This document shows, piece by piece, positions 1-64,000 of a stretch of DNA of 64,000 nt. The notes under the pieces are model-generated. The model did not search any database. It was given only the letters and a program-made list of their open reading frames with translations, and was not told where the DNA came from. Location of the stretch: assembly GCF_012911925.1 (NCBI RefSeq), contig NZ_JAAXKY010000008.1:1-64000 (forward strand). The letters are read 5' to 3'. Each line of letters opens with the position of its first letter. Positions within the stretch are counted from its first letter, which is position 1. The position numbers and the translations under genes are program-made. This DNA is from Pseudonocardia xinjiangensis. Lineage in GTDB: Bacteria; Actinomycetota; Actinomycetes; Mycobacteriales; Pseudonocardiaceae.

Positions 1-3000
1 ACTTCTGCAGGCACCCCCACCCCCGCGAGTCGCCCGTTTTCCGCGCCCGAGTCGCCCGGCCCGGACACACCCGTGCCCGCGAGTCGCCCGTTCTGCGCGG
101 GCGAGTCGCCCGGTTCGGGCAGCAGCTTCGCGAGAGCCGCGGGCGTGCGGTGACGCAGGACGTCGGCGGGGCTGACCCGCAGCCCGGCCCGGCGCAGCCG
201 GTTGACCAGCCCGATCGCGAGGATGCTGTCGCCCCCGACGGCCAGGAAGTCGTCGCCGGGCCCCACCTGGGGCAGGTTCAGCACCTCGGCGAACGCCGCG
301 CAGAGCTGTTCCTCCTGAGCGGACGTGGGAACGTCGCCGGACTCCGCGGCGGGGGCGGCGGCGAAGTCGGGGGCCGGCAGCGCGGCCCGGTCCAGCTTCC
401 CGTTCGCGGTCAGTGGCACCGATGCGATCGCCACCACGGCCGCGGGCACCATGTGCTCGGGCAGCCGGGCGCTCGCGTGGGCGCGCAGCGCGGTGCCGTC
501 GACGCCACCGGACACCCGCGGGACGACGTACGCGACGAGCCGCGCCGTGCCCCCGTCCCGTCGCGCCACCACCACGGCGTGCGCGACGTCGGGATGCTCG
601 GCCAGCACGGCCGCGATCTCTCCCGGCTCGATGCGGAACCCGCGGATCTTGACCTGCTCGTCGGAGCGGCCGAGGTACTCCAGCAGGCCGTCGGCCGACC
701 AGCGGGCGAGGTCACCGCTGCGGTAGAGCCGCGATCCCGGAGACCCGTACGGGTCGGCGACGAACCGGGACGCGGTCAGCGCCGCCTCGCCCATGTAGCC
801 GCGGGCGAGCTGCCCGCCGCCGACGTACATCTCCCCGACGACGCCGGGAGGCACCGGCTGCAGGTGCCGGTCGAGCACGAGCACGCGCAGGCCCGGTATC
901 GCCCGCCCCATCACGCTCCCGGCCCGGGCGGCCACCAGCTCCTCGTCGACCACCTGCGCGGTGACGTGCACGGTCGTCTCGGTGATCCCGTACATGTTCA
1001 CGAGCTGCGGCGAACCGGCCGGGTGCCGGGCGAACCACGCAGGGAGCTGCGTCAGGTCCAGGGCCTCACCGCCGAAGACGACACATCGCAGGGCGAGCGC
1101 GGAACCCGGCGTGACCGGGTCCGCGGAACCGGGCGACTCGCGGGGTGGAAACGGGCGACTCGCGGGGGTGATCGCGGCGAGCTGCGCGAACGCCGACGGG
1201 GTCTGGTTCAGCACCGTGACGCGCTCCCGCACCAGCAGCTCGCGGAACTGTTCCGGCGAGCGCGACACGGTGTGGTCGACGACGACGAGGCGGCCGCCGG
1301 TGCACAGCGGGCCCCACATCTCCCACACCGAGAAGTCGAACGACGCCGAGTGGAACATCGTCCACACGTCGCGGTCGCCGAAGTGGAACAGGCGGTCGGT
1401 CTGCCCGAGCAGCTGCACCACGTTCCCGTGCGGCACCACCACGCCCTTGGGACGCCCGGTCGAGCCGGACGTGTAGATCACGTAGGCGGGGTGGGCCGGC
1501 AACAGCGTGGCCGGTACGTCCAGCGGCTCGGCCGCGGCGAGCGCGCGGACGGTGGCCGGGTCGTCCAGCGCGAGCTGGGGCACCCGCGAGCCGGGCGGGA
1601 GCTGGGCCCGCACCGCCGAGGTCGTCAGCACGCACGCGGGCGCGGCGTCGGCGAGGGTGCGGGCGAGCCGCTCGGGCGGGTACCCCGGGTCGAGCGGCAC
1701 CGCGGCCCCACCCGCGCGGCTCACCGCGAGCAGGGCCGCCACCAGGTCGATCGAGCGCGGCAGCGCCACCCCGACCAGCGTCTCCGGTCCGACGCCACGC
1801 TCGGCGAGCAGGCGGGCCACCCGCCCCACCCGGTCGTCCAGCGCCGCGTAGGTCAGGTTCGTGTCCCCGTGGGTGAGCGCGACCGCGTCGGGACGGCGGC
1901 GCGCCTGCGCCGCGAAGAGTGCGGGCAGCGTCGACGGCGCGACCTCGGCCGGTTCCTCGACGGTGCTGGTGAGCAGCAGCTCGCGTTCCTCGGTGGTGAG
2001 CACGTCCACGTGCGCCACGGGTGCGTCCGGCCCGGAGGCGACGGCAGCGAGGACGCGCACCAGGCGGTCCAGCAGGACGCCGGCGGGCAGGTCGGGGGCG
2101 CCGCGCACCTGCAGCCGCAGCCGCAGCGCCGTCCCGGGCACCACGACCAGCGTCACGGGGTAGTGGGTGGCGTCGTGGCCCGACAGTCCCGTCACCTCGA
2201 GGCCGCTGCCCCGGGCCGCCGCGGCGAGCGCGTCGGCGTCGAGCGGGTAGGACTCCACGACGACCAGCGAGTCGAAGAGGTCTCCCTGCCCGGCGGCCGC
2301 CTGGATCTCGGCCAGGCCCAGGTGCTCGTGGTCCAGCAGCCCGGTTCGGCGGTCCTGCAGGTCCCTGGCGAGGTCGGCGAGCGGCTGCGCCGGGTGGAGA
2401 CGGGCCCGCACCGGGACCGTGGTGATGGCCGGTCCGACCAGCGTCTCGACGGCGTCGAGCTCGGGGGGCCGCACGGCGGCGGTGGTGCCGAACACGACGT
2501 CGTCGCGGCCGGTGAGCCGGCCGAGGAGCACCGCCCACGCGGCCTGCACCAGGGTGCTCGTGGTGAGCCCGCGGGCGCGCCCGAGGCCCTCCAGCGCGGC
2601 GGTGACGGTGTCCGGGACCTCGATCTCCGCCTGCTCGGGCTCGTCCGCGGTGGGTGCCGGCACCAGGAACGTCGGCCCCTCGATGCCGGCGAGCGCCTGT
2701 GCCCACGCGGCACGTGCCGCTGCCGTGTCACGCTCGGCGAACCACTGCAACAGCGCGGTGAAGGGCACAACCGGCTCGGACGCCTGCTCGTCGAGGGCGG
2801 CGAGCAGCTCCCGCAGCAGTACCGGCATCGACCACCCGTCGAGCAGCAGGTGGTGGGCGGTGACCGCCAGCCGGGCGGTCGCTCCGGTGCGGACCAGCAG
2901 GATGCGCAGCAGCGGCGGAGCGGCCAGGTCGAACGGCACCCGCCGCTCGGCGGCGAGCAACCGGTCGGCCTCGTCGCGGTCGCCGGCCTCGACGACGGTG

Positions 3001-6000
3001 ACCGGTGGGGTCACCCCGGCGACGACGATCTGTGCGGGGGTGTCGGAGTCGGCGACGAACGCGCAGCGCAGGTTGGGGTACCGCGCCACGAGCGCGGCGG
3101 CCGCCGCCCGCAGCCGTTGCGGGTCGGGCTCCCCGGTCAGGTCGACCACGTACTGGAGGGAGTAGACGTCCACGGTGCCGTCGGCGGCCGCGGCCAGTGC
3201 GTGGAACAGCAGGCCCCGCTGCAGCGGGGTGAGCGGCCAGACGTCGGACAGCGTGGGGTACGCGCGCTCCCAGCGTTCGACGTCGCTCTGCGCGGCACCG
3301 GTGAGCGTCAGGTCGGACGGGGTGCGGCCGCCGCCGCCGGACGCCGCGATCTCGATGAGCGCCTGCTGCCACAGCTGCGCGAGCCGGGCCACCTCCGGCT
3401 CCTCGAGCAGCCCGCTCGGGAAGGACCAGTGCGCCACCAGCCGCGGGCCGGCCGGCCCGTCCTCGGCGACGGTGTTGACGTCCAGCACCGCCGCCGCGGG
3501 CATACCGGGCTCGGTGGTGGCGGCGAAACCGCCGGGGACCGGTGACCACGCCGCGCTGCTGCCGGAGAGCCGGCCGAGGTAGTTGAAGGCGAGCTGCGGG
3601 ACCGGCAGCTCACGCAGCACGGCGGCGGTGGCGGGGACCAGATGGCGCAGCAGCCCGAAGCCGGCGCCGCGGGCGGGCAGCTCGCGCAGCCGCTCCTTGG
3701 TGTGCTTCACCGCGGCGGCGGGCGAGCTCGCCCCGGCCAGGTCGATCCGTACCGGGAAGCGGGTGGTGAACCAGCCGACGGTGCGGGACAGCTCGGCCCC
3801 GGGCACGAGGTCCTCCTCCCGGCCGTGGCCCTCCACCGACACGAGCACCGACGAGGCATCCGTCTCGCCCCGCCAGGCCACCACGGCCTGCGCGAGACCG
3901 GCGAGCAGCACGTCGCCGGTGGTGGCGTGGAACGCCGACGGCACCCGCGCGAGCAGGGCCTCGGTCAGCTCGGGGGGCAGCTCCGTGCGGACCTCCGCCA
4001 CCGTCGCCGCGACGTCACGGGCGGGGTCGAGAGCCCGGCTGCCGATCAGCGGATCGGGCCCGCGCAGGATCGTGGTCCACCGGTCGAGCTCGTCCGCCCG
4101 GTCCGGGGCGAGCGCGTGCACCTGCGTCGCCCAGCTCCGCAGCGAGGTGCCGACCGGAGCCGGCACCGGCTCCCGGCCGTCGCGCAGCGCGGTCCAGGCG
4201 GCGGCGAGGTCGGCGGTGATGATCCGCCACGACGCCCCGTCGACCACGAGGTGGTGGACGACCAGCAGCACGGCCCCGTCGAGCAGCACGGCCTGCAGGA
4301 CCACCCCCGCAGCCGGGTCGAGCCGCTCGGCGGCGGCCCGGCGCTCCTGCTCCACCGGGCCGGTGCCGGTACGGACCAGCGGCTCGGCGTCCCGCTGCGC
4401 CTCCACCTGCAACGCCGCGCCGGGACGGGCGACGAGACGGGCGCGCAGGGCGTCGTGCCGGTCGAGCAGCGCCGCCACCACGCGGACGAGACCGGCCCGG
4501 TCGAGCCCGTCGGGTGCGGTGAGCAGCAGCGACTGCGCGTACCCGGCGATCGGGGCGCCGCGCTCCAGCAGCTCCGCGACGATCGGGGTGTCCGGCACCG
4601 CGCCGACGGCGGGGACGACCTCCGCCTGCGCCGTGTCCGCCCGGCCTGCGACGGCCGCCAGCGCGGCGACGGTGCGGCGCTCGAAGACGTCGCGCGTCGA
4701 CAGCACGAGGCCGCAGGCCCGGGCCCGGCCCACCAGCTGGAGCGACACGATGCTGTCTCCGCCGAGTGCGAAGAAGGAGTCGTCGGCCCCGACGCCGTCC
4801 ACCCCCAGGACCTCGGCGAACAGGGCCGCAAGCCGTTCCTCCACGGGCCCGGCGGGCCCCCGCCCGGTCCGGGGCCCGCGGTCCGGGACCGGCAGGGCGC
4901 GCCGGTCGAGCTTGCCGTTCGGGGTGGTCGGCAGGGCGTCGAGCACGACCACCGCCGACGGCACCAGGTGCGCGGGCAGCCGCGCGGCGAGCGCGGCGCG
5001 CAACCCCTCCGGGTCGGCGCCGGCCCCCACCACGTAGGCCACGAGCTGTGGGCCGGTCGGGCCGTCGGTACGGGCGACCACCGCCGCCTGCCGCACCTCC
5101 GGCCGGGCCAGCAGCGCCGCCTCCACCTCGCCCGGCTCGATCCGGAACCCGCGGATCTTCACCTGCTCGTCGGTGCGGCCCAGGTGCACCACGGTGCCGT
5201 CCTCGTCGCGCCGCACCAGGTCACCGGTGCGGTAGAGGCGCGCCCCCGCCGGTCCGAACGGGTCGGCGACGAACCGCGCCGCCGTCAGCCCCGGCCGTCC
5301 CCGGTAGCCGCGGGCCAGCTGCCCGCCCCCGATGTAGAGCTCCCCGACGACCCCCACCGGCACCGGGTTGAGCGCGGCGTCGAGGACGTGGAAGCGCGTG
5401 TCGTACACGGGCTCGCCGATCGGCACCGGGCCGGTTCCCTCGCCCACGACGGTGGCGCTGCTGTACACGCACGTCTCGGTGGGCCCGAACGCGTTGAGGA
5501 CCTCGTGGCCCGCGGCGCGCAGCCGGTCGGCCAGCGGGCGGGGCAACGTCTCCCCGCCCAGCACGATCGTCGGCGGGAGCGGGCGGGAACCGTCGGCGAC
5601 GAGCGCGGCCAGCGCGGACGGCACCGCCGAGAGCAGCGTCGGAGTGCCGGACCCCGGCGCCACGGGCGCGGAGACGGCGGGATCGAGCACGTCGTCCACC
5701 ACCCGCAGCACGCCGCCGCAGGCCAGTGGGGGGAACAGCTCGAGCACCGAGACGTCGAAGCTCAGCGAGGTGGACAGCACGGTGCGGGCCAGCCGGTCGG
5801 GGCCGAGCTCGGCGACCGCCCACTCCGTGAAAGTGGCGACGGCGCAGTGCGGGACGAGGACGGCCTTGGGTGTGCCGGTGGAGCCGGAGGTGTAGATCAG
5901 GTGAGCCGGGTGGGCAGGACGGCGGGGCCGGGCGCGCTCGGCGTCGGTGAGGGGGGCGCCGTCGAACGCCGCGACGGTGGCGGGGTCGTCGAGGACGAGC

Positions 6001-7906
6001 GGGGCGGGTCCACCCGGCAGCCGCACCCCGGCGGTGGTGAGCACAGCGGTCGGAGCGGCGTCGGTGAGCAGGAACGCGATGCGCTCGGCGGGGTAGGCGG
6101 GGTCCACGGGCAGGTAGGCCGCACCCGCCTTGTGCACCCCGAGCACGGCCACCACGAGGTCGGCGGTGCGCTCCACCGCCAGCGCGACGACGTCCTCGGC
6201 GCCGATGCCGTCGGCGACGAGCCGGCGCGCCACGCGGTTGGCCCGCGCGTCGAGCTCGGCGTAGCTCAGTACCTCGCCGCCACCCACGACGGCGGGCGCA
6301 TGCGGGGTGCGGCGGGCCTGCGCCTCCACCAGTTCCACCGCACTGTCGACGGTGGCGGCGCCGGGCGTGCCGGTCCCGGCCGTCGCCGCGCGCTCGGCGT
6401 CGGTGAGCAGGTCGAGCCGGTCCAGCCGGGTGTCGGGGGCGGCGAGCACCAGGTCCAGCAGCCGGACGAAAGCGGTGAGCAGCCGGCGCGTGGCCGGCGT
6501 GCTCAGCGCGTCGAGCCGGTGGACGGCCTCGACCAGCGCACCGGTCTCGGCCAGCTCCACCACGACGCTCAGCGGGAGCTGCGCCGTGCCGTTGTGCAGC
6601 GGCCTGCGGGTGGCGGTGCACTCGCCGTTCCCGTCCGGGGTGGGGAGGGCCAGCGCCGCCTCGGCTGCCGTGCGCACCCCGAACAGGACGTCGAACAGCC
6701 CGGTGACGCCGTCGGGGCCGGCCGCGCCCAGCTCACCGACCACCCGGCGCAGGTCGACGTCGGCGTGCGCGAAGGCGTCCCGGCACGTCACCACCGAGGC
6801 CGCGACCAGCTCGCGGAACGTGTCGGCTCCGCGCACGACGGCGCGCAGCACGACGGTGTTGCCGAAGTAGCCGACCAGCGCCGCCGCCTCCGGCCGGTCG
6901 CGGTTGACCACCGGCGCGCCGACGACGACGTCCTCGGCGCCGGTGAAGCGGTGCAGCACCGCGGTGAAGGCGGCGTGCAGCACCATGAACGGGCTCGCCC
7001 CCACCTCGCCGGCGAAGGCGCGCACGCGCTCCACGAGCGCGGCGGGAAGCGGCACGACGCACTGCCCGCCGTCGCCGGGCCGGGAACCGTCGGTCTCCGC
7101 GCGAGCCCCCGGCAGCGGCATCGGCTCGGGCAGGGGCGTCAATCGCTCCCGCCAGTGGGCGAGCCCCTCGGGGCCCGGTTCGGGCGTGACGGCGTCGAGG
7201 TACTGCGGACCGTCGGTCGCCGGGGCGGGCGCACCGGTCAGCGCGGCCCGGTACCGCGCGGCCAGCTCGCCGAAGAAGACCGCCCAGGACGCGTCGTCCC
7301 AGGCGATGTGCTGCGCGACGAGCACCAGCACGTGCTCGCGCTCGCCTGTGCGCAGCAGCCCGATCCGCAGCGGCGCCTCGGCGGTGAGGTCGAAGACCCG
7401 GCCCGCCAGCTCCTGTGCGACCTCCTCGGTGCGGGCCGCGCGCCCGGCAGGCGGCAGCGTCCACAGGTCCTCCTCCACCCACCCGGGGGCAAGCTGCGCG
7501 TGCACGATCTGCTCGGGCGTGCCGTCCGGGCGCCGCCGGTAGGTGGTGCGCAGCACCTCGTGCCGGGCCACCACGCCGTCGAGCGCCGTGCGCAGCGCCG
7601 CCGCGTCGAGCGTCCCGTCGAGGGTGAAGGCCGTGGCCACGGAGTGGGCGGCGCGGCCCGACTCGGCGTCGAGCTGGGCGAGGAACCACATGCGCAGCTG
7701 CGCGGCCGTGAGCGGCTGCGGCACGCCCGGTTCCCGCCCGGCACCGGCGGTGGGCGCAGTGGCCGGCAGCTCGTCGGCCAGCCTGCGGCGCAGGAGCTCC
7801 CTGCGCAGCGCCCGCCGCGTGCTCGCGTCCGCCGGACCGTCCGAAGTCGCCTTCACGTGGGCTCCCTGCTCGTTCTGCTCGGGCTCGTCCGCCGCTGGCG
7901 GCGGGG

Positions 7907-7910
<4 letters not shown>
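1..7910 (-). CDS. Siderophore non-ribosomal peptide synthetase, C-A-T-E-C-A-T..., 3' end outside window
   Basis: This multimodular NRPS extends a siderophore peptide in the cytoplasm. Domains by residue, approximate: C 65-470 (HHxxxDG degenerate, HIAWDD); A1 515-1000 (core LIYTSGSTG); T1 with LGGDSI near 1047; E 1085-1520 ([28 protein letters not shown]); C2 1550-1930 (HHLLLDGWS); A2 1980-2510; T2 with VGGDSI near 2563; then a linker to the window edge. By manual alignment the A2 pocket reads D-F-W-N-V-G-M-V-H-K, the canonical threonine code. A1 reads D-V-L-S-V-G-A-V-Y-K, which I cannot assign; hydroxyornithine is an inference from the N-monooxygenase in the operon. The E domain predicts a D residue from module 1. 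ATG at 7910 overlaps the ligase stop (ATGA). A2 and the C-terminal linker contain translated copies of a 22-bp repeat. Confidence 0.95.
24..112. repeat. Four copies of a 13-bp repeat in the NRPS linker
   Basis: Copies of CGCGAGTCGCCCG or one- to two-base variants start at 24, 46, 78 and 100, so the spacings are 22, 32 and 22. They lie in the reading frame of the NRPS on the opposite strand, just after the second carrier domain, and encode a Pro/Gly/Ser/Asn-rich linker. The same 13-mer recurs at 1130-1164, 24601-24701, 24839 and 32437. Confidence 0.85.
1130..1164. repeat. Two repeat copies inside the threonine A domain
   Basis: Two copies of the 13-mer, inverted relative to the plus strand, lie at 1130-1142 and 1152-1164, again 22 bases apart. 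They are translated in two different frames (ASRP, then RESPG) because 22 is not a multiple of three. They form an extra segment of about 16 residues between the SAF.QL motif and the VVFGGEAL motif, a stretch that is usually about 15 residues long. Confidence 0.8.
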
Positions 7911-9537
<1,627 letters not shown>

Positions 9538-9542
<5 letters not shown>

Positions 9543-12500
9543 GCTGGTTCGCCAGCTGTGCGGCGACCTCGGCGTCGGACAGCTCGGCGAGCTCGCAGAA
9601 GATCTCCGCGGCCCGCCGCAACCGCTGGGGCTCCGGCTCGTCGGTGAGCAGCCGCGCGGCCAGCCGGGCCACCGTGGGAGCGCCGAGCAGCGTCCGCACC
9701 GACGCGGTGGCGGCGCCGAGATCGGCCCGCAGGTCGGCGACGATCTCCGTGGCGATCAGGGAGTCGCCGCCGAGCGCGAAGAACTCCTCGGTGGTGCCGA
9801 CGGGCTCGGACCGCCCGAGCGCCTCGGCCCAGATCGTCGCGATCGCCCACTCCACCGGTCCGGACGGCGCGACGCGGCCGGAGCCGCCCGCCCCGGCCTG
9901 CTCGACCAGCTGCCGCACCGCCCGCCGGTCGACCTTCCCGTTGGCGGTGAGCGGCAGCGCGGACAGCGCGACCACCCGCTCGGGGACCATGTGCGGCGGC
10001 AGCAGAGCGCGCACCGCGGACCGCAGTGCGTCGGGGGCCTGCGTCCCGTCCGCGACGGGACGCAGGACGCCCGCGGCGAGGGAGCCGTCCACGACCACGG
10101 CGACCGCCGCCGCGGCGCCCGCGGCGACCAGCGCCGCCTCGACGTCCCCCAGCTCGATCCGGAAGCCGCGGATCTTGACCTGGTCGTCACGGCGGCCGAG
10201 GAACTCGACGGTCCCGTCCGGCCGGTAGCGCGCGAGGTCGCCGGTGCGGTACCAGCGCCCGCCGTCGCGGGTGAGGAAGCGGTCCGCGGTGCGGACGGGG
10301 TCGCCGCGGTAGCCGTGGGCCACCCCGGCGCCGCCGATCCACAGTTCACCGGGCACCCAGTCCGGGACGTCGCGGCCCTGGCCGTCGACCACCCGCATCC
10401 GGACACCGCGCAGCGGCCTGCCGTAGGGCACCGACTGCCAGTCCGGGGGCACGACGGCGTCGACGACCTCGCAGACGGTGGAGTGGATCGCGGTCTCGGT
10501 GGTGCCGCCCAGCCCGACGAACCGGCAGCCCGGCACCTGCTCGCGCAGCCGCCCCGGCAGGTCGACGCCCACGCGGTCGCCACCGAGCAGAACGACCCGC
10601 AGGCTGTCGCCGAGCCGCTCACCGGAGCGCAGCAGCATGTCGAGCAGCGGCGGCACGCAGTTGAGCACGGTCACCCGGTGCTCGCGCACCAGCCGGGCCC
10701 ACGCGTGCGCCTCCCGGCGGGCGTCCTCCCCGACCGTGACGACGGCGCCGCCGACCGACAGGGGCGCCGCGATGTCGAACACCGAGAGGTCGAAGTCCAG
10801 CGCGGAGATGGCGAGCGTGCGGTCGGCCGGGCCGAGCGCGTAGCGGTCGATCAGGTCCTCGACCGTGTTCATCGCCGCCCGGTGCGATACCTCCACGCCT
10901 TTCGGCTCTCCGGTCGAGCCCGAGGTGAACAGCACGTAGGCGATCTGTTCGGGATCACTCGCCACCGGAGCGGCGAGCGGCTCAGCGGTGGCCGCGGCGG
11001 CCAGCGTGTCGCCGTCGAGCACGACGTCGAAGCCCGCGACGGACGCGATCCGCTCCGCGCGTGCCTGCGGCTGCTCGACACCGACCGGCACGTACCCGGC
11101 GCCCGCAGCCAGCACCCCGAGCACCGCGACCACCTGGTCGGGGCCCTTGGGCAGCGTCACGCCGACCAGATCGCCCGGCCCGACGCCGCGGCCGACGAGC
11201 CACCCGGCCGTCCGGAGCGCGCGGTCGGCGAGCTCGCCGTAGGTCAGCGTCTCGTGGTCGCCGACCACCGCGGGTGCGTCCGGACGCCGCGCGGCCACGG
11301 CGAAGAACCCTTCGTGCAGCAGCCGCCGCGACGGCTCCCATCCCGGGTCGGTGGCCGCGTCGTTGATCGCGGCCCGCACGGCGAGCTGGCCGGGCGGCAC
11401 CAGTCCCCCGGCCGGGTCCTCCCAGGCCGCGGGCTCGGTGCCCAGCCGGCGCACGAGATCGGCGAACGCGGCGAACATCGCGTCCACCACGCCGGGAGCG
11501 AACTCGCGCACCCGCACGTCCCAGTTCACGAGCAGGCCCCCGTGCAGCTCGGTGACCTGGGCGTCGAGCAGCACCTGCGGACCCTGGGAGATGATCCAGA
11601 CGGCCTCGCCGAACGTCTCGTGCACGATCTCGCCGAACAGCTCGCCGAGGTTGAGCGCACTGGTGAACACCACCGGGGCGAGCACCTGCTCACCGCGGGC
11701 CCTGGTGAGGTCGCGCAGCACCTCGACGCCGGAGTGGGCGGCGTGCGCGGTGTCGGCGTGCAACCGGGCGCGGACCGCGCGGGCCCGGTCGGCGAACGGG
11801 ATCGGTTCGCTGAGGTCGACGGCGAGCAGCACGGAGCTGGTGAAGTCGCCCACCAGCCGCTCGACGTCCGGGTGCAGGGGGTCGCGGTCGAACAGCGGCA
11901 CGTTGAGCAGGAACCGGGGCTGGGCGCTCCAGGCGCCGAGTACCTCGGCGAAGGCGGTGGCGACCGCCGCGGCCAGGGTGACGCCGTGGCGGCGCGCTCC
12001 CTCGGCCAGCGCCGCGCGCTCCGTCTCGTCGAGCAGCAGGTGCCTGCGGACGACGCGGGCCGGTCCGGGCACCGGGTGGTCGGCCGCGAGCGGCAGGTCG
12101 GGCGCACCGGGCAGCTCCGCGAGCCGCTCGCGCCAGTGCCGGGCCGCGCGTACGCCCTCCGCGCTGCCCTGCGCCCGCCGGGCGGCCAGGTAGTCGCGGT
12201 AGGTGAGGCCGATCGGCGGCAGCACGGCGCCGGGGTCGCGGTAGAGCCGCGCCAGCTCGGCGAGCAGGATCCGGTAGCTCACCGCGTCGGCGGCCACCAT
12301 GTCCACGTCGAGGTGCAGCCGGGTGCGCCCGTTCGGGAGCAGGCTCAGCGCCGCGGTGAGCACCTCGCCGCCTGCGATGTCCAGCTGCTGGTGCGACAGC
12401 GCGTCGCGGGTGGCGGTCAGCGCCGCCTCCACCTCGGTGGCCCGGAGCCCGCGCAGGTCGTGGACGGTGAGCCGGCTGCGGCCGGCGTCGGGGTCCACCG

Positions 12501-13026
12501 GCCCGATCTCCTGGCGTCCGTCGTCGGAGACGCGCGCCCGCAGCATGTCGTGCCGGGCGAGCAGGGCACCCAGCGCCGCGGCGAGCCGCTCGGGGTTGAC
12601 GCCGGGCCCTGAGCTGTCCGACACCGGGCTGTCGAACTCGGTGTAGAGGTGCGCGGCGACCCCGCCGAGCGGCTGTCCCTCGGTGCGCCCGACCCAGTAG
12701 GCGTGCTGCATCAGGGCCAGGTCGAAGGCCGGATCGGCCGCCGCCGTGGGCTGCGCCACCGCCGGTGCCGCGGCACTCCCGGCCCCGCCCGAGAGCAGCG
12801 CTGACCATGCCGACACGGTGGGCTGCTCCGCGAGCCGGGCGAAGTCGACGTCCAGCCCGGCCCGGCGCCAGCCGTTGGCCAGCTGCATCAGCGTGATCGA
12901 GTCCAGGCCCAGCTCGAACAGCGAGACGTCGTCGGTGATGTCCTCGACGTCCTCGCCGGTGAGCTCGGCGAGCGTGGCCCGCAGCCCGTCGGGCGTCAGG
13001 TCGGGGGCCGGGGGTGGCGTGCTCAC
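9538..13026 (-). CDS. NRPS starter module, ArCP-Cy-A-T (MbtB/PchE type)
   Basis: The 1162-residue synthetase holds the aryl starter and makes a heterocycle. Order: aryl carrier domain (LGLDSI near residue 40), heterocyclization domain 100-530 with DMVAADAVS matching the Cy signature DxxxxDxxS, A domain 570-1035, and a carrier domain with LGGDSL near 1085. By manual alignment the A pocket reads D-L-F-N-L-G-L-I-H-K. It matches the cysteine code DLYNLSLIWK at seven of ten positions but has G and H where cysteine enzymes have S and W, so Ser or Thr (oxazoline) remain possible. GTG at 13026 overlaps the salicylate synthase stop (GTGA). No thioesterase is present here; release must lie beyond the left edge. 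Confidence 0.93.
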
Positions 13027-14417
13027 GACGCGACCGCCGGCGCCGGATCCGCCCCCGCGCGGACCGTGCGGGCCGCCGGCACCAGGTACCGGCTGACGCT
13101 GCGCAGCTTCTCCCGCGTCTCCTCGAACTCCCGCTCGGGCGTCGACTGCCCCACCACCCCGGCACCCGCGCGGAGCCAGGTGCGCCCGCCCTGCTGGAAG
13201 ACGGTGCGCAGCACGAGCGCCGCGTCCAGGCTGCCGTCGGCGTCCGCCACGACCACCGCCCCGCTGTAGAGCCCCCGCTGCTCGGTCTCGTGGTCGCGGA
13301 TGGCCGCGCAGGCGGCCGGCTTCGGCAGCCCCGAGGCGGTGACGGCGGGGAACAGCCCGGCGAACGCGTCCCAGCAGGTGCGCCCCTCCCGGAGCCGGCC
13401 GGTCACCCTCGACGCGAGGTGCTGCACGCTGCCTCGCTCGCTGACCTGCATGAACCCGTCGACATGCACCGATCCGGGACGGCACATCGCGGCGATCTCG
13501 TCGTGCGCGCCCTGCACCGACACCGCGTGCTCGAAGACCTCCTTCGGGTCGGTCAGCAGCTCCCGGCGCAGCTTCAGGTCCATCGCGGCGTCCCCGGACA
13601 GCGCGCGGGTGCCCGCCAGCGGCTGGGTGGACACCGTGCCGTCGGCCGCGACCTCGACGATCGTCTCCGGGCTGAACCCGGCGGCGCACAGGTCCCCGAG
13701 CCGCAGCAGGAACGACCGCGCCGGGGTGTTGCCCCGGCGGCCGGCCTCGTAGGTGGCCGCGAGGTCGAGCTCCTCGGCGACCGGGACCACCCGGGAGAGG
13801 ATCACCTTCTGCAGCCGCTCGGCGCGGATGTCCGCGACGGCGTCGGCCACGGCACGCCGGTAGTCGGCGCCACCCGCGGAGTCGTCCACCGTGGCGCGGG
13901 CCGTGGGCAGTGCTGGTCCGGCCCCGTCGTCGAGTCGGGCGTCGTCGAGCCGGGCGGCGAGCTCGGTGAGGCCTGCGGGCCGCACGTCCCGCAGTTCCGT
14001 GGCGCCCGCCGACAGGCGCACCTCCTGCTCGGGCACGACCAGGTGCAGCAGCGGGCCCGCACCCACCGCCTCGGGCAGGCCGTGGAGCAGGTAGCTGAGC
14101 TCGAACGCGATCCAGCCGTACGCGCGCCAGCCCTCGATCCCGGTGCCGGCAAGCAGTTCGGCGACACGGTCGAGCGGCCGGTCGCCCGCCGGCACCAGCG
14201 TTGTGGTCGGGCCGTGGCGGAAGTGGATGCCGTCGCGGTCCAGCAGCACCTCGACGAGCGCTCCCGCCCCGTAGGACACCTCGTCGGGACGCTCGTAGAG
14301 CACGTAGGGGCCCCGGCTGGAGCGGGCGAGCCGCAGCGCCGCCGAGAGCGGGTCGACGCCGGTGGGCCCCGGGGTCCGGCAGTACTGCGGCGTGCGACGA
14401 GGCGTGAGCTCAGGCAC
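13023..14417 (-). CDS. Salicylate synthase (MbtI/Irp9 family)
   Basis: This chorismate-utilizing enzyme of 464 residues converts chorismate to salicylate through isochorismate. Typical signatures are QKVILSR with the general-base lysine near residue 203, the segment SERGSVQHLASRV, the ASGLPK motif, and a C-terminal AGAGVV segment. Length and motifs fit MbtI-type single enzymes rather than EntC plus a separate lyase. The GTG start at 14417 overlaps the end of the MbtH gene by 8 bases; its stop overlaps the next NRPS gene by 4. It supplies the aryl cap activated by the ligase at 7907-9542. Confidence 0.95.
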   Translation of the reverse strand: MPELTPRRTPQYCRTPGPTGVDPLSAALRLARSSRGPYVLYERPDEVSYGAGALVEVLLDRDGIHFRHGPTTTLVPAGDRPLDRVAELLAGTGIEGWRAYGWIAFELSYLLHGLPEAVGAGPLLHLVVPEQEVRLSAGATELRDVRPAGLTELAARLDDARLDDGAGPALPTARATVDDSAGGADYRRAVADAVADIRAERLQKVILSRVVPVAEELDLAATYEAGRRGNTPARSFLLRLGDLCAAGFSPETIVEVAADGTVSTQPLAGTRALSGDAAMDLKLRRELLTDPKEVFEHAVSVQGAHDEIAAMCRPGSVHVDGFMQVSERGSVQHLASRVTGRLREGRTCWDAFAGLFPAVTASGLPKPAACAAIRDHETEQRGLYSGAVVVADADGSLDAALVLRTVFQQGGRTWLRAGAGVVGQSTPEREFEETREKLRSVSRYLVPAARTVRAGADPAPAVAS

Positions 14418-14646
14418 GGGTGCGGCCCGCCGCGTCGGCGTCCATCTGGGCGATGAGGCTGGCCGGGCGCATGTCGGTCCAGGTCTCCTCGATGTGGTCG
14501 AGGCACTCCTGCCGGGCAGCGGGCCCGTGGGCGACCGTCCAGCCCTCGGGCACCCGCACGAACGTCGGCCACAACGAGTACTGGCCCTCGGCGTTCACCA
14601 GTGCGTAGAACGTGCCGCTGTCGTCGTCGAAGGGGTTGGTGGACAT
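14410..14646 (-). CDS. MbtH-like NRPS chaperone
   Basis: This is a 78-residue MbtH-like protein, the small partner that binds and stabilises adenylation domains. Seen in the sequence: N-terminal NPFDD, the core NAEGQYSLWP, VPEGWTV and the C-terminal TDMRPASL, all diagnostic. The start ATG at 14646 has an upstream GGAGGA-type ribosome binding site. It lies 40 bases after the N-monooxygenase gene and overlaps the salicylate synthase gene, so it is translated within the siderophore operon. Its likely clients are the A domains encoded at 1-7910 and 9538-13026. Confidence 0.96.
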   Translation of the reverse strand: MSTNPFDDDSGTFYALVNAEGQYSLWPTFVRVPEGWTVAHGPAARQECLDHIEETWTDMRPASLIAQMDADAAGRTRA

Positions 14647-14686
14647 CGGTCCTCCTGGTGCTCGTGGGTAGCCGGAGAGGCCCCGG

Positions 14687-16051
14687 TCAGCGGGACGTGG
14701 CGGAGGCGGGTAAGCCGTCCGCGCGACGGTCCACGGTGGAGGCGGCCGAGCGGGCCGCGATGGACGTGACGATCTCGCCGCTGCGCACCGCCGTGGTGGA
14801 CAGCAACGTCGAGGAGAGGCCGTGGGTGTGCTCGGTGGGGCCCTGCAGGTAGACACCTGCGGTGACCTCGGGGGCGGTGACCACCCGGTAGTCACGGTGG
14901 ACGGCCAGCCGGCCCACGGTGTCGCAGTGGCAGTAGGCGCCGAACGGGCCGAGCAGCTCCAGCGGGTCGCACGGCCGGTAGCCGGTGGCGAAGACGACGA
15001 GGTCGGCGACGAGCACGTCCCGCGTGCCGTCGAGCATCGACTCGATCGCCAGCTCGACCCTGTCCTCCACCTGCACCGCGCCGGCCGCCCGGGTGACGTT
15101 GAGGAACCGCAACCGCTCACGGCCCGCCACGCGTTCGTGGTAGTGCCGGCGGTAGAGCGTCTCGATCAGCTCGGGGTCGACCACGGAGTAGTTCGTGTTG
15201 GCGTGGTAGCCCAGGATCAGGCGCTTGGCCTCGTCCGGCGCGGAGTAGAAGTCGTCGACGGCGCCGGGGTCGAAGATCCGGTTCGCGAACGAGGTGTCGT
15301 CGGCCGGGCTGTAGCCGTAGCGGGTGAAGACGGCACAGACCTCGGCGTCGGGGAAGGTCCGGTGCAGGTGGTCGACGTTCTCCGCGGCGCTCTGCCCGGC
15401 GCCGACCACCGCGACCCGGGCAGGCGGCCTGCCGGCCAGCTCACCGAGCCGGGTGAGCAGGTCGCTGCTGTGCCAGATCCGCTCCCCCAGCACCGCACCG
15501 GACGGGAGGTGGGGCCGCAGCCCGGTGGCGAGCACGACGTTGCGGGCCGGCTGGCGGACGGTGCGCCCGGCGGAGTCGCGGACCTCGACGACCAGATGGT
15601 CGACGCTCCCGTCGACCCCGACGGCGGGCTCGATCGCCAGGACCTCGCAGCCGTAGTCGACCTGCCCGGCGAAGCGCGCGGCGGCCCACTCCAGGTAGTC
15701 GTGGAACTCCAGGCGGGTGGGGAACACGCTGCCGTAGTTGATGAAGTCGACCAGCCGGTCGTGGCGCTTGAGGTAGGCCAGGAAGCTGAACGGGCTGGTC
15801 GGGTTGCGCAGTGTCACCAGGTCCTTCAGGAAGGAGACCTGCATCGTCGCGTCCTCGAGCAGCATGCCGCGGTGCCAGCCGAACCGGGCCTGCTTCTCGA
15901 CGAACCGGCATGTCAGCCGCTCGGACGCGGTGGCGTTGTGCTCGGCGACGGCGATCGCGAGCCCGAGGTTGGACGGGCCGAAGCCGACCCCGACGACGTC
16001 CAGGATCTCCGTCCTGACCGAGGCGGAGTGTCCACGCCGGGGGTGCACCAT
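14687..16051 (-). CDS. L-ornithine/L-lysine N-hydroxylase for hydroxamate siderophore
   Basis: This FAD- and NADPH-dependent N-monooxygenase of the SidA/PvdA/CchB family has 454 residues. It hydroxylates the side-chain amine of ornithine or lysine to give the hydroxamate iron ligand. Seen: N-terminal FAD motif GVGFGPSNLGLAIA, an NADPH-type motif VVGAGQSAAENVDHL, HANTNYSVVD and C-terminal ATGYRP. The ANTNYSVVD segment resembles ornithine N5-hydroxylases more than lysine ones, but that is a judgement by eye. ATG at 16051 has a GGAAGGACG ribosome binding site. It is the first gene of the operon, and an iron box lies about 25-45 bases upstream. Confidence 0.93.
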   Translation of the reverse strand: MVHPRRGHSASVRTEILDVVGVGFGPSNLGLAIAVAEHNATASERLTCRFVEKQARFGWHRGMLLEDATMQVSFLKDLVTLRNPTSPFSFLAYLKRHDRLVDFINYGSVFPTRLEFHDYLEWAAARFAGQVDYGCEVLAIEPAVGVDGSVDHLVVEVRDSAGRTVRQPARNVVLATGLRPHLPSGAVLGERIWHSSDLLTRLGELAGRPPARVAVVGAGQSAAENVDHLHRTFPDAEVCAVFTRYGYSPADDTSFANRIFDPGAVDDFYSAPDEAKRLILGYHANTNYSVVDPELIETLYRRHYHERVAGRERLRFLNVTRAAGAVQVEDRVELAIESMLDGTRDVLVADLVVFATGYRPCDPLELLGPFGAYCHCDTVGRLAVHRDYRVVTAPEVTAGVYLQGPTEHTHGLSSTLLSTTAVRSGEIVTSIAARSAASTVDRRADGLPASATSR

Positions 16052-16075
16052 CGTCGTCCTTCCGGCCGGGGAGAT

Positions 16076-16097
16076 CTGGGTAGGCTTACCTTACAAG
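16076..16097 (-). promoter_or_regulatory. Candidate IdeR/DmdR iron box
   Basis: On the minus strand the segment GTAAGGTAAGCCTACCCA resembles the IdeR/DtxR consensus TTAGGTTAGGCTAACCTAA, with about 11 of 19 matches, including the central GCCT and flanking AGG and ACC. It sits just upstream of the N-hydroxylase start, where a repressor would block the siderophore operon when iron is sufficient. Confidence 0.6.
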
Positions 16098-16196
16098 CCG
16101 TGGTCGACATCGCCCCCCTCGTCCGGAATCAGTGATTTTTATTACCTACGGGTTGCCTCCGATGACGTTCCGTGTGAAGTGCGCAGCGGTGACGAC

Positions 16197-18317
16197 TCAG
16201 CCGAAGCCGACGCGCAGCCCGGCGGGAGCACTGATCAGCGTGGTGCCGTCGCCGTCATGGACGACGGAGAGCTCACCCCCCGCGAGGTTGATCCCGAGGG
16301 CCTCGAACCGGGTCACCCCCCGGGGAAGCACGGGGTTGAGCGACAGGGTCCCGGCGGGCACATCGGGATCCAGCCCGAGGCACAGCGCGACGATCGCCAG
16401 CGGCACACCTGCTGCCCAGGCCTGCGGACGGCAGGCGGTCGGGTAGGGCACCGGGAAGTCGCCCGGCTCACGGCGGTGTCCCCCGAAGAGCTCGGGTAGT
16501 CGGTCGTCGAAGACCGCCAGCGCGTCGAGCAGGTCACCGGCGAGCTGCATCGCAGGCTCGTCGAGCCCGTACCGGCGCAGACCCTCGCAGGCCAGCACGG
16601 TGTCGTGCGGCCAGACCGAGCCAACGTGGTAGGAGATCGGGTTGAAGCCCGCCATCTCGCCGGAGAGCGTGCGCAGTCCCCAGCCGCTGGCCATCGCCGG
16701 GCTCACCAGGTGTGCAGCGACCTGCTCGGCCTCGTCCTGGGACGGGACGCCGCACCACAGCAGGTGCGCCATGTTCGAGCTGATCGCATCGACCTGCCGT
16801 TTGTCACCGTCCAGAGCGAAGGCGAACGAGCCCGGCGCACCGCCGGAGCCCGGCCGCCAGTACCGGCGCCGGATCAGCTCCCGCAGCTCGTCCGCCTCCG
16901 CCATCAGGTCAGCGGCCTCTGCGTGGTCTCCGAGGTGAGCCAGCACCGCCGCGAGCTCACGCCGGGCCCGGTAGGCGTAGCCCTGCACCTCGACGAGCGC
17001 GACGGGCGGCCGGACGAGCCGGCCGTCGGCGAACTGAACACCGTTCTCGGAGTCCTTCCAGCCCTGGTTGGCCAACGACCGCGATCCTGTGGGGCTGTAC
17101 TCGACCAGCCCGTCACCGTCGAGGTCACCAGGGCCGCGGAGCCACCCCAGTGCCGCCCTGGCAGCGGGCAGCAGAGTCTCGATCGCCTCCCGCGGGGCGC
17201 CCCACCGCATCGCCTGGCCCAGGACGATCAGGAAGAGCGGGGTCGAGTCGACGCTGCCGAAGTACGGCTTCGCTCCGCCGACCGTGCCCTCCCCCAACCA
17301 CGGGCGGTCGCCGAAGCGCACCTCGTGCAGGATCTTCCCCGGCTGCTCCTCGTTGCCCGGGTCGTCGACCCGGCCCTGCCGGGCGGCCAGTGCCGTCACG
17401 GCGTCGAGCATCAGTTCCGGCCGGAAGGCGCGGGCCTGGTAGCTGGAGATCAGCACGTCCCGGCCGAACAGCGCCACGAACCACGGAATCCCGGCGGCGA
17501 GCAGCCTCCGGGAGCTGTCCTGGTCGTCCGGGATGCTCAGCGCGTCGAGATCGACGAGCGAGCGCCGGCAACCCCGGGCGAGGTGCTCGGGCCGGCTGCG
17601 CACCACCGGATCCGGCACCGCCGCGGCACCGACCCGCTGGGGCAGCGTCGCACGCTGCTCGTTGCCCTGGCCGCGCAACGCCCGCACCTCGATCCGCAGC
17701 ACCCACGGCCGGTCGCGGTGCAGGACCGTGTCCCACACCGCCTCACCGTCGGCCAGCACGTCAGGCGCCGGATCGAGGTGCACCGTCGTCGTGCGTGGCG
17801 TCCCGGCGGCCTCGAAGCACAGCAGGCCCGATGCCTGCTGTACCGCAACGCTGGGCGACGGCACACCGGGATCCCCGCCGAGCCGGCGTACCTCGAAGAT
17901 GTCGGCGAAGTCGGAGTCCATCCGGATCGAGAGGCGCAACCGCACCGGCTCGGGCGTCCAGCAGCGCAGCGTGAGGGTCTCCGCCATTCCCCCTGCCGTG
18001 ACGTGGCGCAGCCGCTCGCACTCGACCGGCGCATCCGGCAGCCGGTCCTGCAGGGTGGCGTAGCTGCGGAACCGGGCCACATCCGGACTGATCAGGCCCG
18101 ATCCCAGATGCCGCAACGGTTCGCCGTCCACCGCCACCTGCAGCCGGGACAGGTGGCGGGTGTCGTCGGTGATCAGGCCGAACGGGCCGGGCGCGATGTC
18201 GCCGCGCTCGTCCGAGATCACGACGGTCAGCCCGGCGATGGCGGTGATCGTCCCGGGACCGGCGAGCACGCCCTGGGTCGGGCCCTCGTCCCGTTCGGCT
18301 TCGATGCCGGCGGTCAT
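16197..18317 (-). CDS. Glycogen debranching enzyme-like amylo-alpha-1,6-glucosidase
   Basis: The 706-residue protein has an N-terminal GDE_N-type beta domain (GLITDDTRHLS, residues 40-230) and a C-terminal alpha/alpha-toroid glycosidase domain (from about 270). Seen in the catalytic half: WFVALFGRDVLISSYQ, GDLDGDGLVEY, QGWKDSENG and SYHVGSVWPHD, all typical of the amylo-1,6-glucosidase family. The likely role is trimming alpha-1,6 branches or a related oligosaccharide in the cytoplasm. The ATG at 18317 overlaps the stop of the glycosyltransferase gene upstream (ATGA), so the two are one transcript. It ends 145 bases before the siderophore operon on the same strand and is probably not part of it. 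Confidence 0.88.
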   Translation of the reverse strand: MTAGIEAERDEGPTQGVLAGPGTITAIAGLTVVISDERGDIAPGPFGLITDDTRHLSRLQVAVDGEPLRHLGSGLISPDVARFRSYATLQDRLPDAPVECERLRHVTAGGMAETLTLRCWTPEPVRLRLSIRMDSDFADIFEVRRLGGDPGVPSPSVAVQQASGLLCFEAAGTPRTTTVHLDPAPDVLADGEAVWDTVLHRDRPWVLRIEVRALRGQGNEQRATLPQRVGAAAVPDPVVRSRPEHLARGCRRSLVDLDALSIPDDQDSSRRLLAAGIPWFVALFGRDVLISSYQARAFRPELMLDAVTALAARQGRVDDPGNEEQPGKILHEVRFGDRPWLGEGTVGGAKPYFGSVDSTPLFLIVLGQAMRWGAPREAIETLLPAARAALGWLRGPGDLDGDGLVEYSPTGSRSLANQGWKDSENGVQFADGRLVRPPVALVEVQGYAYRARRELAAVLAHLGDHAEAADLMAEADELRELIRRRYWRPGSGGAPGSFAFALDGDKRQVDAISSNMAHLLWCGVPSQDEAEQVAAHLVSPAMASGWGLRTLSGEMAGFNPISYHVGSVWPHDTVLACEGLRRYGLDEPAMQLAGDLLDALAVFDDRLPELFGGHRREPGDFPVPYPTACRPQAWAAGVPLAIVALCLGLDPDVPAGTLSLNPVLPRGVTRFEALGINLAGGELSVVHDGDGTTLISAPAGLRVGFG

Positions 18318-19447
18318 CCGCTCGCCTGCGCGGGGGTGCGACCGGCCGGGAGCGCTCCCCGACCGGCGCGGAGAGCAACCACGGGCGGCCGGATGATCGA
18401 CGTGCCCACCTCGAGCGGGTCGAGCCCAGCGGCGAGCGGGGCCAGCAACCGCTCGGAGCCGCCGACCAGCGCATCTTGGGAGAAGTGCTCCGCGACGTGG
18501 CGACGGCACGCGGCGCGGTCGATCTCGCCGAGCCGGTCGATCAGCGGGCCGAGCTCGGCAGCGCTGTCACGGACGAACCCGGTCACCCCGTCGCGCACGA
18601 TCTCGCGCACCGCACCGCGGTCGGTCGCGAGCACCGGCGTACCGCAGGCCATGGCCTCGACGAGCACCATGCCGAACGGCTCGCGCCACGAGATCGGGAA
18701 CAGCAGGGCGGCCGCCCGGGAGAGGAACTCGTAGGTCGCCTCCCGGCCGAGCTCACCGAGGAACACCACGTCCGGGCCGAGGTGCGGCGCGACCTCGCGA
18801 TCGAAGTACGCCTGCTCCGCGGGTTCCCGGCACTTGGCGGCGATGAGCAGCGGTCGACCGGCTTCGCGCGCCAGCACGATCGCCTCGGCGGCGCCCTTCT
18901 CGGGCGCCATCCTGCCGAGAAAGGCCAGGTACGGCTGCGCGGTGGCCCCGAACGGCACGGTGTCCACGTCGATCGCGTTGTGGCACACGCCGGCGAACGG
19001 CAGGTGCGGCGCCGCGAGCCGCTGGGAGCGGCTGATGGCGGTGAGCCGCAGGCGCGGCGCACGGGCGACGAGCCCTTCGTAGATCCCGAGCAGCTCACCC
19101 TCGAGGGTGCCGTGCACCACGTGCATCGACGGGATCCGACCCTGCGCGGAGAGCAACGCCCCCAGCGGACCGGAGTGGTCGACGATCACGTCGACGTCGG
19201 CGAGCGCGTCCAGGGCACCGAGAACGTGCTGCCACTCGTCGGTGGCCATCCCGATCTGGACCGGCAGGTGGTCGAGCGGTTCGACCACGCGGACGCCCCC
19301 GACCGCCGAACCGGGCGCCGCGCACAACGTCACGTCGTGGCCGGCGGCGGCGAGCCCCGCTACCTGCACCGCGACCACCCGCTCGATGCCGCCGTAGGCG
19401 GGCGGCGGGATGGGAATCCAGGGTGGGGCCACGAGGCCGATGCGCAC
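18314..19447 (-). CDS. GT4-type glycosyltransferase
   Basis: This is a 377-residue GT-B glycosyltransferase. The N-terminal half begins RIGLVAPPWIPIPPPAYGGIE, with the usual glycine-rich loop. The C-terminal half carries YLAFLGRMAPEKG, the donor-site ISWREPFGMVLVEAMACGTPV with the EX7E-type acidic pair, and DGVTGF. The acceptor cannot be read from sequence; coupling to a debranching enzyme suggests alpha-glucan or compatible-solute glucoside metabolism. I chose GTG at 19447 because the conserved start of the fold begins there. The gene is translationally coupled to the downstream gene by a 4-base overlap. Confidence 0.85.
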   Translation of the reverse strand: MRIGLVAPPWIPIPPPAYGGIERVVAVQVAGLAAAGHDVTLCAAPGSAVGGVRVVEPLDHLPVQIGMATDEWQHVLGALDALADVDVIVDHSGPLGALLSAQGRIPSMHVVHGTLEGELLGIYEGLVARAPRLRLTAISRSQRLAAPHLPFAGVCHNAIDVDTVPFGATAQPYLAFLGRMAPEKGAAEAIVLAREAGRPLLIAAKCREPAEQAYFDREVAPHLGPDVVFLGELGREATYEFLSRAAALLFPISWREPFGMVLVEAMACGTPVLATDRGAVREIVRDGVTGFVRDSAAELGPLIDRLGEIDRAACRRHVAEHFSQDALVGGSERLLAPLAAGLDPLEVGTSIIRPPVVALRAGRGALPAGRTPAQASG

Positions 19448-19874
19448 GGTTCTTCTTCCGTTTGACGACAGATCCCAGCAACCCGGCGAACCCGCAGGTG
19501 CGGCGCCGGAGAAACTCTGGTGATCGTCGAGCTCTTCGCGTACGCGTTCTGGTACGACCGGCGCGCTGGGTCGTATCCGGGAGAGCACCCGAGCGGCTCG
19601 ATGGCCGTCACGTCAAGGACGCAGGAACGATCTCTCCTGCGCCAGTGAGCGTCGCGACGGCACGTGCCGTCAACTTTCCGGCGTCGGAGGAGATCCAGAT
19701 CACGCCGGCGGGAGCCGGACACCGGCCGGCGCCGGCCCGAGATTTCTGATCGACACCGCCGCTGACCCCGGAATACAGGAGTAGAGTGGGACTACTGAGG
19801 GTATTTCTGAGCGAACATTCAGGCCTGCCGATGCCGTCGTGCGCATCCGAGTAATCAGCAGACCCAGGAAGGCC
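19448..19874. other. Intergenic region between divergent GT4 and HPF genes
   Basis: These 427 bases lie between a minus-strand and a plus-strand gene and must hold both promoters. I see no protein with family-like features. A GC-rich stretch CCGGCCGGCGCCGGCCC at about 19722-19738 is partly self-complementary. Confidence 0.5.
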
Positions 19875-20237
19875 ATGATGGAGTCTCCCGCCGAGATCGC
19901 CGTGACAGGTCGCAACGTCGACGTTTCGGACCATTACCGGTCGCATATCGCCGACAAACTGGCACACCTCGAACATTTCAACCAGCGCATCGTCCGGTTC
20001 GACGTCGAGCTGAACCACGAGCAGAACCCCCGGCAGTCGAAGGCGTCGCGGCGGGTCGTGATCACCGCCCGCGGCAAGGGGACCGCCGTGCGCGCGGAGG
20101 CGTGCGGCGCCGACGCCCACGCCGCGCTCGATGCGGCGGTCAGCCGGCTGGAGTCCCAGCTGCGGCGCAGTCACGACCGTCACCAGGTCCACCACTACCG
20201 GCACCAGCGGCCCACGAGCGCACCGGTCCGGGCATGA
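19875..20237 (+). CDS. hpf: Short hibernation promoting factor (S30AE/YfiA family)
   Basis: The 120-residue protein has the ribosome-binding S30AE fold: EIAVTGRNVDVSDHYRSHIADKLAHLEHF, a basic and charged sheet, and the helix ADAHAALDAAVSRLESQLRR. Such proteins bind the 30S decoding region and inactivate ribosomes in stress or stationary phase. It lacks the C-terminal dimerization domain of long HPF, so it is the short form. ATG at 19875 follows AGGAAGG; the ATG at 19878 is equally possible. Its stop overlaps the start of the next small gene (ATGA). Confidence 0.9.
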   Translation: MMESPAEIAVTGRNVDVSDHYRSHIADKLAHLEHFNQRIVRFDVELNHEQNPRQSKASRRVVITARGKGTAVRAEACGADAHAALDAAVSRLESQLRRSHDRHQVHHYRHQRPTSAPVRA

Positions 20238-20437
20238 GGACGGGTCGCGCGTTCGAGCTCGACGACTTGACGGTGCTGTTCGAGCTCGACCTGGGCGAGC
20301 CCGCCGACAAGAGTGACATCGAGGCCATCGAAGGCATTCTGGCGCGTCTACGCGCCGCCAACGACATGGTGCCCGACGACAGCCGGTGGAGCCCGGTTCG
20401 ACCGGCGCTCCGCCTGGTTCCCCGCGCCTCGTCCTGA
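20234..20437 (+). CDS. Hypothetical 67-residue protein coupled to HPF
   Basis: This small acidic protein, rich in Leu, Asp and Glu, has a predicted helix at about residues 5-45 (FELDDLTVLFELDLGE, then IEAIEGILARLRAAND). No family was recognised. It is called because its ATG overlaps the HPF stop in an ATGA junction and the reading frame shows strong G/C third-position bias. It may act with the ribosome hibernation factor, but that rests only on coupling. Confidence 0.6.
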   Translation: MRTGRAFELDDLTVLFELDLGEPADKSDIEAIEGILARLRAANDMVPDDSRWSPVRPALRLVPRASS

Positions 20438-20473
20438 ACCAACCGACACCACCGCAGAAAAAGGAGCACCAGG

Positions 20474-20650
20474 ATGATCACTTTTCTTGGGGCGATCATC
20501 TTCATGACCGTCATCGCGATCGGCGCAGCCGATTGGAACAGCGGCCTGGGTCTCTTCCAGAAGTACACCCCGGTGTGGCGGGACGCGGACGGCCCGCGAG
20601 TTGCCTCGGGGTCCCCGCGCCGCCGCCAGCGCCGCGATCTGGAATCCTGA
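20474..20650 (+). CDS. 58-residue single-span membrane peptide
   Basis: This short gene begins with ATG at 20474 after a strong AAAAAGGAGCACC ribosome binding site. The first 20 residues (ITFLGAIIFMTVIAIGAADW) form one transmembrane helix, and the C-terminal tail is basic (SPRRRQRRDLES), so a tail-in topology is likely. No family was recognised. It lies 36 bases after the 67-residue gene and could share its transcript. It ends close to the convergent gene at 20662. Confidence 0.6.
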   Translation: MITFLGAIIFMTVIAIGAADWNSGLGLFQKYTPVWRDADGPRVASGSPRRRQRRDLES

Positions 20651-20661
20651 TCGACGCCGTT

Positions 20662-20820
20662 CTACCGCACTTTCTCCGGAATATGGTCAATGGCGTACAG
20701 GACGTGCCCGGCGAGTTCGACGGCCTCTTCCTCGCCGAGCTTCGAGTTCTTCCTCAGTGCGCGGACGACGAGTTGTATGCGCTGGTCGTAGAGCGAGACG
20801 TACGTACTGCTGGTGGTCAT
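20662..20820 (-). CDS. Small DUF6307-like protein
   Basis: This 52-residue protein starts at ATG 20820, which overlaps the stop of the DUF5994 gene (ATGA). The pattern YVSLYDQRIQLVVRALRKNS followed by GEEEAVELAGHVLYAIDHIPEKVR matches my memory of a short actinobacterial family, DUF6307. It is all-helical and charged. Function unknown. The coupling suggests it is made with the DUF5994 protein. Confidence 0.6.
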   Translation of the reverse strand: MTTSSTYVSLYDQRIQLVVRALRKNSKLGEEEAVELAGHVLYAIDHIPEKVR

Positions 20821-21353
20821 GATCGGGCCCCTTCCGGGCTGTGAACGGCCGCGCCGTCGATCTCCGACCGCTGGTCAGCGGCATCGTCGGCGGAGCGTGC
20901 AGGGGGAGCGAGGAGCAGTGCCTCGACGCTGTCGGTGTTGGCCCGGTCAGCCGCAGCCCGGAGCGCGGCGCGCGCGTGCGGCGCGGTGGCCTCCGGGGCC
21001 ACGACCAGGAGGGTGACGAGTTGCCGCCGGCTGTAGACGTCGATCGTGTCGCGGTGCTGCGAGCGGTACCCGGCGAGCCGGACACGCGCTCCGTCGATCG
21101 TGATCTCGCGACGGGTCGCACCCCAGTCGTCGAGGTTGTAGCTGACACCTTCGACGGTGCCGAGGCGAGCGGTGAGCCCGGCCAGCAGGGCGGGCGCCTC
21201 GGCGGCCAGGTCGCGCGTACGGGGCCACCATCCGCCGTCGACGGCGCCGGTGGTCGGCGCTTCCGGCTTCAGGTCCAACCGGAGGCGCTCATGGTCATCG
21301 GGGGGAACGCGCGCGACGCTGCGGCTGGCAGGAGTGATGCGGACCGACGTCAT
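20817..21353 (-). CDS. DUF5994 family protein
   Basis: This 178-residue actinobacterial protein has the family pattern RLRLDLKPEAPTTGAVDGGWWPRTRDLAAE near residues 24-53, then YNLDDWG and YRSQHRDTIDVYSRRQL. Function is not known. ATG at 21353 follows GGAGCACC. Directly upstream lies a leader of about 110 bases that is repeated, diverged, upstream of the RGCVC gene at 21586-21789. Its stop overlaps the start of the small gene at 20662-20820, so the two are cotranslated. Confidence 0.8.
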   Translation of the reverse strand: MTSVRITPASRSVARVPPDDHERLRLDLKPEAPTTGAVDGGWWPRTRDLAAEAPALLAGLTARLGTVEGVSYNLDDWGATRREITIDGARVRLAGYRSQHRDTIDVYSRRQLVTLLVVAPEATAPHARAALRAAADRANTDSVEALLLAPPARSADDAADQRSEIDGAAVHSPEGARS

Positions 21354-21462
21354 GCCGGTGCTCCGTCCCCGGACGACGATCAGCCGTCCGCGTGGACTCT
21401 CGCCGGGGACGACAGGGGCTCGAACGCCCGTGCACGGAATGTGCCCGACACCCGGAGATTAC
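21346..21462. repeat. Leader repeat, copy A (upstream of DUF5994)
   Basis: About 115 bases that align with 21779-21895 at roughly 75 percent by eye. Shared blocks include GGTGCTCC, GTCCCC, GGACGAC and ACGGAATG, then CCCGAC. In copy A the segment covers the ATG and ribosome binding site of the DUF5994 gene and its presumed promoter. Confidence 0.7.
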
Positions 21463-21585
21463 ACCCGGTTGCTGTGCGTAGGACGCCGATCGGCGGTGCG
21501 CCGAGGTTCTGAGGCCGGAACGTCACCGGAGATCACCGGGGCAGGACGGACACCGGGCCCGTCGGACCTGACGGTCGGTGCCGGA

Positions 21586-21789
21586 TCAGGCCGGAAGCCG
21601 GCAGACGCAGCCTCGGCCCGTGCCGCCGGCCTTGATCGTCGCGGTGCAGTACCGCGTGCTGATCGCGTCGTGTGCATCCCACGGATGCTCGCAGGCCAGG
21701 CAGGCCACCTCGGTCGCGTCCGGGTCAGCGGTGCCGCGCGGCGCCGTGAGGGTCGATGTGGTGGTCTGGGTGCTGGGTGCCGACGTGAT
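21586..21789 (-). CDS. RGCVC family small cysteine protein, with no canonical start codon at the expected site
   Basis: The C-terminal half reads CLACEHPWDAHDAISTRYC, then RGCVC, giving the CxxC...HxxxxHD...C...CxC pattern of the actinobacterial RGCVC family. The six-cysteine/histidine set suggests metal or disulfide binding. Length from 21789 would be 67 residues, typical of the family. At that position, nine bases after GGGAGCACC, the codon is ATC instead of ATG. No in-frame ATG is nearby; the nearest GTG is at 21891, which would add 34 atypical residues. It is either an unusual start or a start-loss pseudogene. Confidence 0.6.
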   Translation of the reverse strand: MTSAPSTQTTTSTLTAPRGTADPDATEVACLACEHPWDAHDAISTRYCTATIKAGGTGRGCVCRLPA

Positions 21790-21895
21790 GTCGGTGCTCC
21801 CGTCCCCGAACGGCAGGATCCGTCCGGTGTGGGCCTTCGTCGAGGACGACGCGAGCTTGGCCGCCCACGTACGGAATGCTCCCGACCCCACCGAC
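21779..21895. repeat. Leader repeat, copy B (upstream of RGCVC gene)
   Basis: The diverged direct repeat of 21346-21462. At the position where copy A has the start codon ATG, copy B has ATC. The GGGAGCACC ribosome binding site is kept. Confidence 0.7.
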
Positions 21896-22039
21896 GCTAC
21901 GCCACGAGGGTCGGACAGTCGATTCGCGACGCGAGCCGCAGCGAAGATGCACGAGCTGCTCACCGGGTTCCAGCGGCTCGGGCTCCTACTCCCGCGCTGG
22001 AGGCGACCCTCGCCTGAGGCGGTCCCGCCCCCGTCGTCG

Positions 22040-22663
22040 TCAGCGGCGGGTGAGTTCGCGGTCGAGGTCCTTCCGAAGGTGGACCTCGATGAATACGCGC
22101 AGGTAGGGGTCATTCGCCAGCTGGTCGAAGGCGTCCACCAGAAATTGGTCCGGTTCGTCGGTGAGGTGAACGATGCGCCACAGGTTGAGCGGGGCATCCT
22201 CCGGACCGTCCACCGAGTGCTCGACGTGGAAGATCGGCTGTCCGGCTCCGGCGGTGAAGACACGGCCGTCGGGTGCCTCGAAACGTTCCGCGCCGAGGAA
22301 GTACGCGCGCCGGTTCTCGTGGTCGAGACGCACGTGCTCGATGACTCTCGCGTAGCGGTCGACGTCGGTCCACAGGCGCTGATCGGACACGCGCGTGAAG
22401 TCCTCGAACCGGCCGTGGTGCACGCTCGGGAACTTCTCGGCGCTGCCCGGCCGCACCACGGTGGGGATGTAGATGTCCGGCGCGGCGGCCTTGCGCACCT
22501 CCATGTCCCACAGCTGGGCGCCGGTGTAGGCGAACGGTGGGTGCACGTCGTAGCGCTCGCGCAGCACGTCGTTCACCGACACCGGCGGCAGCTCCACCGA
22601 TGTGGTGCCCGAGGCGGCCCACGCCTCCTCGAAGATCGCTTCGTGGTCGAGCTCTCCGGTCAT
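22040..22663 (-). CDS. Hypothetical 207-residue protein in operon with esterase-like fusion
   Basis: I do not recognise the family. The protein is acidic, lacks a signal peptide or membrane span, and has conserved-looking aromatic segments (YDVHPPFAYTGAQLWDMEVRK, YIPTVVRPGS and FEDFTRVSDQRLW). ATG at 22663 follows GGGGGAGAAC. The gene starts 14 bases after the stop of the hydrolase gene at 22678, on the same strand, so both are one operon. A shared metabolic step is likely, with the substrate unknown. Confidence 0.7.
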   Translation of the reverse strand: MTGELDHEAIFEEAWAASGTTSVELPPVSVNDVLRERYDVHPPFAYTGAQLWDMEVRKAAAPDIYIPTVVRPGSAEKFPSVHHGRFEDFTRVSDQRLWTDVDRYARVIEHVRLDHENRRAYFLGAERFEAPDGRVFTAGAGQPIFHVEHSVDGPEDAPLNLWRIVHLTDEPDQFLVDAFDQLANDPYLRVFIEVHLRKDLDRELTRR

Positions 22664-22677
22664 GTTCTCCCCCAGGT

Positions 22678-23847
22678 TCACTTGTGGTTGGCGAAGGCTT
22701 CGTGGATCCAGTCGGTGACGGTTGGCCAGACGGGGTGGCTCGGGTCGACCACATCGAAGTGGGTGCCGCCCTCGACCTCGACGTAGCGGGCGGTACCGCC
22801 TTCGGCGTTCACCTTCTCGACGTAGCGCCGGCTCCACTCGGCGGGAACGGCCTCGTCGGTGGTGCCGTGAATGGCGAGAACCGGGACGCCGGCGCCTGCC
22901 AGCTCCAGCGGGGAAGTCCAGGCGTAGCGCTCAGGCTGCTCGGCGACGTGGCCACCCAGCAGTAGCTTCACGATCCCCTCGCCGACGGACTCCGCGACCA
23001 CCGCCCACGCTTCGGGCCGCGCCGGTTCGGGTGCGTTCTTCGGCGGCTCGGCGTCGGGGTCAGCGAGGGCGACGCCGAAGTCGGTGGCGTCGGCGGTCCT
23101 GAGGTCGAGCGCGCCGGCGAGTTCGACCAGGCCGATCGGGCTGATCGTGGGATGGGCGCCCGGAGCCTCCGGCGGAAGCACCCCGCGGTGGGCGGCCCAT
23201 GTGGCCAGGTGACCACCTGCGGAGTGACCGAGGATCACCACGCGGTTCAGGTCGAGCGCCGGGTCCATGCCGTCGAGGGCGTCGACAGCAGCGGCGACGT
23301 CGAGAAAGGTGCCGGGCCAGCCGCCGCCCGGTTCGCCGATCCGGCGGTACTCGATGTTCCACACCGCGTACCCGCGGGCGACGAGGTCGTCCACGACGTC
23401 GGTGATCTGGCGGCGATCCCAGATGGCCGTCCAGTAGCCACCGTGTACGACGGTCACGACCGGGAAGGGGCCGTCGCCATCGGGCAGGTACAGCTCGCCC
23501 ACCTGCGAGGGCTCGGGGCCGTAGGCGACGGTGCGGACCCGGCGGGCGCCGTCCTGAGCATCGTCGTATCGCACGCCGCGCTCGGCACCGACCAGCGTGT
23601 CGATCGTGGCGAAGAAGGCCGCGATCGCCGGCAGGTTCGCCCCCTTGGCCGTCGACTCGTCCCACGCGGCGTCGTCGGTCCACTCGACGAAATCGAGCCA
23701 CCTGTTCTCACCGACGCGAACCAGGCGGGCCGACAGGAACCCGCGCCGGTCGGTTCGGAACGCCTGCACCATGTCGGGGCGTGCGTCCAGCATCGCCTGC
23801 GTGTTCTCCGGGGCCACCGTGAAGGTGGTCATCTCGATCACGGCCAT
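22678..23847 (-). CDS. Fusion of ABM-like domain and alpha/beta hydrolase
   Basis: The 389-residue protein joins two folds. Residues 1-95 look like an antibiotic-biosynthesis-monooxygenase-type ferredoxin-like domain (VIEMTTFTV, then ENRWLDFVEWTDDAAW). Residues 110-389 are an alpha/beta hydrolase of the kynurenine formamidase/esterase type: HGGYW oxyanion segment, nucleophile in GHSAGGHLA, acid in HGTTDEAVP and histidine in GGTHFDVV. ATG at 23847 follows GAGGAGCGG. The two domains are usually separate proteins. The downstream gene at 22040 is in the same operon. Confidence 0.8.
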   Translation of the reverse strand: MAVIEMTTFTVAPENTQAMLDARPDMVQAFRTDRRGFLSARLVRVGENRWLDFVEWTDDAAWDESTAKGANLPAIAAFFATIDTLVGAERGVRYDDAQDGARRVRTVAYGPEPSQVGELYLPDGDGPFPVVTVVHGGYWTAIWDRRQITDVVDDLVARGYAVWNIEYRRIGEPGGGWPGTFLDVAAAVDALDGMDPALDLNRVVILGHSAGGHLATWAAHRGVLPPEAPGAHPTISPIGLVELAGALDLRTADATDFGVALADPDAEPPKNAPEPARPEAWAVVAESVGEGIVKLLLGGHVAEQPERYAWTSPLELAGAGVPVLAIHGTTDEAVPAEWSRRYVEKVNAEGGTARYVEVEGGTHFDVVDPSHPVWPTVTDWIHEAFANHK

Positions 23848-23974
23848 CGTCCGCTCCTCGCTCGGCCCGGGCTTCTGGTCCTGAATTATTACAGTCACTG
23901 ATACTGACTAAGTTGCCGGCGTATTCCCGCCGGGGAGCAGGCGGCTGCTCTGGTGACCTCTGGACCGAGGGAGG

Positions 23975-24534
23975 TCATGCGTCCTCCCCGGGCAGCAGCA
24001 CGGGTTTGGTGGCGGTGCCGTTCCTCATCATGTCTGCAGCGCCTTCGACCTCGCCCAGCGCGAACGTGGTGACGAGCTTCACGACCGGCAGGCGGCCGGT
24101 GGCGACGAGCGCGGCAAGGTCGGGCAGGAAGGTGGGCGGGTTGCTGCGGCCTTCCACGACCCCGAAGATCCGCTTGCTGTTGTTGACCACGTCGGCCACG
24201 TCGATGGGTGCGGTGGTGCCGAACGGTGGCACCCCGACCACCGCAGCTGACCCGCCGCCGCGCAGGCTCGTGATGGCCTGGACCAGCACCGCCGGCACCC
24301 CGCTGCTCTCGACGACGTGCCCGGCGCCGCCGCCGGTGAGGTCTCTGATCGCCTCGACCGGGTCGGCGGTGCGGGAGCTGACGACGCTGGTCGCGCCGAG
24401 CTCACGAGCCAGCTCCCCACCGCCTCGACCCGCACCAGCACCTCGTCCGGGCGGGGGTCGTCGAGCACCAGCGCGCGACGGGCGAACGGCGCCCCGGCCG
24501 ATGCGACAGCCATCGCGGAGACGGCCGTGGGCAT
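23975..24534 (-). pseudogene. Zinc-type alcohol dehydrogenase with internal deletion and frameshift
   Basis: The first 40 codons (from ATG 24534, reading through DDPRPDEVLVRVEAVG) are the start of an MDR-family alcohol dehydrogenase. In another frame the last 150 codons (ELARELGATSVV ... VVGVPPFGTTAPIDV ... MRNGTATKPVLLP) are its C-terminus. About 170 residues in between, including the zinc ligands and most of the NAD fold, are missing, and the junction near 24412 is out of frame. The remaining parts would belong to an aryl-alcohol-type dehydrogenase. Confidence 0.85.
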
Positions 24535-24600
24535 CAGGCGGCGGCCTCGACGACGGCCGCGATTGCCTGGATCTCCATCGTGAGGTCGGAGGCGTCGCCC
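24534..24600 (-). pseudogene. C-terminal remnant of a gene upstream of the dehydrogenase
   Basis: An open frame ending DLTMEIQAIAAVVEAAA stops in a TGA that overlaps the dehydrogenase ATG (ATGA), as in a former operon. Upstream of about codon 20 the sequence turns into the 22-bp repeat array. The parent enzyme cannot be identified from so short a piece. Confidence 0.4.
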
Positions 24601-24701
24601 CGCGAGTAGCCCGTTTCGTGCGCGCGAGTCGCCCGACCCAGCCCCGCGAGTCGCCCGACCCAGCCCCGCGAGTCGCCCGACCCGACCGCGCGAGTCGCCC
24701 G
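24601..24701. repeat. Five-unit tandem array with exact 22-bp period
   Basis: The 13-mer CGCGAGTCGCCCG starts at 24601 (one mismatch), 24623, 24645, 24667 and 24689, each exactly 22 bases apart. The 9-base spacers vary. The core GCGAGTCGC is a perfect odd-length palindrome. A further single copy lies at 24839. The array borders the dehydrogenase pseudogene. Confidence 0.9.
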
Positions 24702-24753
24702 ATCCGGTCAGGCGGGGCGGCCGGTCGCGCGGGTCGTACGCCCCGCCCGCACG

Positions 24754-24833
24754 GGGCCCGTTGATCGCTGCGAGACCCGCGTCTCAGCCCCCTGACGGGC
24801 GAAACCACGGATCTCGCGGCGACCAACGGGCCC
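24754..24833. repeat. Long inverted repeat next to the array
   Basis: Arms of 22 bases at 24754-24775 and 24812-24833 are complementary with two mismatches (GGGCCCGTTG... and ...CAACGGGCCC), around a 36-base loop. It looks like a dispersed palindromic (REP or MITE-like) element. Confidence 0.75.
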
Positions 24834-24992
24834 ACACCCGCGAGTCGCCCCGTTCCCGCCCGCGGGGTCAAGGACTCCGGTCCGGGTCGCGAGCTCGGAC
24901 CGGAGGGGCTCGTGGCCTATCAAGCTGTGCAGTCGGTCTACCTTCGGGCGTGACTGTTGCCGTCCCGGGCCCTTCGACGTGAGGATCTCCCG

Positions 24993-25457
24993 ATGAGCAG
25001 CATCCCCGTACCGCCCCTCGACCGTCGGCAGGCTGCCACTGCCGTGCTCGCCGCGAAGAAGCGCACCGGTGTGCGCTGGGCCGACCTCGGCAAGGCGATC
25101 GGCATGTCCACCGAGTGGACCACCGCGGCCCTGCTCGGCCAGCACCCGCTGACCGATGAGCAGGCCCGCACCCTCGGCTCCGTGCTGGAGCTCGACCCCG
25201 ACGTCGTCGAGGCGCTGACCCTGCCGCCCGTCCGCGGCAAGGACGTCGCCGACACGTCCGAGCCGCTGGTCTACCGGCTGCAGGAGATGGTCCAGGTCTA
25301 CGGCAGCACGATCCACGAGCTCGTCCGTGAGGAGTTCGGGGACGGAATCGTCAGCGCCATCGACTTCGAGTTCGAACTCGAACGGGTGCCCGACCCGAAG
25401 GGCGACCGCGTCCGTATCACGCTGAACGGGAAGTTCCTGCCCTACCGCACCTGGTAA
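24993..25457 (+). CDS. cynS: Cyanate hydratase (cyanase)
   Basis: The 154-residue protein decomposes cyanate with bicarbonate to ammonia and carbon dioxide in the cytoplasm. The N-terminal helical domain (residues 10-80) is followed by the compact C-terminal catalytic domain with YRLQEMVQVYG (catalytic Arg and Glu near 93 and 96) and DGIVSAIDFEF (catalytic Ser near 120). Length and ending (LNGKFLPY) fit the family. ATG at 24993 follows GAGGATC. No cynT or cynX is near; the next gene on the same strand is formate dehydrogenase, 319 bases away. Confidence 0.96.
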   Translation: MSSIPVPPLDRRQAATAVLAAKKRTGVRWADLGKAIGMSTEWTTAALLGQHPLTDEQARTLGSVLELDPDVVEALTLPPVRGKDVADTSEPLVYRLQEMVQVYGSTIHELVREEFGDGIVSAIDFEFELERVPDPKGDRVRITLNGKFLPYRTW

Positions 25458-25776
25458 CGGGCACCGGTCACGGGCTCCGCGATTACCGGCACGTCCGGCG
25501 ACACCCATTTCCTCCTACACCGCGCATGCAGCATGTAGGCCCACTAGTTTCAGTGCAACTAGCCGGCGTCCGCCACCGCCACACGGCTGCGCCAGCCGTC
25601 GATCCTCCAGCGGCCCGCCCGGCAGCCGGGCCCCCAGCCCTGGACGGCCCGATTCCGGGTGATCGATGCGATGAATGAGCTCATAGAGAGAATCGTCGTC
25701 GCCGCTATTGCCGGACGGCCGCCAATCCGCCACGGTCATTGCCGAGAGGGAATATCGGAATTCGAAGGAGACGGCG
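25458..25776. other. Intergenic region between cyanase and formate dehydrogenase
   Basis: This 319-base stretch has no convincing gene. It holds a small inverted repeat at 25544-25562 and the ribosome binding site GAAGGAGA before the formate dehydrogenase start. Confidence 0.5.
25544..25562. promoter_or_regulatory. Possible operator with inverted repeat
   Basis: CTAGTTTCAGTGCAACTAG has inverted half-sites CTAGTT and AACTAG around seven bases. The form is like operators of HxlR/MarR-type regulators. It would control formate dehydrogenase if real; no regulator gene is adjacent. Confidence 0.35.
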
Positions 25777-26937
25777 ATGGCGAAAGTGCTTTGCGTCCTG
25801 TACGACGACCCGATCGACGGTTACCCGAAGACTTATGCCCGTGATGGTCTGCCGGTTCTGAACGGCTACCCCGGCGGGCAGACGCTGCCCACCCCGTCAG
25901 CGATCGACTTCACCCCCGGCGAGCTGCTGGGCAGCGTGTCCGGTGAGCTCGGCCTGCGGGCCTTCCTCGAAGGCCTGGGCCACGGGCTGGTGGTCACCTC
26001 CGACAAGGAGGGACCCGACTCCGAGTTCGACCGCCACCTCGCCGACGCCGAGGTCGTGATCTCCCAGCCGTTCTGGCCTGCCTACCTCACCGCGGAACGC
26101 ATCGAGAAGGCCCCCAACCTCAAGCTCGCCCTCACCGCCGGGATCGGCTCCGACCACGTCGACCTCGACGCCGCCATCGCCCACGGCGTCACCGTGGCCG
26201 AGGTGACCTTCTGCAACAGCATCAGCGTCGCAGAGCATGTCGTGATGATGATCCTGTCCCTGGTGCGCAACTACCTCCCGTCCCACGAGTGGGTTCGACG
26301 GGGCGGCTGGAACATCGCCGACAGCGTCGCGCGCTCCTACGACCTGGAAGGCATGGACGTCGGCACGGTCGCCGCAGGCCGCATCGGCCTCGCCGTGCTG
26401 CGCCGCCTCGCGCCCTTCGACGTCCGACTGCACTACACCGACCGTCACCGGCTCCCCGCCGCCGTTGAGGAAGAGCTCGGCCTGACCTTCCACGCCAGCA
26501 CCCAGGACATGGTTCCGCACTGCGACGTGGTCACCATCAACGCGCCGCTGCACCCCGAGACCCAGGGCCTGTTCGGCGACGAACTGCTCGGCACGATGCG
26601 CCGCGGCGCCTACCTGATCAACACCGCCCGCGCGCTCATTACCGACCGCGACGCGATCGTCCGAGCCCTGGAGAGCGGGCAGCTCGCCGGCTACGCGGGT
26701 GACGTCTGGTACCCCCAGCCCGCCCCGTCCGACCACCCGTGGCGGACGATGCCCCACCAGGGCATGACCCCCCACATCTCCGGCTCCTCACTCTCGGCCC
26801 AGGCCCGCTACGCCGCCGGTACCCGCGAGATCCTGGAGTCCTACTTCGCCGCCGCACCCATCCGCGACGAGTACCTGATCGTCGACGCCGGCAAGCTCGC
26901 CGGCACCGGAGCCCACTCCTACAGCACCCGCAGCTGA
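25777..26937 (+). CDS. NAD-dependent formate dehydrogenase
   Basis: The 386-residue D-2-hydroxyacid-family enzyme oxidises formate to carbon dioxide with NAD. Visible residues match well-studied Pseudomonas-type FDH: Rossmann segment GTVAAGRIGLAVLRRL followed by HYTDRHRLP (the Asp that selects NAD), NTAR with the catalytic Arg, AGDVWYPQPAP with Asp and Gln, and TPHISG with the catalytic His. It is a soluble metal-free enzyme, not the molybdenum type. ATG at 25777 follows GAAGGAGACGG. A compound hairpin lies just after the stop. Confidence 0.96.
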   Translation: MAKVLCVLYDDPIDGYPKTYARDGLPVLNGYPGGQTLPTPSAIDFTPGELLGSVSGELGLRAFLEGLGHGLVVTSDKEGPDSEFDRHLADAEVVISQPFWPAYLTAERIEKAPNLKLALTAGIGSDHVDLDAAIAHGVTVAEVTFCNSISVAEHVVMMILSLVRNYLPSHEWVRRGGWNIADSVARSYDLEGMDVGTVAAGRIGLAVLRRLAPFDVRLHYTDRHRLPAAVEEELGLTFHASTQDMVPHCDVVTINAPLHPETQGLFGDELLGTMRRGAYLINTARALITDRDAIVRALESGQLAGYAGDVWYPQPAPSDHPWRTMPHQGMTPHISGSSLSAQARYAAGTREILESYFAAAPIRDEYLIVDAGKLAGTGAHSYSTRS

Positions 26938-26942
26938 CCCAC

Positions 26943-27014
26943 CCACCTCCTCACAGCATTTCGGAGCCGTAGTGCTGTGGGGAGGTGGCTCACGGCAGCA
27001 CTACGGCTCCGAAA
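26943..27014. terminator. Two overlapping hairpins between convergent genes
   Basis: Hairpin 1 pairs 26943-26958 with 26973-26988 (15 of 16). Hairpin 2 pairs 26959-26977 with 26996-27014 (19 perfect bases, TTTCGGAGCCGTAGTGCTG and its complement). They share bases 26973-26977, so only one can form at a time. The site separates the formate dehydrogenase from the convergent DUF6493 gene and probably terminates both. Confidence 0.75.
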
Positions 27015-27020
27015 CGCGGC

Positions 27021-29471
27021 TTACACTGCTACGGCCCGCGACAACCTGCGGGCCTCGACGACCAAGCGACTCCGGTCCCGTCGGCCGGCCACCTCGGCCA
27101 AGCCGGGTACGGCCCGGCGCGTCGTGCCGGCGGCGGCGGTGCCCGCGGCCAGTGCGAGCAGGTCGGGGACACCTGCGGGACGCGGCAGCGGCATCCCGAG
27201 CAGGGCCGGGAGCGCGCCTGCGGTGATGTCCCACACCGCGGCGTCGACCCCCGAGGCTTCGGTGAGAGCGTCGACGGCGCGTCGCAGCACGATCACCCGC
27301 CGGGATGCCAGGTCGCCGAGCACCCTGCCCGTCAGGTCACCGTCGAAATCGTCGTTAACTGCCAGGGCCACGAGGGCGTCGACGGCGTAGAGGCGGTCGG
27401 CGCTCCTGCTGGCGGCAAGGCCGTAGACGAGACAGACGGCCATGTCGGCCCCGAACGGGCCTCCGCACCGGGCCAGCGTCGGGAGCACCCTGCAGAGATC
27501 GCCATTGCGGTCGGGCTCGATCGAGGGCAGCACGTGCGGCCGGAGGTAGGTCGCCACGACCTCCCGGTGTGAGGGCAGGACACCCGGCCACAACAGCGCC
27601 AGCCTGCCCCCTGACCTGGGGCCCGCGTCGTCCAAGCTCTGAGTGGACCCGGCGCGGGCAAGCAGATCCGCGAGGCCCGGCTCCTCCGGAAGGGCGGTGC
27701 ACGCGTCTGGTGTCGTGTCGAGCCAGTGGTGCAGGCGCCGACCCGCGGGTGAGGTGAGACTGGCGGCGCGGGCCGTGAACGCTGGATCGAGGTCACGGGG
27801 AAGCCGGAGCAGTGCCTGGGTCAGGTCGGCATCGCCCGGTTGCCGGCCGTCGCGCTCGGCGGCCGCAAGCAGCCGGAGCATCCGATCCGGATCGACGTGC
27901 CCGTCGGTGGTGGCCGGGGTGGCCAGCAACTCCGGCGGGGCGGTGCCGGCCCGGAACTGGTCGGCCAGTTCGACCAGCCTGCGGGTGAGCACGGCACTCA
28001 GGGCAGGTTCTTTCGGGACGTAGTCGTACGACGGCAGCCGCGACGGGGGTTCGTCCACGCCCGACGCCGCGCGCACCAGGCCGTACCAGCCCCCGGTCCA
28101 TGGCGAGATGTACGGCGCCAGCGCCGCGGCGAGCCCGTGCCGGTCGGCCCGGAACCCGCGCACCAACCCGTCCAGCACCCGCTCCAGGAGCGGTACCTCG
28201 ACGGTGCCCCGCAGCACCCGTCTCAGCTCGCCGACGAGCTCCCCGACCGAGGCGGTGGGCTGCAGTGGCAGCGCGACATAGGGCGACGCCGGGCCCGGCG
28301 CCACGACGGCGCGCGCTGTGGGCAGGGCCTCCCCCAACAACGCATGGGCCTGACGGGCCAGGTCGCCGGTGAGCTCTGCCGCCGCGGCGCGCAGCGCATC
28401 CCGCCCGGCGGTGCCGGCGGCCGACAGATGCCGCGCCACGACCGTCAACGCCTGCTCGGCCAGGTCGACGGCGGCGTTACCCAACCCGCCGGCCAACACC
28501 GGCACCAGGACGGGCAGGTGAGCGGGGTCGCGCCGGGCCACCGCGTCCAGCCAGCGCAGCTGGGTGCGGACGAGCTTCTTCTCCGGGCGCAGCAGGACCA
28601 CCTCGCCGGCCTCGGCCAGCACCGACACCGGGAGCCGGCCCGCGTCGTCCAATGCCCGGAGGGCCAGCTGGGCCGCCTCCGCGACGGCGGTCTGCTCGCT
28701 GACCAGCAGACCGAGGTACTCCTGGCGGTGGGCGGCCACCTCGTCGGGAGTGGGCCCGAGGTCGGCGTGCAGGGACAGCACGTCCCGCATCGGGGCGCGG
28801 CGGTCGCCGGCCCGCATCCGGTACAGGCAGCCGGTGAGCAGCGCCTCCCGGCTGACCCGGCCCTGGCGGCACAGCTCCAGCAGGCGCGCCATGCCGCCCC
28901 AGTACGTCGTGTCGGCGACGGCGCCGTCGACCTCGAACAGGTGCGGCAGCATCACCGGCAACCACGTGTCCGACGAGAACACATAGGGCTCGCTCCGGGA
29001 GCTCAGCACGTAGCGCGCCCAGCCCCGCACCATGGCATCGGTCACCACCGGGCCGACTCCGGCGGCGCCCAGCAACGCGTAGGCCAGCGGCCAGTGCAGA
29101 TCGACGCTGCCCGGCCGCACGCGCTCGGCGAGTTGGCGCGCCACGGAGGCGATCGCCGGCCGCCCCGGGGCAGCGAGCACCCGGGCGACGTGAACGGCCA
29201 CCGACGGGTCGGCGCTGCGGAGCAGCTCCCTGCGGCGCAACCACACCACCACCCCGGCAACCGTCGGTAGGCACCCGGCGCCGGCAACCAGCAGGGCAGG
29301 CACGTGGGGATGCGGCCGGACCGGACCAGGGTCCAGCTCGTCGCGGTAGGCGCGGACCGTGTCGGCCAGAGCGCGGCGGGCCGGCTCGTCGAGCTCGAGC
29401 AACACGTCCGCGACCGCGCCGGGGCCGGCGGTCGAGAGCAGGGCACGCAGCCCGTCGCCGTCGAGGCTCAT
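27021..29471 (-). CDS. DUF6493 family protein
   Basis: This 816-residue, Leu/Ala/Arg-rich, alpha-helical protein has repeated HEAT-like helices along its length (for example residues 270-420) and no signal peptide or membrane span. The pairing with a SWIM zinc-finger gene directly upstream matches the actinobacterial DUF6493 family as I remember it. Function unknown. ATG at 29471 overlaps the stop of the SWIM gene (ATGA) and follows GGAGGAGACCC. In related loci these two genes tend to sit with MoxR-type AAA and VWA genes; neither is present here. Confidence 0.75.
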   Translation of the reverse strand: MSLDGDGLRALLSTAGPGAVADVLLELDEPARRALADTVRAYRDELDPGPVRPHPHVPALLVAGAGCLPTVAGVVVWLRRRELLRSADPSVAVHVARVLAAPGRPAIASVARQLAERVRPGSVDLHWPLAYALLGAAGVGPVVTDAMVRGWARYVLSSRSEPYVFSSDTWLPVMLPHLFEVDGAVADTTYWGGMARLLELCRQGRVSREALLTGCLYRMRAGDRRAPMRDVLSLHADLGPTPDEVAAHRQEYLGLLVSEQTAVAEAAQLALRALDDAGRLPVSVLAEAGEVVLLRPEKKLVRTQLRWLDAVARRDPAHLPVLVPVLAGGLGNAAVDLAEQALTVVARHLSAAGTAGRDALRAAAAELTGDLARQAHALLGEALPTARAVVAPGPASPYVALPLQPTASVGELVGELRRVLRGTVEVPLLERVLDGLVRGFRADRHGLAAALAPYISPWTGGWYGLVRAASGVDEPPSRLPSYDYVPKEPALSAVLTRRLVELADQFRAGTAPPELLATPATTDGHVDPDRMLRLLAAAERDGRQPGDADLTQALLRLPRDLDPAFTARAASLTSPAGRRLHHWLDTTPDACTALPEEPGLADLLARAGSTQSLDDAGPRSGGRLALLWPGVLPSHREVVATYLRPHVLPSIEPDRNGDLCRVLPTLARCGGPFGADMAVCLVYGLAASRSADRLYAVDALVALAVNDDFDGDLTGRVLGDLASRRVIVLRRAVDALTEASGVDAAVWDITAGALPALLGMPLPRPAGVPDLLALAAGTAAAGTTRRAVPGLAEVAGRRDRSRLVVEARRLSRAVAV

Positions 29472-30961
29472 CGGGTCTCCTCCAGGATGGCCGGGGCCGG
29501 CACGGCCGGAGAGGAGCAGGGCAGAGCCGGTAGCGGCGACACTGCGAAGGACGGCTCGCTGATCGACACTGCTAGTGCGTGCTTGCACGGGCCCCGACCA
29601 CCTTGGTGGTCGGCCCACCACCGGCAGGTGCAGCCCAACCGCCCGTCCGAGGTCCGGTGCACCAGGTAGCGCCGCTCCCCCGACAGGACCTCGACGTCCT
29701 CGCCCACTCGGCGGACGGCGTCGGCACCGGCGAGTGTCCGGGCCCCGGCAAGGCGCGGATGAAGCGCGGCGAGGCGTTCGGGCGCGTACGGCAGCTCCCG
29801 GTGGAAGTAGGCGGCCTCCGCGCAGTCGTAGCCGACCCGCCCCGATCCGGCCAGCACGGCGAGCGCGCTGCGGACGCGGTCGGGGGAGATGCCTCCGCGC
29901 GCCGCCACCGCCTCGATGTCGAGCACCGACGCCCCCGCCGACAGCCCGGCGATCAGGCCGGCGTCGATGAGCGCCCGATCCGCCCCGCGTGCTCCCCCGG
30001 CATCGGGGGTTTCACCGGTGCCGGGCGGAGCGAGCACCAGGTCGTCGAGCAGCCGACCTTCGCCGGAGAAACCCCGGTCGTTGGCCGGGGACAGCATCAG
30101 CCAGAACCGCATGCTGCCCAGGTCCAGCTCCCAGCCGCTGCACGCCGCCGGGCCTCCCGCGGCCACCTGCGGGCCGTAGAGCCGCAAGGATCGAGCAAAC
30201 CTGAGCAGTGGACGGAGCGGGGCGAGCCGGTGCGCCGCGGGCAGGCACACGGCTCCGGGCACCGCTGCGGTGGAGGCGCGCAGCGATCGGCCGGCCGGCA
30301 GCACCCAGCGCACAGCCGGCCCCGCCTGCAGGCGCTGGAAGAATGCTCGTGCCTCGGCGGCGCCCAACTGCGCGCGCGGCTCGAACTCCGCGGCCACCGC
30401 CGGTACCTCGGCCAGCCCGCGCAGCCATCTTTCCGGCAGCGGCACCCGCTTCTCCACGAGCGCACCGTCCAGCGTCGCGACGGTCAGGTCGTCGGGGCCT
30501 ACCGACAGGCGCAGCGGATCACCGGCACCGACCCTGGTCAGCGCCGTGTACAGCGCCGGGTTGATGTCGACGTTGGTGGTGCCCTCGTCGAACCACTCCC
30601 CGTCCAGCCCGGGCGCGAGCACGTCCAGCCGCGTGTACACCCCGCAGCAGCCCGACAGGGACTCGAAGCGCAGCCGCTCGCCGTCCCCGGTGACCACCGG
30701 GTCGCGGTAGGCGCTTCCCATCCCGCCCTTTCCCCTCCCGTCCGCCGTGCGGCCGGTCCGGCGGAAGTCGGTTCGTGCGAGATCCGCCAGCGCAACGAGC
30801 CCGGCTGCGGCCGCCGCGGGGGCGGTGGCGAATCCGGTGAAGAACCGCGGATGTGCCGACGGCCCCCGTGCCGTGCGGCCCCCGGCCGTCTGCAGCACCA
30901 GCTTCCGGTTCACCAGCGCGGAGGCGGCCCGATAGCCACTGGTGTGCATCTCGCTACTCAT
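29468..30961 (-). CDS. SWIM zinc finger protein
   Basis: The 497-residue protein carries a C-terminal SWIM motif, CTCRWWADHQGGRGPCKHA (CxCx...CxH), near residues 445-465. The SWIM finger binds zinc and mediates DNA or protein contacts. The rest has segments such as GCCGVYTRLDVLAPGLDGEWFDEGTTNVDINP and a helical middle (AGLSAGASVLDIEAV) that resembles a winged-helix turn. ATG at 30961 was chosen; an upstream start would add atypical residues. It is cotranslated with the DUF6493 gene. No ATPase partner is visible. Confidence 0.82.
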   Translation of the reverse strand: MSSEMHTSGYRAASALVNRKLVLQTAGGRTARGPSAHPRFFTGFATAPAAAAAGLVALADLARTDFRRTGRTADGRGKGGMGSAYRDPVVTGDGERLRFESLSGCCGVYTRLDVLAPGLDGEWFDEGTTNVDINPALYTALTRVGAGDPLRLSVGPDDLTVATLDGALVEKRVPLPERWLRGLAEVPAVAAEFEPRAQLGAAEARAFFQRLQAGPAVRWVLPAGRSLRASTAAVPGAVCLPAAHRLAPLRPLLRFARSLRLYGPQVAAGGPAACSGWELDLGSMRFWLMLSPANDRGFSGEGRLLDDLVLAPPGTGETPDAGGARGADRALIDAGLIAGLSAGASVLDIEAVAARGGISPDRVRSALAVLAGSGRVGYDCAEAAYFHRELPYAPERLAALHPRLAGARTLAGADAVRRVGEDVEVLSGERRYLVHRTSDGRLGCTCRWWADHQGGRGPCKHALAVSISEPSFAVSPLPALPCSSPAVPAPAILEETR

Positions 30962-31185
30962 GGTGGTGGAAGGTAGGGCGACCCACCGACACTTCCGGGT
31001 GAACGCGTCCACGGGGCTCTATCTCGTACAGCACGCGACGGGCACGAGACGGCGGCGGGCCGAGCACCCGGCCATCTACACGTGTTCGGATCCACCCGAC
31101 CGGAACGGACGCCAACCCGGGTGACACCCGCACGCCGACTGTTGGATGATCGTTCCGAGCCCGAGAGGGCAGGAGGTGAACCGCT

Positions 31186-31647
31186 GTGAAACTTGCTGAG
31201 GCGCTCGCGCTGCGCGCCGACTCGCGGCGTCGGATCGAGGAGCTACGCGCCCGCATCATCGACAGCGCGATCTACCAGGAGGGCACCGAGCCCGCCGAGG
31301 ACCCCACTGCGCTGCTCGCCGAGGCGGACCAGCTGTTCGACCAGCTGGAGTCGCTGATCCGCCGGATCAACCGCACCAACTCCGTCACGGACCTCGGCGC
31401 GGACGGCACCATGACCGACGCGCTGGCCCGCAGGGACGCGCTGCGGATGCGGCACTCATTGCTGATAGCGGCGGCAGAGGTAGCAGCAGGCCGGGGCAAC
31501 TTCCGGCAGCTGCGCTCCGAGCTGCGGTATCTATCAGCGCTGCCGGTGGCCCCACTGCGCGCCCGGGCGGACCAGGTGGCTCGGGAGATCCGTGAGCTGG
31601 ACGGCCGCATCCAGCAGGCGAACTGGGACGTCGAACTGGACGAGTAG
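31186..31647 (+). CDS. DIP1984 family protein
   Basis: The 153-residue protein is a charged helical bundle (LAEALALRADSRRRIEELRARI, then LLAEADQLFDQLESLIRRINRTN and ALARRDALRMRHSLL), the signature of the DIP1984 family, whose function is unknown. GTG at 31186 follows AGGAGGTGAACC, a very strong ribosome binding site. The gene stands alone, divergent from the SWIM gene across about 220 bases. Confidence 0.88.
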   Translation: MKLAEALALRADSRRRIEELRARIIDSAIYQEGTEPAEDPTALLAEADQLFDQLESLIRRINRTNSVTDLGADGTMTDALARRDALRMRHSLLIAAAEVAAGRGNFRQLRSELRYLSALPVAPLRARADQVAREIRELDGRIQQANWDVELDE

Positions 31648-31908
31648 AGCCAGGCGGGAGCAGGTAGCCGAACGGGGAGCGGGCACACACCCGATGGGCC
31701 GGCGGGTCAATTTCGGCCCTCCGTCGTGTGTGGAGGGCAGCACATGGGGTGCAAACCCCGCATTACAGCGCATGCCCGGAACCGCGCACAGGTGAGCAGT
31801 GCACCGTGCACGACGCACTACCACGTGTCGACCCCGTTCGGTGAGGGTGGGTAAGGGGAAACAAGCGCTCCCGCGCACGTCATCGATCTCGGGACTGTGC
31901 CGACCGGG

Positions 31909-32379
31909 TCAGCCCAGGTACGGCTGAACGTCGGCCCGCAACCCGTCGTCGATCCGCACCCGCATGCGCGGATGGATGTCGAGCCCGTCGAGCGCCTGCG
32001 GCTCGACCCAGCCCACCTGCGTCGACTCGGCGCTGGTCGTCAGCTCGCCCCCGACCTGCCGCGCCCGGAAGCAGATGGAGAACTCCTGCCGCACCTCGCC
32101 GTCCTCATACGCGATGACGTGCCCGGGATGTGAGTAGATGCCGACGAGACCGACGATCTCGACCTCGACACCCGTCTCCTCCAGCGTCTCCCGCACAGCC
32201 GCGGACGGCGTGGACTCCCCCACCTCCTGCCCGCCACCCGGCAGCGCCCACTGGCCGTTGTCGGCGCGCTCGATCATCAGCACCCGTCCGGCATCGTCCT
32301 GGACGAAGGCGGTCACGCCGACGACGAGGCTGTTGGGCTTCGGCGCTGACGGGTCGTCGAGGTAGTCGATCTTCGGCAC
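31909..32379 (-). CDS. NUDIX hydrolase
   Basis: This 156-residue NUDIX protein hydrolyses a nucleoside diphosphate linked to another group. The NUDIX box is complete: GGGQEVGESTPSAAVRETLE then ETGVEV, with the REXXEE metal-binding glutamates. The substrate cannot be told from sequence. GTG at 32379 is used as start. The protein ends in VQPYLG, and it stands alone on the minus strand. Confidence 0.93.
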   Translation of the reverse strand: MPKIDYLDDPSAPKPNSLVVGVTAFVQDDAGRVLMIERADNGQWALPGGGQEVGESTPSAAVRETLEETGVEVEIVGLVGIYSHPGHVIAYEDGEVRQEFSICFRARQVGGELTTSAESTQVGWVEPQALDGLDIHPRMRVRIDDGLRADVQPYLG

Positions 32380-32497
32380 ACGACCTTGCTACCACCCCGG
32401 CGGCCCGGCGGTAACCCGAACGGCCCACTTCCCGCCCGCGAGTCGCCCCATACCTACTGGCACCTCACGAAGATCGGCCGCTGCCGCTCGCGGCGCC

Positions 32498-32812
32498 ATG
32501 CTCCGGTCATCCCGACACACCCTGGCCGTCCGTCGGGTAGAGCCTGCCCGGTCGAGCTGCCCGATGCGGCTGCTCGATCCCGTCGACGTACCACGCGACC
32601 GGCTGCCGCACCCCGAGTTGGCCGACCACGAACCGAGTCACAGAGACCGCCGAAACGACACGCTGAGGTGGTCAGGCCGCGTACTCGCCGCCCTCCACGA
32701 CGTCCACGGCCTGTCCTGGCCGGCGATCGCCCGACTGACGGACATCCCGCAGTCCACCGCACATCGTCGCGCCCAGCCGTACCTCGCTACCGAGGACCAG
32801 GAAGGGACTTGA
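32498..32812 (+). CDS. Possible small helix-turn-helix protein
   Basis: The last 40 residues read GRVLAALHDVHGLSWPAIAR then LTDIPQSTAHRRAQPYL, a plausible helix-turn-helix like those in sigma region 4 or transposase N-termini. The first 45 residues look random, and a start at the internal Met near 32561 is possible. No ribosome binding site stands out. It may be a remnant of a larger regulator. Confidence 0.35.
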   Translation: MLRSSRHTLAVRRVEPARSSCPMRLLDPVDVPRDRLPHPELADHEPSHRDRRNDTLRWSGRVLAALHDVHGLSWPAIARLTDIPQSTAHRRAQPYLATEDQEGT

Positions 32813-32858
32813 GGAGCTGATCGTGGTGGAGATCGCACCTCGCAGCGAAGGGATCCGG

Positions 32859-32916
32859 GCGAGATCGACCTGGTGGGGGTAGCGAGCACGCAAAACCCCC
32901 ACCAGGTCGACCTCGC
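32859..32916. terminator. Strong inverted repeat, terminator-like
   Basis: Arms of 22 bases (32859-32880 and 32895-32916) pair with a single mismatch around a 14-base loop: GAGATCGACCTGGTGGGGGT and its complement. It follows the small HTH frame by 46 bases and has no U-tract. Confidence 0.65.
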
Positions 32917-33455
32917 ACGCTCGAGTGGGCCGGACAGCGGTCACGGAGGGATAGGCTCAGCGGCGGGCTGCGGCGAACTATCCGGTCCACATCCAGCCGA
33001 CGCAGGCTCATCTCGCACTGGTGGCATAGGAACGGGGGGTAGCCGACCGGCACCCACTTCCCGGGCCGCGGTTGGACCTGACCCACCTTCGTGCGAACCC
33101 CGAGGACTCGGTCGCCGTTTGTGTGTCGTTCATGCCCCGATCCTGGGTTGACAGGACGGTCGCGCTGCCCAGCGTCGGCCACAGATGTTCAACATCAGGC
33201 CACGAGACCTCGGACGCACGGCACCTCACGCTGGATGGGGACCAGCCACGCCTCCAACCTGCCGCCGCGAGGGAGGCTGCCGGATCCGCGCCATTCAACC
33301 CCTCCCGGCTGCGCGGTGAACAGAAAATCTGCACGTTCGCTCATCCACTGGTGCCGGGCAGAAGCCCCCCAATGAGGCGATAATCGAACCGTCACGACCG
33401 CGCTAACGTCATGGCCATCCATATTCTCCACCCCACGGGCAGGGAAAGGATCACC

Positions 33456-33638
33456 ATGTCAGGCAAGTTCGAGGTCTACCAAGATCGATCCGGGAAGTAC
33501 CGCTTCCGTCTCAAGGCCAGCAACGGCCAGGTCGTGGCGACCGGAGAGGCCTACGAGACGAAAGCGGCGGCGTTGAAGGGCTGCCAATCGGTCGTCAAGG
33601 CCGCCACCGGGGCACCCGTCGTCGAAGCCGGGGCCTGA
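33456..33638 (+). CDS. YegP-type DUF1508 protein
   Basis: The 60-residue protein is one DUF1508 unit: KFEVYQDRSGKYRFRLKASN then GQVVATGEAYETKAAALKGC. Family members often have two units; this has one. Function is not established. ATG at 33456 follows GGAAAGGATC. It is monocistronic. Confidence 0.9.
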   Translation: MSGKFEVYQDRSGKYRFRLKASNGQVVATGEAYETKAAALKGCQSVVKAATGAPVVEAGA

Positions 33639-33732
33639 CAACCAATGACACTGGGTGGGCGCCTCTCCGGAGGCGCCCACAGCCGCCGACCATCCCCGTC
33701 CGGCACAGCCGGTACGCCAGAACGCACTTCCA

Positions 33733-34065
33733 TCACGTGGTCGGCGCAGATCCGGCCTGTTCCGCCTCATCCAACGCGCCGGTCGCCCAGCGCCGTCGGA
33801 TCAGATCCACAACCTCGGCCAGCGAGTCGACAACCCGGTCATTCCCCGTGAAGCCGTGATCTGGGTCGAACGACACCCCCCATCGGGATGAAGGGTGCCC
33901 GTCCAGCACCGCAAAACTGGTGCCTCGCCGAATTGTGATCGACAGTGCGCCGGACGAGAACGCGAAGCTGTCGATTATCTGCACTTCGTCACCGAACGCC
34001 GCTCGGATGGCTCTCGTGGCGGCCTCGAGTTCGTCCGCTCCCATTTCGCCTCCGCCTGAAGTCAC
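33733..34065 (-). CDS. Hypothetical 110-residue protein
   Basis: Not recognised. The protein looks like a small alpha/beta fold: helix ELEAATRAIRAAFGDEV, strands VQIIDSFAFS and ALSITIRRGTSFAVL, then SRWGVSFDPDHGF and a helix ending RRRWATGAL. The alternation and codon bias support a real gene. ATG at 34065 or the internal ATG at 34044 may start it. The overall shape resembles small immunity proteins, but no toxin gene is adjacent. Confidence 0.6.
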   Translation of the reverse strand: MTSGGGEMGADELEAATRAIRAAFGDEVQIIDSFAFSSGALSITIRRGTSFAVLDGHPSSRWGVSFDPDHGFTGNDRVVDSLAEVVDLIRRRWATGALDEAEQAGSAPTT

Positions 34066-34208
34066 CGTGCCAGAACCTCTACGCCGGGCCGCAGAGCGGG
34101 TTCGAGCCTAGTGCCGTCGACCCGGCCATCGTGGCGCTGTCGTTGAAGCACGGACACGGTGTCGCAGGCGCGGATCTGGGTGGTCGGGGCGGCGCCGCGG
34201 GTGGTCAC

Positions 34209-34278
34209 ACCGCCGGCGGGGCTGCCGATCGGGGGTCCGGACGATGGTCCGGTCCTCCGACGCAGCCCCGCCGGCGGT
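34209..34278. terminator. Perfect 17-bp inverted repeat
   Basis: ACCGCCGGCGGGGCTGC at 34209-34225 is exactly complementary to 34262-34278, with a 36-base loop that itself can fold (GGTCCGG ... CCGGTCC). It lies just after the stop of the CHRD gene on the minus strand and is a likely terminator. Confidence 0.7.
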
Positions 34279-34312
34279 GGTGTGGCGCAGCCCCGTCGAC
34301 CGGCCGTTACAC

Positions 34313-34879
34313 CTAGAGCTGGCCGCGGATGGCGCCGCCGGGGAATTCGGCGGTGTGCAGGTTCACGTAGAATTCGCCGGGGTGGGTCTCGATCTGCCGC
34401 AGGAGCGCCTGGTTGGTCACCCTCACCGTGCCGCTCACCGTGTTGCGCCCGGCGGCCACCTTCTTCATGAAGAACGGAACCACGACGGGGCCGTCCTTAC
34501 CGATCGGGCCCTGGTGGATGTGACCCTCGGTCGGCGCGCTGATGCCCTTCCACGAGAAGAAGTACGTGACCTCGTCACCCTGGATGCTCACCCGGGCGGT
34601 TCCGCTGCCGTTCCGGTCGCCGGCCTTCTTCGGGCCACTCGCGACCCGCACCTCGTTCGTGCCCTTCATGACGGTCGAGAAGTGCCAGGCCTTGACGGCG
34701 TCGCTCTGCGCTGTGCTGGTCAGAGCGGTCGGCACGACCGCCGCGGTGCTGACCGTCGGAGTGGCGGTGGCCGGTTGCGCGGCCGCGGACGTTCCGGTGA
34801 ACCCTGCGAGGGCCAGTCCGGCGACCGCCGCGGTGGCGGCCGTCCCGACCAGGACGCGTCGGGTCAGGCTGCGAATCAT
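34313..34879 (-). CDS. Secreted CHRD domain protein
   Basis: The 188-residue protein has a Sec signal peptide (MIRSLTRRVLVGTAATAAVA then GLALAGFTGTSAAA) and one CHRD domain at about residues 65-188: WHFSTVMKGTNEV, GHIHQGPIGKDGPVVVPF and the ending YVNLHTAEFPGGAIRGQL. CHRD proteins are extracellular; in bacteria their role is unclear. ATG at 34879 follows CAGGAGGATCC. Monocistronic. Confidence 0.92.
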   Translation of the reverse strand: MIRSLTRRVLVGTAATAAVAGLALAGFTGTSAAAQPATATPTVSTAAVVPTALTSTAQSDAVKAWHFSTVMKGTNEVRVASGPKKAGDRNGSGTARVSIQGDEVTYFFSWKGISAPTEGHIHQGPIGKDGPVVVPFFMKKVAAGRNTVSGTVRVTNQALLRQIETHPGEFYVNLHTAEFPGGAIRGQL

Positions 34880-35400
34880 GTGGATCCTCCTGTTGGTGAA
34901 CCGATGCCCAGCGCACGAGCTCACATGCCCGAACACGCGCCCGAGGTATCGCCGCGTTCAGCAGGAACAGGAGACGAGAATCATGCTGTACGAGTCGACC
35001 GGCCGTGTATTGTCTCCCATTCCGCTCGGGAACCGGACGAATGGCCGGTAGCCCATGAAAGGGTCTGGCATCGCGCCGGTGGCGGTCGGGGGCCACCTCG
35101 ACGCCATGTGCTGCGCGGCGAATCGCCGCGAAGCCGGGGCGTCGCACCCCATTGCCGCGCCGGAGACGCCGCGTCGATCTCCGCCGGCGGTCGGATCCTC
35201 GCCAAGCTGGGACTCCGCACCCGCGTGCACGCGGCGATCTACGCGTACGAGCACGGCCTCGTGGAACGCTGACGTCGGGGTTCGGGCGGACCCCGGTCGC
35301 TGTTCATTGTGGTCGACACCCGCCCGGGACACCTCTAGCCTGATGGGCGTACCGCACCGGTGGCGGCTTCCTCCCACACGTCGTGAACAGGAGAGCCGTG
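34880..35400. other. Intergenic region with a regulator fragment
   Basis: This 520-base stretch lies between divergent genes. Apart from the LuxR-type fragment at 35189 and the promoters expected for the CHRD and GNAT genes, I see nothing recognisable. Confidence 0.5.
35189..35272 (+). pseudogene. C-terminal fragment of a LuxR-type response regulator
   Basis: The frame ending at 35272 reads RILAKLGLRTRVHAAIYAYE then HGLVER, the last helix and tail of NarL/LuxR-family HTH domains (compare the usual KLGLRDRVQAVVLAYE pattern). Nothing upstream in any frame continues the domain, so this is a remnant. Confidence 0.65.
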
Positions 35401-36315
35401 ATGTCCATCGGAGAGGTAAGGCCGTTTCGCCGCACCGATCGCGACCAGCTGACCGCCCTGGTGAACGCGCACGTCCAAGCGGTCATACCGGGAATGTCTG
35501 TCTCGGTCAATGCCGTCCTGAGCCAGCTGGAGCGCGAGCCCGGAGAGTTCATCGTCGACCCATGGGTCAGCGAACGCGCCACCCTCGTCGTCGAGCAACG
35601 AGGACGCGTATCTGCTGCCGCTCACATTGTCCGCTACGGCAGCGGATCCGATGTGGGTCCAGCACTACGCGGGACGGGCGAGATCCAGTGGTTGATCTAC
35701 TGGCCCGATGCGTCGTTCTGGCCGGACTCCTCGGCTGCCGGCGCGGCTGCTGCCCAGGCTGCTGTGGCGGTCCTGCGCCGATGGCAGGTAACCAAGATCG
35801 CCGCTGGCGGATCGCTGCCGGCGCCGGGTGTCTACGGCCTGCCCGAGCAGTGGCCGCATGTCCGCGAGGTCCTCGAACGTGTCGGCTTCGTACGAGGGGA
35901 CCGGACCGAGGTCGTCCTGCTGGCCGACGTCGAGTCCCTCCCGAGCTCGCCGGAACACCACCAAGGTCTCAACCTGGTGCGCACGCTGGGTGTGTCCGGT
36001 ACGCGATTCACCGCCTGCAGGGACAGAATTGAGGTCGGATACATCGAGATCGACACCGGAATCTGCGGCGCCGGCCGCGTGTCGAGTCATGAGGGGTGGG
36101 CCGATGTCGGCAACCTTCATGTAGATGAAGCGCACCGACGCCGCGGTGTCGGTACCTGGCTGGTCGCTCAGGCCGCTGATTGGCTCCGCTTGGCCCGGGT
36201 TGATCGGCTGCTCGACTACGCGACAACGCAGGAAATGGCCCGGCTGGCGTTCCTCGAACGGTCGGGGTTCAGCCGTCTTACCGAGACAACCCGAGAGTGG
36301 CGGCTCGACATCTGA
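35401..36315 (+). CDS. Two-domain GNAT acetyltransferase
   Basis: The 304-residue protein has a degenerate N-terminal GNAT-like half and a C-terminal GNAT domain with the acetyl-CoA loop NLHVDEAHRRRGVGTWLVAQ (V-x-x-x-x-R-R-x-G-x-G) at about residues 235-265, followed by FLERSGF. The substrate is unknown. ATG at 35401 follows AGGAG at 35388; the GTG at 35383 would leave no room for that site. Monocistronic. Confidence 0.85.
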   Translation: MSIGEVRPFRRTDRDQLTALVNAHVQAVIPGMSVSVNAVLSQLEREPGEFIVDPWVSERATLVVEQRGRVSAAAHIVRYGSGSDVGPALRGTGEIQWLIYWPDASFWPDSSAAGAAAAQAAVAVLRRWQVTKIAAGGSLPAPGVYGLPEQWPHVREVLERVGFVRGDRTEVVLLADVESLPSSPEHHQGLNLVRTLGVSGTRFTACRDRIEVGYIEIDTGICGAGRVSSHEGWADVGNLHVDEAHRRRGVGTWLVAQAADWLRLARVDRLLDYATTQEMARLAFLERSGFSRLTETTREWRLDI

Positions 36316-36402
36316 TCTGGGTCAAGCACTCCCCACTGCGTCATCATCGGACGCGTGACCCGGGACCTCGGCCACGGCGCGCCAGTCGTCTAGCCTGCGC
36401 GG

Positions 36403-36849
36403 GTGCGCGCCTCTCCAGGTCAGTGGATGGCGTTCGTCGCTACCGTCGTTGCGGTACTCCTCACTGCCTGCACCGTGCAGGGTTCCGACGTCGCACCAAC
36501 TCCGCCACCTGAGGGACGAATCGCCAGTGCCACGATCGTGCCGGTGGAGCCGAGCGTGCAGGAGATCCCCGGGCAACCTCCCGACGTGCACTACGGGACG
36601 GTTGATGACGCCCAAATCGGCGTGACCTACGAGTACCACCTCTACGTCCACTGCGGGCTGCGGTACGCACGGTTCGCCAACAGATGGTGGGCAGCAAACC
36701 CGCCGGTGGATGAGACCTTCTCCGGGAACAGCATGAACTACCTCGACGGAGCAATGACCCTGGTCTCCGCCGATGCTGCTCGGTTCGAATGGACGGATGG
36801 ACGCGTGGACTTCGTTCCGTCCTCACGGCCCCCCGCCCCTTGCGCCTAG
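36403..36849 (+). CDS. Small putative lipoprotein
   Basis: The 148-residue protein starts with a lipoprotein signal (AFVATVVAVLLTAC, Cys at about residue 23) and should be anchored outside the membrane. The mature part has the segment YEYHLYVHCGLRYARFANRWW and ends RFEWTDGRVDFVPSSRP, a pattern seen in small actinobacterial lipoproteins of unknown function. The GTG start at 36403 is inferred. No partner genes are evident. Confidence 0.75.
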   Translation: MRASPGQWMAFVATVVAVLLTACTVQGSDVAPTPPPEGRIASATIVPVEPSVQEIPGQPPDVHYGTVDDAQIGVTYEYHLYVHCGLRYARFANRWWAANPPVDETFSGNSMNYLDGAMTLVSADAARFEWTDGRVDFVPSSRPPAPCA

Positions 36850-37141
36850 CGAGACCTGAGGAACGACCTCCACGCCGGGAGCTGTGCGCCTTCCCCCCGA
36901 TCTGGCATAGCCCGACCACGCGGTGGCCCGACGGCGGCCCTCGACGTCCCCGCCGCTACGGAGCCCAGCCTTGGTGGCCGGGAAGAGGCTCGCGCTCCAG
37001 CGCGGGTTTCACCTTGGCTCGTCGTGGTTGAGTCGTTGCTCATCCTGCACTCCATTTCATGGCGTATGAACGGGCTGCGCTGTGAGCTCTGGGGTCCTGG
37101 CGGAGCCTCGGAGCGAGAGCGGTGCCCCGGTGTGGGCGTTG

Positions 37142-38626
37142 TCAGCGATTTCGTGAGCCGCCAGGCCGGACCTCTGTCCGCGGGACCGGGGACGTAGGGG
37201 TGGCGACTGTCCGTCGAAGGGTTTTGAGGAGCAGGACGGCCATCCCCCCAGCTACGAGGAAGGCCGCGGTGCCGATGCCGACGTAGGTGAGCACACCAAC
37301 TGCGGAGCTCATGGAGGTGCCCGCGATGGTGACGTGCGTGGCGTCGAGGACGGCGGCACCGACGAAGTTGAAGACGACCGAGCCGATGGCGATCATGGTC
37401 ATGACCAGGCTCGAGACCGCCGCGTCGCGGTCGAGCGAGACCAGGGTCGAGGCGAGGTTGAACCCGGAGGTGACCAGGGTGCCCGCGGTGAGGCTGAGTA
37501 GCAGCGAGCAGACCGCGGCGACGGGTAGCGAGGACACCCCGACGAAGAGCCCGAGGGTGCCGATGGTGCCGATGGCGACTCCGGCGGTCAGGGTGGCGGC
37601 CGCTCCGATGCGGTTGGTGAGGACCCCGGATACGACGCCGCCGAGCACGATCCCGATCGGTGGCACGGCATGCAGGATGCTCAACGCCGCCGGGGCTGCG
37701 ACGCCGTAGCCGAGTCCCTGGGCCGGTGAGACCTGCGTGATGAGGCTGAACAGCTGCAGCATGCTCTGGTAGGCCCCGGTCCCGAACACCACGACGAGCA
37801 GCATGAGCACCAGGGGCCGGTTCAGCCCGTTGATGTCGATGATGGGGTCGGCTCGGCGTCGGGCGAGGACGTACCACCCGGCGAGGGCAACGAGCCCGGC
37901 CAGGGCCAGGGGTGCGGCGGCGAGCCAGCCGTTGGTGTTGCCGACGCTGATGTAGCCGACCACCATGGCCAGGCCGGCGCCGAGCAGGACCGCTCCGGCG
38001 ACATCGACCCGGCCGGTCTTCGTGGGGGCTGTCTTCGGGAGCCGGAGGTGCACCAGGACCGCGGTCAGCACCGCGAACACGAACGACGTGATGAACACGA
38101 CCTGGTAGCCGTACTGCTCGCCCAACGTGGCGAACAGGAAGGCGAACACGATCCCTATCACGGCGTTGCCGCTGGTGACGACGCCGGTCACGACCATCCC
38201 GAGGCGCGGGGCGCACAGCTCGCGCACGATCCCGACGGTGAGGAACAGCGATGCGACCGCGGCGCCCTCCACGACTCGCCCGATGACGAACACCCAGAGG
38301 GTGGGCGCGGCCAGGCAGATCAGTGCTCCCGCTGCGGCCAGAACCAGCGAGAGGACCAGGATCTGTCGTCTCCCGTGCAGGGCCGCGAGTCGGCCCAGTA
38401 GCGGCGCCCACATCGCTCCGGCGAGCATGGCGCTGGCGTTGAGCCAGGCGGGTTGGCCCGCACCGAACTGCTCGAGCAGCTCGGGCAATACCAGCAACGG
38501 CGCGGTGATGACGGTGTCAACCACCACGTTGACCAGCAGCAGTATCGCGACATGCCCGATCAGCTCCGGGGTCCACCCCGTGTGTCTTTCGATGGGGGTG
38601 CTCGCCGGCGCATGTCCAGCGTCCAT
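37142..38626 (-). CDS. MFS drug-efflux transporter
   Basis: The 494-residue protein has about 14 hydrophobic spans and the MFS loop signature GRLAALHGRRQ between spans 2 and 3, so it is most likely a DHA2-type proton-driven exporter. ATG at 38626 lies 5 bases after the stop of the flavin monooxygenase gene, so the pair is one operon. Such pairing suggests the exporter moves an aromatic compound or polyketide that the monooxygenase modifies. Confidence 0.88.
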   Translation of the reverse strand: MDAGHAPASTPIERHTGWTPELIGHVAILLLVNVVVDTVITAPLLVLPELLEQFGAGQPAWLNASAMLAGAMWAPLLGRLAALHGRRQILVLSLVLAAAGALICLAAPTLWVFVIGRVVEGAAVASLFLTVGIVRELCAPRLGMVVTGVVTSGNAVIGIVFAFLFATLGEQYGYQVVFITSFVFAVLTAVLVHLRLPKTAPTKTGRVDVAGAVLLGAGLAMVVGYISVGNTNGWLAAAPLALAGLVALAGWYVLARRRADPIIDINGLNRPLVLMLLVVVFGTGAYQSMLQLFSLITQVSPAQGLGYGVAAPAALSILHAVPPIGIVLGGVVSGVLTNRIGAAATLTAGVAIGTIGTLGLFVGVSSLPVAAVCSLLLSLTAGTLVTSGFNLASTLVSLDRDAAVSSLVMTMIAIGSVVFNFVGAAVLDATHVTIAGTSMSSAVGVLTYVGIGTAAFLVAGGMAVLLLKTLRRTVATPTSPVPRTEVRPGGSRNR

Positions 38627-38631
38627 CGTGA

Positions 38632-40209
38632 TCAGGCTCCGACGAGATCGGTCGCCCACGAGGCCGGGAGCTCCGCTGGGCCGAACCAGCGCGCGAGAGC
38701 CGATCGGAGACCGTCGGCGTCGATTCCGGCCCAGGCGACGTAGCCATCGGGACGGATGAGCAGAGCAGCCGGCGCACCAGTCGTCGCAGCGGCCGCGCGG
38801 ACGTACTTGACCCGGTCGGTCCAGTGTGAGGTGGCGGCGGCGAGCTCACCGCCTTCGCTGAGGTCGAGCAGCACGGCGCGGCCGTCGCGCTGGAACTCGG
38901 CAATACGGTGCCGTCGGCCGTCGGCGGTGCAGAGGTCGAGATTCGGGGCGAACCGGCCCGTCGGGCCCGCGGGATCCTCGTCCCCCATGTCGAGCCGCAC
39001 GTCGCTGCCGGCCATCAGGTCGGCGACGAGTTGGACGTTCTCGACCCGATCGAGCATCTCCCCGAACAACTCGCGGAGGGCCGTGGTCGGACCTCCCGGC
39101 GCCATCAGGGCGGTCTGGGCCTGGGTCTGCATGAACACCCTGCGCCCGATCGCGAGCCGCTCGGACTCGTACGTGTCGAGCAGACCCGGCGACGCCCATC
39201 CCTGGACGTCGGCGGCGAGCTTCCACGCCAGGTTGGCCGCGTCCTGCAGGCCCAGGTTGAGCCCGGGACCACCGGAGGCGGAGTGGACGTGGGCGGCATC
39301 GCCTGCGAGGAAGACCCGGCCGGCGCGGTAGCGCTCGGCGATACGGGTATTGCACCCCGACAACCGGCGGAGCAGGCCCGGTTCGTCACCGGAGGCCGGT
39401 GCGAGCGACGGCCGCACGCCGAGGATCCTCTCGACGCTGTCCTCCATCTCGGTCATGGTCATCGGGGCGCCAGACCCGGGGGAGTCGCCTGCCGGCTCGT
39501 CCTCCCATTCCGTGGTGGTCAGATGAGGCCGCTGCGGGTCGAACGGCGCCAGCGTGAACACTCCGCGCTCGGTGCGGTGGAACTGCGGGGAGATCTCACC
39601 CAGCCCAGCGACCACGAGCCGGCCCGCAGCGGTGAACCGGAAGGTGTCACTTGGGGCGATGATGGCCGACCGGCTGACGATGTGGTCGTCGGTGATCCCG
39701 GGGAAGGCGACGCCCATCTGCTTGCGCACGACACTGCGCGCACCGTCGCAACCGACGAGGTACCGCGCCGAGATCGTGCTCGTCCCAGCCTGATCGCGGA
39801 CCTCGACGTCGACCTGCGCGGCGTCCTGGGCGAACGACCGGACCTCACAGCCTCGTCGGATCTCCACCCCCAGCTCGGTCGCCCGCTCCGTGAGGACCCT
39901 CTCGAACTTCCGCTGGTAGCAGGGGAGCAGGTACATCGGGTTGTCATCTCCGAGGACCCGCAGCCGGAGGGGCAGGGCTCCGAAGAAGAAGCCGGGGGCC
40001 GGGATGGGCAACCCACGACCGCCGCAGCGCTCGAACAGACCGCGGTGGTCGAGCAACCGCACGACCTGCCCGGTCAGACCGTGGGCCTTGTCCGTGATGA
40101 CCGGCTCGGTCAGACGTTCCAGGACCAGGGGGCGCGCGCCCGCGAGCCGCAGCTCGCAGGCGAGAAAGAGGCCGACAGGGCCGGACCCCACGACGACGAC
40201 GTCATACAT
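38632..40209 (-). CDS. FAD-dependent aromatic monooxygenase
   Basis: The 525-residue group A flavoprotein hydroxylase has FAD motif VVGSGPVGLFLACEL, the DG motif LVGCDGARS, the GD motif RVFLAGDAAHVHSASGGPG, and a C-terminal thioredoxin-like domain (from about residue 400) typical of the RdmE/PgaE/Rox branch. It hydroxylates an aromatic or polyketide substrate using NAD(P)H and oxygen. ATG at 40209 follows GGAAGGAAC. It forms an operon with the MFS exporter. Confidence 0.9.
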   Translation of the reverse strand: MYDVVVVGSGPVGLFLACELRLAGARPLVLERLTEPVITDKAHGLTGQVVRLLDHRGLFERCGGRGLPIPAPGFFFGALPLRLRVLGDDNPMYLLPCYQRKFERVLTERATELGVEIRRGCEVRSFAQDAAQVDVEVRDQAGTSTISARYLVGCDGARSVVRKQMGVAFPGITDDHIVSRSAIIAPSDTFRFTAAGRLVVAGLGEISPQFHRTERGVFTLAPFDPQRPHLTTTEWEDEPAGDSPGSGAPMTMTEMEDSVERILGVRPSLAPASGDEPGLLRRLSGCNTRIAERYRAGRVFLAGDAAHVHSASGGPGLNLGLQDAANLAWKLAADVQGWASPGLLDTYESERLAIGRRVFMQTQAQTALMAPGGPTTALRELFGEMLDRVENVQLVADLMAGSDVRLDMGDEDPAGPTGRFAPNLDLCTADGRRHRIAEFQRDGRAVLLDLSEGGELAAATSHWTDRVKYVRAAAATTGAPAALLIRPDGYVAWAGIDADGLRSALARWFGPAELPASWATDLVGA

Positions 40210-40249
40210 GGTTGGTTGTTCCTTCCGTGGGTGAATGGCGCCGCTGGGG

Positions 40250-40560
40250 CGGGGAGACGCAGCCCCGCGCCGAGCTGGCGGAACGCGTCGCGCAGGAGCG
40301 GGACGAGCGGGATTCCAGGTTCGCTTCTGGTCCAGAAGTCGAGGACGAACAGCTGCGTGGTGAGGCCGGCATTCGCGACGAGGCCGGGGTAGGCGTCCCG
40401 AGCGGGATCGACACCGATGCGCTCAGCGATGGCCGAGGCAAGCTCCTCGGTCGCGGCCCTCGAGCCCCGAACGATCGCGGCCTGCAGCTCGAGCGCGCAG
40501 CACCGCACCCAGCGCCTCTCGGTCGTCGTCGGGACGACCGTGGTGAGGCTGCGGCTTGAC
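40250..40560 (-). pseudogene. TetR regulator ligand-domain fragment
   Basis: In one frame the sequence reads TTVVPTTTERRWVRCCALEL then QAAIVRGSRAATEELASAIA, YPGLVANAGLTTQLFVLDFW and LRDAFRQLGAGLRLP, which is the C-terminal ligand domain of a TetR protein. There is no DNA-binding N-terminus: upstream the frame hits a stop at about 40614, and an ATG with a good ribosome binding site there opens a different frame. The C-terminal stop is displaced into the next gene. It is probably the dead regulator of the monooxygenase/exporter pair. Confidence 0.7.
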
Positions 40561-40640
40561 CGTGCCTTCGTCGTCGCCGTTCTCGCCGTCGTCGGCGTCG
40601 GCGTTGTCAGTCATGAGGAGGTCCTTCCTGGAGGGTGGAC

Positions 40641-41399
40641 TCAGACGTCGCGCGTCCGGAGCGCGACGTGGGCAGCGGCCACGGCGGCCACGGCGGCCAC
40701 GGTCAGGAGTCCAGATCCGAGCCCGGGGGCGAGCGCGCCGTCCACGGGTACGACGGTGTAGGCGGCCTGCCCGGCGGTGGTCGGCCAGTAGCGGGCGAAG
40801 GCGTCGCCGAGGGCCCCGGGCAGAGCTGGAGCGATGGCGGGCACCAGGAGCAGGACACCGACGAGCACGGCGAGGCTGCCGGTGCTCGAGCGGGTCAGGG
40901 TTCCGACGGCGAGGCCGATGAGGGCAACGAGGGTCAGGTAGAGCGTGGCGGCGACGAGCGCACCCGCGACGCCGGGGTCGCCGGTGCCGGCGACGGGCAG
41001 TCCCGCGCCACCGAGCAGGAGCTGCACCGCGGTGAAGCTGAGCAGCGTCGTGGCGAGGCCAGTGGCGAGCGCAACGGCGGCGACCACCGTGGTCTTCGCC
41101 GCGAGCAGCCGGGAACGGGACGGCGTAGTCGTGAGGCTGGTGCCGATCATCCCGGTGCCGTACTCGGCGGTGACGGCGAGCGCGCCGAGCATGCCGATGA
41201 CCAGCTGCGCGAACAGGAAACCCTTCAGGCTGGCCGCGGTCGGGTCCCAGCCGTCGGGCAGCCCGGACTGTGCCGCGGCGAGCAGGTCAGACGCACCGAG
41301 CACGCTGAGCGCGACACCGGCGGCGACGGTGCTCAGGGCGGCGATCCAGGTGCTGCGGACGCTGCGGAGCTTGGTCCATTCGGAGCGCAGAAGGTTCAT
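40641..41399 (-). CDS. ABC transporter permease (ABC-2 type)
   Basis: The 252-residue protein begins MNLLRSEWTKLRSVRSTW, typical of actinobacterial ABC-2 permeases, and has six hydrophobic spans (TAEYGTGMIGTSL after span 2). It forms an exporter with the ATPase encoded immediately upstream; its ATG at 41399 overlaps that gene's stop (ATGA). The substrate is unknown; drug or peptide export is the usual guess. Confidence 0.92.
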   Translation of the reverse strand: MNLLRSEWTKLRSVRSTWIAALSTVAAGVALSVLGASDLLAAAQSGLPDGWDPTAASLKGFLFAQLVIGMLGALAVTAEYGTGMIGTSLTTTPSRSRLLAAKTTVVAAVALATGLATTLLSFTAVQLLLGGAGLPVAGTGDPGVAGALVAATLYLTLVALIGLAVGTLTRSSTGSLAVLVGVLLLVPAIAPALPGALGDAFARYWPTTAGQAAYTVVPVDGALAPGLGSGLLTVAAVAAVAAAHVALRTRDV

Positions 41400-42340
41400 G
41401 CCGCCCGGCTTTCATGGTCGGTGACGTCGTGGGTAAGTCGGAGGAAGACGTCCTCGAGCGACTCGCGAACGCGGCCGAGCTCGTCAAGGGCGATCCCCTC
41501 GGCCGCGGCGACCCGGCCGACCTCGGTGGTGTCGGCTCCGGTGACACGCAGGCCGTGCCCAGCGGATTCGAACGCGATGCGCGCTCGACCCAGTGCCCGC
41601 GCGAGGCCGTCGAGGTCCGGGGCGCTGACCATGACCGCCTGAGCCGTGTGGGTTTGTACGAACTCGGCGAGGGAGGATTCGGCGACGAGACGGCCCCGGT
41701 CGATGACGACGAGATCGTCCGCGGTCAGCTCCATCTCCGACATCAGGTGACTGGAGAACAGGATGGTGCGGCCCTCGGCGGCGAGGTTCCGCATCAGGGA
41801 GCGCATCCAGCGGATGCCCTCGGGGTCCAGGCCGTTGAGCGGCTCATCGAGCACCAGGACCCCGGGGTCTCCGAGCAGGGCCGTCGCGATGCCCAGACGC
41901 TGGTGCATCCCGAGGGAGAACTCTCCCGCACGGCGGCGGCCCGCGTCGGTCAGCCCGACAAGATCCAGCACCTGTTCGACGCGTCGCCTGCCCAGCCCCG
42001 CGGCCTGGGCGAAGACGAGCAGGTGGTCGAACGCAGAGCGGTGCGGATGGACCGCGCGGGCGTCGAGGAGGGCGCCGACGGTCCGTGCAGGGTCGGGGAG
42101 GTCGGCGATGTGCTGCCCGCCGATCGTGATCGCGCCCTGCGTCGGCCTGGTCAGCCCTAGGAGCATCCGCAGCGTCGTGCTCTTGCCGGCTCCGTTGGGG
42201 CCGAGGAAGCCGGTGACGGCACCCGGCCGCACGGTGAACGACAGCCGGTCGACCACGACCGTGTTGCCGTACCACTTCGTCAGGGCGCGCGCATGAACGC
42301 CGGGGGGAGAGGTCGTCGGATCCGCCAGTAGCACGCTCAT
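41396..42340 (-). CDS. ABC transporter ATP-binding protein
   Basis: The 314-residue protein has Walker A GPNGAGKST, signature FSLGMHQRL (a variant of LSGGQ), Walker B VLVLDEPLNGLD and the H-loop SSHLM. It is the DrrA/CcmA-like type that pairs with ABC-2 permeases. Its start lies 4 bases from a palindromic operator shared with the divergent TetR gene, so expression is probably repressed by that protein. Confidence 0.95.
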   Translation of the reverse strand: MSVLLADPTTSPPGVHARALTKWYGNTVVVDRLSFTVRPGAVTGFLGPNGAGKSTTLRMLLGLTRPTQGAITIGGQHIADLPDPARTVGALLDARAVHPHRSAFDHLLVFAQAAGLGRRRVEQVLDLVGLTDAGRRRAGEFSLGMHQRLGIATALLGDPGVLVLDEPLNGLDPEGIRWMRSLMRNLAAEGRTILFSSHLMSEMELTADDLVVIDRGRLVAESSLAEFVQTHTAQAVMVSAPDLDGLARALGRARIAFESAGHGLRVTGADTTEVGRVAAAEGIALDELGRVRESLEDVFLRLTHDVTDHESRAA

Positions 42341-42343
42341 AAA

Positions 42344-42363
42344 ACTACACGGTGCAGTGTAGT
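42344..42363. promoter_or_regulatory. TetR operator palindrome
   Basis: ACTACACGGTGCAGTGTAGT contains inverted half-sites ACTACAC and GTGTAGT around a 6-base centre. It sits in the 47-base gap between the divergent ABC exporter and TetR genes, so one bound dimer pair would repress both. Confidence 0.85.
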
Positions 42364-42387
42364 AACGCCTGAGATTATGCTGAGGTC

Positions 42388-43023
42388 ATGGCCGAGACGA
42401 TGGAGGGGACGCAGGTGTCCCGGCGCCGGATGCGGTCCGAGCGCAAGCGAGCGGCCATCCTGGACGCGGCCGAGGCTCTGTTCGTTTCCGAGGGGTACGA
42501 ACGCACGAGCGTCGACGCGATCGCGGCCCGTGCGGTGGTATCCAAGCGGACGGTCTACGACTATTTCGAGGACAAGCAGGGGCTCTTCCTGCGCGTGCTC
42601 GAGCGGGTCGACGACGCGCTGGTGGCAGCCGTGCGGGAGGCGATAGAGCAGGAGATCACCGAGGGCCGTGATCTGCGGGAGGCGCTGACGGCCTTCGCAT
42701 CACACGTGGCGACGGAGACGTTTCCTTCGTCGACCTACGTGACGTTTCGCCGATTGGGTTCCCCACGCGGCGCGATCCCCCCGTCGGCGGAGCACGTGCG
42801 TGACCGACCCGAGCGGCTGCTCGAGGAGCGTTTCGCACGACTCGCCGCCAGCGGGCAGCTGAGGGTGCCCGACCCGCGACGGGCAGTGCAGCACTTCACC
42901 GCCCTGACCATTGCGCTCGCCCTGGACGCAACAGACGACGAACCGGCCGCCGCGGCAGGACAGGCGGAGATCGCCGCGATCATCAGCGACGGGGTGGACG
43001 CATTCCTGCGGGCCTACCGCTGA
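42388..43023 (+). CDS. TetR/AcrR family regulator of the ABC exporter
   Basis: The 211-residue protein has an N-terminal TetR DNA-binding domain: AAILDAAEALFVSEGYERTS then VDAIAARAVVSKRTVYDYFEDK. The C-terminal ligand domain ends in DGVDAFLRAYR. It is divergent from the ABC exporter genes with a shared palindrome, which implies autoregulation and control of the exporter. ATG at 42388 gives the usual length. Confidence 0.93.
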   Translation: MAETMEGTQVSRRRMRSERKRAAILDAAEALFVSEGYERTSVDAIAARAVVSKRTVYDYFEDKQGLFLRVLERVDDALVAAVREAIEQEITEGRDLREALTAFASHVATETFPSSTYVTFRRLGSPRGAIPPSAEHVRDRPERLLEERFARLAASGQLRVPDPRRAVQHFTALTIALALDATDDEPAAAAGQAEIAAIISDGVDAFLRAYR

Positions 43024-43601
43024 CGGGACGACCCTGCCGGAACACGAAGAGGCAGTGCCGCTGGTTCACCGGCCCGCACGCCCGCCAGCGCTACCTACCA
43101 GGGGACCAGCCGTGCCCAAGCATCCGCGCGCGCAATCGCGCAGTGCGACCCCCCGGCGACGGTTCGTGCCGTGCGACGCCTACTCGTCCTGCGTCGGGGA
43201 TGCCTTCGACAACGCGCTGGCCGAGTCGATGATCGGGCTGTTCAAGACCGAGCTGATCAAGCCGGGCGGGCCCTGGAAGACCGTCGAGCAGGTCGAGATC
43301 GCCACCCTCGAGTACATCGACTGGTTCAACCACCGCCGACTATTCGAAACCTGCGGCGACATCCCACCGGTCGAACTTGAGGCAGCGCGCACTACCGTCA
43401 ACACGCCGCCTTCGCCGAGGCCGGCCATTCAACCCCGTAGGTCTCCCGACAAGCCGGGGCGGTTCATCATCAGATCTGATCTGTACCTGATCCGTCTCAT
43501 TGGGTTCTGATCCGCCCGGGGCGAGGGTAGGGGTAACCCCCGCCCCGACTGGGTGGTCAGCGGGCCCGAGCGGGATCGGGAAACCACCAAGAATCATCTC
43601 C
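43024..43601. other. Region between TetR and lipoprotein hydrolase genes
   Basis: It holds the IS3 transposase fragment (43174-43390) and nothing else recognisable. The bases before the lipoprotein gene are GC-rich with the possible hairpin GGGGCGAGGGTAGGGGTAAC / CCCCCGCCCC near 43519-43545. Confidence 0.5.
43174..43390 (+). pseudogene. IS3-family transposase C-terminal fragment
   Basis: One frame reads CVGDAFDNALAESMIGLFKT, ELIKPGGPWKTVEQVEIATL and EYIDWFNHRRLFETCGDIPP, the end of an IS3 OrfB DDE domain including the catalytic Glu (ALAES). The rest of the gene and the terminal repeats are absent. Confidence 0.88.
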
Positions 43602-44549
43602 ATGAGCACGCAGACAATGTCCCGGTTCCGCCGGGCCGCCCTCGCCCTCGTCCTGCCCGTCGCCGTGGTGGGGGCGGTCGCCGCGTGCGGTGATTCGGCG
43701 GCGCCGAAAGCGGCGCCCGCGGCCGGCCCGGCCGCCTCGGCTTCCGAGGTCTCGACTGACGCAGCCGGCCCGGCAAACTCGGCCCCCGCGGCGGACCTGC
43801 ACATGATCGCCCACGACGGGCACCGGCTCGCCTTCCACCTCACCCCCGGGCATTCTCCCACCCTCGTGCTGGACGCCGGCGGCGGCGAGGACTCCTCCTA
43901 TTGGGATGCCCTGGTGGCTCAGCTGTGGCAGGCCACCGGGTCGCAGATCATCACCTACGACCGGGCGGGTATGGGCGCCAGCGACGAGGTGAAGGGCCCC
44001 TGGGACGGCCGGGCCGCCGCCTCCGACCTGCAGGCCGGTCTGCGTGAGCTCGGCGTCACCCGGGACGTGGTCCTCGTGTCCCACTCGCAGGCGGGGGAGG
44101 TTGCCACCTACTTCGCCCGCGCAAACCCGGGCGTGCTCTCCGGGGCGGTGCTCGTCGACGCCAACCTGCCGCAGTTCTTCACCGATACGCAGATCCAACG
44201 CATCGTCGCGCTCACCGCGCCGCAGATCGAAGCGCTCATGAAGCAGCCATCGACGAAGGAGAACCGTCAGCTCATCGGCACGGCCGAGGACTTCGGTCCC
44301 ACGCACCAGGCGTACCACAAGGTCTCCTGGCCGGACAGCGTCCCAGTCACCGTCATCGTGGCGGAGAAGACGCCCTTCGACGGATCCGCGCAGGACGCCC
44401 AGCGCTGGCGGGACGCGGCCGCCACGTTCGTGGCCGCCGGCCCCGGCCGGACACTCGTCACCGCCCAGGGAAGCTCGCACGACGTCCCCAAGGACAAGCC
44501 CGCCCTGGTGCTCAACGAAATCGAGCAGATGGCCGCCACCGCCAAGTGA
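43602..44549 (+). CDS. Alpha/beta hydrolase lipoprotein
   Basis: The 315-residue protein has a lipoprotein signal (ALALVLPVAVVGAVAAC, Cys near residue 27), an Ala/Ser/Pro linker, and an alpha/beta hydrolase fold from about residue 65. Seen: YDRAGMGASD, nucleophile in SHSQAGEVA (serine elbow S-x-S-x-A/G), and the C-terminal His in GSSHDVP. It should be membrane-anchored and face outward; substrate unknown. ATG at 43602 is used. Confidence 0.85.
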   Translation: MSTQTMSRFRRAALALVLPVAVVGAVAACGDSAAPKAAPAAGPAASASEVSTDAAGPANSAPAADLHMIAHDGHRLAFHLTPGHSPTLVLDAGGGEDSSYWDALVAQLWQATGSQIITYDRAGMGASDEVKGPWDGRAAASDLQAGLRELGVTRDVVLVSHSQAGEVATYFARANPGVLSGAVLVDANLPQFFTDTQIQRIVALTAPQIEALMKQPSTKENRQLIGTAEDFGPTHQAYHKVSWPDSVPVTVIVAEKTPFDGSAQDAQRWRDAAATFVAAGPGRTLVTAQGSSHDVPKDKPALVLNEIEQMAATAK

Positions 44550-44570
44550 CGGCCATCGTGCCGGCGGGAG

Positions 44571-44787
44571 TCAGGGGCGGCGAGCCGAATTGACCGTCTT
44601 CGCCGGGTCGCGCTCGGCCACCGGGCCGAGCGCGTCGTCGATCGCCTTCGGCAGGTCGGGCTCCAGCCGTACGCCCGCGGCCTTGACGTTGTCGCGGACC
44701 TGTTCCGGACGGGAGGCACCGATGATGGCCGCGGAGTCGTTCCGCAGCACCCACGCCACCGCCGTGCTCGCCTGCGCAGACGCGGCG
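44571..44787 (-). pseudogene. Aldo/keto reductase C-terminal fragment
   Basis: The frame reads AQASTAVAWVLRNDSAAIIG, ASRPEQVRDNVKAAGVRLEP and DLPKAIDDALGPVAE, the C-terminal region of an AKR (the usual Q-A/L-AW-L...IPG-R...N pattern). Upstream in-frame residues are unrelated, so about 250 residues are missing. Confidence 0.8.
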
Positions 44788-44927
44788 CTGTGATCAGGAC
44801 AGCCCTCCTGGCCGGTGTTCGCCGTAAGTGTCCGCGACTCCCGCTCGATCTGGCAGGCATCTGGCACGCGCGGGACGCGGTCAGCCGCGCGCGATAAACC
44901 CGGCGACGTCGGTGGTCATCCGCCGCG

Positions 44928-45068
44928 TACGGCACCGACGTCGACCTCGACGTGATCCGCGCGTGGTGGTCGTTGCGAAGCCTGGTGGGGGTCCGCTGGC
45001 TGGTCGAGCACGGCTTCGATCCGTCCGCGCCAGGCTGCGAGGTCGACGTGCTGAGAGCCCGGATGTGA
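44928..45068 (+). pseudogene. Aminoglycoside phosphotransferase-like C-terminal fragment
   Basis: A frame of 46 codons reads YGTDVDLDVIRAWWSLRSLV, GVRWLVEHGFDPSAP and GCEVDVLRARM, then stops. The WW-LRSL--VRWL-EHGFDP pattern matches the C-terminus of an APH-family kinase as I remember it. No upstream catalytic domain is present. Confidence 0.6.
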
Positions 45069-45213
45069 GACTGCACGAGCCCGACGGCTACGAGAGCCGT
45101 TCCGCCGTATCGAGCGAAGCGCGTCGTCTTCCGGACCGACGAGGTCATGGTCCTCGAAGATTCCGGCAGCCGGTCGGCGAGACCGGCAGCCGCCGCACGA
45201 CTCGGATCACGGC

Positions 45214-45367
45214 GGCCGTGGGCGCGCACGCCGATCAGCACCAGTAGGCACGGCTTGTGCTCTTCGACGCTGATGTTGACTTTGATCCCGTCGGCCCACA
45301 GGTTAGTCCACCCCGGGACAGCTCCGGGCGTGAAGTTGCGGTGCTCGGCCGTCCAGGCCTCGATCAT
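45214..45367 (-). pseudogene. IS256-family transposase fragment
   Basis: The frame from 45367 reads NLWADGIKVNISVEEHKPCL then LVLIGVRAHGR, like the catalytic region of IS256 transposases (DGV-V-V-...E-KLCLLVLIGV--DG). It ends in unrelated sequence within about 50 codons. Confidence 0.75.
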
Positions 45368-45448
45368 CTTGGTGCTCGACGCCCACCGTCTTGTGATGAT
45401 CCAGGGCTAGTATCCGCTGTTCACCCCTGGATAGAAGGAGCAGAGATC

Positions 45449-45679
45449 ATGGCATCCGGCGACGGCTCGTACATCTTTCCGGAGGAGCACAACAATTTTC
45501 TCGCTGACTACAAGGAGCTGCTGCAGCGGTACCCGGAGGCTGCAGCCCGGTTCGCTCTAGCGGATCTTGGTGATCGCGCGGCGGTCCCCGTCTCCGGCCC
45601 CGGCGCTCCAGTGTCGATCATTGAGTGCACGCCGCACGTTGGCGGCAAAGTTGATTGCCAAGAGGTCCACCTTCAGTAG
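45449..45679 (+). CDS. Hypothetical 76-residue protein
   Basis: Not recognised. The protein has a helical N-terminal half (FPEEHNNFLADYKELLQRYP then EAAARFALADLGDRA) and a C-terminal part with two cysteines (IECTPHVGGKVDCQEV). ATG at 45449 follows GAAGGAGCAGAGATC, a good ribosome binding site, and codon use is less G/C-biased than its neighbours. It sits intact among gene fragments. The size and two-cysteine tail would fit a modified-peptide precursor, but no maturation enzyme is nearby. Confidence 0.6.
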   Translation: MASGDGSYIFPEEHNNFLADYKELLQRYPEAAARFALADLGDRAAVPVSGPGAPVSIIECTPHVGGKVDCQEVHLQ

Positions 45680-45934
45680 GGGCGCGACCGTTTGAGAACC
45701 CCCTCTGATCAATCGGACGGGCCCGGTTGGCGGGTCGGGACCGGGATCGCCGCGCTGGGCCCGGCCGTGGCTGTGCCTCAGGGCTGCATATCGCGTCTGC
45801 CACTTGTTGTGCGTGCTTGAGGTCTGCCACGTGGTGTTCTCGGGTTCGCCGCGGTCGCAAACGCGCGCCGATGCATCTGGCAGGAACTCGACTTCCCCTC
45901 CTAGCCGCAGCCGGCCGGGCGGAGCAGTGCCGGT

Positions 45935-46234
45935 CTACAACCCCGGCGGCTCGATCGGACCAGGAGGCGGCACCCTGATCAGGCACATGGACAGGTTGAT
46001 GCCCGCGAGCTGACGGGCCTCCTCGCGCGCGGCCTCATCCGGGAGGCGCTCGGCATCATCCAACTCCGCGCGGAAAGCATCCCAACACGCTTGCTCACTG
46101 GGATCGCTCGGCAGCATTTGCGCTTGGTCGCGCCCGCCGGCGTCCCGCATCCGCGCTGCGGCGTCCACTAATGACCTGCCATAACCCTCGATCCGGTCTG
46201 CGTGACGGCGCAGCACGTCGTCCGTCCTGTCCAT
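45935..46234 (-). CDS. Hypothetical 99-residue protein
   Basis: Not recognised. The frame begins MDRTDDVLRRHADRIEGYGR and is highly charged and helical, with ELDDAERLPDEAAREEARQL and a C-terminal Pro-rich end. ATG at 46234 follows GGGAGGCACC. The downstream part (RVPPPGPIEPPGL) is atypical and could mark a displaced stop. Confidence 0.5.
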   Translation of the reverse strand: MDRTDDVLRRHADRIEGYGRSLVDAAARMRDAGGRDQAQMLPSDPSEQACWDAFRAELDDAERLPDEAAREEARQLAGINLSMCLIRVPPPGPIEPPGL

Positions 46235-46789
46235 TGGCGGTGCCTCCCTCGGATGGGGCCATACCGGTGAGCGATCCTCGCGGGTGCGTCAGCGGTTGAG
46301 CAACACCCACATCCTTGATGCGCCAAGTTGCGGTCTGTGTTCCCCGTTGCTCGGAGTCGAACGTATGGCCCCCGACTTCATGGCCGACGAGATCGAGCAC
46401 CACCTCCGGACCTACGTCGGGCGCTCCCCCGAAATGACCCACCGCCAACTCGGCGAGGACAGGTCGTTCCGCTCGTGTACTCCCCCCTGTTGGTGCTGCG
46501 CGCTGGCTCTCGGTGCCGCTGCCGGGTCCCCACTGCCGGGCGCGCGGCGACGGGGACCGGCCGGAGGCCGCACGCCCGCCCCGGTGCCGCAAGGCGCCCG
46601 GCAGCGGGCACAGCCCCGGCAGCGGCGCGGTAGGCGCCGCCTTGAACAGCTAGGGAAACTGGGCAGTCCCGGTACATGCTGAAAAGTAGGCCCGGTGCAG
46701 GTCGTGCCGGGCGATCGTGTCGTGCCGGGCGATGGTGTCTGCGCCGGAGCTGTCTCCACACCCTCCGCGTCCGTGCGTAGTCCGCGGCC
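46235..46789. other. Non-coding stretch
   Basis: No frame here shows a recognisable protein. The sequence around 46500-46630 is very GC-rich and proline/arginine-coding in all frames, which is not diagnostic. Confidence 0.5.
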
Positions 46790-47039
46790 CCTCGGTGTCG
46801 CTCGTCGAGCCCTCGCACTCCTCACTCGCTGGGCTTTTGCCCACCTGGATCTCCAGGTGATCCGGCTGTGGACTCACGCCGACAACGCCCCGTCCCGAGC
46901 AGCCGCGGAGAGAGCAGGCTTCTCCCGTAATCGGTCCGGGGACCGGCTGCGCGCGGTCAAGGGCGAAGTGTGGCCGACCGTCGCCTACGAGTTGCGTCGA
47001 CGCACAGCCGACAGCACGGCCCCTCCGCCGGAGCGGTGA
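46790..47039 (+). pseudogene. GNAT acetyltransferase C-terminal fragment
   Basis: The frame reads LGVARRALALLTRWAFAHLD, LQVIRLWTHADNAPSRAAAE and RAGFSRNRSGDRLRAV, the second half of a RimJ/RimL-like GNAT domain (N-x-x-S--A-E-AGF pattern). The first half, with most of the acetyl-CoA loop, is missing and upstream codons are unrelated. Confidence 0.75.
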
Positions 47040-47328
47040 TGCAGCCGGTCGTACCCCGCCCAAGTTCCGTTGCTTCCCCAGGTGGGCGTGTCAAGACCGA
47101 GTGAGGCTTTGGAAGCTGGATTCGTGCTCTCGTCGCAGCCATCCGTGCCAAAGATGTGACAAAGCATGAGGCCAAGAGGACAGAGGATCGGCGATCGCCG
47201 AAGGTCAAGCGCGATTCGGCGGCCAGCCGCCTACTCGTCTTCCGTGCGTCTCGCGCGGGCCTGAGCCATGGCCTGCCGATTCCGCGTTAGGGGATCAATG
47301 CGCCGCGTCGGCGGCGGGCGTGGCCGCC
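47040..47328. other. Intergenic, no gene seen
   Basis: Between the GNAT fragment and the convergent ccsB gene. Nothing recognisable; no strong hairpin was noticed. Confidence 0.4.
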
Positions 47329-48249
47329 TCAAAGGCCAGCGTAGGAATGTAGGCCTGCGACGATCAGGTTGACGAAGAACAGGTTGAACACGATCATCGT
47401 GAAGCCTCCGACATTGATCCATGCCGCCCGAGGAGCCCGCCAGCCAGCTGTCGCTCGTGCGTGGAGATAGGCCGCGTAGACAACCCACGCTACGAACGCC
47501 ACCGTCTCCTTCGGGTCCCAGCCCCAGAAGCGCCCCCACGCGGCCTCAGCCCAGATCGCCCCGCAGATCAGCCCGAAGGTGTAGAGCGGGAAGGCGGCAA
47601 CGGTCACCCGGTACGCCACCCGGTCGAGAGCCTGAGCCACCGGGAGCCGCTCGGCGAACCGGCGGAGCCGATCTGAGCGGCGCAGGAGGTATAAGCAGCT
47701 GGCGACCCCGGGCAGCAGGAACAGGCCTGACGAGACCACGGCCGTGCTGACATGGAAGATCATCCAGTAGGACTGCAGCGCCGGGACCACTGGGCCACTA
47801 GCCGTGTAGAGCAGTGTCCCGCCCAGGAACATCAGTACCAGCACGACGGGGACGACGAAGATCCCGACCGGCCGCATCGACGGGGCCCGTCGAACCATGA
47901 CCAGCCAGCCGACGATCGCAGCGAGGCATACCGCGGAGATGTACTCATACATGTTGCCCATCGGCCAGCGCCCTGCGGACAGGCCGCGCAGCACGATCGA
48001 CGACAGGTGAAGGAGCGTCCCGAGCGCGAGTAGTGACACGGCCATGCGCCCGAACCGGTCGGAGCGAGTGCGCACGTCACGCCCCTCAACGTCCCCGGTG
48101 GGGTGGGCGACCCCGACCGTCACAAGGGCCTTCGCCGGTTCTCGCCGGAAGCCGTACTCGACGATCTCCAGCAAGAGCGCAAGGGTGTAGACGAGCAGCG
48201 CGGCTCCGTAGAACCAGTCGCCGTAGATGGCGAGCAGCGGATCGCTCAA
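47329..48249 (-). CDS. ccsB: Cytochrome c biogenesis protein CcsB (system II)
   Basis: The 306-residue membrane protein has about eight spans and the WWD-type heme-handling motif WGRFWGWDPKET between spans, with histidines in LLHLSSIVLRG, FHVS and HARAT. It handles heme for attachment to cytochrome c outside the membrane, together with ResB and CcdA, which are not in this window. TTG at 48249 (LSDPLLAIYGDWFYGAAL) follows GAGG. It stands alone, which is unusual because it normally follows resB. Confidence 0.9.
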   Translation of the reverse strand: MSDPLLAIYGDWFYGAALLVYTLALLLEIVEYGFRREPAKALVTVGVAHPTGDVEGRDVRTRSDRFGRMAVSLLALGTLLHLSSIVLRGLSAGRWPMGNMYEYISAVCLAAIVGWLVMVRRAPSMRPVGIFVVPVVLVLMFLGGTLLYTASGPVVPALQSYWMIFHVSTAVVSSGLFLLPGVASCLYLLRRSDRLRRFAERLPVAQALDRVAYRVTVAAFPLYTFGLICGAIWAEAAWGRFWGWDPKETVAFVAWVVYAAYLHARATAGWRAPRAAWINVGGFTMIVFNLFFVNLIVAGLHSYAGL

Positions 48250-48629
48250 CGTCCTCGTACCCCCTGACGCTCGATCCAGTCACGATCAGCGTCCTGCTAC
48301 GCCGCCGCTGTGCGAATCTACTACACGCTGTAGAAGTGGCCAGATGGGTCCGTCGCCGACCCTGTCTTGTCGTTGCCTCGGCCGCCGCGGACTATCCGCG
48401 GACACGAACCAGCGATGCCCCGCGTCATCGCAGGTCAAGGCCGGAATGCCAGCGTTCTGTTAATCCGCTCCGCCGAGCGTCGGGAAGTCACTAGTGCGGT
48501 CGCCTTGAAGTTCGCCGGGCCGGCCAACGGCGCCCTGCGCCCAATACGCGCCCAAGTCTTCTGCCGATTGACACCCCTGCCACTGTCCTTACTGGTCAGC
48601 GGCAAGCGGTGAAGTGGTACGGACCGTCC
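48250..48629. other. Intergenic region upstream of tRNA-Arg remnant
   Basis: These 380 bases contain no recognisable gene. They may be what is left of the sequence that displaced the 5' half of the tRNA gene. Confidence 0.4.
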
Positions 48630-48669
48630 TCCGGAGGCGGTGTCGCGGGTTCGAATCCTGCCGGGGGCA
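48630..48669 (+). pseudogene. 3' half of tRNA-Arg(CCG)
   Basis: From 48630 the sequence has an anticodon arm (CCGTC CTCCGGA GGCGG, anticodon CCG), a variable loop, a T arm around GGTTCGAATCC and the acceptor strand CCGGGGGCA. Upstream, the D arm and 5' acceptor strand (expected GCCCCCG) are absent. A CCA would follow directly in the uninterrupted sequence, because the copy at 49960 is followed by CCA. Confidence 0.7.
48658..48669. repeat. Left copy of 12-bp direct repeat flanking IS481 element
   Basis: CTGCCGGGGGCA here and at 49949-49960. The pair flanks the insertion sequence and looks like its target duplication. Confidence 0.75.
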
Positions 48670-49948
48670 GACACTGTGATGTCGCGGGACACCGTGCACA
48701 GGTGTCGCGCGACATCGTTCACGGTCGCGGTTGTGGTTGGTAGTCCCGGGTGGGGTCGATGGTCAGTTCCCGCAGGAGCGTTCCGTTGATGTCGAGAACG
48801 CGGATGTGAAGGTCGCGGACGAGGACCAGGACGCGGGTGTCGGCGTGTCGGCGGCCCAGACCGATGTGGTGCAGGCGGCTGTTGTGCCGCAAGCTGATCA
48901 CCCCTGAGCGGTCGATGCGGTCGTGGCGGACGCGGTAGTGGCTGGTGTCGATCGGGGCGCCGGTGGGGACTGCGGTCGGGCGGGCGATGTAGGCCTGGCC
49001 GGGGGTGCGGCGGTTCAGCGCGCGGTGTGGCCGGACGGTGTTGTAGTAGTCGCGGAACTCATCGAGCTGGGCCTGGAGCCTGTTGACACTGACCGGGCGG
49101 GCTTGCCGGTCGAGCCATTTCTTCAGGGTTTGGTGGAATCGTTCGACTTTGCCGCAGGTCTGCGGGTGATAGGCGCGGGAATGGGTGAACCGGATCCCGC
49201 GAGCGTGACAGGTGATCTCCAGGGCGACCCGGCCGCCGCGGCGGGGAGTTCCGGTGAACACCGCGCCGTTGTCCGACAGCAAGCTCGCCGGGTCGCCGTA
49301 GGTGCTGGTCGTGGCCGTGAAGGCCGTGTTGAGGTCACCGGCGGTGAAGATCCGGCGGCAGGTGGAGGCCACGGCGAGGCGGGAGTGGTCGTCGATGATG
49401 TTGAGGACTTCGACATCAGTCCCGTCGGAGAGTCGGTAGTGGGTGATGTCGAGTTGCCAGCGTTCGTTCGGGGCGTCAGCAGCGAAGCGTTGCCAGCTGC
49501 TGCGGGGGCGCTTGTGTGGTTGCGGGGTGACGAATCCTCGGGCGGACGGGATCCGCCAGATCGTCGAGACCGCCGGCACCGCGTCGGGGCCGTGGCGCTG
49601 TTGCAGATGCGCGGCGATGGTTGCGGCACCGGCGTCGTACCATCGCGGTCGAGGTCCTTGCGCAGCGCGATGATCTCGTCCTCGAGACGCTGCGGGGTGC
49701 GCCCCGGGCTGTGGTGTGGTCGGCGTGACCGCGGCGCCAGCCCGGCCTCGCCGTCGGCGAGGAACCGCTGCACCAGCGTGATCACCCACCTGCGCGAGAC
49801 CCCGTAGGTGCGGGCCACCTCGCTCTTGGAACGGCCCTCGACCAGTACCGCGGTCACGACCAACTGCGCCATCCCCATCGTGCACCCCTTGTCCTCGGGT
49901 GTGCACGATGTCGCGCGACAGGTGTGAACGATGTCCTGAACTCATACA
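48670..49948 (-). mobile_element. IS481-family insertion sequence, 1279 bp
   Basis: The element lies between two copies of CTGCCGGGGGCA. Its ends are imperfect inverted repeats of about 48 bases with the shared core TGTCGCGCGACATCGT (48703-48718 and the complement near 49905-49920). It carries one transposase frame, broken by a frameshift. Confidence 0.85.
48719..49878 (-). pseudogene. IS481-type transposase, frameshifted
   Basis: The first 80 codons from 49878 hold an HTH (RSKSEVARTYGVSRRWVITL) and end ALRKDLDRDG. The remaining 300 codons, in another frame, hold the DDE core: Asp in WQLDITHYRLSDG, Asp in LLSDNGAVF and Glu in GKVERFHQTLKKW. The two halves join near 49640 only if one base is gained or lost. 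IS481 transposases are normally a single frame, so it is probably inactive unless frameshifting occurs. Confidence 0.88.
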
Positions 49949-49960
49949 CTGCCGGGGGCA
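49949..49960. repeat. Right copy of 12-bp direct repeat
   Basis: CTGCCGGGGGCA followed by CCA, which restores the end of the tRNA-Arg 3' half if the insertion is removed. Confidence 0.75.
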
Positions 49961-50013
49961 CCACAAGGATGGGAACGGGTCAACGTCTCGATCTTCAACC
50001 GCCCAGTGCCCGT

Positions 50014-50892
50014 CTAGCGCTGCAACGCGCCGAGGTCGCTGACGACCCGGGCCATCGCCCGGATCATCTCGGTTTCGGTGCGCCATACCAGGGCATAGCG
50101 CAGGCGGGTCAGATCGGTGATGGGCAGCCACCGTACGTCCGGCATGGCCCAGTGGTCGGTCACGTGGACGGGGAAGACCTGAACCGTCTCGCCGAGGGCG
50201 ACCAGATGGATGAGCTCGTCGCCGTTCGTGAGGAGCGCTCTACGCTCGATGACGAGGCCGCGTGGGCTCTGGAACGGCAGGTACGCGTCTTCCCAGTAGT
50301 CCGGAAGGCGCTCGCCCGAACCGTTCGGGAAGTCGGCCAGCATCTCCACCGATACTGATGATCGTGCGGCGAGTTCGTGATCGGTTGACACCGCCAGGAT
50401 TCGCCGGTCACTGAACAGGACCGGCCCCACAGTGAGGTCGGGTTCGTCGACTGGCAGCCAGGCGACGAGGATGTCATGTTCTCCGGTGCGGAGCGCGGCG
50501 AACGGGTCGACGAACGACGCCCGGCGGATCTGCAGCGACCACTGCGGGTGCCGGGTGCGGAACGTGGTCCAGAACGGGCGCAGATCGTAGGTGTTGAACG
50601 GAATCATGCCCACCCGCAACGTGCCTGTGATGCCTCGGCTGGCCTGCCGGGCGCGTTCCAGGCTGTTCAGCAGGCCGGCGTAGACGGGGCGGAGGTCGTC
50701 GCGCAGCTGGGCACCGAGGGGGGTGAGCCGGACCGTGCGGGTGGAGCGGTCGAACAACTGCCCGCCGATGCGGCGTTCCTGTTGCTTGATCACTTGGCTG
50801 ACCCGGGCCGTGGTGACGTGCAGTCGCTGCGCGGTCCGACCGAAATGCAACTCCTCGGCGAGCGTCAGAAAGGTCTCGATATCGCGTAGCTC
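50014..50892 (-). CDS. LysR family regulator
   Basis: The 292-residue protein starts VELRDIETFLTLAEELHFGR then TAQRLHVTTARVSQVIKQQE, the winged HTH of LysR proteins, followed by a periplasmic-binding-like ligand domain. I chose the GTG at 50892 because the family begins at M-E-L-R-D; GTG at 50910 would add six residues. It is divergent from the rifampicin-monooxygenase-like gene and probably controls it. Confidence 0.9.
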   Translation of the reverse strand, partial: ELRDIETFLTLAEELHFGRTAQRLHVTTARVSQVIKQQERRIGGQLFDRSTRTVRLTPLGAQLRDDLRPVYAGLLNSLERARQASRGITGTLRVGMIPFNTYDLRPFWTTFRTRHPQWSLQIRRASFVDPFAALRTGEHDILVAWLPVDEPDLTVGPVLFSDRRILAVSTDHELAARSSVSVEMLADFPNGSGERLPDYWEDAYLPFQSPRGLVIERRALLTNGDELIHLVALGETVQVFPVHVTDHWAMPDVRWLPITDLTRLRYALVWRTETEMIRAMARVVSDLGALQR

Positions 50893-51047
50893 CACCTGTG
50901 ACCCGTTCACGAGATACCTGTCGCGCTGCCCGGTGAACCCGCCCGGCCGATTGTCAACCGTGGCTGAACAGTGCGTTGCCGGGTTCGTCGTTGATCCAGG
51001 ACTCGATCGTGACGGACGCTGTTCCGGTACGGCGAGATCGCCGCTGA

Positions 51048-52508
<1,461 letters not shown>

Positions 52509-52510
52509 GA

Positions 52511-53113
52511 TCACGAGCTGGATCCGCGGGGGCGCAGCCCGTTGAGGGCGGTGGTCACGACGAGGTCGGTGTACTCGGTGGTGAGCGGTCCGGTGCGCTG
52601 GAGCCACCGGTTGAGCACCGGTCCCCAGATCATGTCCACCGCCACCTCGAGGTCCAGCCCCTGGGCCAGCTGTCCCGCCTGCTGGGCGCTGCGCAGCCGC
52701 TGTCGTTTGGCCTCCCTCAGCGGCCCGTCCAACCGCTCGGCGTACGCCGCCGCCAGTTCGGGGTCGTGCGCGATCTCGGTGCTCAGCGCCCGCATCGGGG
52801 GCTCGAACCGCGGATCGTTCAACTCGTCGACCGTGGCCCGCAGGACCAGGACCAGGTCGGCCTCCAGGTCCCCGGTGTCGGGCAACATCGGCGGCTCACC
52901 CCCGGCGCCTTCGCTGAGCATCAGGAAGGCGTCGAACAGGACCGCGCCCTTGGACGGCCACCACCGGTAGATCGTCTGCTTACCCACCCCGGCTCGCGCA
53001 GCGATGCCCTCGATGCTCAGCTTCGCGTAGTCGACCTCCTGCAGCAGGTCGAACGCCGCGGTGAGGACGGCGCGGCGCGAGGCCTCGTTCCGGCGGGCCG
53101 TGTTCGGCGTCAT
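52511..53113 (-). CDS. TetR family regulator
   Basis: The 200-residue protein has a TetR DNA-binding domain (AVLTAAFDLLQEVDYAKLSI then EGIAARAGVGKQTIYRWWPS) and a TetR_C-type ligand domain (ALSTEIAHDPELAAAYAERL). It is divergent from the SDR gene. Two GAGACG-type palindromes in the gap are likely its operators. Its stop lies 3 bases past the monooxygenase stop on the other strand. Confidence 0.93.
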   Translation of the reverse strand: MTPNTARRNEASRRAVLTAAFDLLQEVDYAKLSIEGIAARAGVGKQTIYRWWPSKGAVLFDAFLMLSEGAGGEPPMLPDTGDLEADLVLVLRATVDELNDPRFEPPMRALSTEIAHDPELAAAYAERLDGPLREAKRQRLRSAQQAGQLAQGLDLEVAVDMIWGPVLNRWLQRTGPLTTEYTDLVVTTALNGLRPRGSSS

Positions 53114-53133
53114 GGGTGGTCACCATACCAGAC

Positions 53134-53152
53134 ACGAGACGGACCGTCTCGT
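53134..53152. promoter_or_regulatory. TetR operator 1
   Basis: ACGAGACGGACCGTCTCGT is palindromic apart from its centre. It lies 21 bases upstream of the TetR start codon on the minus strand. Confidence 0.85.
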
Positions 53153-53194
53153 CTTGACGGGCGCGACGAAGACGCCTACCGTTCCCGCCATACG

Positions 53195-53213
53195 ACGAGA
53201 CGAACCGTCTCGT
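53195..53213. promoter_or_regulatory. TetR operator 2
   Basis: ACGAGACGAACCGTCTCGT differs from operator 1 only in one central base. The two sites are 61 bases apart, which is near six helical turns, and this one lies 28 bases before the SDR start. Confidence 0.85.
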
Positions 53214-53241
53214 CTCACACCAATGAAGCGGAGATCCCTCC

Positions 53242-54102
53242 ATGCGCACCCCCTCCGGCACCACCCCGCACACCTGGTTCATCACCGGCGCCAGCCGCGG
53301 CCTGGGCCGCGCCTTCGCCGAGGCCGCACTCGACCGCGGCGATCAGGTCGCCGCCGCCGCGCGGACCATCGACCGGGACACCTTCGACCACCAGCACGCC
53401 GACCGGCTGCTCGCCCTACCCCTCGACGTCACCGACCGGGCGGCGGTCACCGCCGCCGTCGACACCGCGGTCGAGCACTTCGGGCGGCTCGACGTGGTCG
53501 TCAACAACGCCGGCACCATGTCCATGGGCATGGTCGAGGAGTTCACCGAGACCCAGGCGCGAGCCCAGTTCGAGGTCAACCTCTTCGGCGCACTCTGGGT
53601 CACCCAGGCCGCGCTGCCCCACCTGCGCGCCCAACGCTCCGGCCACATCGTGCAGATCTCCAGCATCGGTGCCCTCGGCGGCTTCCCCAGCACCGGCATG
53701 TACAGCGCGAGCAAGTTCGCCCTGGAAGGCATGAGCGAAGCACTCGCCATGGAAGCCGCCGCCTTCGACGTCAAGGTCAGCATCGTGCAGCCCGGCGGGT
53801 ACTGGACCGACCTGTACACCGCCATGACCACCACCACCCCGATGGCGGCCTACGCACCGCTGCGCACCGAACTGGAGCGCCAGTGGGCCGACGGCTCCAT
53901 CGACAGCGAGCCCCGGCTGGCCGCCCGGGCGCTGCTGCACCTGGTCGACAGCGACGACCCGCCGCTGCGACTCCTGCTCGGCAGCATGGTCTACGACCTG
54001 GCCTTCGACATCACCCGCCGCCGGATGGACACCTGGGCGGGCTGGGAGCAGGTCAGCCGGTCAGCCGAGCACGCCGTCCCCGCCACCGCCCCCGCGCAGT
54101 GA
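53242..54102 (+). CDS. Short-chain dehydrogenase/reductase
   Basis: The 286-residue classical SDR has the cofactor motif TGASRGLG, VVNNAG, the catalytic Ser in SSIGA and YSASK. The substrate is unknown. ATG at 53242 lies after two TetR operators, so it is likely induced by a ligand of that regulator. A fragment of a second, related SDR 3' end occurs at 56890, with the same downstream leader. Confidence 0.93.
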   Translation: MRTPSGTTPHTWFITGASRGLGRAFAEAALDRGDQVAAAARTIDRDTFDHQHADRLLALPLDVTDRAAVTAAVDTAVEHFGRLDVVVNNAGTMSMGMVEEFTETQARAQFEVNLFGALWVTQAALPHLRAQRSGHIVQISSIGALGGFPSTGMYSASKFALEGMSEALAMEAAAFDVKVSIVQPGGYWTDLYTAMTTTTPMAAYAPLRTELERQWADGSIDSEPRLAARALLHLVDSDDPPLRLLLGSMVYDLAFDITRRRMDTWAGWEQVSRSAEHAVPATAPAQ

Positions 54103-54178
54103 CGTTCGCCCTCCTACTGCCGTGACGGCAACCACCGCGGCGTCAGCCATGCCCGGAACCGAACCCGAGAGGACCCGT
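54097..54178. repeat. Leader repeat copy 1 (before S9 peptidase)
   Basis: About 80 bases that match 56909-56990 at roughly 75-80 percent by eye: GCGCA, TGACG, TGCCGTGACGGC, and GAACCGAACCCGAGA. The copy begins at the end of the SDR gene. Confidence 0.75.
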
Positions 54179-54181
54179 CGA

Positions 54182-56458
54182 ATGACCACCACCAGCGATT
54201 ACGAGGCTGCGGAACAGCTCCTGCGCCGCCCCGCCCGCCCCGGCGAGCTCGTCGTCGGCGACAAGATCAGGCCGCACTGGATCGACGGAGGAGCCCGCTT
54301 CTGGTACGGGGTGAGTACCGGGACCGGCAAGCGGTTCGTGCTGGTCGACCCGGCGGCGGGCACCCGCGAGCCGGCCTTCGACCATACCCGGCTCGCCGCC
54401 GCGCTGGCCGAGGCGTCCGGGCAGCGGGTCGACCCCGAGGCGTTGCCGTTCGCCGCCATCGAGCCGGCCGGGAACGCCGTCGCGTTCGTCGCGTTCGGCG
54501 AGTACTGGCGCTGCCGGCTTGACGGCTACACCTGCGAGCGGGCCGACTTCACTCCGCCGGGCAACCCGCTGGAAGTGCCGTCACCCGACGGCACGGTCGC
54601 GGTGTCCCGGCGGGGGCCCGATCTGTGGGCACGTTCCCTGGTCGACGGCCGCGAGTGGGCGCTGACCACCGACGGCGGGCCCGCCCACGAGTACGGCCCC
54701 GGCCCGGACAGCACGGGCAACGCCACCCTGCTGCGGAAGTTCGGCCTGCCGCACCTCCCGCCCGCGGTGGCCTGGTCGCCCGACTCGACCAAGGTGCTGG
54801 CCCACCGCACCGACGAGCGCCGCGTCCGGCAGACCCACCTCGTCGAGGCCGGGCCCGCCGACGGCGGCGCGCCCGTCCTGCGCACCCAGCGGTACGCCTA
54901 CGCCGGGGACGAGCACCTGCCGCAGGCCGAGTTGGTCGTGCTGGACCTCACGGAGGGCACCGTGATCCGCGCGCAGGCCGAGCCGCTGCTCATGCCGCAG
55001 TCGTCGCCGATCACGACCAGGTGGGTGTGGTGGGCGGAGGACGGCTCGGCGGTGTACTACATCCGCCGGCCCCGCGACCTGCACACCCTCACCCTGCACC
55101 GGCTGGACCCGGCCACCGGCGAGGTCACCACCGTGCTCAGCGAGACCGGAGCCACCCGCGTCGAACCCAACCAGTGGGCGTTCGAGCCGCCGATCGTGCG
55201 GGTGCTGGCCGAGGAGGTGCTGTGGTACTCGCAGCGGGACGGCTGGGGCCACCTGTACCGGTACGACCTGCGCACCGGTGCGCTGCTCGGGCAGGTCACC
55301 TCCGGGCACTGGGCGGTGCGGCGGATCCTGCGGGTCGACGAGACCGAGCGGGTGGTGTACTTCACCGCCTCCGGGCTGGTCGAGGAGGACCCCTACCGGC
55401 GCACGGTGTGCCGGGTCGGGCTGGACGGTTCCGGCTTCGCCACGGTCACCGACGACGAACTGGACCACGTCGTCACGGTGCCGGACGGCCAGGGGTACTT
55501 CATCGACTCCGCGTCCACCGTCGGCACCCCGCCGGTCACGGCGGTGCGCGACTGGACCGGGCGGGTGCTGGTCGACCTCGAGCGCGCCGACATCAGCAAG
55601 CTCGCCGCCACCGGCTGGACGCCGCCGGAACGGTTCCGCGTCACGGCGGCCGACGGGGTGACGGACATCTACGGGGTGCTGTACCGGCCGCGGGGGTTCG
55701 ACCCCGGGAAGCGCTACCCGGTGGTGGACAGCGTCTACCCCGGTCCGCAGACCAACCGCGTCGAGCCGGGCTTCGACCCCGGCGGGATGGGCCTCGACGC
55801 GGAACCCCTCGCGGCGCTGGGATTCGTGGTGGTGGCGGTGGACGGGCGGGGCACCCCTGGGCGGAGCAAGGCCTTCCACGACGCCTCCTACGGCCACGTG
55901 GCCGACGCGGGCTGCCTGGCCGACCACGTCGCGGCACTGCGCGAGTTGGCCGGGACCCGGCCGTGGATGGACCTGGACCGGGTGGGCGCGTTCGGCCACT
56001 CTGGTGGCGGGTTCGCCACGGTGCGGGCGATGCTCGACTTCCCCGAGATGTACAAGGCCGGGGTCGCCCTCTCCGGCTCGCACGACGCCCGCTTCTTCAA
56101 CCCGGGTTTCGTGGAGTCCTACGACGGCGCGGACAACCCCGGAGCCTGGGCCCGCGCCTCCAACGTGGACATCGCCGACCGGTTGGCCGGGAAGCTGCTG
56201 CTCGTCCACGGCGAGATGGACGACCAGGTCCACCCCGCCCACACGCTGCGCCTGGCCGACCGGCTCGTCGCCGCAGGCAAGGACTTCGAGTTGCTCATCG
56301 TGCCCGGGGCCGAGCACGTGCTGATCGACCACCTGCACTACGTCCGCAAGCGCGCCTGGGACTTCCTGGTGCGCGAGCTCATGGGCACGCAGCCACCCGC
56401 TCACCGGCCCGCCCGCATCCCCATCGACCCCGAGTCACTCGGCGAGCTGTTCGCCTGA
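54182..56458 (+). CDS. S9 family (dipeptidyl peptidase IV-like) peptidase
   Basis: The 758-residue protein has an N-terminal beta-propeller-like region (repeats of W-S-P-D type, for example VAWSPDSTKVLAH) and a C-terminal hydrolase domain with nucleophile FGHSGGGFA (Ser near 608), acid GEMDDQVHP (Asp near 678) and His in GAEHVLIDH (near 711). It cleaves short peptides, often after proline. No signal peptide is evident, so it is likely cytoplasmic. ATG at 54182 follows GAGAGGACC. Confidence 0.9.
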   Translation: MTTTSDYEAAEQLLRRPARPGELVVGDKIRPHWIDGGARFWYGVSTGTGKRFVLVDPAAGTREPAFDHTRLAAALAEASGQRVDPEALPFAAIEPAGNAVAFVAFGEYWRCRLDGYTCERADFTPPGNPLEVPSPDGTVAVSRRGPDLWARSLVDGREWALTTDGGPAHEYGPGPDSTGNATLLRKFGLPHLPPAVAWSPDSTKVLAHRTDERRVRQTHLVEAGPADGGAPVLRTQRYAYAGDEHLPQAELVVLDLTEGTVIRAQAEPLLMPQSSPITTRWVWWAEDGSAVYYIRRPRDLHTLTLHRLDPATGEVTTVLSETGATRVEPNQWAFEPPIVRVLAEEVLWYSQRDGWGHLYRYDLRTGALLGQVTSGHWAVRRILRVDETERVVYFTASGLVEEDPYRRTVCRVGLDGSGFATVTDDELDHVVTVPDGQGYFIDSASTVGTPPVTAVRDWTGRVLVDLERADISKLAATGWTPPERFRVTAADGVTDIYGVLYRPRGFDPGKRYPVVDSVYPGPQTNRVEPGFDPGGMGLDAEPLAALGFVVVAVDGRGTPGRSKAFHDASYGHVADAGCLADHVAALRELAGTRPWMDLDRVGAFGHSGGGFATVRAMLDFPEMYKAGVALSGSHDARFFNPGFVESYDGADNPGAWARASNVDIADRLAGKLLLVHGEMDDQVHPAHTLRLADRLVAAGKDFELLIVPGAEHVLIDHLHYVRKRAWDFLVRELMGTQPPAHRPARIPIDPESLGELFA

Positions 56459-56499
56459 ACGCCGGGTGGCGCCGGACACGGCGTCGGTCGGCCTGGAGA

Positions 56500-56905
56500 A
56501 CGAAGAACAGGAAGCACAGGAAGGCTCCCGAGGCCCCCTTCTCGAAGACCTCGGGGAACAGTTCACGGGCACTCGGTGCCGGGGCGGCTCGCTGATGCCG
56601 GTGATCCGGAATCCGGCTCCGGCTCCGGTGAAGGCGTCGTCCATGGCGTGCAGCGGCCGGTACCAGAGGCTCAGCACGGCGGTCTGCCCGTTGACGGTGA
56701 GTTCGTAGGGGTACTCACGTGTCGCGAAGTAGTCGGCACCGGGCTCGGCCAACATCTGGACGACGAAAGGGTGCTCGACGGACGCGATCAGCCGCCCGCC
56801 CGGCCTCAGCACGCGCCGCAGTTCGGCCAGCGGTGCCGTCCAGTCCTCCAGGTAGTGCAGCACCAGGGACGCGACGACGTCGCCCTCGACATCACCCGCC
56901 ACCGC
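56500..56905 (-). pseudogene. Class I methyltransferase fragment with frameshift
   Basis: The frame holds DVVASLVLHYLEDWTAPLAE, LRRVLRPGGRLIASVEHPFV and AMDDAFTGAGAGFRITGISE, the second half of a SAM methyltransferase. The N-terminal SAM-binding motif is missing. Near 56570 the C-terminus (ARELFPEVFEKGASGAFLCF) continues in a different frame. On the left it abuts the peptidase 3' end; on the right it abuts an SDR remnant. Confidence 0.85.
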
Positions 56906-56941
56906 ACACGCGCACTGACGTGCGCACTCCCCGTGCCGTGA
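56885..56941 (+). pseudogene. 3' remnant of a second SDR gene
   Basis: The segment DVALDITRHR, read on the plus strand, matches DLAFDITRRR near the end of the SDR at 53242, and the following bases match the leader after that gene. It suggests a former tandem copy of the SDR gene. Confidence 0.6.
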
Positions 56942-56990
56942 CGGCGACCGCCACTGCATCGACCACGCCCGAACCGAACCCGAGAAACAG
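56909..56990. repeat. Leader repeat copy 2 (before DUF4097 gene)
   Basis: Matches 54097-54178. It ends 20 bases before the DUF4097 start. Confidence 0.75.
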
Positions 56991-57009
56991 ATTCAAAGGA
57001 GCGCACACC

Positions 57010-57729
57010 ATGTCCATCCCCGTCACGTCCACCACCGTCACCGACCAGGACGACGAGAACACGATGCAGAGGTTCGACACCCCCGCCCCGATCGCCACTG
57101 TCCTGGACGTCCCTGCCGGACGCATCCGGTTCGTCGCCACCGACCGCGCCCACACCACCGTCGAGGTCCTGCCCGCCGACCCGGCCAGGAGCCGCGACGT
57201 CCGGACCGCTGAGCAGACCGCCGTCGCCTATGCCGACGGCGTCCTGCGGATCCACACCCCCGAGGCCGCGAGCCGGCTCTCCGGGCCCTCCGGGTCCCTG
57301 GAGATCACCGTCGAGCTGCCTGCCGGCTCCCGCGTCGACGGCAGGGTCGCCAGCGCCGAACTCCGCGCCGTCGGCCGCCTCGGTGACGTCGCCTTCGAGG
57401 GCGCCTACCGCCAGATCAAGATCGACGAGGCCGCGAGCGTCCGCCTCACCGCGATCGACGGCGATGTGGAGGTGGGGCGGCTTAGCGGCCCCGCGGAGAT
57501 CAGCACCGCGCGGGGCGACATCCGGATCGCCGAGGCCGTGCGCGGCACGGTCGTGCTCCGCACCCGATCCGGCGACATCTCGGTCGCCGCCGCCAACGGC
57601 GTGTCGGCCGCCCTGGACGCCGGCACCGGCCACGGCCGCGTCAGCAACTCCTTCCAGAACGACGGCACCGCCGAACTCGACGTCCGCGCCACGACCTCCC
57701 GCGGCGACATCACCGCCCGCAGTCTCTGA
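57010..57729 (+). CDS. DUF4097 beta-helix protein
   Basis: The 239-residue protein ends in a DUF4097 repeat beta-helix: DGDVEVGRLSGPAEISTARG, DIRIAEAVRGTVVLRTRSGD and ISVAAANGVSAALDAGTGHG. No signal peptide or membrane span is seen, so it is intracellular. The role of such proteins is not defined. ATG at 57010 follows AAAGGAGCG. The class C hydrolase gene follows 28 bases later and probably shares the transcript. Confidence 0.85.
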   Translation: MSIPVTSTTVTDQDDENTMQRFDTPAPIATVLDVPAGRIRFVATDRAHTTVEVLPADPARSRDVRTAEQTAVAYADGVLRIHTPEAASRLSGPSGSLEITVELPAGSRVDGRVASAELRAVGRLGDVAFEGAYRQIKIDEAASVRLTAIDGDVEVGRLSGPAEISTARGDIRIAEAVRGTVVLRTRSGDISVAAANGVSAALDAGTGHGRVSNSFQNDGTAELDVRATTSRGDITARSL

Positions 57730-57757
57730 CCGGCAACTCTCCGAGGAGCACACAGCC

Positions 57758-58915
57758 ATGTCCATCACAGTTGGCCATCAGGACGAGCTCGCCGCACGGA
57801 CCGGGCCGGACCGCCCGGAGCTGCAGAGGACCATCCGAGAGATCATCGACTCCGGATTCGCCGGGATGCAGGTGCGCGCGCACGACGAGCGGGGTGGGTG
57901 GGTCGGCAGCGCCGGGGTGGCCGAGCTGGGTGGCACCGCGAAGCCGCCGGTCAACGGCCACGGCCGGATCGGCAGCAACACCAAGACCTTCACCGCGACC
58001 CTGGTGCTGCAACTGGTGGCCGAAGGCAAGATCGGACTGGACAGCCCGGCGGATGGCTACCTGCCCGAGTTCGGGCTGGACCGGCGGATCACGGTGCGGA
58101 TGCTGCTGCAGCACACCAGCGGGGTGTTCAACTTCACCGGCGAGTACTACGACGACGGGACGGTCGTACCGGGGATTCCCTGGCAGGGCCAGGAGTGGGT
58201 GGACAACCGGTTCGCGACCTACCGGCCGGAGGAGTTGGTACGGCTGGCGTTGTCCAAGCCGGCGCGGTTCGAGCCGGGGACGGACTGGAGCTACTCCAAC
58301 ACCAACTACGTGCTGGCCAGGCTGCTGATCGAGAAGGTCACCGGCCGCTCGGTCGCCGAGGAGATGCAGCGGCTGATCCTGGGGCCGCTCAGGCTGTCGG
58401 GCACCGTGGTGCCGGACGCCTCGGAGATTCCCGAGCCGCACGCCCACGCCTACTATCGGTACGAGAACGCCGGCGAGCAGAAGACGGTCGACGTCACCCG
58501 CCAGAACCCCTCCTGGATCTCCAGCGGCGGAGACATGATCTCGACCACCGAGGACCTCGCCACGTTCATCTCCGCGCTCATGCGCGGCGAACTCCTCCCG
58601 GCCCCACTGCTGGCCGAGATGTGCAGGCCGCATCCCGAGGCCGGCTACGGCCTGGGGGTGTTCGTACAGGACACGGCCTGCGGCGGCACCGTCATCACCC
58701 ACAACGGCGGCATCGCCGGCCACGCGGCCCTGATGTACAGCACGCCCGACGGCAGCAAGACCCTGACCGCCTCACTGAACTACGTGGACGACGCCGCGAT
58801 GTCCCTGGCCGGGGCGTTCCACAAGGCGACGCAGAGGCTCCTCGAGGAGGTGTTCTGCGGCGGGCAGGCCGGATCGACCGACGAGGCGACCGAGCCGGCT
58901 CAGCCGACGTGCTGA
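57758..58915 (+). CDS. Class C beta-lactamase-like serine hydrolase
   Basis: The 385-residue protein belongs to the beta-lactamase/D-alanyl-D-alanine carboxypeptidase family: SNTK (nucleophile S-x-x-K near residue 72), YSN near 178 and HNGG (H/K-x-G) near 314. There is no clear signal peptide, so it may be a cytoplasmic esterase or peptidase and not an antibiotic-degrading enzyme. ATG at 57758 follows GAGGAGC. It closes the series SDR, peptidase, DUF4097, hydrolase. Confidence 0.9.
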   Translation: MSITVGHQDELAARTGPDRPELQRTIREIIDSGFAGMQVRAHDERGGWVGSAGVAELGGTAKPPVNGHGRIGSNTKTFTATLVLQLVAEGKIGLDSPADGYLPEFGLDRRITVRMLLQHTSGVFNFTGEYYDDGTVVPGIPWQGQEWVDNRFATYRPEELVRLALSKPARFEPGTDWSYSNTNYVLARLLIEKVTGRSVAEEMQRLILGPLRLSGTVVPDASEIPEPHAHAYYRYENAGEQKTVDVTRQNPSWISSGGDMISTTEDLATFISALMRGELLPAPLLAEMCRPHPEAGYGLGVFVQDTACGGTVITHNGGIAGHAALMYSTPDGSKTLTASLNYVDDAAMSLAGAFHKATQRLLEEVFCGGQAGSTDEATEPAQPTC

Positions 58916-59237
58916 GCACCTCGGACCGTTACGCCGCGGAGGTGCGGTCGGAGCTCGGCGGGGGCCAGTGAGGCGCTGCGGATCTGATCGACGGCGCCAA
59001 CCGGCCTCCCCGGGTCGGCGACGTCCCGTCCGGGCGCCCCCTCGACCCCGCCGAGCCGAAGTCGACCTGTCCCTCGACATCTCCGGCCCAGATCCCATCC
59101 CACCGGTGCGCGATCCAGGTGTTCGACGGCGGGTCTGCGCTGGGCCGACATCCAGTGCGGTGGGTGCCCACGCCACCTCACGCACCAGAGCCGATTCCGT
59201 CACTCTGCCGGCACGTCCGGGCGCGTCCCCGGGCGGG
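58916..59237. other. Intergenic between convergent genes
   Basis: 322 bases with no recognisable gene. It is GC-rich, and I saw no clear terminator hairpin. Confidence 0.5.
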
Positions 59238-60014
59238 TCAGACTTGACGGGATCGGGCGATCCAGGCCTCGACGCCGTCGAGGAAACGGTCCACGCCGAA
59301 GGCGAGCTCGGGAACCAGCCCGTCCTCGTCGACCCCCTCGTACCCGCCGGCGGCTTCGGCGGCTTCGGCGGCGTGAACGGCGGCCAAGGCCGGGTAGCTC
59401 TGCGGGTCGAGCAGATCGGCGACCGCTCGTGCCAGTTCGGCTTCCCCGTGGGGGAACCCGTCATCGCCCTGGTGCCCGCCGGTCATGTCCAGGCTTATCT
59501 GGGCCAGGCCGCGTACGATCGCGGTGAGGTGCAGGGCCGCCGCGCGCGCCTCGCCGCCGACCAGCCCGGCCGCCAGCAGTGGCCGCAGCAGGCGATCGAG
59601 CCAGGCGAGCTGGTTGGGTCCCACCGGTGCGTGGCCGAGTGGCACCCCCAAAAGCCAGGGGCGGGTCTGGAATCCGGCCCATAAGGCGCCCACCCACTGT
59701 CGGACGGCGCGCCGGGTGTCTCCCACCTCGTCGAGTTCGGGTGGCTGCCCGGCCGCGACGTCGGCCGTCACCTCCAGCAGGAGGTCCTTGCTCGGAACGT
59801 GGTTGTAGAGCGACATCGTCGAGTAGCCGAGCTCGGCGGCCACCCGCTGCATGGACACCGCGTCCAGCCCATTCGCATCGGCGATCCGGACCGCGGCCTG
59901 CGCGATCCGCTCCACGCTGAGCTGCGGCCGAGGCCCGCGCCTGCCCGGGGCGCGCCCCGACCACAGCAGCGTGATGCTGCGCTGGAGATCCGGTCCCTTG
60001 TTCTCTCGTGCCAC
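59238..60014 (-). CDS. TetR family regulator with TetR_C-type ligand domain
   Basis: The 258-residue protein has an N-terminal extension, then the TetR HTH (LSVERIAQAAVRIADANGLD then AVSMQRVAAELGYSTMSLYN) and a C-terminal tetracycline-repressor-like domain. The ATG at 60062 lies inside the operator palindrome, so I prefer GTG at 60014. It is divergent from the DUF2306 membrane protein gene, which it probably represses along with itself. Confidence 0.88.
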   Translation of the reverse strand: MARENKGPDLQRSITLLWSGRAPGRRGPRPQLSVERIAQAAVRIADANGLDAVSMQRVAAELGYSTMSLYNHVPSKDLLLEVTADVAAGQPPELDEVGDTRRAVRQWVGALWAGFQTRPWLLGVPLGHAPVGPNQLAWLDRLLRPLLAAGLVGGEARAAALHLTAIVRGLAQISLDMTGGHQGDDGFPHGEAELARAVADLLDPQSYPALAAVHAAEAAEAAGGYEGVDEDGLVPELAFGVDRFLDGVEAWIARSRQV

Positions 60015-60058
60015 CGTCCGCCATCCGTCGTCGTCGCCACAGTCTAAAACTATGTACG

Positions 60059-60078
60059 TCATACATATATATGTATGA
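60059..60078. promoter_or_regulatory. AT-rich 20-bp perfect palindrome, TetR operator
   Basis: TCATACATATATATGTATGA is a perfect 20-base palindrome in otherwise high-GC sequence, with GTACGTCA and TGATGTACGT extending it imperfectly. It overlaps the likely promoters in the gap between the TetR and DUF2306 genes. Confidence 0.9.
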
Positions 60079-60119
60079 TGTACGTAGTTTCTCGCCAGCC
60101 GACCCCTGAACGGACCGTC

Positions 60120-60905
60120 ATGACCTCGACGACGAACGCACCTCGGACCACCCCTGCACCCCCGCCGGCGCAGACCTGGTGGCGACGACCCTGGATCGTT
60201 CCGTTACTGCTGGTGGTGGCGGCGTTCCTGGCCTTCTCCGTACCGCCCTACCTGACCTTCGACCCGGCACTCTCCCGCCTGGAACCGCCGACCGGCAACG
60301 ACCTCTACTACCCGTTGCTGGTCGCGCACGTCGTCTTCGGCACGGTGGCCATGACGACGGCCTGCTTCCAGATCTGGCCCGCATTCCGCAACAGCCACCG
60401 CCGCGGGCACCGGATCACCGGCCGGGTCTACGTCTTCGCGGGCGTGCTGCCCGCTGGGCTGCTCGGGCTCTACGTCGGCTGGCACACCTCGGCCGGACCC
60501 TCCGTCCAGGTGGCCAATCTCGTGGGCTCGGCGCTCTGGCTCATCGTCACGCTCTACGGGCTGCGAGCTGCCCGGCAGCGCCGCTACGGCGATCACCGTA
60601 GGTGGATGGCACGCAGCTTCGCGCTCACGATGTCGATCGTGTTGAGCCGGGTGATCAACATCGCGGCCACCATCGTGCTCACGCCCCAGGTGGACACGAC
60701 CTTCCTCGGCAGTGCGGAACTGATGGAGTACAGCGCCGTGAGCATCGGCGTCTGGCTCAGCCCCCTGCTCCTGATCCTGCTCACGGATTGGTTACTGGAC
60801 CGCCGCCGACCCGGAGCCGGCCGCCCTGCACTTCGTGACGGGACCACGAGGACGGGTGAGCGAAGCCCTGACGCAGGCCATCGCGCTCGACACCGCCCGC
60901 ACTAG
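60120..60905 (+). CDS. DUF2306 membrane protein
   Basis: The 261-residue protein has a cytoplasmic start, a first span (WIVPLLLVVAAFLAFSVPPY) and six or seven further hydrophobic segments. The motif FRNSHRRGHRITGRVYVFAG then RRYGDHRRWMARSFALT matches the DUF2306 family, whose histidines may handle heme or a quinone, though its role is not proven. ATG at 60120 was preferred over 60075, which lies in the operator. The C-terminus is Arg/Pro-rich. Confidence 0.85.
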   Translation: MTSTTNAPRTTPAPPPAQTWWRRPWIVPLLLVVAAFLAFSVPPYLTFDPALSRLEPPTGNDLYYPLLVAHVVFGTVAMTTACFQIWPAFRNSHRRGHRITGRVYVFAGVLPAGLLGLYVGWHTSAGPSVQVANLVGSALWLIVTLYGLRAARQRRYGDHRRWMARSFALTMSIVLSRVINIAATIVLTPQVDTTFLGSAELMEYSAVSIGVWLSPLLLILLTDWLLDRRRPGAGRPALRDGTTRTGERSPDAGHRARHRPH

Positions 60906-60989
60906 CGTCGTGGTGTGCACAGAAGCGGCGTGTCCACCCTGCTCATCGACGTCCGCGCCGCGGGCGCCGACCGTGCGACCACGTTCTGG

Positions 60990-61325
60990 GGCGTGTGATT
61001 GGACGACGGCTACTGGTTAAGCCCCGGATCGCCGGCTCGTCGCAACATCACGGAGAACCCGGCGATCTCGGTGCACACCGGCGACGGGCACGAGGTCGTC
61101 ATCGTCGAGGGCGTCGCGCGGATCGAACGCGTCGTGGCGTCGGTGCAGGTGAGGTGCGACGCGTACGGCCCGAAGTACGACTACCCGCTCGCCGTCGCCG
61201 ACGGGGAGGTGCACGACAGCGGCGGCATGGGCAGCCCGGCCCACCGGGTCGTTCCGCACCGTGTGTTCGGTTGGGACCAGGACATGACCAGTCCGGCCCG
61301 GTGGAGCTTCGAGGACTGCGAGTGT
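60990..61325 (+). pseudogene. Pyridoxamine 5'-phosphate oxidase-like fragment
   Basis: The frame reads VIVEGVARIERV, PKYDYPLAV and VPHRVFGWDQDMTSPARWSF, the second half of a flavin/F420-dependent split-barrel enzyme (EVV-VEG, then P-R-FGW). The first half with the substrate loop is missing, and the start is not a normal gene start. Confidence 0.6.
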
Positions 61326-61946
61326 GTCTTCCTAGCGGCGGCGATGCCGCTTCCACGACGTCTGCACGGCCCGAGCTCACGAGCCATCACGCTGGCCGGC
61401 CCCCTGGTCACGCCTGTTCCCATCCTTGTGGTGCCCAGCCCGGGACGCGAACCAGCGCGCCGCCGCACACTACGGACCACGCCGAACCAGGGACCGCGCC
61501 GTGCCGCCCAGAACGGCCACACGCACGAGAACCACGCCGGACACAACCGGATCCCGGCGCACCAGGCCTGCCAGCACGGCACAGCGCATGCTGAAGACGA
61601 CTGACCCGCCCACACCTCTCGCCGACTCCACCCGCCCGACGATCGAACGTCCAGTCGCGCCGCAAGAGCGGACATATGCTCACGGCCAATCGTCCAGCAG
61701 CAGCCACGACACTGGCATCGCCAACCGGTCCTGAACTGACTCAAACCGACGCCGAACCAAGCCGAACTGCGCTGTAGCCCTGGAGCAAACCGTGACCCCA
61801 TTTCGGAGCCTCCGACGCCGTGCTCCAGATTTGCTCCAGACCGGTCGCAGCACAGCGACGCCAACGATCACTCGAAGATCATCATCAGAACCGAGATACT
61901 CCGCCTGACCTGCAGAAACTCAAGCGGGGGGCTTCGGGTGCAAGAG
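61326..61946. other. Gene-free 620 bases at the 3' end of tRNA-Ala
   Basis: No convincing gene. A 10-bp inverted repeat (CTGGAGCAAA at 61780 and its complement at 61830) surrounds a 40-base loop. The position next to a tRNA 3' end is where integrated elements insert, but I found no second copy of the tRNA end in the window. Confidence 0.5.
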
Positions 61947-62019
61947 TGGAGCTGAGGGGATTCGAACCCCTGACCCCTTGACTGCCAGTCAAGTGCGCTA
62001 CCAGCTGCGCCACAGCCCC
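61947..62019 (-). tRNA. tRNA-Ala (anticodon GGC)
   Basis: The minus strand folds as a cloverleaf of 73 bases: acceptor GGGGCTG paired with CAGCTCC, D arm GCGC...GCGC, anticodon stem CTTGA/TCAAG with loop CTGGCAG (anticodon GGC), T arm AGGGGTTCGAATCCCCT and discriminator A. No CCA is encoded. Confidence 0.97.
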
Positions 62020-62102
62020 TTGCGGAAACGAAGTTACACGATGCCCGTCCGGCCCCGGCAACGGGGTCGCCGCTGCCGCCGAGGCTGATCTACGGTCAAC
62101 CG

Positions 62103-64000
62103 GTGAAACCTGCCGACATCGGACAACTCGTCACCACCAGCGATCCGAGGGTCTCCCCCGACGGCCGGCTGGTCGCCTTCGTGGTCACCCGGGTCGACCT
62201 GGAGAAGAACCGGTACCGCCGCGCCGTCTGGCTCGCCGCGGCCGACGGGTCGACGGCGCCCTACCCGCTCACCACCGGCGAGCACGGCGACGGCCAGCCG
62301 AGGTGGTCGCCGGACGGGCGCAGGCTCGCGTTCACCAGCAGGCGTTCCGAGGAGAAGGGGCTCCACACGCTCCACGTGGTGCCCGTCGGGATCGCAGGGG
62401 AGACGATCACGGTCTGCGAGCGCGAGGAGGCCATCGAAGAGCCGGTGTGGTCGCCCGACGGCACGCGCATCGCGTTCGCCTCGCGCGAGCGCACGGGTCG
62501 CTACGGCGATGGCGAGGACGAGCGCGGGCGCCCGCCGCGGCGCATCGACCGGCTGTTCACGCGTCTCGACGGCGAGGGGTGGATCGTCGACCGGCCCCGC
62601 AGCGTGTTCGTGGTGCCTGCCGACGGCTCCAGCACGCCACGTCTGGTGGCCGGCGGCCCGTACGAGCACGGCGGGCCCGCGTGGTCGCCGGACGGCAGGC
62701 GGCTGGCGGTCGCCACCTCGCGGGGCAAGGACTGGGATCTCGACCTCGTCCAGGACATCCACCTGATCGACCTCGGACCGGCAGGCACACCCGACGCCGA
62801 CCCCCGCGCGCTCACCGACCGCGGCCTGTCCCACTCCCGGCCCTCGTTCAGCCCGGACGGCACGCGCATCGCCACCCTCACCGAGGACGTCCGGCTCCTG
62901 CCGTCCCACGCGCACCTCGCCGTCACCGACGTCGCCACGGGCGAGCAGCAGATCCTCACCGGGGCGCTCGACCGTCAGTGCGCTCCCCCGAGCGCCCGGG
63001 ACCCGCTCTGGCACGACGGGAACCTGCTGTTCTCGGTCGAGGAACACGGCTCCGTGCACGTGTACCGCGTCCCCGCCGACGGGTCCGGGCAGCCCGAACT
63101 GCTGGTCGGCGGCACCCGGCTGATCAGCGGGTTCGACTACGTGGGCGGCACGTTCGCGTTCGTCGCCGCCACCCCCACCACGCTGCCCGAGGTGTTCGTC
63201 CGTGACGAGGACGGGACGGAGCGGCAGCTCACCTCGGTCGGCGCCGCGTTCCACGCGGCCGTGCCGGTGGCCCAGCCCGAACACTTCACCGTCCCCTCCC
63301 CCGCGGGCGACGGCGACATCGACGCCTGGATGGTGCGTCCGGCGGGCGTGCCGGACGGCGCGCGGGTGCCGGTGCTGCTGTCCATCCACGGTGGCCCGAT
63401 GGCGCAGTACACGAACTCCTGGTTCGACGAGTTCCAGCTGTGGGCGGGCGCCGGGTACGCGGTCGTCTACTGCAACCCGCACGGCTCCACCGGCCACACC
63501 GACGCGTGGTGCCGGGCCATCCGGCCGCCCGAGGCGCCCGATGCGCCCGGCACCGGCTGGGGCGGCATCGACGCCGACGACGTGCTCGCGGTGCTCGACG
63601 CCGCGCTGGAGCGCGACCGGTCGCTCGACGCCGAGCGCGTCGGGGTGCTGGGTGGCTCCTACGGCGGCTACCTCACGAGCTGGCTGATCGGGCACACCGA
63701 CCGCTTCGCCGCCGCGTGCAGCGAGCGGGCGGTCAACAACGTGTCGTCCCTGGAGACGAGCTCCGACGTGGCCGGCTTCTTCCGCTACGAGTTCGGCCTC
63801 AGCCACCTGGACGCACCCGAGCTCTACCAGCGGATCTCGCCGATCACCTACGTCCGGGACATCACCACGCCCGTGCTGATCCTGCACTCCGAGGACGACC
63901 TGCGCTGCCACATCGAGCAGGCCGACCAGCTGTACGTGGCGCTGCGGCTGCTGGGCAAGACGGTGGAGTACTGGCGGTTCCCGGAGGAGGGCCACGAGCT
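62103..64000 (+). CDS. S9 family prolyl oligopeptidase-like peptidase, 3' end outside window
   Basis: At least 632 residues are present. The N-terminal half is a beta-propeller with W-S-P-D-G repeats (for example RWSPDGRRLAFTS and VWSPDGTRIAFAS). The C-terminal half carries the catalytic triad of the S9C-type: Ser in GGSYGGY near residue 518, Asp in HSEDD near 595, and His in EGHEL at the edge. It is a cytoplasmic peptidase, as no signal sequence is seen. GTG at 62103 was chosen as the first in-frame start before the conserved ADIGQLVTTSDPRVSPDG. Confidence 0.9.
   Translation, partial: MKPADIGQLVTTSDPRVSPDGRLVAFVVTRVDLEKNRYRRAVWLAAADGSTAPYPLTTGEHGDGQPRWSPDGRRLAFTSRRSEEKGLHTLHVVPVGIAGETITVCEREEAIEEPVWSPDGTRIAFASRERTGRYGDGEDERGRPPRRIDRLFTRLDGEGWIVDRPRSVFVVPADGSSTPRLVAGGPYEHGGPAWSPDGRRLAVATSRGKDWDLDLVQDIHLIDLGPAGTPDADPRALTDRGLSHSRPSFSPDGTRIATLTEDVRLLPSHAHLAVTDVATGEQQILTGALDRQCAPPSARDPLWHDGNLLFSVEEHGSVHVYRVPADGSGQPELLVGGTRLISGFDYVGGTFAFVAATPTTLPEVFVRDEDGTERQLTSVGAAFHAAVPVAQPEHFTVPSPAGDGDIDAWMVRPAGVPDGARVPVLLSIHGGPMAQYTNSWFDEFQLWAGAGYAVVYCNPHGSTGHTDAWCRAIRPPEAPDAPGTGWGGIDADDVLAVLDAALERDRSLDAERVGVLGGSYGGYLTSWLIGHTDRFAAACSERAVNNVSSLETSSDVAGFFRYEFGLSHLDAPELYQRISPITYVRDITTPVLILHSEDDLRCHIEQADQLYVALRLLGKTVEYWRFPEEGHE

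Follow-up and report, generated by a model that had tools for sequence, protein, structure and literature searches.

Phased 22-bp repeat arrays with a genome-specific code lie at gene ends in Pseudonocardia xinjiangensis and related actinobacteria

INTRODUCTION

Actinobacteria have few classical U-tract terminators. Tandem, polar protein sites that end transcription are known from the Sal-box arrays that follow mammalian rRNA genes and are bound by TTF-I, and short conserved cores repeated with variable spacers are known from two intergenic elements, staphylococcal STAR and cyanobacterial STRR. The arrays described here, found in Pseudonocardia xinjiangensis, have the tandem polar layout behind a gene in common with the Sal boxes, which are eukaryotic and serve one gene family (no sequence relation is claimed). 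With STAR and STRR they have in common the short core repeated with variable spacers; we know of no exact helical spacing, genome-specific code, or sense orientation behind stop codons in those two elements.

The closest working analogy for the arrays is the stoperator of cluster A mycobacteriophages. Two papers describe stoperators as asymmetric 13-base sites, present in more than 20 copies per genome and many of them in short intergenic spaces, whose orientation correlates with transcription and whose motif and repressor vary together among relatives; the bound protein is proposed to halt elongation, which fails when the site is reversed (PMC9283540, PMC6550527). The stoperators of L5, Bxb1, and TipsytheTRex resemble the arrays in the asymmetry of the sites and in a motif that differs between genomes, but they are spread over a phage genome, whereas the sites reported here stand by the hundreds in 22-bp tandem arrays on a host chromosome.

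REP elements (see PMC3116915 and PMC3733652) offer a second comparison. They are short, species-specific extragenic repeats that occur by the hundreds at gene ends and in convergent gaps. REP, BIME, and REPIN elements are like the arrays in their extragenic place, their many copies, and their species-specific sequence. The array unit differs from REP and REPIN in being mostly non-palindromic and in being repeated head to tail at exactly 22 bp, with minus-plus pairs of arrays in Pseudonocardia nigra as the exception. A literature search by sequence strings and topics, which covered one paper library without bioRxiv preprints as such, found no description of arrays of this kind, and the repeat type seems new to that search; even if merely selfish, the arrays would thus be an extragenic repeat type for which the search found no account.

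RESULTS AND DISCUSSION

The DNA analyzed here (the window) is a 64,000-nucleotide stretch of the P. xinjiangensis genome, which is assembled as 7.76 Mb in 308 contigs. Its main array, on the plus strand at positions 24601..24710, consists of five 22-bp units, each made up of CGCGAGTC, the code GCCC, and a variable part. The initial annotation had reported five copies of a 13-mer, and five sites do start at 24601, 24623, 24645, 24667, and 24689; four of them match CGCGAGTCGCCCG exactly, while the first reads CGCGAGTAGCCCG, with one mismatch. The steps are 22, 22, 22, and 22 bases, which is the exact period that had been given, and the 9-base spacers between the sites vary as described (TTTCGTGCG, ACCCAGCCC twice, and ACCCGACCG). 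Tandem Repeats Finder returned a period of 22 with 3.6 copies.

Two further arrays and a single unit lie in the same window. The second array (24..121, plus strand) has sites at 24, 46, 78, and 100, those at 46 and 100 with one mismatch each, in steps of 22, 32, and 22, its sites spanning 24-112; the third (1121..1164, minus strand) consists of two exact units, with sites spanning 1130-1164. The single unit, CGCGAGTCGCCCC, stands at 24839..24851 on the plus strand, 150 bp past the last site of the main array. Eight exact 13-mers occur in the window, spread over the three arrays; with up to two mismatches allowed, the 13-mer was not enriched there (25 found versus 25.2 expected), the enrichment being confined to exact copies.

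The predicted neighbors of the main array are 302 and 333 bp away and divergent, one of them being a gene remnant, and no sense stop codon precedes the array. The remnant (23975..24534, minus strand) belongs to a zinc-type alcohol dehydrogenase whose reading frame is broken, with the array on its 5' side. A cyanase (cyanate lyase) gene lies 3' of the array (24957..25457, plus strand), its open reading frame beginning with a TTG at 24957 and containing an ATG at 24993. On the minus strand of 23975-24600, the remnant is preceded by the end of another reading frame (MEIQAIAAVVEAAA followed by a stop), perhaps a deletion scar next to the array. Rfam covariance models run on the window at gathering thresholds matched tRNA only, with no RNA family at the array.

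Counted genome-wide, exact copies of the 13-mer number 401 (182 + 219), compared with 4 occurrences (3 + 1) of the reversed pattern. A 22-bp distance is frequent among the places listed, several of which lie at contig ends. Since several contigs end inside arrays, the true arrays may exceed their assembled length, and the arrays themselves seem to break assemblies. Distances were then counted in 363 kb of P. xinjiangensis sequence, from each exact core to every same-strand core with at most one mismatch no more than 70 bp away; in line with the test set by the initial annotation, they cluster at 22 (62 cases) and its multiples 44 (34) and 66 (19), with three others. In arrays of this genome picked with at most three mismatches, unit positions 3-12 are conserved at 97-100%, and positions 14-22 are weakly biased, with TTC around 15-17. 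The spacers vary far more than the core but are not free, with pyrimidines/TTC weakly preferred and some bias peculiar to the spacers.

Spacer identity in this genome is 0.64 within arrays and 0.49 between arrays, and spacers are identical in 13/87 within-array pairs. A spacer is common to only 4 of 666 pairs of arrays, and 61 of 75 spacers are distinct, indicating that the arrays were not recently copied from each other; on this ground, a recent copy-and-paste origin of entire arrays was rejected. Among neighboring GCGAGTC sites in six locus sets, 503 are 22 bp apart, compared with 13 at 19-25 bp other than 22 (12 of which are at 21 bp), and in 500 unit pairs positions 9-22 accumulated 1,826 differences while anchor and spacing held. 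Outside the anchor, then, substitutions are tolerated and length changes are rare. Steps of 21 bp were seen in a four-unit array of genome G181 at rdgB (three of three steps) and for the 13-mer itself in another genus, g14 (G084:C45:252561-252615 and G106:C5:178026-178059).

Twenty-two base pairs is about two helical turns. Spacing that clusters at 22 and spacers that vary over a constant core favor a helically phased binding array over neutral tandem expansion, and to this extent the initial suggestion of a multi-site binding array stands, as a candidate site only; the spacers are not free, and the palindrome on which it also drew is not general. In P. xinjiangensis, GCGAGTCGC is its own reverse complement save for the central base, as had been noted, and across genomes it is present only where the code starts with GC. 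Most of the codes listed are non-palindromic, and a palindromic operator was rejected as a general feature.

Among 62 genomes of the genus, pairs of the 13-mer at 22 bp number 249 in P. xinjiangensis, 100 in P. nigra (G171), 61 in the metagenome-assembled genome RYN_120 (G189), and 1 each in G152 and Pseudonocardia alaniniphila (G153). A shorter pattern, CGAGTC three times in a row at a 22-bp period, matched 65/390 genomes of the family, the genus accounting for 41 of these; 48 genomes had at least 10 matches, and reversed controls were near zero in most genomes. Array-positive genomes include G150, G158, G163-G166, G168, G171, G191, G200, and G203, whereas P. alaniniphila had 1 match and G154, G157, G159, G162, G173, G176, and G184 had 0. 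In a sample of the class it matched 10/394 genomes, including P. xinjiangensis and one (G515) in which it is a simple repeat, and in a second family, f29, it matched 20/197 genomes from 6/26 genera, 6 of them with at least 10 matches. Arrays with the same period are also present in assemblies of one or two contigs (G166 and G150).

What follows the anchor depends on the genome. The bases after CGAGTC are GCCC in P. xinjiangensis and P. nigra DSM 104088, GTAC in G031, CAAC in G148, GAAC in G247, mostly CCAC in G281, GCAC in G081, GCTG and related in G150, and GGGA and related in G164; codes are mixed within G166, G248, and G328. Across 52 genomes, in which the invariance of the anchor hexamer is by construction of the search, positions 9-12 carry less information than the anchor, and a weak GTTC and GG preference is left in positions 13-19. 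The array unit is thus asymmetric, and its code differs between genomes. In arrays of G164 (C3:307559-307696 and C12:211147-211284), a second type of unit (GCGC TCTGGG) precedes units of the GCGA or GGGA types that keep to the same 22-bp phase. No match to the two-core pattern was found in viral contigs, and a phage or viral origin of the arrays was rejected.

The strongest clue to array function, absent from the first reading, is position and orientation relative to genes. Genes were called with a home-made codon-score predictor trained on P. xinjiangensis loci rather than taken from annotation. In six locus sets, the sixth of which comprises 45 loci, one per genome, 176 of 218 arrays could be placed; left out were 8 that fell within predicted genes and 34 located at the ends of loci, and gaps of at least 60 bp without an array served as background. 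The P. nigra and RYN_120 loci are those with an exact two-site pattern, among the matches listed, and the G150 and G164 stretches were chosen for holding arrays, so that these four sets are enriched for perfect arrays. With the P. nigra and RYN_120 loci taken from among the matches listed, convergent gaps hold 81/176 placed arrays compared with 46/435 background gaps (odds ratio, 7.2), a likeness to gyrase-bound BIME-2 elements; divergent gaps hold 11/176 compared with 159/435, and the remaining 84/176 arrays lie in codirectional gaps.

In most sets the arrays are also oriented. Where the gene 5' of an array runs in the direction of the array (P. nigra and RYN_120 again among the matches listed), its stop codon is no more than 30 bp from the 5' end of the array in 86/130 cases; in the mirror case, an antisense stop is as close to the 3' end in 41/116 (Fisher P = 1.9e-6). 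This polarity is strong in RYN_120 (16/18 versus 1/16, among the matches listed), in G150 (12/16 versus 4/16), and in the single loci from other genomes (25/34 versus 7/28). It is weaker in P. xinjiangensis (10/11 versus 6/11; rank test on distances, P = 0.23) and absent from P. nigra (13/32 versus 16/30, among the matches listed) and G164 (10/19 versus 7/15). In the second family it was 13/17 versus 3/13 in 18 of 20 loci and 13/18 versus 4/14 once the remaining two, one divergent and one convergent, were added; these counts keep two divergent rows that are an 11-bp simple repeat (locus L271 of genome G515), and loci L140 and L141 are counted both here and in the six sets. Codirectional gaps hold 12/23 arrays of the second family. 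A layout that recurs in G150 is a plus-strand gene, a plus-strand array, a minus-strand array, and a minus-strand gene (L252, L253, L254, and L257).

Convergent gaps with an array are poor in other hairpins. In nine genomes, a stem of 9 bp or more beyond the array itself was found in 3/49 convergent gaps with an array and in 26/82 without; these counts omit P. alaniniphila, which has 0 such gaps with an array and 10 without one, of which 1 contains a stem. When gaps were matched for a free length of 40-160 bases, the figures were 3/29 and 17/53 (P = 0.033). RYN_120 does not show the contrast, with stems in 1/7 gaps with an array and 0/7 without.

A constant anchor, two-turn spacing, substitutions that are tolerated where length changes are rare, and a genome-specific code are best fitted by a sequence-specific DNA-binding protein, and a role in stopping or insulating transcription is suggested by the orientation, the place behind stop codons, the convergent enrichment, and the shortage of hairpins. 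Our leading but tentative reading is that the window array is one of many asymmetric, phased, putative protein-binding arrays across the chromosome, whose most likely role would be to stop or insulate transcription at gene ends. A putative DNA-binding protein would recognize CGCGAGTC together with a neighboring code that has diverged between species, and would bind side by side every 22 bp and so coat the array. Its specificity would drift, leaving a code largely common within one genome and different in the next. Lying mostly between convergent genes or in codirectional gaps and, in most of the sets, beginning just past a stop codon in sense orientation, the coated array would most likely act as a polar roadblock that stops or insulates transcription in place of a hairpin terminator.

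Several observations count against this model. The window array follows no sense stop, and P. nigra and G164 lack polarity; the length-matched hairpin contrast reaches only P = 0.033, and RYN_120 does not show it; one of four rdgB arrays (G181) has 21-bp steps, and three genomes mix their codes. The pattern as a whole suggests a rapidly evolving protein, as yet undescribed, with which genes are marked or ended. If so, phased, oriented, species-coded arrays behind genes would be a testable candidate for how actinobacterial genes end, and a natural laboratory for studying how a DNA-binding protein changes specificity along with its hundreds of sites.

A more far-reaching version, less likely than not in our view and modeled on the stoperator analogy, is that a dedicated factor and its sites change specificity together, such that equivalent genes in closely related species bear incompatible codes; the arrays would then be a host counterpart of phage stoperators, providing termination or insulation chromosome-wide. 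The repressor family phrog_357 was not found in P. xinjiangensis and matched 1/62 Pseudonocardia genomes (G182, which is without arrays) and 0/14 named control genomes; a single-sequence query with the Bxb1 repressor, run without a positive control, gave no match. A stoperator-type repressor of this family is accordingly not supported, and despite the like layout we do not class the arrays as stoperators, because the family was not found.

Equivalent loci show how quickly arrays come and go. Contig C22 of P. xinjiangensis is largely colinear with P. alaniniphila. Four of its five arrays have no counterpart array there (one of the four also lacks flanking DNA), and the fifth is matched by a decayed copy of two units in which 1 bp is deleted and the outer unit is mutated. 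The triple pattern occurs once in the P. alaniniphila genome, at C39:206459, where C22 has no matching DNA. RYN_120 has an empty site opposite a P. nigra array, and at other loci an array position is common to two species. Between G164 and G165, most arrays are identical among the matches listed in both, so this pair is uninformative about array evolution.

At the 3' end of Ham1/rdgB (Pfam PF01725), 30 loci were compared, 7 without a readable gene end and one (G175) with only 31 bases, and arrays were found in 4/22 readable species, which indicates that any single site is dispensable. The codes of the four are GCCC in P. xinjiangensis, GCGG in G161, GGGG in G181 (the array with 21-bp steps), and a mixture with TTGC and CGAC in G166; GCGG in G161 and TTGC/CGAC in G166 were each found again at a distant locus of their own genome (L116 and L120). 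Several species without an rdgB array carry hairpin repeats there instead, as judged by eye. Also by eye, the gap in G168, G164, G165, G203, and G191 (L153-L155, L158, and L163) holds another palindromic repeat, approximately CGCGTT(R)TGGA(R)CCA(Y)(R)ACGCG.

This turnover bears on a serious rival, which we regard as a real possibility: that the arrays are selfish or non-functional REP-like repeats that expand by slippage and get lost, convergent gaps and the space behind stops being the least harmful places and hence tolerated insertion sites. The missing counterparts of C22 arrays, the empty RYN_120 site, the restriction of arrays to part of the genus, and the other palindromic repeats that occupy the same gaps all agree with it, and REPs avoid promoters too. 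Recent copying should, however, leave common spacers, and spacers are rarely common to two arrays and mostly distinct while cores are nearly invariant; rare length changes and, in most sets, sense polarity after stops are not expected of neutral debris. RAYT transposases belong to the Y1_Tnp family. Y1_Tnp (PF01797) was detected in 5/62 genomes of the genus and in 5/14 named control genomes, but not in P. xinjiangensis, P. nigra, or RYN_120, and REP transposition by a RAYT was rejected for these three.

Arrays may also seed inversions, for which P. nigra provides one case. Its gene matching L081:19248-19997 of P. xinjiangensis is inverted and flanked on each side by arrays or array-like repeats (L066 5200-6520 versus L081 19080-20000), as if opposed arrays had recombined.

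An improbable alternative is that the arrays act in RNA, as 3' untranslated elements that fold or bind an RNA-binding protein once transcribed and protect or process the mRNA 3' end. Sense orientation just past stop codons in most sets would suit this, and compared with dinucleotide shuffles, the array strand shows somewhat better folding (mean z, -1.28 in P. xinjiangensis, -2.04 in P. nigra, and -1.76 in RYN_120). Minus-plus pairs in P. nigra, of which 18 have core centers 17-31 bp apart (12 of them 18-20), would form strong RNA stems. Spacer letters, on the other hand, contribute on average nothing to the folding energy (mean z, -0.75 to 0.69 versus spacer-letter shuffles, with 21-22 arrays in each set), and the position pairs of highest mutual information form no helix-like pattern; with neither a spacer contribution nor a sign of pairing covariation, spacer-dependent RNA structure was rejected. 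The core is self-complementary for some codes only, and double-stranded DNA is a better match for an exact two-turn step. A Rho utilization site, which calls for a C-rich, G-poor transcript, was likewise rejected, given that C does not consistently exceed G in the array sense strand (C 0.43 and G 0.34 in P. xinjiangensis, 0.45 and 0.30 in RYN_120, and 0.32 and 0.40 in G164).

Less probable still are BIME-like chromosome-structure sites, bound for instance by gyrase or by a protein of the nucleoid, which would take up supercoils where genes converge. The strong convergent enrichment speaks for them; against them, a housekeeping binder needs no genome-specific code, the sites are nearly missing from the close relative P. 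alaniniphila, and codirectional gaps hold many arrays in the six sets and in the second family alike. Plain unconstrained tandem expansion or an assembly artifact, to which the identical within-array spacers and the contigs ending in arrays might point, is very unlikely given the many loci, the conserved core, the diverged spacers, and the same period in many assemblies, including G166 and G150.

A separate element occupies the gap of the main array. Adjoining the array at 24754..24833 (no strand assigned) is an imperfect inverted repeat with 37-nt arms that are 78% complementary. Imperfect inverted repeats of this GATCG..CGAGA..TCTCG..GATC type were also seen beside or between arrays at L091 (around 9811) and L073 (around 3051), and a regular expression for the type matched twice in 381 kb of P. 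xinjiangensis sequence. It is possibly a second extragenic repeat family. In P. alaniniphila, a gap holds a similar hairpin in place of the P. xinjiangensis array at C22:65353.
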